The position numbers were made by a program, and so were the translations under genes. 33,484 nt of DNA, from assembly GCA_035623075.1 (NCBI GenBank), contig DASPUC010000054.1, forward strand, positions 1-33,484. Direction: 5' to 3'. The notes beneath the pieces were generated by a model that was given only the letters and a program-made list of their open reading frames with translations, made no database searches and was not told where the DNA came from. Positions 1 to 33,484 of this stretch are shown piece by piece. Position 1 is the stretch's first letter; each line of letters opens with the position of its first letter. The DNA comes from Nitrospiraceae bacterium (GTDB taxonomy: Bacteria; Nitrospirota; Nitrospiria; Nitrospirales; Nitrospiraceae).

Positions 1-309
1 GAAGACGAAATCCAGAAGGAAGTCAAAGCTCACAAGATATTAATTTACGGCAAGGGCACCAAGCAGATGCCGATGTGCGGCTTCACACGCGAGACCATGC
101 AGTTCTTTGATAAGTACGGGTACCCGTATGAAGTGATCGACGTCTTAACCCAGCCGGCCAAACGAGAAGCGCTCACGAAAATGACCAATTGGCCCACCCT
201 GCCCAAAGTGTTCATAGACGGTACCTTCTACGGGGATACGGATGTTCTAGATCCCATGGCGGCCAAAGGTGAAATTGAGCCGCTGCTGAAGAAGGCGTTC
301 GGGAAATAA
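1..309 (+). CDS. grxD: Monothiol glutaredoxin (Grx4/GrxD type), 5' end outside window
   Basis: The reading frame is open from base 1 to a TAA at 307-309, giving 102 residues with the true start upstream of the window. It shows the monothiol glutaredoxin pattern: a lysine and KGT loop before the active site, a single active-site cysteine in MCGFT (Cys26 of the visible part), the WPTLPKVFIDG segment with the cis-proline that contacts glutathione, and a GDTD turn near the C-terminus. Family members usually carry CGFS; here the fourth position is Thr. Monothiol glutaredoxins bind a bridging 2Fe-2S cluster with glutathione and hand it to apo-proteins in the cytoplasm. A palindromic element follows 15 bases after the stop and probably ends its transcript. 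The family call is firm; the role as Fe-S carrier is known for the family and not shown here. Confidence 0.93.
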   Translation, partial: EDEIQKEVKAHKILIYGKGTKQMPMCGFTRETMQFFDKYGYPYEVIDVLTQPAKREALTKMTNWPTLPKVFIDGTFYGDTDVLDPMAAKGEIEPLLKKAFGK

Positions 310-324
310 GAAAGAATTTAAGAG

Positions 325-423
325 ACGAGGGCGGCTGTCATGCTCTTGTGCTCGCGCAACGCGCGGTCTCAGAAGACCTTCGTTGGACGCGCGCAATGAG
401 AGCACAACAGCCGCCCTCGTTTT
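325..423 (+). terminator. Large hairpin after grxD, member A of palindromic repeat family
   Basis: Bases 325-338 are a perfect inverted repeat of 407-420 (14 bp), with a second inner pairing of 341-346 with 399-404, and the outer arm runs straight into TTTT (420-423). This fits an intrinsic terminator for the glutaredoxin gene. The interior is unusually long and carries TGCTCGCGCAACGCGCGGTC (349-368) and TGGACGCGCGCAATGA (384-399). Related motifs recur in four other elements in this window, so it is also a repeat-family member. Together with the next element it fills most of the 341-base gene-free stretch 310-650. Confidence 0.6.
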
Positions 424-459
424 CTAGAGACGCGCACCGGCTTGAGAGTGAAGAGGAGC

Positions 460-579
460 AGGCAGGACATCTCTGTTGGTCCTCTGCTCCCGGAGCGCGC
501 ACACGGGAGCAATCATAATCGAAACTCTGGGGGGTGCTCGCTCGACGGCCGCAGTCGGACCGACAGAGATGTCCTGCCT
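460..579. repeat. Palindromic element E (long inverted repeat)
   Basis: Bases 460-482 pair with 557-579 over 23 positions with a single G-U-type mismatch. Inside, 485-492 pairs perfectly with 504-511. The interior contains GAGCGCGCAC-like and GTGCTCGCTCGACG motifs that resemble the cores of the other palindromic elements. No T-run follows on either side, so a plain terminator role is not supported. It lies about 70 bases upstream of the next gene and could be a small non-autonomous mobile element or a structured RNA/DNA site. Confidence 0.6.
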
Positions 580-650
580 TAGAGGAATGTGCGGGCCGGT
601 TCTGCGTATTATGCCGGCCAGTATATTCAAGTTAGATTTCTGGAGAGCGT

Positions 651-1481
651 ATGCTTCGATTTCCAGAGAAGATCAGAGCGCAGGCGTCCGGCGTACTACT
701 CCAATGCATGGAGGGGCTGGAGTCTTTTTGTAGCCACATCGACAGTGTTTACGAGCGAAATAACGTTGCATTGGATCCGGTAAGGCTCCAAAGCAGCCAC
801 CAGTTTGAATACGTGGGCACCGTTCTATGGTTTCTGTACGGCATCTACGTTGCGAAATATCGTGAACTGCTGAGGAATGTAATCCGCTCTACGGCTGATG
901 AAGAATTTCTGGTGTTTGCTCATTGCGGACGTGGGCTCATCGAAACTACTGCAACCTTAAGGTACTACAATAACGAGACTCTCGCGGTCGTTATGGCCGC
1001 CAAAGATCCGAACAAATTTAGTAGCGAAGAAATCTCCAAAATCGTCGAGTTGCTGGATAAGCACTCGAGAGGTGGGCGGTTTGATTGGGGATCGTTCTGG
1101 ATGTCAAACCGCAATGACATGGTTTAAAGATCGGTCGCTGCCTGGAGAAAGGGGAAGAAATCGAAAATCGCCTCTGACACTTCGAATCCGTCCTCCGTTC
1201 ATGTTAACGATGCAATCCGTAGCTGGATGGCCGAGAAGCCTGGGATTGCTCTCATTTACGACTTTTTCTGTGAACTTGTCCATCCTAACCTCGGTAGCAA
1301 CTTCTTGATGATGGGTGCTCGGGATGGCTCCTTGCATGTGGCTGGCTCGACCGACAAGAGTGTTGGGGGTTCCTTAACCATCGAAGGCATCAAGTTTCTA
1401 GGTCCCATCATTAAAGAGGCTTCGTTGAACATGGCAAAGCTGTTGGGGTGGGCAGCAACGACGAAACCGAAAGAAACCTGA
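651..1481 (+). pseudogene. Unknown protein gene interrupted by in-frame TAA
   Basis: An ATG at 651 with GGAGAG about 7 bases upstream opens a frame that hits TAA at 1125-1127 after 158 codons. The same frame then stays open to a stop at 1479-1481, and the sequence beyond the TAA reads like ordinary protein (MAEKPGIALIYDFFCELVHP, then a glycine-rich end). No frameshift is needed: one codon separates a continuous 275-residue product. The simplest reading is a nonsense mutation, or a sequencing or assembly error around the GTTTAAAGA stretch. If real, the 158-residue part could still be made, and the second part could restart at the ATG at 1227. I do not recognise the family. The first half has a hydrophobic segment around FEYVGTVLWFLYGIYVA and a charged C-terminal part; no catalytic motif is visible. 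Confidence 0.6.
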
Positions 1482-1545
1482 CCCGCTGCTTACACGGATG
1501 CGCTTAATGGGCGCCAGTTAGATAGATTGGTCGTTTCGCTTCTTG

Positions 1546-1950
1546 TCATCTTTTTGCTTCCGGTGGAGGCCAATTCATTTCGGTTTGCCTGCCGCAGTAG
1601 AAGCACGAAAGTCGGTAGCGCGCTTTCCGTCTGGGGTTCGGCATCGACGTGAAGGTGATAGGGGTATCGTCGAAGGGGCAAGTCGGTTGGTCGTGTAGCA
1701 AGTGAGCTTCGGCCATCATCGTGATCGAAGCCTCGTCCCATCCCGGTGTCAAGGTTTCCTTTCCCGAGAGGCGTTCTTTCCCTCCGCAACGCTCACATTC
1801 AGCTTCATAGGTTTTGATCCGTTCCTGTGGCTGCGACAAATCCGTGGTATGCATAGGCCCGCCGCAGCCAGGCTTGGCGCACGTCAAGTGTTCGTGCTGC
1901 AAAGCCTGCACGAAGCGGTGATGGGCCTGACGATCCTGTTCTGATTTCAT
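1546..1950 (-). CDS. Small zinc-ribbon-like protein, unknown function
   Basis: This 134-residue protein has three CxxC-type knuckles: CAKPGC near residue 25, CERCGG near residue 55 and CFYCG near residue 117. A further lone Cys-Pro lies near residue 91. This pattern suggests one or two zinc ribbons. No enzyme motif is visible. I start it at the ATG at 1948-1950 because GGGGGA sits 6 bases upstream; the TTG two codons earlier (1954-1956) would abut that ribosome site. It is the last gene of the long minus-strand block but is separated from the upstream dehydrogenase by palindromic element D, so it may be transcribed separately. A DNA/RNA-binding or metal-binding role is possible but not shown. 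Confidence 0.7.
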   Translation of the reverse strand: MKSEQDRQAHHRFVQALQHEHLTCAKPGCGGPMHTTDLSQPQERIKTYEAECERCGGKERLSGKETLTPGWDEASITMMAEAHLLHDQPTCPFDDTPITFTSMPNPRRKARYRLSCFYCGRQTEMNWPPPEAKR

Positions 1951-2004
1951 GACCAATCCCCCATAATGAGAACGCCCTCCTTTCTTATTCCCACCACGCT
2001 CTCA

Positions 2005-2128
2005 GGGCGAGACGAGTGTGGTGACCTCAAATGCGCGCATGCACCGAGCACCGCCCGTTTGGTCGAATCGGATCATGTCCTGTGTGCGCGGTGCGCGAGC
2101 GACTGAGGTCACTACGGCGGCCTCGCCC
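2005..2128. repeat. Palindromic element D between two minus-strand genes
   Basis: Bases 2018-2029 pair with 2104-2115 (12 bp with one G-U), and outside that 2005-2011 pairs perfectly with 2122-2128. On the minus strand the interior reads GCTCGCGCACCGCGCAC (2100-2084) and then GCTCGGTGCATGCGCGCAT, matching the cores of elements A and B. It begins right at the stop codon of the dehydrogenase gene (2130), so it could end that transcript, but there is no T-run on the minus strand. Confidence 0.6.
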
Positions 2129-2129
2129 T

Positions 2130-2864
2130 TCATATCCCCCATGCACCGCTCAGTTGAATGTTTGCTCCGTTGACGTACCGGGCCTCGTCCGACAGGAGGT
2201 AGCGCACGGCTGCCACTGTGTCATCGATCGTGCCGACATACCCGGCCGGAATCCGTTTGGTCATGCCGGCCAGTTCTTCGGGTGGTGCGCTGCCGGAATT
2301 GATAAAGCCAGGCGAAATGGCATTGACCGTGATGCCGTGCGGAGCTAATAGCTTCGCCAGCGTACGTGTGAGAATCAGTACTCCCGCCTTGGCGATATAA
2401 TGAGCGGTCACGTCCGGCTGAGCCACCATTTGGTCCGCATTCGCCATGCTGAAGTTGATGATCTTTCCAGATTTCCGAGTTTTCATCCCTGGGACTGCTG
2501 CCTGGGCCAGGTAGAAAATCGGATGGAGATTGGCGGCGAACATTTCGTTCCACCCTGCGACGCTTTCGTCAAACAGGTTCACACGATGATACGGGCCCGC
2601 TCCATTAATCAATGCGTCGATGTGGCCCCACTGCTGTTCGACCTGCTTCACGAGCTGGTGGGCCGCCGTTGGGTCCGATACGTCGCACTGGACAGCGAGC
2701 GGCTGACCTCCCCGTCGTCCGATCTCGGCGGCTGTGGCTTCGGCCTCCGCCGCACTCGTGCGATAGCAGATCGCGACCTTCCACTGTTTAGCGGCAAGAT
2801 CCAGCGCGATGCCTCGCCCGATGCCTTTGGCGCCTCCTGTGATGAGTGCGATACGATCCGCCAT
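2130..2864 (-). CDS. Short-chain dehydrogenase/reductase (FabG-like)
   Basis: This 244-residue protein has the classical SDR layout: TGGAKGIG nucleotide-binding loop (residues 9-16), CDVSD at 60-64 that positions the adenine, NGAG at 87-90, Asn112, Ser139, and the catalytic pair Tyr156/Lys160 in HYIAKAG. The C-terminal ISPGFINSG and GANIQLSGAWGI segments are typical of FabG-like NAD(P)H-dependent reductases. The substrate cannot be read from sequence; ketoacyl, pterin and sugar reductases all share this form. The ATG at 2864 has GAGGTG about 6 bases upstream. It lies 37 bases after the transferase gene in the same direction and is probably part of that operon. Element D follows its stop. Confidence 0.9.
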   Translation of the reverse strand: MADRIALITGGAKGIGRGIALDLAAKQWKVAICYRTSAAEAEATAAEIGRRGGQPLAVQCDVSDPTAAHQLVKQVEQQWGHIDALINGAGPYHRVNLFDESVAGWNEMFAANLHPIFYLAQAAVPGMKTRKSGKIINFSMANADQMVAQPDVTAHYIAKAGVLILTRTLAKLLAPHGITVNAISPGFINSGSAPPEELAGMTKRIPAGYVGTIDDTVAAVRYLLSDEARYVNGANIQLSGAWGI

Positions 2865-2901
2865 TATGACACCTCATGAGTTATCGTAGGTGTTGATTCC
2901 G

Positions 2902-3648
2902 TCATCTCGATCGAAGGCGTTGGTCGAGTAACTGCAGTGTGCCAGCAGTTCGTGCCGAGAACATCCGTTCGTGTTTCGGTCGCTTCATGTCCTGCGCACA
3001 ATCCTGGATCAACGCCCGGAGATCGTCGGCAACGTCGACGTCGCGCCACTCCTTCAGGACACCGACGGTAAGACCAAGAGTCGAGGCGTTCCGGCGCGTA
3101 GCCGCAAGAACGTTTGTCGTCGACCAGGGTACATCGGTAAAGAGTTCCGGCATAGGGCGTTTCAAGCCGATGAGGTAATAACCACCGTCGCTGGCCGGGC
3201 CAAGAACCAGATCGTGCGACTCGATGAGTGAAACGGCCTGTTGATAGATCGAAAATGGGAGAGTGGGGACATCCGTCCCGACGATGAACACCTGCCGATA
3301 GCCACGGCCGAACAAGTCAACAAATGCGCGATGCATGCGCTGTCCTACATCATCTCCCACCTGATCTAAAAGACAGACGCCGTGGCGTTCTTCAAGAATT
3401 TTGAAGAATACGAGAGATGCCGAGGGAAGGCAGGCGATGTAGCGGTCGATCGACCGGCGCTCCTTGGCAATGACCGCCTTCGTTCGTTCGAGGGTGTCGA
3501 GCACAAAACTGCCGTGCAACGTGGCGGCTTCATCCTGTGTGAGCGGAGGGCACAGTCTGGTCTTCACCTGACCTGGCACCGGCGCCTTCGCGAAAATCAC
3601 TAAGGCAGTGCTGAGCCCTGAGTGCTGAGTGCTGGAATTCGACGTCAC
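2902..3648 (-). CDS. DUF2064 / TIGR04282-type glycosyltransferase-like protein
   Basis: This 248-residue protein matches the TIGR04282 'transferase 1, rSAM/selenodomain-associated' family by pattern: VIFAKAPVPGQVKTRL at the N-terminus, VGTDVPTLP with the metal-binding Asp in the middle, GPASDGGYYLIGL, and the WSTTNVLAATRRN segment. The fold is nucleotidyl/glycosyl-transferase-like (GT-A), with an unknown product. The start used is GTG at 3646-3648; GAGGTAGAG lies just upstream and overlaps the stop of the preceding gene. The first residues (about 5-14) are encoded by four tandem heptamers (3607-3634), so the native start may have been altered by repeat insertion. It forms a pair with the next gene upstream; the same two families are paired in many genomes. 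Confidence 0.82.
   Translation of the reverse strand: MTSNSSTQHSGLSTALVIFAKAPVPGQVKTRLCPPLTQDEAATLHGSFVLDTLERTKAVIAKERRSIDRYIACLPSASLVFFKILEERHGVCLLDQVGDDVGQRMHRAFVDLFGRGYRQVFIVGTDVPTLPFSIYQQAVSLIESHDLVLGPASDGGYYLIGLKRPMPELFTDVPWSTTNVLAATRRNASTLGLTVGVLKEWRDVDVADDLRALIQDCAQDMKRPKHERMFSARTAGTLQLLDQRLRSR
3607..3634. repeat. Heptanucleotide tandem repeat inside coding sequence
   Basis: Four consecutive 7-mers read AGTGCTG, AGCCCTG, AGTGCTG, AGTGCTG on the plus strand. They lie within the 5' end of the minus-strand transferase gene and encode part of the peptide SSTQHSGLST. A decayed copy of the same array is at 4184-4211. Confidence 0.85.
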
Positions 3649-3655
3649 CGTTTCT

Positions 3656-4363
3656 CTACCTCACCGCAATATAGAACCGCTGCAATTGATGGGGGCTGAC
3701 GCCGGTCCAATAGAGGAAGCGAAGTCCCCACATCAACAAGATGGTCTTGATAGGACCATGAGCCTCCCACCGGCGAAACGACGTCACGACGCGATCTCTT
3801 AACATGGCTATTCTCCCCACGCGTTTCAATCGTCGACTGAAGTCGATGTCTTCCATCAACGGGATGTCGGCAAAGCCGCCAAGCTGATCGAACGCTCCCC
3901 GTTTCACAAAAATGGCTTGATCGCCGGTAGCGATGCCGCTCCACCGAGATCGCCAGTTCATGAAGGTACTGATGATCTGTGCCAGCATGGACGGTCGATC
4001 AAATTGGACATCGAATCGTCCTCCAACCGTGACGTTGTCCGTGCACGCTGCGACAATGTCCTGCTTCGCCGTGATCGGAAGCTGGGTATCGGCATGCAGA
4101 AATATAAAGATGTCTCCCCGGCTGGCCCGCGCTCCCACATTCAGTTGGCGCGCGCGGCCATGCGGAGCCGACAGCAGCCGAACCGTGCTCAGTGTTGAGG
4201 GCTGAGTGCCGGAGATAAGTGATGCGACAATTGCACTCGTTTGATCGGTACTTCCTCCGTCGACGATAATGAGTTCGTCAAAGCCGAGGTCGGCCGTGCG
4301 CAAAATCGTATTAGCGATGATTCGTTCTTCGTTGAGGGTAGGAATGATGACGGAAATCGTCAT
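3656..4363 (-). CDS. TIGR04283-type family 2 glycosyltransferase
   Basis: This 235-residue protein is a GT-A fold family 2 glycosyltransferase. It shows SVIIPTLNEE at the N-terminus, LIIVDGGSTD with the nucleotide-sugar-binding Asp at about 35-40, FLHADT (the DxD-like metal site is HAD), GDQAIFVKR and EDIDFSRRLKR. It fits the TIGR04283 'transferase 2, rSAM/selenodomain-associated' group. Residues 51-60 (SGTQPSTLST) are encoded by a degenerate heptamer array, an insertion in the loop between the second strand and the GRA-rNxGA segment. The C-terminal part is hydrophobic/aromatic and may touch the membrane. The ATG at 4361-4363 has no clear ribosome site. The gene sits 10 bases after the membrane protein gene, and the DUF2064 partner follows after 7 bases. 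Sugar donor and acceptor are unknown. Confidence 0.85.
   Translation of the reverse strand: MTISVIIPTLNEERIIANTILRTADLGFDELIIVDGGSTDQTSAIVASLISGTQPSTLSTVRLLSAPHGRARQLNVGARASRGDIFIFLHADTQLPITAKQDIVAACTDNVTVGGRFDVQFDRPSMLAQIISTFMNWRSRWSGIATGDQAIFVKRGAFDQLGGFADIPLMEDIDFSRRLKRVGRIAMLRDRVVTSFRRWEAHGPIKTILLMWGLRFLYWTGVSPHQLQRFYIAVR
4184..4211. repeat. Degenerate heptanucleotide repeat inside coding sequence
   Basis: The plus strand reads CGTGCTC, AGTGTTG, AGGGCTG, AGTGCCG in 7-base register, a decayed version of the AGTGCTG array at 3607-3634. It lies inside the TIGR04283-type gene and is translated as GTQPSTLST, close to the peptide made by the other array. Confidence 0.75.
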
Positions 4364-4373
4364 CGGGTACGGA

Positions 4374-4793
4374 TCACGCGGACTTCTTGGGTTCGTTGAA
4401 CATAAAGTACATGACGATCACGACGGTGGTCCAAAAGAGGACCTGCTTGTGCCAGAACAGCACTTCGTCATAGTATTTCAAAACAGCGCCGAGGAACAGG
4501 ACCCCGCCGATGATGCTGTACCGGAGCGTGGGATTCTCGATGGCAGCATTCGCCCAGACCGCAACGCCGCCGAAATAAATCAAGAATGGGATGACATCGA
4601 TTTCGAATCCGCCGCTGATCGACAGAAACACCTGCAGAAACCCGAGGAACATCAGCGCGGTCCCGACCATTAGGCCGGCGACATGCATCCGACGATTGTC
4701 GTCTGAGTCTTGATCATCTGCACGCGTTGTTCTCGGCGGAGAAGGCTGAAGAGGATCACCAGCTGGTGGGGGAGGGAGATCGGTCGGTGCCAT
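4374..4793 (-). CDS. Small integral membrane protein, unknown function
   Basis: This 139-residue protein has a proline-rich, charged N-terminal tail (about 35 residues), then hydrophobic segments at roughly 38-58 (VAGLMVGTALMFLGFLQVFL), 64-82, 92-105 and 116-132, ending in NEPKKSA. This predicts three or four membrane passes with the tail in the cytoplasm. No catalytic or ligand motif is visible and I do not recognise the family. It begins 6 bases after the stop of the dCTP deaminase gene and ends 10 bases before the glycosyltransferase start, so it is likely co-transcribed with them. A link to polyprenyl- or sugar-related membrane steps is possible only by its position. Confidence 0.75.
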   Translation of the reverse strand: MAPTDLPPPPAGDPLQPSPPRTTRADDQDSDDNRRMHVAGLMVGTALMFLGFLQVFLSISGGFEIDVIPFLIYFGGVAVWANAAIENPTLRYSIIGGVLFLGAVLKYYDEVLFWHKQVLFWTTVVIVMYFMFNEPKKSA

Positions 4794-4799
4794 GATTCG

Positions 4800-5951
4800 C
4801 TAGGCCTTGAAATGTTTGCTGAGGGTCAACCCCTGGCGCTGGTAGGACGACCCGAGCCCAGTGCCGTACAGTTGGCTCGGAATGTCGAGCATCCTGTCGT
4901 ATACAACCTTGAAGAAGGTTTGTCCATCGTGGATCAGAAATGGCACATCGTGCGGCCGGACCTCCAGTACAACCTGCGTGCCTTTTATCTCGCCTCTTGC
5001 ACCGTAACCAAATCCTGGATCGAAGAATCCTGCATAGTGTGTTCTCACTTCACCGCAGGCGGCTTCATAAGCGACCATTTCAGCCGCATAGCCTGGCGGA
5101 ACACGTATTCGTTCTTTCGATGCGAGGATGTAAAACTCCTCTGGTTCTAGCAAAAGGCTATCATTTCTACCTCTGTATATAGGTTCCCAGAACTCCAGCG
5201 CAGGGTGATGGCAAATCTTTGAGAGGTCGACGATGTGGCTGTTCCTTTTTGCCCTGTATCCAACAATATCTCGATCGGACTCAGAGCCCTGTAGGTCAAT
5301 TCGAAGAAACAAGCCCTTGTCAATTCTTACATCGCGTGGCGTGACCGGTTCATCAGTAGAGGTGTTGCGGAAGAGTAGGCAATCACTTTTATGTAGTTTC
5401 TCGATCGCTGAGTCAGCAACAGTCGCTTGCCCAGCAATGAATCTGACTTGGTTAAGGCACATTCCAGTTTTTAGCCTTATCGCAAATGATCGTGGGACAA
5501 TCTCCAAATAAAGTGGGCCCTTATAGCCCGCTTCAATATCGTCAAAACTCGCGCAGAGATCGGTGATCACTCTAGTGAAGATGTCTAAACGACCTGTTGT
5601 ACTCTTTGGGTTTGCTCTAGCCCGAAGGTCCTTGGTCAAAGCTAATCTCTCCAAGAGAGGTACCAGATAAACATGCCCCTTCTCTAAAATTCCACCTTCG
5701 AGGAGATTAATCTCATACATCACTAGATCTTCTTGAAATGCATCCATAACACCGAGCCTATGCCCAACCTCAGAGCGCTCAGGAAGAAAACTGCTGAGAA
5801 GGCGATATGCTTTAGCTCCAAGTCTGAGATCGAGACTGGCTGGTTGGATTTGGCGGTCTTCAATAGGGGTATCGGCTTGAACCACACCAAGGGCGATAAG
5901 TTCTTTAATTTGCTGGTAGGGAAGAATTCCCTGCGACGTGGCACGGCTCAC
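4800..5951 (-). CDS. dcd: dCTP deaminase, long two-domain form
   Basis: Residues near the N-terminus contain RQIQPASLDLRLG, the signature of the dCTP deaminase/dUTPase fold. NPKSTTGRLDIFTRVI corresponds to the phosphate-binding loop and GYKGPLYLEIVP carries the expected catalytic Glu. The C-terminal half repeats the fold in weaker form (VPPGYAAEMVAYEA, FFDPGFGYGARGEIKG), as in the roughly 360-residue 2'-deoxycytidine 5'-triphosphate deaminases. The enzyme would convert dCTP to dUTP for dTMP synthesis. I choose the GTG at 5949-5951, giving 383 residues, because it overlaps the kamA stop as GTGA and has GGAGGG about 10 bases upstream; an ATG at 5996 would overlap kamA by 49 bases. The base use looks slightly less GC-rich than its neighbours, so transfer is possible. 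Confidence 0.85.
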   Translation of the reverse strand: MSRATSQGILPYQQIKELIALGVVQADTPIEDRQIQPASLDLRLGAKAYRLLSSFLPERSEVGHRLGVMDAFQEDLVMYEINLLEGGILEKGHVYLVPLLERLALTKDLRARANPKSTTGRLDIFTRVITDLCASFDDIEAGYKGPLYLEIVPRSFAIRLKTGMCLNQVRFIAGQATVADSAIEKLHKSDCLLFRNTSTDEPVTPRDVRIDKGLFLRIDLQGSESDRDIVGYRAKRNSHIVDLSKICHHPALEFWEPIYRGRNDSLLLEPEEFYILASKERIRVPPGYAAEMVAYEAACGEVRTHYAGFFDPGFGYGARGEIKGTQVVLEVRPHDVPFLIHDGQTFFKVVYDRMLDIPSQLYGTGLGSSYQRQGLTLSKHFKA

Positions 5952-7081
5952 AGTTTGTCGAACCCTCCGCTGTCGCCGTTGCTGCACGCTCCCCACATAG
6001 GATGGGCACCGACCATCGGCAGCTCCCGGCTCGAGCCGTTCTTCGGTTGCGGGTAGTGGAACGGTTTGTTCTCGTAATTCTTCAAGAGGACTCCGTCTTC
6101 ATCCATATGGACGAGGTAATCGCCAGGTAGCAGCGGGACTTTGCCTCCGCCTCCTGGTGCATCGATGACGAAATGTGGGACCGCCATGCCGCTGGTGTGG
6201 CCCTGCAAGGCCTTGATGATGTTCAAGCCCGTCTCGACTGTCGTTCTGAAGTGGTTGGTCCCCTTGGTCAAGTCCGCTTGATACAGATAGTACGGTTTCA
6301 CACGGGCCAATAACAACTGGTGCACCAGCCGTTTCATGACTTCCGGATCGTCATTGACGCCTTTGAGCAGCACAGTTTGTGCGCCGAGTGGAACGCCGGC
6401 ATCGGCCAACATTCCGCAAGCCACTTTCACTTCCGGCGTCAATTCGTCCGGATGGTTGAAATGCAGGTTCATATAAATCGGATGGTACTTTTTGACCATC
6501 TCGCACAGCTTTGCCGTGATACGTTGCGGCAGGGTACCAGGGACGCGCGAGCCAAGACGGATTAACTCGAGGTGGGGGATAGTGCGAAGGGCTCTGAGGA
6601 TTCGCTCCAGGAGATGGTCCGGGAGGAGCAACGGATCGCCGCCTGAGAGAATGACGTCCCGCACTTCGGTGTGTTCACGCAGATAGGCAATCGCCCGATC
6701 GAGCTCGCCTTTCTTGAGGAATCCCGGTTTCCCAACGAGGCGTTTTCTGGTGCAGAACCGGCAATAGATCGGGCATTGGTTCGTCACCATGAGAAGCACG
6801 CGATCAGGATACCGGTGGACCAAGTGCGGCACCGGACTCATCAGGTCTTCTTCGAGAGGATCGTCCTCCGCATCGATGTCGGCCATCTCAGCCATGTCCG
6901 GGACAACTTGTTTCCAGATCGCGTCACCCTTTTCCTTGATCGTCCCCATCACGGTGGGTGTAATCCGCATCGGGTAGTCGCCGACAACGGCTTCGATTTC
7001 CTCGACTCTCATGCCGACCCGGGCTGCCAGGTCTCGGGGTTTTACGATGCTTTCCGCTAAAACCTTTTGCCAGGCTTCCAT
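5948..7081 (-). CDS. kamA: Lysine 2,3-aminomutase family radical SAM enzyme
   Basis: This 377-residue protein has the radical SAM cluster motif CxxxCxxC at Cys103, Cys107 and Cys110, the SGGDPLLLPD segment that binds SAM, Asp270 (YQADLTKGTNHFRT) and Asp307 matching the lysine-binding aspartates, and Lys314 in DAPGGGGK, the PLP-binding lysine. All hallmark residues of true lysine 2,3-aminomutases are present, so interconversion of L-lysine and beta-lysine is likely. The alternative is an EpmB-like enzyme acting for EF-P modification. The ATG at 7081 has AAGGAG about 5 bases upstream. No AblB acetyltransferase gene is adjacent, so the usual N-acetyl-beta-lysine osmolyte pair is not seen. Instead a redoxin and an ATP-grasp-like gene precede it, and dcd follows with a 4-base overlap. 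Confidence 0.9.
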   Translation of the reverse strand: MEAWQKVLAESIVKPRDLAARVGMRVEEIEAVVGDYPMRITPTVMGTIKEKGDAIWKQVVPDMAEMADIDAEDDPLEEDLMSPVPHLVHRYPDRVLLMVTNQCPIYCRFCTRKRLVGKPGFLKKGELDRAIAYLREHTEVRDVILSGGDPLLLPDHLLERILRALRTIPHLELIRLGSRVPGTLPQRITAKLCEMVKKYHPIYMNLHFNHPDELTPEVKVACGMLADAGVPLGAQTVLLKGVNDDPEVMKRLVHQLLLARVKPYYLYQADLTKGTNHFRTTVETGLNIIKALQGHTSGMAVPHFVIDAPGGGGKVPLLPGDYLVHMDEDGVLLKNYENKPFHYPQPKNGSSRELPMVGAHPMWGACSNGDSGGFDKL

Positions 7082-7126
7082 CCTGACTCCTTCCGCAAGG
7101 CCACCGCATCGCCACCGTCATCAAGG

Positions 7127-7462
7127 CTAGCGTTGGCAGGACGGGTATTGATCTTCTTCGCCCAATGAACCAGGCTTTCCACCGGACCGAGCGGCGAATT
7201 TCTTAACAGCGTCGGGGCCCGAGCCATCTTTGCCGTACCGATCGTCCAGGTACGCCAGAATGTCCTGAATTTCCGTGAGCACGAGACTCTCATCCTGCAA
7301 CACAGGGACGTAGTACTGTCCTGAAACAGCATGGACCTGTTTGCGGAACGCCCGAACGTCTGGGACCATGACGTCCTCATAGGCGACGCCCAGCTCCATC
7401 AGTTTTTCACGAACCAGTTCACACTCGGGACACCAGTCAACGTGATAGAGCTTCAATGCCAT
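7127..7462 (-). CDS. Glutaredoxin/GST-N-domain-like redoxin
   Basis: This 111-residue protein begins MALKLYHVDWCPECELVREKL and has the thioredoxin-fold features of glutaredoxins and GST N-domains: a CPEC active site (Cys12 and Cys15), a YVPVLQDESLVLTE segment with the cis-proline, and DILAYLDDRYG. A flexible Gly/Ser/Lys-rich tail follows. I start it at the ATG at 7460-7462 because upstream in-frame sequence to a GTG at 7543 is degenerate heptamer repeat and would add an unlikely 27-residue extension. It lies between the ATP-grasp-like gene and kamA, 45 bases from kamA, and is likely co-transcribed. Its partner could be either neighbour; a general disulfide or glutathione reductant role is equally possible. 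Confidence 0.8.
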   Translation of the reverse strand: MALKLYHVDWCPECELVREKLMELGVAYEDVMVPDVRAFRKQVHAVSGQYYVPVLQDESLVLTEIQDILAYLDDRYGKDGSGPDAVKKFAARSGGKPGSLGEEDQYPSCQR

Positions 7463-7469
7463 TGGAAAT

Positions 7470-7504
7470 CCGTGGTCCGTGATGAGTGACGGGTACCGAG
7501 TAAG
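7470..7504. repeat. Degenerate 7-base periodic repeat upstream of redoxin gene
   Basis: In 7-base register the plus strand reads CCGTGGT, CCGTGAT, GAGTGAC, GGGTACC, GAGTAAG, with GT kept at positions 3-4 of each unit. It fills the gap between the ATP-grasp-like gene and the redoxin start. It is more decayed than the arrays at 3607 and 21571. Confidence 0.45.
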
Positions 7505-7532
7505 CTGAGTTTCAGAAGACACCCATGGCGCA

Positions 7533-9017
7533 TCATGCGTCACCCGTCAATCCACTCGCGAGAGCGCAAGGTACCATCACCGCGTCCCTCATCCCGTGGA
7601 TGACTTTCTTGTCCGCCGGGCAGATGGTCGCAAGAATCCCGCCGAGTTCGGCCTTCTCGCCTTGAACGAAATAGTAAGGCGAGAGCCGCACCCGTCCTGC
7701 CATCTCCTTCATATCGCCGGTGGCGGGGTCGAAATAGCTCACATTGTACAGGCGGCCCTTATGAAATTCCTGGAGGACATAAGGAGTCCGTGGGAATGAG
7801 GCCAAAGCCGATTCCAGCGCCGTTGCCCATTCGTGTTGAGGGAGATCGTGCCCGACCGATACCCCCCGGCTTCCCCAGGCCAGCTCCGAAAATCCCGAAG
7901 GCTTGACCACGAAATGCCGTTCCTTCTGTGTCGCTGCTGCGAGTTCTGTCCAGTTGGCAATGGGGCGCCCGCTGAGAGAGAGACCTGGGATCGTCGCCGA
8001 CGGAGGGACAGGGGCAGGATCCAAGACCCAGGTTCGAGGCATGACAGTCGTCAGTTGAAGAAACACCTCGCGCCCCAATTCCTGCTGCCAATATGGATTC
8101 AAAGTCGGGTGATGGAAGAGAGCAAAGGCGAGTTTCTCTTCCAGCGCTGGCTTATATGGCGGGGTCACGGCAACCCACTCTTTTTTCACCGCATACTGCA
8201 CCAGCTCTGCTTTCGGAATATTCATCAGGTCGAACAACTCGTAAAATCGATAGATGAGGCCGATGGGCTTTTCTTCGGCCCCAGTGGAGAGGAAAAGACC
8301 GTCTTCTGTGAATCGGATGTCACGGGGTTCCACACAGTAACAGTCCAAATCGCGGTCGCGGAGCCGTTTAGCCAGCCACCTCATCTCCGGGCGATAATCT
8401 TTGGCTTCTTCCGAAACGAGAATGGCCGCGCAGCCGGGGTGCTGGCCCTGCTGGCTGCGCAGCATTGTGGCAAAGCCCCTGACCATGCCGTCGGACCCGC
8501 CGACGAGGGAGGTGTTTTTACCGTCTCCCTCGGCATAGAGATGAGACAAACAGGCGGTCAGCCCGATGCCGCCTGGGACCGAGTCCAGCTCCGTGATGAC
8601 CATGCCGTCCGGGGTCGGGAGCACATCCGGTCGTATCACCGCGGGAAGTTGGTCCCGGAATCGCTTCATGCGGCTGTAGGTCACGAGCGCTTCCGGTTTA
8701 CCTTGGTCCAAGTAGCCGGCGATCCACGCCGGTTGAGTGCCGCGGGCGCTCTCCATATAGAGACGACTTAAAGCCCGGTAAAACGACAGGAGAGGCGGCC
8801 CAAGGGACGAGAACCACGTGAGCTGTTCCTGCGAGAGGGAAAATGGATTAGGAGCGATGCGCCATGAATTGGTGCCGGTGTGAAGTAGCGGCGGGGCGGT
8901 GGGATTCTCTGTTGCCCCAGGGGCGTACAACCCGGCCTCGACCAGTTTGTCGCGTATAACTGAACAGCGGCGGAGGTTAGACCCGAGTCGGTCGAGCAGA
9001 TGCGATGGCTGTGTCAA
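7533..9017 (-). CDS. ATP-grasp-like protein (glutathionylspermidine-synthase-like), unknown substrate
   Basis: This 494-residue protein resembles ATP-grasp ligases at low level. It has TELDSVPGGIGLTACL in the N-terminal half, a YRFYELFDL segment, a Lys-containing strand HFVVKPSGFSELAWGSRGV that looks like the ATP-binding Lys plus flexible loop, and YVLQEFHKGRLYNVSYF near the C-terminus where ATP-grasp enzymes carry their adenine-contact Glu. Such enzymes join a carboxylate to an amine using ATP. The start is TTG at 9015-9017 with GAGGG about 9 bases upstream; a stop codon lies just before in frame, so no earlier start exists. The redoxin and kamA follow in the same direction. Beta-lysine as the amine substrate is a hypothesis from position only. 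No close family name comes to mind. Confidence 0.7.
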   Translation of the reverse strand: MTQPSHLLDRLGSNLRRCSVIRDKLVEAGLYAPGATENPTAPPLLHTGTNSWRIAPNPFSLSQEQLTWFSSLGPPLLSFYRALSRLYMESARGTQPAWIAGYLDQGKPEALVTYSRMKRFRDQLPAVIRPDVLPTPDGMVITELDSVPGGIGLTACLSHLYAEGDGKNTSLVGGSDGMVRGFATMLRSQQGQHPGCAAILVSEEAKDYRPEMRWLAKRLRDRDLDCYCVEPRDIRFTEDGLFLSTGAEEKPIGLIYRFYELFDLMNIPKAELVQYAVKKEWVAVTPPYKPALEEKLAFALFHHPTLNPYWQQELGREVFLQLTTVMPRTWVLDPAPVPPSATIPGLSLSGRPIANWTELAAATQKERHFVVKPSGFSELAWGSRGVSVGHDLPQHEWATALESALASFPRTPYVLQEFHKGRLYNVSYFDPATGDMKEMAGRVRLSPYYFVQGEKAELGGILATICPADKKVIHGMRDAVMVPCALASGLTGDA

Positions 9018-9060
9018 TGATCATGCCCTCGTGCGAGGCGAACTGATCGTAACATGGGTC

Positions 9061-10080
9061 TTAGGATCGTACAAGAGGTGTTGGTGGGGCTGCGGGTGTC
9101 GCCATGCGGACACAGTTCTTGCCGGCATTCTTGGCAGCATACACTGCGACGTCAGCGGCGACGATCAGGTCCGAGGGGACGGAGGCGTGGATCGGGAACG
9201 TGGCGATGCCAATGCTGCAGGTCAGAGATAACGGAGGATTCGCCAGCTTGGCCAGCTCTGGCAGCAGCGTCAACGTCGTCATCCGGTGCTGAAGTCGTTC
9301 GGCCACGCTGAGTGCACCGTCCATGGATGTGTCCGGCAGGATCATCGCGAATTCGTCTCCTCCGTAGCGTGCTGCGAAATCGCTAGACCGGGCGATGCCG
9401 TGTCCCGGTCCTTGTTGGCTGTCGAGCAGCCATCCGATCTCGCGTAAGACTTGATCACCGTTCGCATGGCCGTAGGTGTCATTGATGTATTTGAAATCGT
9501 CGAGATCGATGAAGAGTAGCGAAATCGGGCGCATCGACCGGAGAGCTTGGGCACACCACTGGACCAGAGTCTGTTGGAAATGTGAGTGATTATACAGACC
9601 AGTCAGGCTGTCTCGCGTTGATTGATCGCGCAGTTGCTGATTGACATGGAGCAGATCACGGTTGGTTTCGGACAGATTCTTGACGAGAATCTCGGTCTGG
9701 ACCTGTTGTCGCTTCAACGATGTGATATCGGTGATCGTTTCGACGACGTGAGTGCTTCCGCCAGTTGTAGCGACTTTGGCCCATTGAACGAGCAGATATT
9801 GGTCGTTCGGGAGCGGCACTTCACTTGCCGTCGGTTCGCCGGACTCGACGGCCTCCGGCATTTTACAAAACTGACACGGCGTGGGACAGCCAGCGATCTT
9901 TTCGTGGCAGGTATGGTTCGAGATGTCCCCAAACTTGACTTGTGAGGTGTGGTTCTGAAAGACGACCTTATAGGTGTTCGGATCGATGACGGTGATAATC
10001 ACCGGCTGTGAGTTCAGCAGGTTCTTCGCGTCATACTGAGGCTGATCTGATGACGGGGTCGTCGCCACGGTTGAGCCCAT
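9061..10080 (-). CDS. PAS-GGDEF diguanylate cyclase with Cys-rich PAS
   Basis: This 339-residue protein has an N-terminal PAS-like sensor (about 22-125), a short coiled linker (about 125-155) and a GGDEF domain (about 156-325). GGDEF at residues 240-244 is intact, with RSSD at 231-234 exactly five residues ahead, the inhibitory c-di-GMP site. It should therefore make c-di-GMP from GTP with product feedback. The PAS domain carries four cysteines, Cys58, Cys65, Cys69 and Cys72, a spacing seen in some PAS sensors and suited to redox or metal sensing. No membrane segment is visible, so it is cytoplasmic. A good promoter lies at 10100-10128 and AGGACC sits before the ATG. It is divergent from the YkgJ-DUF2156 gene and 43 bases upstream of the ATP-grasp-like gene. 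Confidence 0.92.
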   Translation of the reverse strand: MGSTVATTPSSDQPQYDAKNLLNSQPVIITVIDPNTYKVVFQNHTSQVKFGDISNHTCHEKIAGCPTPCQFCKMPEAVESGEPTASEVPLPNDQYLLVQWAKVATTGGSTHVVETITDITSLKRQQVQTEILVKNLSETNRDLLHVNQQLRDQSTRDSLTGLYNHSHFQQTLVQWCAQALRSMRPISLLFIDLDDFKYINDTYGHANGDQVLREIGWLLDSQQGPGHGIARSSDFAARYGGDEFAMILPDTSMDGALSVAERLQHRMTTLTLLPELAKLANPPLSLTCSIGIATFPIHASVPSDLIVAADVAVYAAKNAGKNCVRMATPAAPPTPLVRS

Positions 10081-10099
10081 CTAAAGGTCCTGCCATGAG

Positions 10100-10128
10100 A
10101 GTATTTCACCAGGGGTAAGACCGGTCAA
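10100..10128 (-). promoter_or_regulatory. Sigma70-type promoter for the PAS-GGDEF gene
   Basis: Read on the minus strand, TTGACC (10128-10123) is followed after 17 bases by AATACT (10105-10100). Transcription would begin near 10093, about a dozen bases before the ATG at 10080. Because the genes down to 1546 are closely packed on the same strand, this could drive a long operon. Confidence 0.5.
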
Positions 10129-10235
10129 GAAATTGCGCAGTTTCAAGGCGATTGAGCGAATCAGAAAATAGCGACCTGTTAGGTGGTATCCATAAATGGT
10201 GATAGAATGATCGCCAAATTGATAGGAATCCGTCC

Positions 10236-11738
10236 ATGGATGCGCTTGCCACCGAAACAGCCCAGGCTGCCGTGAAATCGCACGCCGAACTTCCCCAAAT
10301 CGTACCCAGTAGCACCTGTCTTCGGTGCGACGTCTGTTGCCGGTTTCCTGACCCCGACAGTGCACTGCGCCCGTATTTCACCGCGGAGGACATTGAACTG
10401 GCGGTGGCGGCCGGCGTAGGTCGGTCGGCGTTTTCTGATTCCCATGGTTCCCAGGTGACCCTGGTTCCCGATCAAAAGCACGAGGGATATCAGTGTCCTG
10501 CGTTCGATTCGACAACCTCGCACTGTACGATTTATGACCGGCGCCCCTTCGATTGCCGGATCTATCCGTTGGCCCTGATGTGGAACGAGGCACATGACCA
10601 GGTCGTCTTGGGCTGGGATACCAAATGTCCGTTCTTGCGCGACCAAGTTCCTGCAGATATTCACCGCCATGCCGTTCAGGTGATGGGATACGTGAATCAA
10701 CCGGAAACCGTGAAGATGTTGGAGGCACATCCTCGTCTCATCGGGCGATATCAAGAGGATGTCGTCGTACTGGCTGCTCTGCCACACGTGACTGCCGCGA
10801 TGTCAAGTCAGTGGGGCGATGCCCGCCTGCATCAGCTCACTATAGAAGATATTCCACGGTTGTCTTCAGCGATAGACGAGTCACTCGCGGAGAAGAGTGG
10901 TGTCCCTTCACTCGCCGCCTATGCGGTGCCCTACCACTACATGTGGAACGGGCTCTTGGCCTATTGGTGGACTGAATTGCACGGAACCCTCTGCCTATTT
11001 ATCCAGTCGCCGGATGGCTGGTTCATGCCGCTCCCTCCTCTCGGAAGCCGTTCCATCGAGCAGCCTCTGACCGAGGCGTTCGCACTGATGCAACGCTGGA
11101 ACGGTGCGTCGCCGGTCAGTCGAATCGAAAACGTGCACCAACAACTTGCGCCGGATCTGGAGCGATGGGGGTATCGACTGGTGACGAAAGAACCGGACTA
11201 TGTGTACCGTGCGATCGACCTCGTGACTCTAGCGGGTGACCGGTACAAGTCTCAGCGGGCGCTCTGCAATCGGATTGAACGAGAGCATGCCGTCGTCATG
11301 GAACCCTATCGGGTCGGCGATCGTCCGGACTGTCGCGCGCTCTTTCTGGATTGGTCGGAGCAGAAACATGGTGAAGGACTCGAGGAATTCGGCCGCATGT
11401 TGCTCGCCGACGCGGAACCGGCTCACGAAGTGCTCTGGTCGCATGCGCCGACTCTCAATCTGACAGGAACGGTTGCACGGATCGAGGGACGGATTCGCGC
11501 CTATACGTTCGGTTACTGGTTGAACAAAGCGACGTTCTGTGTGCTCGTTGAAGTGGCGGATCGTGCGATTCCAGGCCTTGCGCAGTTTCTGTTTCGGGAA
11601 ACGTGCCGATCTGCGTCGGCTCAGGGTGCCGAGTTCATCAACACGATGGATGATGCGGGGCTGGTCGGATTGCGCGCATCCAAACAAGCCTATCACCCTA
11701 TCGCAAACGTTCTGAATGTGATCGCCACTCGAGCATGA
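10236..11738 (+). CDS. Fusion of YkgJ-type Cys-cluster domain and DUF2156 (acyl/aminoacyl-transferase-like) domain
   Basis: The N-terminal part (about 22-140) has the YkgJ/UPF0153 pattern: Cys28, Cys31, Cys34, Cys35, then Cys87, Cys97, Cys107 in YDRRPFDCRIYPL, and Cys131. This pattern is thought to bind zinc or an Fe-S cluster. The remainder (about 195-495) resembles DUF2156, the GNAT-like domain at the C-terminus of phosphatidylglycerol lysyltransferases (MprF): YHYMWNGLL, LERWGYRLVTKEPDYVYRAIDL, LFLDWSEQKHGEG, and a C-terminal NTMDDAGLVGLRASKQAYHP. No membrane helices like those of MprF are present, so the protein is likely soluble. The total of 500 residues is a fusion of two domains usually found apart. 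The histidine kinase gene starts one base after its stop, so the two are co-translated and possibly linked in function. The substrate is unknown. Confidence 0.8.
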   Translation: MDALATETAQAAVKSHAELPQIVPSSTCLRCDVCCRFPDPDSALRPYFTAEDIELAVAAGVGRSAFSDSHGSQVTLVPDQKHEGYQCPAFDSTTSHCTIYDRRPFDCRIYPLALMWNEAHDQVVLGWDTKCPFLRDQVPADIHRHAVQVMGYVNQPETVKMLEAHPRLIGRYQEDVVVLAALPHVTAAMSSQWGDARLHQLTIEDIPRLSSAIDESLAEKSGVPSLAAYAVPYHYMWNGLLAYWWTELHGTLCLFIQSPDGWFMPLPPLGSRSIEQPLTEAFALMQRWNGASPVSRIENVHQQLAPDLERWGYRLVTKEPDYVYRAIDLVTLAGDRYKSQRALCNRIEREHAVVMEPYRVGDRPDCRALFLDWSEQKHGEGLEEFGRMLLADAEPAHEVLWSHAPTLNLTGTVARIEGRIRAYTFGYWLNKATFCVLVEVADRAIPGLAQFLFRETCRSASAQGAEFINTMDDAGLVGLRASKQAYHPIANVLNVIATRA

Positions 11739-11739
11739 A

Positions 11740-14700
11740 ATGAGCACACCGGTGAATCCTCCCAGATCTGTTCCTGCCCGCCGCTATCGATGGTTGCCGT
11801 ATGTGATCATCGTGATGACGGTCCTGACATTGGCGGCCGGTTTATTTTTGGTGCAATACGTCGAACGTCGGCTGGTGGATGCGACTGGAGAACAACTGAC
11901 GCTCGCGGCGGCGGAAGTGTCAGATAAGCTCGACCGGATGCTGTTTGAACGGTATGGCGATGTCCACATGATGGCGCGAGCGTTTTCCTTGCGTGCGTCC
12001 GATCCGCACTATCTTTCGGAATATCTCACGTGGATGAAGGCCAAATACGATCCCGTGTATTTCTGGCTCGGGGTCACAGATTCGCAAGGGGCTATTGTGG
12101 CGAGCACGAACACTGCGTTACTCGGACAAGACGAAAGCCGCACGGAGTGGTTCCAGCAGGTCCGATTGACCCGCCGAGCGTTGGTTCAGGATGTGGCCAT
12201 CCATGAGGCTGACAATGGAGTGGAGACGGTCGCCTTCACCGTGCCTATTTTGGATTCTCAAAAAACGTTCCTCGGAGCGGTGACAGCACGGGTCACCGTA
12301 CCCACGCTGGAAGAGGTCACAACGAGGACGATTCGATCGCTCGAAGACCGTGCCGGGTTTGGTGGATCTGTCGAATATCAAATGCTGACCCGCCATGGCG
12401 ATGTCTTTGTCGATTCGGATTTGCTTCATAAAGCACCCATCAATCTCAAGACACTCGGCCTCCCGTCCGTGCTCGCGGCGCAGTCGGGCATTCCGGGGTT
12501 TCTGGAGGAGCGGCATCTGCGACGGGGCGTGGACGTCGTCAGCGGATACGCTCAGACCCATGGCCATGGCGACTTCGTCGGATTCGGGTGGTCGGTGCTG
12601 GTACGGATGGATCGTCAGGCCATTCTGGCTCCAATCCAATCCGCCTTGTGGAGTGTTGGTCTCGCCGCAGCCATTGTCTGGGTGCCTCTCCTCGTTCTGC
12701 TGCTTCGGGCCACGTCTTGGTTGCGGGACGAGTATCAAAAGGCACAACAAGAAAGGGCCTGGGCGAGCGCGGCGGAAGCGGCGTTGTTGCAAAGCCAGGA
12801 ACGCAATCGAGCCGTGGTCGATACCGCACTGGATGGTGTGATCACCATCGACGCCAGCGGGCTCATTTCGGATTGGAATGCGCAGGCAGAGAAGATGTTC
12901 GGGTGGTCTCGAGACGATGTGCTGGGGCGACGGTTGTCGGAGACTATCATCCCACCGCGGGATCGAGAGGCGCACGAGCGAGGGCTGCGCCATTTTCTGG
13001 GAACGGGAGAGAGTCACATCCTCAATCGTCGCATCGAGGTTCTGGCACTGCATCGGGACGGGCGCGAGTTTCCTGTAGAGCTCGCCGTCTCGCCCGCCCG
13101 CCTCGGCGAGGTGTACTTTTTCAGTGCCTTCCTCCGTGACATCACTGAACAGAAGGAGGCCCAAACCAGGTTAAGAGAGAGCGAGGCGCGGTATCGCTCC
13201 GTCGTCAACGCATTGGACGAAGGCGTCGTGCTGATTGATACGCAAGGGGTCATAAGAACAGGAAACGTTAGCGCCGAGCGGATTCTGGGACTGCCTCTCG
13301 ATGAGATGGTAGGACGATCGCTCAGCGACGCCCGATGGCAGTCTGTGCATGAGGATGGATCGCCTGTCCTCGGTGAGGAGTATCCGGCCTTCGTCACGTT
13401 GCGAACGGGACAGCCCTGCTCAGGGGTGATCATGGGTGTCTCTAAGCCGGATGGAGTTCGTCGCTGGATCGCGGTGAATTCGAGAGCGTTGATGGGTTCG
13501 GATCATCAGACAGCAGCAGTGGTCGTGTCGTTTACGGACATAACCGAACGTAAGCGGACTGAGGACCGGCTGGCAGCCCAGTATGCAGTGACGCGTGTGT
13601 TGTCCGAGGCACGAACGCTTGAAGAAGCTGTACCTAAGATCCTTCAAGCAATCAGCGAGAATCTGGAATGGGATCTCGGCGTGTTTTGGCGGGTGGACCG
13701 TGCGAACAATGTACTGCGCTGCCTGGACCAATGGCAACCTCCATCATTGAAGGCGGACCCGTTCACCGTCGTCACGTGGCAGTCTGTTTTCAAGCAGGGC
13801 GAAGGCCTGCCCGGTCGCATTTGGGCAAGTGGGAAATCAGCCTGGGTGACGGATGTGATCGCGGATGGCAAGTCCTCTCGTAGCGAAGCTGCCAAAGCCG
13901 TTGGTTTTCACGGGGCATTCGGGTTTCCCGTTCAGGTGGGAGGCGAGATCGAGGGGGTGATCGAGGTCTTCAGTCGTCAAGTCCGTGAGCCCGATGTCGA
14001 TCTGCTCAAGATGGTTGAGGACATCGCGCTGAAAATCGGTCAATTTGGAGAGCGCACACGGGCGGAAGAGGCCCTCCGGCAGACAGAGGACCAACTCCGC
14101 CAATCACAGAAGATGGAAGCCGTCGGCCGGCTGGCCGGTGGCGTGGCGCACGACTTCAATAATCTCCTGACGGTTATTCGCGGCTATAGTGAACTGCTGT
14201 TAGGGCGTCTCCCGGCTTCCGATCCCATACGGAAAGACATGGAAGAGGTCAAGAAGGCCGCAGACCGGGCTTCCGGGCTCACCAGGCAATTGCTGGCCTT
14301 CAGCCGACGCCAATTTGTCGCTCTCAAAATATTTGAGGTCAACACTCTAGTGGCCAATATGGATGGCATGCTTCGCCGTTTGTTGGGAGAGGACATTATC
14401 GAACTCTGCCTTGAGTTGCAGCCACACGTTGGCTCAATCCGGGCGGACCCTGGCCAAATCGAGCAAGTCATCATGAATCTTGCGGTCAACGCCAGAGATG
14501 CGATGCCAACCGGTGGACGGTTGACGATCGAAACCCGGACTGTGACTCTCGCTCAGGGAGGAGCGCGCGAGGTACAAGGCTTGGACCCAGGGAATTATGT
14601 CCGGGTGTCCGTACGCGATACGGGGCTTGGGATGAATGAAGAAACCCAGTCACACCTGTTCGAGCCTTTTTTTACGACCAAAGCGAAGGGCAAAGGTACG

Positions 14701-15246
14701 GGACTCGGATTGTCGACCGTGTATGGCATTGTGAAGCAAAGCGGAGGCGGCATCGCAGTTGAAAGCGATCCCGGAAAAGGAACGACGTTCAAGATTTACT
14801 TTCCGCGCGTCGAGGAAAGACCGCAGACGGTGGAAGGGGCCGTTGACACCCTAGATCCGGTACGGGGTCGAGAAACGATTCTCCTCGTTGAAGACGAGCC
14901 GAGCGTCAGGGGATTGGTGTTTGAAGCATTACGGATCAACGGGTATACCGTCCTGGAAGCCAGGCACGGTATTGAAGCCTTGCTGACGGGGACGAAGCAC
15001 ATGGGACCGATCCATCTGTTGCTGACCGACGTCGTGATGCCCCAAATGAGCGGCCCGGAAGTGGCTGATAAACTGACGACCATCAGACCGGATATGAGGG
15101 TGCTCTATATGTCCGGCTACCCCGATCATCCGGTTTTCGCCCACGGGGGGCTCAAGAAAGGGACCGCGTTCCTCCAGAAACCGTTTACGCCGAACGTCCT
15201 CGTGCAGAAGGTGCGAGAAGTCCTCGACGCTGTGAAAGCCGCATAG
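11740..15246 (+). CDS. Hybrid sensor histidine kinase (Cache-PAS-PAS-GAF-HK-REC)
   Basis: The 1168 residues show, in order: a membrane helix at about 19-40; a periplasmic region of about 260 residues with Cache-like features ([15 protein letters not shown]); a second helix at about 301-324; PAS domains at about 350-475 and 484-605; a GAF domain at about 610-770; and a kinase core. The core has His804 in [22 protein letters not shown] (N-box), DTGLGM (G1) and [15 protein letters not shown] (G2). A receiver follows from about 1046 with acidic residues in VEDEPS, phospho-acceptor Asp1097 in LLTDVVMP and the conserved Lys in FLQKPF. No output domain follows, so phosphate probably passes on to a separate regulator. 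The ligand is unknown. It begins one base after the YkgJ-DUF2156 stop and lacks its own clear promoter. Confidence 0.95.
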
Positions 15247-15329
15247 TCCCCGACTCCCTTGATCTTCGGCCTCCATTCCGTTTATCGTGCAGCGGGTTGT
15301 AGACCGGCTTGCTCGAAAGGAAATCTAGC

Positions 15330-16148
15330 ATGAGCCAAACGGCCCGCGAAGTCGATGTGGGGCGTTATCGAGTCGAGCGGGAGCCCTACTACGCTGAAGT
15401 CCGTGGCGAAGTCGGCCTGTTCACGATCGCAGCCAAGAACAAGATGCCGGTGATGCTGAAAGGACCGACCGGGTGCGGGAAGACGCGCTTTGTCCAATAT
15501 ATGGCCTACAAACTGGGGCGTCCCCTGATCACGGTCGCCTGCCATGAGGATTTGACCGCCTCTGACTTAGTCGGGCGCTATCTGCTAAAGGGACAAGAAA
15601 CTGTTTGGGTCGACGGGCCGCTCACGCTCGGAGTGAAACATGGTGCGATCGTGTACCTCGATGAAATCGTAGAGGCTCGAAAGGACACGACCGTCATCAT
15701 TCATCCCTTGAGTGACGATCGTCGACTCCTTCCAATCGAGAAAAAGGGTCAGGTCATTGAAGCCGCCGACGAGTTTCTCTTGGTCATTTCCTACAACCCC
15801 GGCTATCAGAGCGTGCTGAAAGACCTGAAGCAAAGCACGAAGCAACGCTTTATGGCCATCGAGTTTGACTACCCAGGCCCGGACATTGAAACGTCGATCG
15901 TCGAGCGGGAGGCGGGGGTTGCTCGTGATGTTGCCGCCGGGCTGGTCAAGCTCGCGGGGAAAGTGCGCAATTTAAAGAACCACGGGTTGGAGGAAGGTGT
16001 CAGTACGCGACTCCTGATCTATGCCGGAACCCTGATGAAACAGGGAGTGGCTGTCGATCGTGCTTGCGACGTATCGATCGTCCGCCCCATCACCGACGAT
16101 CCCGACATGCAGCGCAGTATTCAAGAGCTCGTCAAAGCCGTCTTCTGA
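15330..16148 (+). CDS. cbbQ: CbbQ/NirQ/NorQ-type MoxR AAA+ ATPase
   Basis: This 272-residue AAA+ protein has Walker A GPTGCGKT at 45-52, Walker B YLDEI around 109-113, an arginine-bearing second region of homology ([16 protein letters not shown]) and the C-terminal [13 protein letters not shown] helix typical of the CbbQ/NorQ/GvpN group. These ATPases work with a VWA partner to insert cofactors or remodel target enzymes (RuBisCO for CbbQ, NO reductase for NorQ). The start is the ATG at 15330 with AAAGGA about 8 bases upstream; an in-frame TTG at 15309 would add seven residues but has no better site. Its likely partner is the VWA protein at 18123-21158, about 2 kb downstream past two lipoproteins. 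No RuBisCO or NO reductase gene is in view, so the target is open. Confidence 0.9.
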
Positions 16149-16182
16149 GCAGACACGCTAACCGTCGGCACGCTCACCTCGG

Positions 16183-16494
16183 ATGAACCTTTCTGTTGTG
16201 CGGGATACCAAGAACGGAGCGCTTCTGACCGTTTATGTCCGGCCGAGCGCGCGCGTCACAGAATGTACGGGCGTCTATGGTGATGCACTGAAAATTCGCA
16301 TAGCAGCGCCACCGGCCGACGGCGCAGCGAACAGCGAACTCGTTCGCTTCCTGGCTCGCCGATGCTCCATTCCTCTCTCGAGTGTACACATTCAATCTGG
16401 TTTCGGAAGCAAGCTTAAACGCATCTTACTGAAAGGCATTCCTGCCGGACGGGTGATCGCGGGGTTGAATCTCGAGCCGAAAAAGGACGGGTAA
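16183..16494 (+). CDS. DUF167 (YggU-like) family protein
   Basis: This 103-residue protein has the DUF167 core: LTVYVRPSARVTECTGVYGDALKIRIAAPPADGAAN followed by ELVRFLARRCSIPLSSVHIQSG and SKLKRILL (shown here only as family-recognition segments). The conserved APPxDGxAN stretch is at about residues 44-52. Family members are small alpha/beta proteins of unknown biochemical role, often next to YggT or proline-synthesis genes. The ATG at 16183 lies 34 bases after cbbQ with no strong ribosome site. The lipoprotein gene follows after 4 bases, so the three are probably one transcript. Confidence 0.85.
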   Translation: MNLSVVRDTKNGALLTVYVRPSARVTECTGVYGDALKIRIAAPPADGAANSELVRFLARRCSIPLSSVHIQSGFGSKLKRILLKGIPAGRVIAGLNLEPKKDG

Positions 16495-16498
16495 CAGG

Positions 16499-16930
16499 AT
16501 GGTACGACCGTGTACTGCCTTCGGCGTCGCTCTGCTGTTTCTGACAGCCTGCTCCAGTGCTCATCCGGTCCTGTATCCCAATGCGCACCTGAAGTCGGTC
16601 GGAAAAGAAACAGCGGACGTGGACATCGAGGAGTGTAAGCAATTGGCTGAATCAGCCGGGGCCGAAGAGGGTGCCGGGACAGGTGGCCGCGTGGCGACCG
16701 GGACGGCGGTCGGCGCAGGAGTCGGCGCAGCGAGCGGAGCCGTCGGCGGAGCTGTTGTCGGAGCCGCAGGCAGCGGTTCGGCTATCGGAGCGGCGAGCGG
16801 GGCAGTATGGGGCCTGCTCACGACTTTGTACTACGCGGCGTTTGGACCCTCGCAACCGAATCAAGCGTATACGAATTTCGTGAACCGGTGTTTGCAGGAA
16901 AAAGGGTATGAAGTCACAGGATGGCAGTAA
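16499..16930 (+). CDS. Glycine-zipper lipoprotein, first of a tandem pair
   Basis: This 143-residue protein has a lipoprotein signal: positively charged start, hydrophobic stretch, and lipobox LTAC with the lipid-bearing cysteine at residue 18. The mature part carries a Cys in ECKQLAESAG and then a long Gly/Ala glycine-zipper segment (about 61-100), which can pack into membranes or oligomerise. It ends CLQEKGYEVTGWQ. The gene at 17115 encodes a clear paralogue with the same NAHL, Cys-x-x-x-AE-x-AG and GYEV-x-GWQ landmarks. AAAGGA lies about 10 bases before the ATG at 16499, overlapping the end of the DUF167 gene. An outer-membrane or periplasmic location is expected; function unknown. Confidence 0.82.
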   Translation: MVRPCTAFGVALLFLTACSSAHPVLYPNAHLKSVGKETADVDIEECKQLAESAGAEEGAGTGGRVATGTAVGAGVGAASGAVGGAVVGAAGSGSAIGAASGAVWGLLTTLYYAAFGPSQPNQAYTNFVNRCLQEKGYEVTGWQ

Positions 16931-16945
16931 CGGAATGTGGGACAA

Positions 16946-17023
16946 CTCAGTCGGTCTTCGTGCTCGCTGAACGCGCACGATCAAACCATGCTCGGTCGAT
17001 GCGCGCAATGAAACCCGACCGAG
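16946..17023. repeat. Palindromic element B between lipoprotein genes
   Basis: Bases 16946-16954 pair with 17015-17023 (eight of nine). The inner motifs are TGCTCGCTGAACGCGCACGA at 16961-16980 and CGATGCGCGCAATGA at 16997-17011. These closely match element A (349-368 and 384-399) and the reverse strand of D. It lies in the gap between the two paralogous lipoproteins, after the first stop, so termination is possible, but no T-run follows. Confidence 0.55.
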
Positions 17024-17114
17024 CCCTCCCGCGCTGGAGAAAGTCGAGTTTTCCTGTGACGGTGACGGTGAGGAGAGGAGATGGAAGAGAATTTGTGCAT
17101 CTGTTCATAAAATT

Positions 17115-17522
17115 TTGCGGGTAGCGGCAATACTAAGTCTTGTGGCATGCACGGGACCGAATCCATTGTTGCGGTCGAACGCTCATCTTCAACTTCAGGG
17201 ACCCGAGGCGACGCAGGACGATGTCAATGCCTGTCAGAAGAAGGCTGAGGCCGCTGGTCTCAAACCTGGGACGAGTCGGAGTGCCAACGCCGCGGCTGGT
17301 GGCAGCCTTGGTCTCATCGGTGGAGCGGCGGTGGGAGCAGCCGGCGGCATTATCGGCGGGGCGACGGGCGTCGCGATTGGAGCAGCGGTTGGTGGGGGGC
17401 TGGGGCTCATCATTGGATTGGCCGGCGGCGCGTACAAACCACTTGAACCGGATTCTCTTTACGCCGATGTGGTGGTGCGCTGTCTCATCGAAAAAGGGTA
17501 CGAGGTGAGTGGATGGCAATAG
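17115..17522 (+). CDS. Glycine-zipper lipoprotein, second of a tandem pair
   Basis: This is a paralogue of the lipoprotein at 16499, with lipobox LVAC, NAHL, a Cys-lysine-AEAAG segment, a Gly/Ala zipper (about 62-105) and the same C-terminal CLIEKGYEVSGWQ. The 5' end is uncertain. TTG at 17115 gives 135 residues and a very short n-region (Met-Arg). A strong GAGGAGAGGAG site at 17070-17080 lies about 35 bases further up and would instead serve the ATG at 17081, which is in another frame and ends after nine codons. A non-standard start (ATT at 17091 or 17112) or a one-base change in the signal-peptide region would explain this. Location in the cell is expected to be as for its twin. Confidence 0.75.
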   Translation: MRVAAILSLVACTGPNPLLRSNAHLQLQGPEATQDDVNACQKKAEAAGLKPGTSRSANAAAGGSLGLIGGAAVGAAGGIIGGATGVAIGAAVGGGLGLIIGLAGGAYKPLEPDSLYADVVVRCLIEKGYEVSGWQ

Positions 17523-17576
17523 GAGGCGGGATGTGACCATGATTCTTCAGTGATTGAAAGCCAGCTGAGAAATGAT

Positions 17577-18002
17577 CTATTTCGATTGTGTTTCCGGCAA
17601 GGGGGAGGGGGATCGCGCAGCTTTATGCCTCAAGGCCCGGCCTTTCTCCGGGGTCGGGTCACTGACGACGCCGTAGATTTCTCGTCCTTCATGACCTTCC
17701 GGAAGATATTCCGTGATCGGCATTCCGTCTTCACGCACAAATAGCATACAGTGGCAGTACTTATAGATCTGCATCTCGTCGCAAGCGCAGATCCAACGGC
17801 GGAGTTTGGCTTCGGCCGCTTTGTCGTTGTAGAAATTGCATGGGCAGAGCGGCTTGCCTAGTTCGTCCACGTGCATGGCCAGGCCTTTGACCACGGCTTC
17901 GGTTACGGCGGGGTTTGGGTGCATAGTCGTTCCGCTCTTCTCGGCAAACCTTTTCACATACTTCCACATCTTGTCGAGGCTTTCTCGTTTGGGTTCGGCC
18001 AT
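17577..18002 (-). CDS. ftrB: Ferredoxin-thioredoxin reductase catalytic (beta) chain
   Basis: This 141-residue protein has the exact spacing of the FTR catalytic chain: Cys53-Pro-Cys55, 16 residues, Cys72-Ala-Cys74, 8 residues, Cys83-His-Cys85. These bind a 4Fe-4S cluster next to the redox disulfide that reduces thioredoxin with electrons from ferredoxin. The middle motif is CAC where plant and cyanobacterial enzymes have CPC. No variable (alpha) chain gene is present nearby. I start at the ATG at 18000-18002 (MAEPKRES) with an AAAGGA-like site upstream; an earlier in-frame start at 18053 would add an Arg/Gly-rich tail. It is divergent from the VWA gene, sharing the 120-base gap with its promoter, and convergent with the second lipoprotein. 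Confidence 0.9.
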   Translation of the reverse strand: MAEPKRESLDKMWKYVKRFAEKSGTTMHPNPAVTEAVVKGLAMHVDELGKPLCPCNFYNDKAAEAKLRRWICACDEMQIYKYCHCMLFVREDGMPITEYLPEGHEGREIYGVVSDPTPEKGRALRHKAARSPSPLPETQSK

Positions 18003-18055
18003 TCCACCATCCTTTCCATGGGCGTCTCGCCCTCTTCCTGCGCGTCGATCCACAG

Positions 18056-18084
18056 TTTACAAGCGGTAGGGCGTTCTTTACAAT
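18056..18084 (+). promoter_or_regulatory. Sigma70-type promoter for the VWA protein gene
   Basis: TTTACA at 18056-18061 is followed by a 17-base spacer and TACAAT at 18079-18084, a near-consensus promoter. Transcription would begin near 18091, about 30 bases before the chosen ATG at 18123. This implies that the VWA gene is not only read through from cbbQ. Confidence 0.55.
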
Positions 18085-18122
18085 CCGTCCCCTCATGTGA
18101 AAACAGCCGACGTAGGATGTTG

Positions 18123-21100
18123 ATGGAACTCGATCACGCGCGTGCACAACTATTGACACGGCTGGCGGAGGAATTGGGGGCCGCGACCTCGGAACGCCTC
18201 GTGGCCGCATTCCCTCAATCTGCCAAGATCCACGGGATCCTCGTACTCCTGAATGGACTATGGGAAGTCTCGCCAAAGGTTGCACGAGCCGCGATCGAAA
18301 CCCTGCCCGAGTTGCACCGGCGTGAACGGCTGGGTGACGTGGTGAGCTGGCTGGAAGTCTGCCTGGCATTGGCTGAGTCATCGGGGGCGAGCGCGCTAAA
18401 GTATCTCAAAGAAAGCCCTCTGTTGTTGGGGCTGGTCGAACGAGCGGAGGATCGCGGATCAGTTCTCTCTACCGCGCTGGAGTTGGCTGACGAGGACGCC
18501 AACGTCACACTCGAATACCTGCGCACCGCGCCGCAACTTCTGACCATCGTCCCGTCGTACGAATTAACGGCCTGGCTCGAGATCGGCACTGAATTGACGC
18601 AGGTGGATGTTGTCGTCGGGCTGGAGTATATCCGCCAAATCCACGCGATCGCTCCGGTGCTCCCGCTGAACGAAGTACGGCGTTGGGTTGCCTTCGGCAT
18701 GGAGTTGATCGTCCCCAACAGCCTTGGCAAGCCTGATTACATGCCGACGATCGAATTTCTCCGGACCAGCCCCGCTATTCTGGCCGATATCGAACAGATA
18801 CCGGTTCGATCGAATGTTGTCGCGTTGGGCGCCGTGCTGGCAGACCATTCGATCGAGGCCGGCATTGCATGGTTGTCCGAGTCACCCCGCCTCTTGCGGA
18901 TGCTCCCGTCACCAGAATGGCAAATGAAGATGTTGCAGTATGGCGCGTTGCTGGGTGAACAAGATCCTGAAGCCACACTAGCCTATCTCCGTCGCTGCCC
19001 TGAACTGATCGGATTGATCGGCAATTCCGCCGAAGCGGTCACGCGATTTGAGAATTGGTTCAAAGCAGGGATGGAAATCTTGGACTATAGTATCGAGGGA
19101 GCCAGAGCCTACTTCGCGTTGGAATCTCAGGGAGCCCTCGCTTCAGTCGAGAAGGCCTTGAGCGGCGTGCCGTTGCGACAGGTCGCGCGCACGATCAAAT
19201 TGTTTGTGCAGGGCTTGTGTGGGACCGAATTCGCGATTCAGGCGCTTCCCGATTCGCTCGCGCCGGACGCGCCGGTCCGTGCGACGATCAGCCCCGATGG
19301 CCGGACTATATCGCTTCCATCACTACTGCGTCGCTATGCCACCGCTGAAGACAATACGCGACTCTATCTGGTGATGGCGGCTCACGAAGCCGGCCATGTG
19401 GAATTCGGTACCTATCGCCTGAGGCTCGAGCCGCTTGCCGACCTGGTCGCTGAGGTCCGTCAACGCTACGGCCGGACCGGTCGGGCTGAGCCCCAGACCT
19501 TGACCGACTTGTTTCGTTTTTATCAGCAACCGCGGCTTGTGCAGGACATCTGGATGTTGCTCGAAGATGCGCGAGTGGAATTTCTGCTGCAACAACAGTA
19601 TCCCGGTCTTCGCCGTGATCTGCAGACGTTGGCTCGGGAAGCGGTAGAGACGAGGTCGTTGACCCATGGCCTGACCATCAAGGAATTGATCGTGGATCAA
19701 CTCCTCCAGCTTTCCAGCGCCGACCCAGATTCTGTCCCCATCCATGAGGCAATTAAGGCGGAGGTCGCGGTCCTTTGGCCGATGTGCCGGTCCGTCCAGG
19801 CCACAACGGCGACAGCGGAAGAGGTTGTTCGGGTGACGCATGACGTTTATGTCCGTCTCGAAGAGTTGTTAGTGCCGAAATCGGAGATGATACGGGCCGA
19901 CCAGGTCGACGCGCTCACACAGGATCTGGGTGTGGGTCCCTCGGCCCCGGAAGAGACCAGTGAGAGCTATCGTCCGGTGACGAATTTCGTGTACCGGGGC
20001 ACCATGAATCCGGAATTTATTCGCCGGTATGATGCGGAAGACCAGACAAAACAGGACCGAGCGCAGCCGGATGAGATCGATCAGCTGGCCAGCGCTGCGG
20101 GCGGAGCGCAGGAACGCACAGCATCTGGTCAACAGGCTCGGAAAAGTACGCAGACTTCTTCAGAGGGTGCTGTGCTGAGCGGCGGATGGCAACTGCCCGC
20201 TCACGTGGAAGAGTTACTCGCGTTGGACGTCGATCAATCTCCGTCTGTGGATCGAACCGGCTTCCAAGATCGAGCGATTCGTTATCCGGAGTGGGATCAG
20301 GACATTCACGATTACCGTCTCAACTGGTGCCGTGTCGTTGAACGGGCCGCGGATGAACGCCCAGACGATGTTGTTGCAGCCACATTACAGACGTATGGCA
20401 GCGTGGTTTCGACGCTGCGGCGGTTCTTTGAGAGTCTGCGTCCACCCGGGTTGAAGCGTGTGGCCGGTCAGGTGGATGGGGACGATATCGATCTCGATGC
20501 CGCGGTGCGCGTGTCAGCTGAACGGGCGGCAGGAGCTGAAGAGTCCGATCGCATCTATATACGACGAGATCGAAAGGAGCGAGACGTCGCCACTGCGTTT
20601 CTCGTGGACGTGAGCGGGTCCACCAGCCGCCAGCTTACGGGGGGTCGTCGCGTCATCGATGTCGAGCGAGAGGGGCTGGTGTTGTTGTGCGAGGCGCTGG
20701 AAGCAGTCGGTGATCAGTACGCGCTTTATGGCTATTCAGGCCAAGGTCGCGGGCAAGTCGACTTCTTGGTGATCAAGGATTTTGCTGATCGATTGGGCGG
20801 ACAGGCAGCGTCCCGCTTGGCCGGACTGACACCGCTGCAGCAAAACCGTGACGGGGCGGCGATCCGCCATGCCACGTCGAAGCTGCTGGCTCGTGAGGCG
20901 AAGACCAAGTTGTTGATCATCGTCAGCGACGGACGGCCGCTGGACGACGGCTACAGGGATGAGTATTCGCTCGAGGACACGAAGACTGCCTTACGCGAAG
21001 CCAAGCGGCAAGGAATTCACCCGTTTTGCATCACGATTGATCGCGACGCCGATACCTATCTGAAACGGATGTACGGCGATGTCCAATTTACCGTTATCGA

Positions 21101-21158
21101 TCGTGTGGAAAGTCTGCCGTTGCGGTTACCACGGATTTATCAACGACTGACGACTTGA
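18123..21158 (+). CDS. CbbO/NorD-like VWA protein with N-terminal helical repeats and HEAGH motif
   Basis: The 1011 residues fall in three parts. The N-terminus has about seven helical repeats of roughly 38 residues, marked by YLKESPLLL at 94, YLRTAPQLL at 132, YIRQIHAIA at 169, FLRTSPAIL at 212, WLSESPRLL at 250, YLRRCPELI at 288 and a last weak copy at 330. The middle part has HEAGH at 421-425, a zinc-protease-like HExxH, and an acidic EDARVE near 481-486. The C-terminus (about 820-1005) is a VWA domain with MIDAS residues Asp829-x-Ser831-x-Ser833 and SDGRP near 935. Such proteins partner CbbQ/NorQ ATPases. I start at the ATG at 18123 with AGGA 5 bases upstream; ATG 18117 is the alternative. 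The next gene overlaps by one base. Confidence 0.85.
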   Translation: MELDHARAQLLTRLAEELGAATSERLVAAFPQSAKIHGILVLLNGLWEVSPKVARAAIETLPELHRRERLGDVVSWLEVCLALAESSGASALKYLKESPLLLGLVERAEDRGSVLSTALELADEDANVTLEYLRTAPQLLTIVPSYELTAWLEIGTELTQVDVVVGLEYIRQIHAIAPVLPLNEVRRWVAFGMELIVPNSLGKPDYMPTIEFLRTSPAILADIEQIPVRSNVVALGAVLADHSIEAGIAWLSESPRLLRMLPSPEWQMKMLQYGALLGEQDPEATLAYLRRCPELIGLIGNSAEAVTRFENWFKAGMEILDYSIEGARAYFALESQGALASVEKALSGVPLRQVARTIKLFVQGLCGTEFAIQALPDSLAPDAPVRATISPDGRTISLPSLLRRYATAEDNTRLYLVMAAHEAGHVEFGTYRLRLEPLADLVAEVRQRYGRTGRAEPQTLTDLFRFYQQPRLVQDIWMLLEDARVEFLLQQQYPGLRRDLQTLAREAVETRSLTHGLTIKELIVDQLLQLSSADPDSVPIHEAIKAEVAVLWPMCRSVQATTATAEEVVRVTHDVYVRLEELLVPKSEMIRADQVDALTQDLGVGPSAPEETSESYRPVTNFVYRGTMNPEFIRRYDAEDQTKQDRAQPDEIDQLASAAGGAQERTASGQQARKSTQTSSEGAVLSGGWQLPAHVEELLALDVDQSPSVDRTGFQDRAIRYPEWDQDIHDYRLNWCRVVERAADERPDDVVAATLQTYGSVVSTLRRFFESLRPPGLKRVAGQVDGDDIDLDAAVRVSAERAAGAEESDRIYIRRDRKERDVATAFLVDVSGSTSRQLTGGRRVIDVEREGLVLLCEALEAVGDQYALYGYSGQGRGQVDFLVIKDFADRLGGQAASRLAGLTPLQQNRDGAAIRHATSKLLAREAKTKLLIIVSDGRPLDDGYRDEYSLEDTKTALREAKRQGIHPFCITIDRDADTYLKRMYGDVQFTVIDRVESLPLRLPRIYQRLTT

Positions 21159-21565
21159 TGACAGAATTGTCCAGTAAACCTACGGTTCCGCCGTGGCTCT
21201 ATAAACTCTTCACAGGGCATCAGTATCCGTACGTGCGCCGCCTGGCGAAGTTCGCTCAACCAGTCAAGCCGGGAGAGGACCGTCCGGAACCGACGAAGGA
21301 GATGATCGAGGCAAAATTCTGGGAGGTCTACCCGCGCTGTTCCGCGAAGGTCCTGCAGGAAGTCAAAGTTGGGATGATCGTGGTGTTTCACGATCTTGGT
21401 GAATATCCCCCCGGTGGCTATCAAGAACTCGTCGACAACCCGGAAGAGTTCCTGGCGAAGACTTATGGAAAAAAGAAGATCAAAGTGAATTTCTACGATG
21501 GCGAGAATTTTGTGTGCACGATCAATTTTAAAGTGGCGGGATGGACGGAGCACGAGGAACATTGA
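21158..21565 (+). CDS. Small unknown protein coupled to the VWA gene
   Basis: This 135-residue soluble-looking protein starts at an ATG overlapping the VWA stop as TGATG, so translation is coupled. It has no signal peptide or membrane segment. Visible landmarks are FTGHQYPYVRRLAKF near the N-terminus, VYPRCSAKVLQEVKVGMIVVFHD in the middle with the only conserved-looking Cys, and NFYDGENFVCTINFKVAGW at the C-terminus. I do not recognise the family. Its position suggests a role with the CbbQ/VWA pair, for example as an adaptor to the target, but this is inference. A heptamer repeat array follows and then malate dehydrogenase. Confidence 0.8.
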   Translation: MTELSSKPTVPPWLYKLFTGHQYPYVRRLAKFAQPVKPGEDRPEPTKEMIEAKFWEVYPRCSAKVLQEVKVGMIVVFHDLGEYPPGGYQELVDNPEEFLAKTYGKKKIKVNFYDGENFVCTINFKVAGWTEHEEH

Positions 21566-21570
21566 GAGCC

Positions 21571-21637
21571 GTCAGCTTTCAGCAATCAGCTTCAGGTGCG
21601 GGCGTCACCGCTGATAGCTAACAGCTGATAGCTTCTC
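21571..21637. repeat. Inverted pair of heptanucleotide arrays
   Basis: The left arm reads GTCAGCT, TTCAGCA, ATCAGCT in 7-base register (21571-21591). The right arm reads GCTGATA, GCTAACA, GCTGATA (21610-21630) and is roughly its reverse complement, so the RNA could fold into a hairpin. It fills the gap between the small unknown gene and mdh, ending just before the mdh ribosome site. Confidence 0.7.
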
Positions 21638-21650
21638 AGGAGAGGCGACT

Positions 21651-22589
21651 ATGGGGCGACCGAAAATCACTGTAGTGGGGGCCGGCAATGTCGGAGGCAC
21701 GACTGCCCAGCGGCTAGCTGAGCGGGACGCCTATGACGTGGTGCTCGTCGACATTATCGAAGGCGTGCCTCAAGGAAAAGCGCTGGATATCGCACAAGCC
21801 GGACCGGTGTATGGGTACAGCACCCGTGTGGTCGGGACCAACGGCTATGATGAAACAGCCGGTTCGGCGGTTGCCGTGATTACTTCGGGTATTCCCCGTA
21901 AGCCCGGTATGAGCCGAGATGAACTCTTGGCCACGAACGCGAAGATCGTGCAGTCGGTTGTGAAGGATCTCGTTTCTCGCTCGCCCGGATGTATCCTGAT
22001 TCTGGTGACGAATCCCTTGGATGCGATGGTGCACGTGGCGCGAAAAGTGAGCGGGCTGCCAAAGTCAAAAGTATTGGGAATGGCCGGCGTGCTCGATTCA
22101 GCTCGCATGCGCGCGTTTATCGCCGAAGAGCTGCATGTCGGGGCGCCGGATGTGCAAGCCATGGTGCTTGGTGGTCATGGGGACACAATGGTCCCGCTAC
22201 CTCGGTACACGACGGTGAAGGGCAAACCAGTCACTGAATTGATGTCGAAAGAGCGGTTGGAGGCGATCGTCAAGCGAACGCGCGAAGGCGGAGCTGAAAT
22301 CGTGGGATTGCTCAAGACCGGCAGCGCGTACTATGCGCCTTCTGCGTCGGCCGTCGATATGGTGGACGCGATCATGAAGGATCAGAAGCGTGTCCTGCCT
22401 TGTGCGGTCTTGTGCGAAGGAGAGTATGGGTTGCAGAATGTAATCGTCGGTGTTCCGGTGAAACTTGGGCGTGGCGGGGCGGAACAGATAGTCGAGTATG
22501 AGCTGACTGTAAATGAGCGAACTGCGCTTGAAACCTCTGCCAAGGCAGTCCGCGAGCTTTGTGACACGGTCGACCGATTGATGGCGTAG
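21651..22589 (+). CDS. mdh: Malate dehydrogenase (LDH-like type)
   Basis: This 312-residue protein has the NAD-binding [10 protein letters not shown] loop (residues 10-19), the Asp in VDIIEG (about 34-39) that selects [18 protein letters not shown] with the substrate-binding Arg pair, [11 protein letters not shown], and the catalytic His in [11 protein letters not shown]. The Arg in [10 protein letters not shown] marks it as malate rather than lactate dehydrogenase. It interconverts malate and oxaloacetate in the oxidative or reductive TCA cycle, in the cytoplasm. The ATG at 21651 has AGGAGAGG about 8 bases upstream. The next gene has its own probable promoter, so mdh may be monocistronic. 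Confidence 0.97.
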
Positions 22590-22637
22590 GTCCGGAGTGA
22601 CAGACACGAGGTGAGAACACGGAGACAGTAGCGTTGC

Positions 22638-22667
22638 TTGACAAGAGAGGAGAGGCTACAGTACAGA
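22638..22667 (+). promoter_or_regulatory. Possible promoter upstream of the PuuD-like gene
   Basis: TTGACA at 22638-22643 is followed after 18 bases by TACAGA (22662-22667), with an alternative TACAGT closer in (spacer 13). The -35 is perfect but the -10 is weak. A start near 22674 would leave a leader of about 30 bases. Confidence 0.4.
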
Positions 22668-22702
22668 GTGCAGCCTAGCAGTGAACTGAACGAGGGGACA
22701 TT

Positions 22703-23281
22703 ATGAAATTTCTTGAAGATCCGTTTCAGACGATGGGTGCAGGATTTGCGCTCGCCATTGTGCTGATCATCGTCTATCTTGGCATTTCTGGGGTTGGAGC
22801 GGGCGATGCCGATTGGGGCGGGCTATTGCTTCGGTGGATTCACTTTCTGGCGGGGATCACTTGGATCGGGTTGCTCTATTTCTTCAACCTGATTAATGCA
22901 GCGTTCATGAAAAGCCTCGACGGGCCAACCAAGAATGCCGTCATTCCCAAGCTCATGCCGTCTGCGCTCAATTGGTTCCGCCACGGGGCGACGGTGACCG
23001 TGCTGGCCGGAATTCTCCTGTATCTCAAGATGTATATGAACGGCGGGACCGGTGCCTATGCGCTGGCGATCGGCGGGTTGCTGGGCATCATCATGATGGC
23101 CAACGTGCATGGGATTATCTGGCCCAACCAAAAGAAGATCATTGCCGCTGTGTCGGCCGGTGGACCTCCTCCTGCCGAAATGGCCCAATGGGGGCGGACG
23201 GCGCTACTCGCATCCCGGGTCAATTTCATGCTCTCAATCCCCATGTTGTTCTTCATGGGAGCTGGCAGTCACTTCAAGTAA
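22703..23281 (+). CDS. PuuD-like (urate oxidase N-terminal type) membrane protein
   Basis: This 192-residue integral membrane protein has about five hydrophobic segments. RWIHFLAGITWIGLLYFFNL and LNWFRHGATVTVLAGILLYL match the Urate_ox_N (PuuD) membrane domain, and NVHGIIWPNQKKI adds a third histidine, so His residues in or near helices could ligate heme. Full PuuD proteins carry a C-terminal cytochrome c domain; this one stops after the membrane part. The function outside urate oxidation is unknown. The ATG at 22703 is preceded by GAGGGG. A hairpin 14 bases past the stop probably ends the transcript. Confidence 0.78.
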   Translation: MKFLEDPFQTMGAGFALAIVLIIVYLGISGVGAGDADWGGLLLRWIHFLAGITWIGLLYFFNLINAAFMKSLDGPTKNAVIPKLMPSALNWFRHGATVTVLAGILLYLKMYMNGGTGAYALAIGGLLGIIMMANVHGIIWPNQKKIIAAVSAGGPPPAEMAQWGRTALLASRVNFMLSIPMLFFMGAGSHFK

Positions 23282-23294
23282 TCGCGATCTCTAT

Positions 23295-23330
23295 GAACCG
23301 GGTCGGGCGGTACTTCCCCTAGCCCGGTTC
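23295..23330 (+). terminator. Probable hairpin after the PuuD-like gene
   Basis: GAACCGGG (23295-23302) pairs with CCCGGTTC (23323-23330), with further G/C pairing inside. Only a short TTT follows at 23338-23340, so it is a weak intrinsic terminator or simply a stabilising 3' hairpin. Confidence 0.45.
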
Positions 23331-23438
23331 TGTGCCCTTTAAATCCAATCTCTTCGAACACGCGCCCAATATGCCCAGTTTGACCTAGGGCTGTTGTCCT
23401 AACCCATTGAGATTCAGGCCTATTCCCGTGAGGTTGCC

Positions 23439-23468
23439 TTGACGAAGGGTGAACGGCAGCCTTATAGT
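23439..23468 (+). promoter_or_regulatory. Sigma70-type promoter for the NuoF-like gene
   Basis: TTGACG (23439-23444), an 18-base spacer and TATAGT (23463-23468) form a good promoter. Transcription would begin near 23475, leaving about 35 bases before the ATG at 23510 and including the GGAGGA site. Confidence 0.6.
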
Positions 23469-23509
23469 AACAACCTCAAACTGTGCTATCCGGAGGATCG
23501 ACTGGCATT

Positions 23510-24811
23510 ATGACGGCGACTGCTGAAGCACGGGTTCTTCAAACGCTCGATGGAGCTCCCTGGGATATTGATGCCTACATGAAGGTCGGGGGGTATGAAG
23601 CGTGGAAGAAGTGTGTCACCGAACTGACCCCCACACAGGTCGTTGATGAACTCAAAAAGTCCGGCCTCAGAGGACGGGGTGGGGCGGGGTTTCCCACCGG
23701 AACCAAATGGGACAAAGTACTCAACCATCGAGTGAAAGAACGCTACTTCGTCTGCAACGCGGGAGAGCATGAACCGGGGACCTTCAAGGATCGTCATTTG
23801 TTAAAAATGATTCCGCACCAATTGATCGAAGGCTGTCTCATCGCTTCGCGAACCGTGCAAGCCAAAGCCTCCTTCATCTACGTCAATCACGAGTATCACG
23901 AAGAACGCGAAAATCTGAGAAAGGCGCTCGCTCAAGCCAGGGCAAGGGGACTTCTCGGCAAGAACGTACTCGGTACGGGAGTCGATATCGATCTCGAAGT
24001 GTTCGAAGGGCATGGGAGTTATGTGGCCGGGGAAGAAACCGCCATGCTGGAGTCCATGCAGGGCCGGCCCGCGATGCCGCGACAAAAACCGCCATTCTAC
24101 CCGACGGACTTCGGGCTCTACGGCAAACCGACGCTCGTGAACAATGTTGAGACGTTATGCAATGTTCCGCGGATTCTTCAGAAAGGGGCCGCATGGTTCA
24201 CGCAGGTAGGAACGGAGAGGTGTCCAGGAACGATGATGTTCTCCCTGAGCGGAGCAGTGAACCGGCCGGGAGTGTACGAAATGCCGATGGGTGTGACGGT
24301 TCGCGAGCTCATTGACCGGTGCGGTGGTGGAGTGGTGGGTGGCCGGAAGATCAAAGCGGTCTTCCCTGGTGGGCCGGCATTTTCGATGATCACGGCCGAC
24401 CAACTTGACCTTCCGATGGATTTCGACTCGCTCAAGAAGGCGGGAACTGGGCTCGGATCAGCCGGGGTCATCGTGGTGGATGACGCCACATGCATGGTGG
24501 CCCAGACGCTGAAATTCTCAAATTTCTTTAAGGAAGAAAGCTGCGGACAATGTCCGCCCTGCCGTATGGGAACGATCAATCTCGCGTCGTTGATGACGAA
24601 GATTGAACAGGGCGAAGGGACGCAGAGGGACTTGGATAGCTTGCTTCAGCTCTGCGGATTCGTGAAGGGGACCGGCTATTGTACATTGGTCACAGGGGCG
24701 GCAGTGCTGGTCCAAAGCAGTATTAAGTTGTTCCAACATGAGTTTGAAGAACATATTCGGTTGCAGCGGTGTCCCTTTCAAGCAGTCGCCGTCGGCGTGA
24801 GCACTCATTAA
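23510..24811 (+). CDS. NuoF/HoxF-like NADH-oxidising flavoprotein
   Basis: This 433-residue protein has the FMN-binding GRGGAGFPTGTKW (residues 55-67), the EHEPGTFKDRHL segment near 87-98 that helps hold NADH, GHGSYVAGEETAM that holds NAD/FMN, and a 4Fe-4S site Cys345-x2-Cys348-x2-Cys351 in SCGQCPPCRMG plus a later Cys (391, or 382). This is the 51-kDa NADH dehydrogenase subunit fold, moving electrons from NADH through FMN to Fe-S. There is no NuoE partner gene next to it; instead a 2Fe-2S ferredoxin follows after 9 bases. Likely it forms an NAD(P)H-ferredoxin link rather than part of complex I. The ATG at 23510 has GGAGGA about 12 bases upstream, a long gap; a GTG at 23483 would lie before that site. 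Confidence 0.88.
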   Translation: MTATAEARVLQTLDGAPWDIDAYMKVGGYEAWKKCVTELTPTQVVDELKKSGLRGRGGAGFPTGTKWDKVLNHRVKERYFVCNAGEHEPGTFKDRHLLKMIPHQLIEGCLIASRTVQAKASFIYVNHEYHEERENLRKALAQARARGLLGKNVLGTGVDIDLEVFEGHGSYVAGEETAMLESMQGRPAMPRQKPPFYPTDFGLYGKPTLVNNVETLCNVPRILQKGAAWFTQVGTERCPGTMMFSLSGAVNRPGVYEMPMGVTVRELIDRCGGGVVGGRKIKAVFPGGPAFSMITADQLDLPMDFDSLKKAGTGLGSAGVIVVDDATCMVAQTLKFSNFFKEESCGQCPPCRMGTINLASLMTKIEQGEGTQRDLDSLLQLCGFVKGTGYCTLVTGAAVLVQSSIKLFQHEFEEHIRLQRCPFQAVAVGVSTH

Positions 24812-24820
24812 GGGGACCCG

Positions 24821-25168
24821 ATGCCGCACGTGACATTTCTCCATCCGGAAGGGAAGAGCGGGGTCGTAACCAGAAATCTTACGTTGCTCGATGCCGCGAA
24901 GGAGTTGGGATTTCGGCTCAATCACGACTGTGGGGGAAATGCCTCGTGTACGACGTGCCGGGTGGAGGTCCAGGCAGGAGGCGAGCATTTGTCAGAAATC
25001 GAGTTTGAGGAGCAGGACCTGTTGGATCGCGAGGCACTCAAAGAACCCTGGCATCGGTTGGGATGCCAAGCAAAGGTGCTGGGAGATGTGGTCGTCCGGG
25101 TACCGGAAACCAAGTGGGCGGCACCGGCTACGGGAAATTCAGAAGCCCAGGGTGTTGATATTCGGTAA
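24821..25168 (+). CDS. 2Fe-2S ferredoxin (adrenodoxin/Isc type)
   Basis: This 115-residue protein has Cys37-x5-Cys43-x2-Cys46 and Cys82, the four-cysteine pattern of adrenodoxin-type 2Fe-2S ferredoxins, in DCGGNASCTTCRVEV and LGCQA. The acidic patch IEFEEQDLLDRE is typical of the surface that docks redox partners. It begins 9 bases after the NuoF-like stop and is surely co-transcribed, so it is probably the direct electron acceptor or donor of that flavoprotein. The A-type Fe-S carrier gene follows under its own promoter, so an Fe-S assembly role is also possible. Confidence 0.92.
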   Translation: MPHVTFLHPEGKSGVVTRNLTLLDAAKELGFRLNHDCGGNASCTTCRVEVQAGGEHLSEIEFEEQDLLDREALKEPWHRLGCQAKVLGDVVVRVPETKWAAPATGNSEAQGVDIR

Positions 25169-25182
25169 AGAGGTGTTACACT
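25155..25182 (+). promoter_or_regulatory. Sigma70-type promoter for the A-type carrier gene
   Basis: TTGATA (25155-25160), a 16-base spacer and TACACT (25177-25182) lie across the end of the ferredoxin gene. Transcription would begin near 25189, leaving about 46 bases before the ATG at 25236, with GAGGAGGAG as ribosome site. Confidence 0.5.
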
Positions 25183-25235
25183 AAGCCAATCCAGGTAGAC
25201 CAAAGAGGCTGGCCTGGTTATAGAGGAGGAGCACG

Positions 25236-25556
25236 ATGGTCACGATTACGACTGTGGCGGAGCAGAAAATCAAGGAATTGATGACGGAAGAAAAGGACGT
25301 CGTTGGGCTGCGGATTTATGTCCGCGGGGGCGGTTGTCACGGCTATCAATACGGAATGGCGTTCGAGTCCAAAATGTCCGATGACGACACTGTGATCGAA
25401 AAGGGTGACGTGAAGGTCATTATGGATTCGCAGAGTGCGCCGCTCTTGCAGGGCGCAGAAGTCGATTACGTGGATAGCCTCCAAGGCTCCGGGTTCTCCA
25501 TCAAGAACCCTCAAGCTAAGACGACCTGCGGTTGCGGCAGTTCGTTCAGCGCTTGA
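25236..25556 (+). CDS. erpA: A-type Fe-S cluster carrier (ErpA/IscA family)
   Basis: This 106-residue protein has the three invariant cysteines of A-type carriers: Cys34 in GGGCHGYQYG and Cys98-Gly-Cys100 near the C-terminus. Length and layout match ErpA/IscA/HesB. It would accept an Fe-S cluster from a scaffold and deliver it to apo-enzymes. ErpA and IscA cannot be separated safely by eye; ErpA is suggested because no iscS/iscU genes are near. GAGGAGGAG lies just before the ATG. A strong intrinsic terminator follows. Confidence 0.9.
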   Translation: MVTITTVAEQKIKELMTEEKDVVGLRIYVRGGGCHGYQYGMAFESKMSDDDTVIEKGDVKVIMDSQSAPLLQGAEVDYVDSLQGSGFSIKNPQAKTTCGCGSSFSA

Positions 25557-25605
25557 CCCAGCTCGATCGCGTTGCGACGGACGAATCGAACGCACGGATT
25601 GTAAT

Positions 25606-25654
25606 CAAGGCCAGGATTACCCATTACGTTCGGGCAATCCTGGCCTTGTTTTTT
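25606..25654 (+). terminator. Intrinsic terminator after erpA
   Basis: A perfect 13-bp stem pairs 25606-25618 with 25636-25648, with a 17-base loop, and is followed at once by six T residues (25649-25654). This is the clearest terminator in the window. Confidence 0.92.
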
Positions 25655-25685
25655 CACGAGAAACGCCAGCGAGTACTTCGTCGAG

Positions 25686-26123
25686 ATGGCTCAAGCCAGC
25701 GTAACCAGACGGTATCGGTTTTGCGCCGCCCATCGGCTACACACCGACCATCTTTCTCCCGAGGAGAACTGGGCTGCCTTCGGAAAATGTAACAATCCCA
25801 ACGGACATGGCCACAATTATGTGGTGCTGGTGACGGTCAAGAGCGGGCTCAAATCAACTGGCGATACAGTCGCGAGCCTCGCTGCGCTGGATCGTGTGGT
25901 CACTGACACGATCATCACGAGATTCGATCATCATGATTTGAATCAGGATCCTGAGTTTGCCAGCCGGACAACAACGGGAGAGAATCTGGTCAAGCTGATC
26001 TGGGATCTTCTCGTCGAGCAACTGCCGGGCGGATCGCTGGAAAAAGTCGGTGTGGTCGAGACCAGGGATAACTACTTTGAATATGCAGGACCGGCAAGGC
26101 CCAATGGGGGATCACATGGCTAA
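25686..26123 (+). CDS. queD: 6-carboxytetrahydropterin synthase (QueD/PTPS family)
   Basis: This 145-residue protein has the zinc-binding histidines His16 (CAAHRL) and His41/His43 (NGHGHNY), the catalytic Cys35 in FGKCNNPNG, the FDHHDLN segment with the His/Asp relay, and the pterin-anchoring Glu in [11 protein letters not shown]. QueD turns 7,8-dihydroneopterin triphosphate into 6-carboxytetrahydropterin on the way to queuosine and other deazapurines. The enzyme that makes its substrate, GTP cyclohydrolase I, is encoded by the next gene, which starts inside the last codons of this one (8-base overlap). A folate-bypass PTPS role is the alternative, but the CxxxxHGH form fits QueD. Confidence 0.9.
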
Positions 26124-26763
26124 ACTGGCAGTGGCACGACGACGGAGGCAAGAAGTGGAAGATGTGAGCCGGGGCGGAAGATCCCCTAATCTAGTCCTTC
26201 TTCAATCCCTGGTCACACAGATGTTGCTCGCTCTCGGCGAAAAGCCACGCCGAAACGGATTAGTGAACACCCCGGAGCGGGTGGCAAAAGCCCTCGCCTT
26301 CATGACGCAGGGTTATCAACGAAACATCGACCATCTCCTGAACGGAGCACTATTTCCGATCGAGTACGACGAGATGGTCATCGTAAAAGACATCGACTTC
26401 TTCAGCCTTTGTGAGCATCACTTGCTGCCTTTCTTCGGCAAGGTCCACGTAGGTTACCTGCCCAATAAGAAGGTGGTGGGGTTGAGCAAGATCCCGCGCA
26501 TCGTGGACACGTTTGCGAGGCGACTGCAAGTGCAAGAACGGCTGACGACACAGATTGCTGAAACCCTTGAGTCAAAGCTCAACGCGAACGGGGTGGGCGT
26601 GGTCGTTGAAGCGCGCCATCTCTGTATGATGATGCGGGGGGTGGAAAAACAGAACACAGTAGCAGTGACCAGTTCGATGCTCGGGACCTTCCGCAGCCAG
26701 CAGCAAACCCGCCTCGAGTTTCTGAAGCTCATCAGACGTGGCAGCGTCGGCGATTCGGATTAG
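26116..26763 (+). CDS. folE: GTP cyclohydrolase I
   Basis: This 215-residue protein has the zinc ligands Cys99 and His102 in [18 protein letters not shown] and Cys170 in HLCMMMRGV, with [22 protein letters not shown] and the C-terminal SSMLGTFR. It converts GTP to 7,8-dihydroneopterin triphosphate, the first step of folate and, with QueD, queuosine synthesis. I start at the ATG at 26116 preceded by GGGG; it overlaps the end of queD by 8 bases, so the two are translated together. The stop overlaps by 4 bases with that of the opposite-strand hydrolase. Confidence 0.95.
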
Positions 26764-27557
26764 CCTTTTGAGCAATTCGACAGAAAATCCCCGACGATCC
26801 GATTGAACAACTCCGGCCGCTCAAGATTCGACAGATGTGCCGCTCCGGGAATCGTCGCTAGTTGTGCTCTTGGGATCTGGCCGGCCATAAGCTTTGAGTC
26901 AGCGGGTGGGGTGGCCACATCCAGTTCACCGACGATGATCTGGGCAGGACACGTGATCAGGTGCAGGAGGGGAATGGAATCCGGCCGTTCGGCCATGGCC
27001 ATCAAGTCTCCTGCGATCCCACTGATCTGGTTGCCTTCAATCATCGATCGCACGTTCTGAACCAGCGTTGGATTTGACTGGATAGTCCCAGGGCTCAGCA
27101 GTTTGGGAATCATAAGGTCGGCAATCGCAGCCGGCCCTTGAGTATAGGCGACTTGGGCCATCTGGAATCGGCCGAGTCTGCCTTCCGGCGTGTCGGCCTG
27201 AGCCCTTGTGTCCGCCAGTATTAAACCCTTCACACGATCGGCAAACTTTCGATAGAACGTGAACAGGATATAGCCTCCCATCGAGAGTCCGACGAATACT
27301 GCATGCGGGACCGACAAGTGGTCCAGCAACGCCCGAACATCATCAGCTGCCTGCTCGAGGGTGTAATGCCAGAGGGGAGCATCGGATTCACCGTGTCCTC
27401 GTAAATCGATCGTGATGACTCGGTACCCGGACGCAAGAGCCTCCTCCTGCGCGCCCCACATTGTCCGGTTCAGCGGAAAGGCATGGAGAAACACGACAGG
27501 GAGTCCGGCCCCCTTGTCGGTATACGCGAGAGCGATGCCGTTGATCTGAGCCTTCAT
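26760..27557 (-). CDS. Alpha/beta hydrolase
   Basis: This 265-residue protein has the alpha/beta hydrolase layout: [10 protein letters not shown] with the oxyanion loop, DLRGHGESD, the nucleophile elbow GLSMGGY (Ser about 93), an acidic residue in [10 protein letters not shown] and the catalytic His in [12 protein letters not shown]. It is soluble with no signal peptide. The closest broad group is BioH/3-oxoadipate enol-lactonase-like hydrolases, but the substrate cannot be read. It faces folE tail to tail with a 4-base overlap of stops and is divergent from rarA, so it stands alone on its strand. Confidence 0.88.
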
Positions 27558-27643
27558 GGGAACCCCAATGTCCAGCGTGATTTCGTACCATCGAGCGATT
27601 CAACCGTCAAGGCAGGGTTGACCGGTGATCGGCACGTGCGTAT

Positions 27644-27673
27644 TTGCGGTCGGTTAGGAAAGGCGTATAGAAT
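27644..27673 (+). promoter_or_regulatory. Possible promoter close to the rarA start
   Basis: TTGCGG (27644-27649), an 18-base spacer and TAGAAT (27668-27673) lie just ahead of the ATG at 27688. Transcription would begin about 8 bases before the start codon, and no ribosome site is visible there, so the message may be nearly leaderless. Confidence 0.4.
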
Positions 27674-27687
27674 TCTTCCACGTATCT

Positions 27688-28998
27688 ATGGCACGCGACC
27701 AGCATCAGCCAGCCGATTTGTATACTGCTCCGGGAACAATAGCCGACACAAGTATTCGTCCGCTCGCCGCGCGCATGCGTCCCCAATCATTTGAGGATTT
27801 TATCGGGCAAGACGAGATCGTCGGCCCAGACCGTCCTCTCCGCAAGGCCATCGAAGCAGATCGGTTATCGTCGGTCATTTTCTGGGGCCCGCCGGGTTGC
27901 GGTAAGACGACATTAGCCCATCTCGTCGCTCGCCACACGAGGGCGCACTTCGTCTCGTTCTCCGCCGTGACCAGCGGGATCCCTGAGTTACGCGAAATCG
28001 TCAGAATGGCCGAGCACCGATTGGCGACAAGTCGCCAGAAGACGATTCTTTTTGTGGATGAAATTCATCGATTCAATAAGGCGCAGCAGGACGCATTTCT
28101 CCCCCACGTCGAACGAGGCACGATCATCTTGGTTGGCGCAACCACGGAAAATCCCTCGTTCGAAGTCATCGCGCCGCTGCTGTCCCGTTCGCTGGTCGTG
28201 GTTCTCCATCCACTGCCCGACTTCGCGTTGGGCCAGATTCTGGATCGTGCCTTGTCCGACGGCGAACGAGGCTTCGGAAAACTGGCCATCGTGATGACGG
28301 AGGCAGCGAAACAGCGGTTGATCGCGTATGGAAACGGCGACGCGCGGGCGCTATTGACGGCTTTGGAGTTCGTGGTCCAAGAGACTCCGCGACGCTCCGA
28401 CGGATCGCTCCACATCGATGAAGGCCTTGTCGACGCGGCATTACTGAAGAAGTCCTTGCGATACGACAAGACAGGTGAAGAACACTACAATGTGATATCA
28501 GCATACATTAAAAGCCTCCGCGATTCTGATCCGAACGGCGCACTCTACTGGCTGGCGCGCATGCTCGAAGCGGGGGAGGATCCAAAATTTATTGCCCGCC
28601 GCATGGTCATTTTTGCTTCTGAAGACATCGGCAATGCCGACCCTTTGGCAATCGTCGTAGCCACTTCCGTTGCACAGGCTGTACAATTCGTCGGGCTCCC
28701 GGAGGCACAAATTAATCTCGCCCAGGGAACGACATACCTCGCGTCCCGACCTAAGGACAATGCCTCCTACATCGGCTTGTTGGAAGCACTCGAAGATGCC
28801 AAAGCCCATGGAAATCTTGGAGTTCCGTTACACCTTCGGAATGCGGTAACCTCGCTCATGCGGGATCTGGGGTACGGGAAGGGGTATCGGTATGTGCACG
28901 AGGACCAGCAGGCTAAGACCGAGCAGACACACCTCCCGGAACCGCTGCAGGGTCGCCAATATTATCGTCCGAAAGACAAATCGCAGTCGACGGGATAG
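27688..28998 (+). CDS. rarA: Replication-associated recombination protein A (RarA/MgsA)
   Basis: This 436-residue AAA+ ATPase has RPLAARMRPQSFEDFIGQ at the N-terminus, Walker A GPPGCGKT at 67-74, Walker B FVDEIHRFNKAQQDAFLP, sensor 1 GATTENPSF, an arginine finger in LLSRSLV and the C-terminal clamp-loader-like SAYIKSLRDSDPNGALYWLARM region typical of RarA/WHIP. It works at stalled replication forks and is related to clamp loaders. The ATG at 27688 has no clear ribosome site; a promoter lies just ahead. The PilZ gene follows under its own promoter. Confidence 0.96.
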   Translation: MARDQHQPADLYTAPGTIADTSIRPLAARMRPQSFEDFIGQDEIVGPDRPLRKAIEADRLSSVIFWGPPGCGKTTLAHLVARHTRAHFVSFSAVTSGIPELREIVRMAEHRLATSRQKTILFVDEIHRFNKAQQDAFLPHVERGTIILVGATTENPSFEVIAPLLSRSLVVVLHPLPDFALGQILDRALSDGERGFGKLAIVMTEAAKQRLIAYGNGDARALLTALEFVVQETPRRSDGSLHIDEGLVDAALLKKSLRYDKTGEEHYNVISAYIKSLRDSDPNGALYWLARMLEAGEDPKFIARRMVIFASEDIGNADPLAIVVATSVAQAVQFVGLPEAQINLAQGTTYLASRPKDNASYIGLLEALEDAKAHGNLGVPLHLRNAVTSLMRDLGYGKGYRYVHEDQQAKTEQTHLPEPLQGRQYYRPKDKSQSTG

Positions 28999-29002
28999 GT
29001 GG

Positions 29003-29031
29003 TTGGACAAAGTCTTCTAATCGGTTATACT
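29003..29031 (+). promoter_or_regulatory. Strong sigma70-type promoter directly at the PilZ gene start
   Basis: TTGGAC (29003-29008), a 17-base spacer and TATACT (29026-29031) match the consensus well. The expected start point, 7 bases after the -10, is at or next to the ATG at 29039, so the transcript would be leaderless. Confidence 0.6.
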
Positions 29032-29038
29032 TAGATTG

Positions 29039-29428
29039 ATGAAGCGTCAGGAATCCAAGCCAACGGCTGCAGTGTTAGCCTCCCACGAGCGGCGCAAGTT
29101 TGTTCGCGCGACACTCATCGGATCGGCATTGGTATCTCCCAAAACCGGGGCCAAGGCGATCACGGCTGTGCTGGATAACGTCAATAGAATCGGAGCCGGT
29201 CTTCATGCCAAGGATCGTCTCTCGATGGGAGAAAAGGTCACCGTTTCGTTGGCCTTTCTGGATTCGGAGCGGGCAGAACAGCAAGAGAAGCTCGATGGAA
29301 CGGTTGCATGGGTGAAGCCGTGGGAAAAAGGATTCTTGATCGGGGTGACGTGGGACGAGGTGGTGACGAAAGAGAAGAATCGCTGGCTGAATTACTACCT
29401 TGAAGAAACCATCAAATCGACGATTTAG
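29039..29428 (+). CDS. PilZ domain protein (c-di-GMP receptor)
   Basis: This 129-residue protein has a PilZ-like form: ERRKFVRA with the Arg-x3-Arg switch (about 18-23) and a DNVNRIGAGLHA segment in place of the D/N-x-S-x-x-G motif, where Asn-Arg-Ile-Gly replaces the usual Ser, so c-di-GMP binding is likely but not certain. The remainder is the beta-barrel with GTVAWVKPWEKGFLIGVTW. It would link c-di-GMP, made for example by the GGDEF protein at 9061-10080, to an output. The start chosen is the ATG at 29039, one codon after an in-frame TTG. No ribosome site is seen, fitting a leaderless message. The stop overlaps that of the ABC-F gene by 4 bases. Confidence 0.8.
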   Translation: MKRQESKPTAAVLASHERRKFVRATLIGSALVSPKTGAKAITAVLDNVNRIGAGLHAKDRLSMGEKVTVSLAFLDSERAEQQEKLDGTVAWVKPWEKGFLIGVTWDEVVTKEKNRWLNYYLEETIKSTI

Positions 29429-31266
29429 CTGATTGCCTCCAGTTTTTGTTTAACTCCCAGAAGTTCCGCGGACAGCGCTTCCCACCGTGCGGTGAGACGT
29501 TCTAACTCTTTCTTCCAGGTTTCTTGCTGGAGATGGAGGTCGTGCCACTTGCCGAATGCCTTATAGAGTGCCGGGTCAGCCAACTCTTGATCTCGTGCTT
29601 TGATCTTCGCCTCATACTCAGCGATCTCCGCTTCGGCCCGCGACACCTGTTTTTCAAGCCGAGCCTGTGTCTTATTCAGGTCCCGTCGATCATAGGATGA
29701 CGGCTCGGTCCTTGCTGGATGAGTCATGGCCTTGGTCGGCACGGGAGTCTTTGGCGCCGTCTTCTTCCCCAGTTCCTCGCTCGTCTCCTTGAAGGATTCG
29801 AATTCCTGCGCCTTTTTCCAGAGATAGTACTCATAATCCCCAAAGTAGTTTCTCGCTTGGCCATCCTCGATTTCAACGACGCGCGTAGCAATCCGAGTTA
29901 AGAACGTGGGATCGTGGGAAATAAAGATGATGGTGCCGGGAAAGTCGGTCAACGCATCCGTAAGCACGTCGACAGAAGCAGGGTCCAAGTGGTTGGTCGG
30001 CTCATCGAGAAGCAATGTATTGGCCGGTTCCACCAACATTCTCGCCAGAGCCACGCGATTTCGCTCTCCTCCGCTTAATGCTTTGATCGGCTTCTTCTGG
30101 TCCGGCCCGGAAAACAGAAACGCTCCGGCGAGCCCGCGCAGGAAGTTCATCTCCGATTGCTTGGACACTTCCGACAGGGATTCCAGGACCGTATGTTCAG
30201 GGTTCAGAGTTTCAGCCTGATGTTGGGCAAAGTAGTGGAGCGTCACACCATGGCCGACCGTACGCTTTCCTTTCTCGAACGGCAGCACGCCGGCCAGCAT
30301 TTTCAATAACGTACTCTTACCGGCGCCGTTCTCACCGACTAACGCAATCCGTTGGCCGCGCTCGACAGAGAAGTCCAACGATTGGTAGACCACCTTTTCA
30401 CCGTAGGATTTTGCCACTCCGGTCAGTTCGAGCACATGGCGTCCGCTCGTCGACGGCAAAGGGAATTTGAATCGAACACGTTTCGCATCGCGCTGCAGTT
30501 CGATCCGCTTGACCTTCTCGAGCTGTTTGATGCGTGACTGTACTTGGCTGGCCTTGTTGGCCTGATACCGAAAGCGATCGATGAACTTCTGAACTCGCGC
30601 CACTTCCTTGGCCTGCCGGTTCGCGGCAGCTTTCAATTGAGCGTCGCGCGCGGCGCGGAGTTCTTTGAACTTGCTGTAATTTCCTCGGAATTCTTGAATG
30701 GTCTTGTCACGAATTTCCCAGATGTGCGTGGTGATCCGATCCAAGAACGCCGTATCGTGGCTTATTACCAGCAGTGTCAGCTTCGAGTTCAAGAGAAACT
30801 CTTCAAACCACCGTTGCGTCGGCTTATCGAGGTGGTTCGTCGGCTCGTCGAGCATCAGCACGTCCGGATTGGACAACAGCAGATGGGCGAGGGCGACGCG
30901 CATCCGATAGCCGCCGGAAAGATTTTCAACCGGTCGTCCGAAATCACTCTCACTGAAACCAAGTCCGGACAAAATGCGCTTGGCTTCATATTCGGGGTAT
31001 TGGTCTCGATGAGCCGCGTCCAGAACGGTTTTACCCGAAATTGTTTCTAACTCCTGCGGGAGGTAGCCGATCCGGAGACGGGGACGTGTGCGGATCGTGC
31101 CCTTGTCCGGTGATTCCTGCCCCAAGATCATTTTGAAGAGCGTCGTCTTTCCGACGCCGTTCGGCCCCACGAGACCGACACGAGTTTCGGGTCTTAGATG
31201 CGCAGAGCCGCCATCGAGCAATACCTTGGTCGCAAATTGTTTGTGGACCGATTCAATCTGTAACAT
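29425..31266 (-). CDS. ABC-F family ATP-binding protein
   Basis: The 613 residues hold two ABC domains: Walker A GPNGVGKTT (34-42), LSGGYRMRVALA and DEPTNHLD in the first; GENGAGKST, LSGGERNRVALA and DEPTNHLD in the second. An Arg/Lys/Ala-rich linker (FKELRAARDAQLKAAANRQ onward) joins them and a C-terminal coiled coil (about 530-613) follows, as in Uup/YheS-type ABC-F proteins. There are no membrane segments; ABC-F proteins act on ribosomes. I start at the ATG at 31266. The frame stays open to 31398 but that extension runs into the tRNA-Ala gene and is not protein-like. The gene lies 87 bases after tRNA-Ala on the same strand and may share its transcript. Confidence 0.92.
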   Translation of the reverse strand: MLQIESVHKQFATKVLLDGGSAHLRPETRVGLVGPNGVGKTTLFKMILGQESPDKGTIRTRPRLRIGYLPQELETISGKTVLDAAHRDQYPEYEAKRILSGLGFSESDFGRPVENLSGGYRMRVALAHLLLSNPDVLMLDEPTNHLDKPTQRWFEEFLLNSKLTLLVISHDTAFLDRITTHIWEIRDKTIQEFRGNYSKFKELRAARDAQLKAAANRQAKEVARVQKFIDRFRYQANKASQVQSRIKQLEKVKRIELQRDAKRVRFKFPLPSTSGRHVLELTGVAKSYGEKVVYQSLDFSVERGQRIALVGENGAGKSTLLKMLAGVLPFEKGKRTVGHGVTLHYFAQHQAETLNPEHTVLESLSEVSKQSEMNFLRGLAGAFLFSGPDQKKPIKALSGGERNRVALARMLVEPANTLLLDEPTNHLDPASVDVLTDALTDFPGTIIFISHDPTFLTRIATRVVEIEDGQARNYFGDYEYYLWKKAQEFESFKETSEELGKKTAPKTPVPTKAMTHPARTEPSSYDRRDLNKTQARLEKQVSRAEAEIAEYEAKIKARDQELADPALYKAFGKWHDLHLQQETWKKELERLTARWEALSAELLGVKQKLEAIS

Positions 31267-31353
31267 AGGACGTTGAAGTGCAAACGACGATGAGCGACTT
31301 AGCCGGGCAGGTGAGAACTCAAAGACGCAAGAAGTTGAATAGTCGCTGAAACT

Positions 31354-31429
31354 TGGTGGAGCTGGCGGGGATTGAACCCGCGACCTCGTGAATGCCATTC
31401 ACGCGCGCTCCCAGCTGCGCCACAGCCCC
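31354..31429 (-). tRNA. tRNA-Ala (anticodon GGC)
   Basis: On the minus strand a 76-base cloverleaf folds fully. The acceptor is GGGGCTG paired with CAGCTCC (one G-U), the anticodon stem is CGTGA/TCACG with loop ATGGCAT giving anticodon GGC, the T-loop is GTTCAATCC, the discriminator base is A, and CCA is encoded at 31356-31354. It should read GCC and GCU-type alanine codons. Confidence 0.97.
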
Positions 31430-31508
31430 ACTCCTCCGTGCAAAAGCAGAAAAAACCATCGTGAAAACGAGGTCATGCTAACATGCACCCCGCGGCCAGT
31501 CAAGAAAT

Positions 31509-31610
31509 GGGAGGGAGCGGCGAACCATGCGCCCTTCTCACTCGCGTCGCGCGCACGATCAGAATGTGCTCGCTGGACGCGCGCGGTCAATGGCATCACG
31601 GCTCCTCTCC
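31509..31610. repeat. Palindromic element C upstream of purA
   Basis: The core has CTCGCGTCGCGCGCACGATC (31541-31560) and TGCTCGCTGGACGCGCGCGG (31567-31586), closely related to the cores of elements A, B, D and E. The outer arms, 31509-31518 and 31601-31610, match at seven of ten positions, so this copy has a decayed stem. With the promoter at 31658-31686 it accounts for most of the 313-base gap between tRNA-Ala and purA. Confidence 0.55.
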
Positions 31611-31657
31611 TTGCGGAGCGGCACGGAGAAGAGCGGAAGAAGTCCTAATCAGGCGGC

Positions 31658-31686
31658 TTGACAAACTTTTGATGGACTCCTACGAT
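31658..31686 (+). promoter_or_regulatory. Sigma70-type promoter for purA
   Basis: A perfect TTGACA (31658-31663), a 17-base spacer and TACGAT (31681-31686) lie about 57 bases before the purA ATG. The leader from about 31693 contains a small G/C hairpin followed by seven T residues (31724-31730) just before the GAGGA ribosome site, which could allow attenuation. Confidence 0.65.
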
Positions 31687-31733
31687 GGCGCCTGGCTCTG
31701 GCCCCCTATTGTCGGTCAGGGCTGTTTTTTTGA

Positions 31734-33050
<1,317 letters not shown>

Positions 33051-33115
33051 GTCAGAAACATCTTCTCTAGGCACGCGTTCATCGCCGGTGGTAGAATCCG
33101 CACTCTTCACTCGGT

Positions 33116-33191
33116 GAGCCGCTAGCTCAGACGGTAGAGCATCGCCCTTTTAAGGCGAGGGCCCTGGGTTCGAGTCCCAGGCGGCTCACCA
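33116..33191 (+). tRNA. tRNA-Lys (anticodon TTT)
   Basis: A 76-base cloverleaf: acceptor GAGCCGC with GCGGCTC, anticodon stem TCGCC/GGCGA with loop CTTTTAA giving anticodon TTT, T-loop GTTCGAGTC, discriminator A and encoded CCA at 33189-33191. The stop codon of an integrase gene on the other strand lies one base past the CCA, so the 3' end is a probable attachment site. Confidence 0.97.
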
Positions 33192-33192
33192 A

Positions 33193-33484
33193 CTAATTCA
33201 AGTGGTTCCGTCCCCACCGTGCTCGGTCAACTCCGACTGTGTCACTTTTTGTGCCCCCCTCTCGCAGTGACGAGGGGTCTAACACGTTGACTCCGTCCCG
33301 TAGGCTCTCCGGTGAGTGATGCGCATAGCGTTGCGTCATGACCCCCGTCTTGTGGCCTAACAGGCGCTGGATCTTGTAGAGATCTACGCCTCTTTGAGCG
33401 AGTCTGGTTGCGAAGGTGTGGCGCAAATCGTGGAACCGAAACTCCTTGAGACTCGCGCGTCCCTTCGCGCGGCAAAACGCGCGC
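33193..33484 (-). CDS. Tyrosine recombinase/integrase, C-terminal part (gene continues past window)
   Basis: The frame is open from the right edge of the window to TAG at 33195-33193, giving 96 visible residues of the C-terminal catalytic domain. It holds FRFHDLRHTFAT, with the His and Arg of the HxxR box, LLGHKTGVMTQRYAHH, with the second His and the nucleophilic Tyr, and SPESLRDGV, the usual tail of phage-type integrases. The N-terminal part, including the first catalytic Arg, lies beyond base 33484. The gene ends one base from the CCA of tRNA-Lys and points toward it, the arrangement of an element inserted at a tRNA 3' end. The rest of that element would lie to the right. Confidence 0.93.
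   Translation of the reverse strand, partial: RAFCRAKGRASLKEFRFHDLRHTFATRLAQRGVDLYKIQRLLGHKTGVMTQRYAHHSPESLRDGVNVLDPSSLREGGTKSDTVGVDRARWGRNHLN

Follow-up and report, generated by a model that had tools for sequence, protein, structure and literature searches.

Heptanucleotide arrays in two adjacent genes of a Nitrospiraceae bacterium belong to a dispersed period-7 repeat family

Two short arrays of seven-base repeats in adjacent genes of a Nitrospiraceae bacterium belong to a dispersed period-7 repeat family of the Nitrospiraceae, whose members also read through in the open frames of conserved genes. The window, that is, the whole stretch of DNA analysed in this study, comprises 33,484 nucleotides (contig DASPUC010000054.1, assembly GCA_035623075.1), the genome is Nitrospira-like, and the nearest named homologues come from Nitrospira MAGs. 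It is probable that both arrays are members of this family read through into protein, that slippage and template switching have shaped arrays of the family, and that the peptides are passengers. Period-7 arrays lie mostly between genes, and in the cases examined those within genes have persisted at N-termini and in segments that are variable or form loops. Open frames together with conserved flanks suggest that the arrays are translated and tolerated by the proteins, and the encoded peptides are probably tolerated passengers and not functional parts.

Table 1. Arrays and genes in the window
Feature	Position	Strand	Description
TIGR04282 family (DUF2064) gene	2902..3648	-	NCBIfam match; contains array 1
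Array 1	3607..3634	+	four AGTGCTG-type heptamers, one unit AGCCCTG
TIGR04283 family glycosyltransferase 2 gene	3656..4363	-	NCBIfam match; contains array 2
Array 2	4184..4211	+	four decayed AGTGCTG-type heptamers

Both arrays are real and lie where a first-pass annotation had placed them. Array 1 reads AGTGCTG AGCCCTG AGTGCTG AGTGCTG and array 2 reads CGTGCTC AGTGTTG AGGGCTG AGTGCCG, which match (AGTGCTG)4 in any phase at 26/28 and 23/28 positions, respectively, against a best 28-mer of 21 in 200 dinucleotide-preserving shuffles of the window; both consist of head-to-tail seven-base units beyond chance expectation, as heptanucleotide tandem repeats do. Array 2 is putatively an older, decayed copy. 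Translation of the minus strand reproduced the two peptides that had been reported from within adjacent transferase genes, namely STQHSGLST from the CAGCACT units of array 1 (3633..3607) and GTQPSTLST from array 2 (4210..4184). No hairpin or inverted partner was found for either array in the window, the glycosyltransferase loop having a fold z of -0.17, thus they are tied to the palindromic elements described below only through period, unit and dispersal, and both are ordinary one-sided members of the dispersed family.

The TIGR04282 gene scored 199.5 bits against a curated NCBIfam cut-off of 134, and array 1 encodes its residues 6-14, a variable N-terminal extension immediately before the conserved ALVIFAKAPVPG strand. 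The same extension carries AGTCCTC, AACCCTC, ACCCCTC or ACGCCTC units in other Nitrospira, and proteobacterial homologues with the ALVIFAKAPVPG motif start near that motif (L036, L042). The TIGR04283 gene scored 252.2 bits against a cut-off of 182, and array 2 encodes its residues 51-60, predicted to form the loop between a helix (42-52) and a strand (60-65). The structure model was alignment-based (34 sequences, pLDDT 93.6) and was taken in place of a single-sequence structure that was unusable (pLDDT 36); the loop is the sole weak ten-residue block (pLDDT 71) in this otherwise confident model, and is located outside the conserved glycosyltransferase motifs. The earlier view that both peptides occupy protein loops therefore holds for array 2, which falls in a surface loop, and fails for array 1, which falls in an N-terminal extension.

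Alignment with homologues bore out the expectation that the peptides are insertions, i.e. lineage-specific additions, since the DGGS-to-GRA spacing of the glycosyltransferase is 16 residues in Proteobacteria and 26 in the window, while many Nitrospira have 21-26 and other Nitrospira 33-51; the same peptides in unrelated phyla, which had been named as evidence to the contrary, were absent from the aligned homologues. Across Nitrospira, the longer loops often contain unlike heptamers, including AGCCATC, GGGCAAT, AGTTCGA, CGTCACT, CTCAGCC and GAGGCGA. Period-7 scores of at least 14/18 were obtained in the loop of 11 of the 78 homologues; the rest of the gene gave one such score, caused by consecutive N letters in L012, and other periods gave one. 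A glycosyltransferase gene tree from which the loop was excluded has at least 14 changes in the loop's heptamer label (cut-off 13/18), losses and gains counted together, and at least 9 of these changes are forced by well-supported branches. A sequence from a contig labelled Nitrosospira (NOB2; L024) groups inside the Nitrospira glycosyltransferases on this tree, and its bin is probably mislabelled.

It had been proposed that keeping the frame requires array lengths suited to the codon register, an argument that fails on simple arithmetic. Since 7 equals 1 modulo 3, a tandem 7-mer yields an identical seven-residue cycle in every frame, QHSALST for tandem CAGCACT and SAEC*VL for tandem AGTGCTG, and similar peptides therefore arise without any special register, so that the register puzzle is gone. 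The forward strand of AGTGCTG meets a TGA every 21 nt, and only one strand of the AGTGCTG/CAGCACT pair is open. In 18 coding arrays the two strands are unequally open, and 16 of these arrays use the stop-free strand; they are not independent events because several are related by descent. This arithmetic and these arrays show that register is not what selection acts on, but the site and the strand, which has to be free of stop codons, and an insert with a length divisible by 3 would keep the downstream frame. The predicted tryptic peptides spanning the two arrays are MTSNSSTQHSGLSTALVIFAK and TADLGFDELIIVDGGSTDQTSAIVASLISGTQPSTLSTVR.

A genome-wide count of the AGTGCTG repeat, as suggested in the first-pass annotation, recovered 9 copies of the exact 14-mer AGTGCTGAGTGCTG in the source genome (G000, 3.39 Mb) and 0 of its reversed control. 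Within the family, 17 of 37 genomes (the source among the 37) contain this 14-mer, and none of 24 genomes from the order's other families does. A survey of 757 kb of sequence counted approximate arrays as follows: 36 at period 7, 12 at period 14, 3 at period 6 and 2 at period 9, with none at periods 5, 8, 10, 11 and 13; since the sampled contigs (C23, C24, C49 and C57) were picked for AGTGCTG copies, array density is perhaps overestimated, though this has far less bearing on how the periods compare with one another. With the window added (790 kb), 37 period-7 arrays were counted, 21 of them intergenic and 16 within predicted genes (10 internal, 4 N-terminal and 2 C-terminal), the genes beyond the window being predicted by a simple home-made codon-usage gene caller. 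No approximate period-7 array was found in 400 kb of G001, a complete relative without AGTGCTG. Among 31 loci more than 300 bp apart, 18 pairs share an identical unit, whereas random 7-mers gave 0.6 such pairs on average (maximum 3) and letter-shuffled units gave 1.5 (maximum 6), thus the arrays did not each arise independently at random. The idea that the AGTGCTG repeat is spreading stands as far as its dispersal in the genome is concerned, but what spreads is broader than this one repeat and comprises many heptamer units, frequently in inverted pairs.

Two further observations concern the distribution of repeats in these genomes. About ten arrays of the AGCCATC/AGCTATC, GCCATAC/GCTATAA and CGCCTCT types, mostly 0.5-1.5 kb apart, lie at 49782-59393 of contig C23 in the source genome (L139), a region with few predicted genes that is perhaps a cassette array or a decayed island. 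A sample from another family of the order (G054, L179-L198) has raised counts at period 6 and at periods 16-22, not at 7, and represents a different repeat type.

The family as a whole consists of short arrays with several related unit sequences, which occur singly or frequently paired in inverted orientation, with hairpins of about 60-110 bp. Strong hairpins, defined by a 24-base stem with at least 20 matches, have heptameric arms in 4/10 cases in the source genome, 4/9 in G009 and 3/5 in G012, a sample picked in part for AGTGCTG copies, and one hairpin has another period. All 9 of the 9 AGTGCTG inverted pairs are in one order; a fixed polarity of inverted pairs was considered and rejected, other units being found in the opposite order. 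Coding inserts occur in frame in genes of unrelated function, namely UvrA, an Lhr-like helicase, a HerA-like ATPase, a methyltransferase (REARGNTQESTPRPSPLASS) and an ArnT-like transferase, of which all but UvrA were named by reading the sequence and not by family search. Several of these inserts are in-frame palindromes with heptameric arms and short spacers, and 4 of the 8 coding inserts examined have a fold z of -3 or below. UvrA of the source genome has 29 extra residues (87 nt) relative to G001, with conserved flanks. The Lhr-like helicase (1493 residues, C57:37009-41490 of the source genome) has four separate heptamer inserts, and at two Lhr sites in G012 peptides of the AGCACTC type replace those of the CGCCTCT type. 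Similar heptamer-derived peptides occur in unrelated proteins.

How the arrays came to be dispersed may be explained in several ways. One possible, though rather doubtful, explanation is that heptamer-armed hairpins move as units, as MITEs or Rickettsia palindromic elements do, with one-armed arrays, the two in the window included, as their decayed halves. The palindromes with short spacers within several genes, the strong folds of half of the coding inserts, the empty site in UvrA, the shared units and the repeated acquisition at a single glycosyltransferase loop would all fit such movement, but the arms are highly variable in sequence, as are the spacers, both arrays of the window are unpaired, conserved ends were not found, and neither a target-site duplication nor a helper enzyme that could move them was identified for arrays or hairpins. 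We consider it unlikely that growth in place suffices, with seven-base replication slippage making arrays independently at each site and nothing copied between sites. According to PMC4679880, which cites Mrazek 2007 for the idea of polymerase slippage, many genomes have heptamers as their most frequent long repeats, and a polymerase contact length of 7 nt has been proposed, which would favour in-place growth, as would the single-change drift of units at one orthologous site (AGCACTC, AGTCCTC, AACCCTC, ACCCCTC, ACGCCTC); units that are alike but not identical, at a site shared by related species, can be explained in this way without movement. However, units are common to unrelated loci far above random expectation, many arrays stand in inverted pairs that simple slippage leaves unexplained, and the identical heptamer is abundant in some cyanobacteria.

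Selection of the Ser/Thr/Gln-rich segments for a role in the enzymes is very improbable: frames have been kept open and arrays persist in a clade, but the same site has unrelated peptides, or none, in different species, similar peptides recur in unrelated proteins, and the glycosyltransferase loop stands apart from the conserved motifs. Chance or an artefact of coding composition is scarcely credible, since even array 2, decayed and with a period-7 score (13/18) near the top of the background, exceeds all shuffles in its match to the unit of the neighbouring array and has clearer periodicity in relatives (e.g. CTCAGCACTCAGTCCTCAACACTCAG in L010), and period 7 is in genome-wide excess with no matching excess at periods 5, 8, 10, 11 and 13.

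The data bear signs of both mechanisms, movement in the manner of an element and slippage combined with template switching, and we return to translated copies of a dispersed family as the preferred explanation. An array would originate from the copying of a repeat or palindrome into a site, slippage would then lengthen or shorten it and let its unit sequence drift, and template switching may keep both arms alike. A bolder proposal, which we offer as speculation that is probably wrong in part or whole, is that Nitrospiraceae carry a new class of small mobile palindromes, with tandem-heptamer arms of changing sequence, whose in-frame insertion into conserved enzymes continually supplies new loops, and that the same process or a common enzyme makes the heptamer arrays of cyanobacteria.

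The preference of bacterial long repeats for units of 7 bases poses a long-standing question. A single genome here offers dozens of arrays built from many units, together with inverted pairs and with orthologous sites that either hold or lack an insert, thus slippage and movement become separable by comparison of close strains. Repeats that are not triplets can also enter proteins in this way, as a 7-base array is blind to frame and selection tests only its strand and site.

STRR heptanucleotide repeats of cyanobacteria were reportedly described by Mazel in 1990. In this study, (AGTGCTG)2 was found in 32 of 292 cyanobacterial genomes, three of which (G072, G106 and G255) hold 381-645 copies, with the reversed control nearly absent, and (AGTGCTG)3 was rare in Pseudomonadota (2 of 299 genomes). 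A search of plasmids with the repeat gave no match, possibly owing to a low-complexity filter. On the other hand, (AGTGCTG)3 occurs in 21 stretches of IMG/VR viral contigs (L262-L282), several of them on contig 3300005578_000008, and viral carriage is possible. Heptanucleotide repeats have been documented as TAACTGA in Beggiatoaceae (MacGregor 2015, PMC4679880) and as GGGNATC in Xanthomonas and Nostoc (Rehm 2015, PMC4692102), and are occasionally translated, at protein ends (PMC4679880, PMC4692102); TAACTGA has stops in every frame of one strand, while the other strand codes for LSVISYQ (MacGregor, PMC4679880). As described in a review (PMC10969869), Rickettsia palindromic elements are in-frame palindromes in protein genes (Ogata 2000). 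A search of an open-access library found no report of coding palindromes whose arms are heptameric and none of such repeats in Nitrospira, which is weak evidence of their absence.

The STRR, TAACTGA and GGGNATC repeats resemble the Nitrospira arrays in being 7-base direct repeats with few copies per array, dispersed and mostly intergenic, and at times located at the ends of coding sequences. The Nitrospira arrays differ from them in having many units in one genome, often in inverted pairs, and in lying internally in conserved enzymes such as UvrA, whereas the Beggiatoaceae genome has a single indirect repeat and mostly peripheral insertions. Compared by description, Rickettsia palindromic elements share with several Nitrospira coding inserts, though not with the unpaired arrays of the window, the character of short in-frame palindromes in unrelated protein genes that the proteins probably tolerate, but they are sequence families of about 150 bp, while the Nitrospira arms are 7-base repeats with varying units and their one-armed forms are common.
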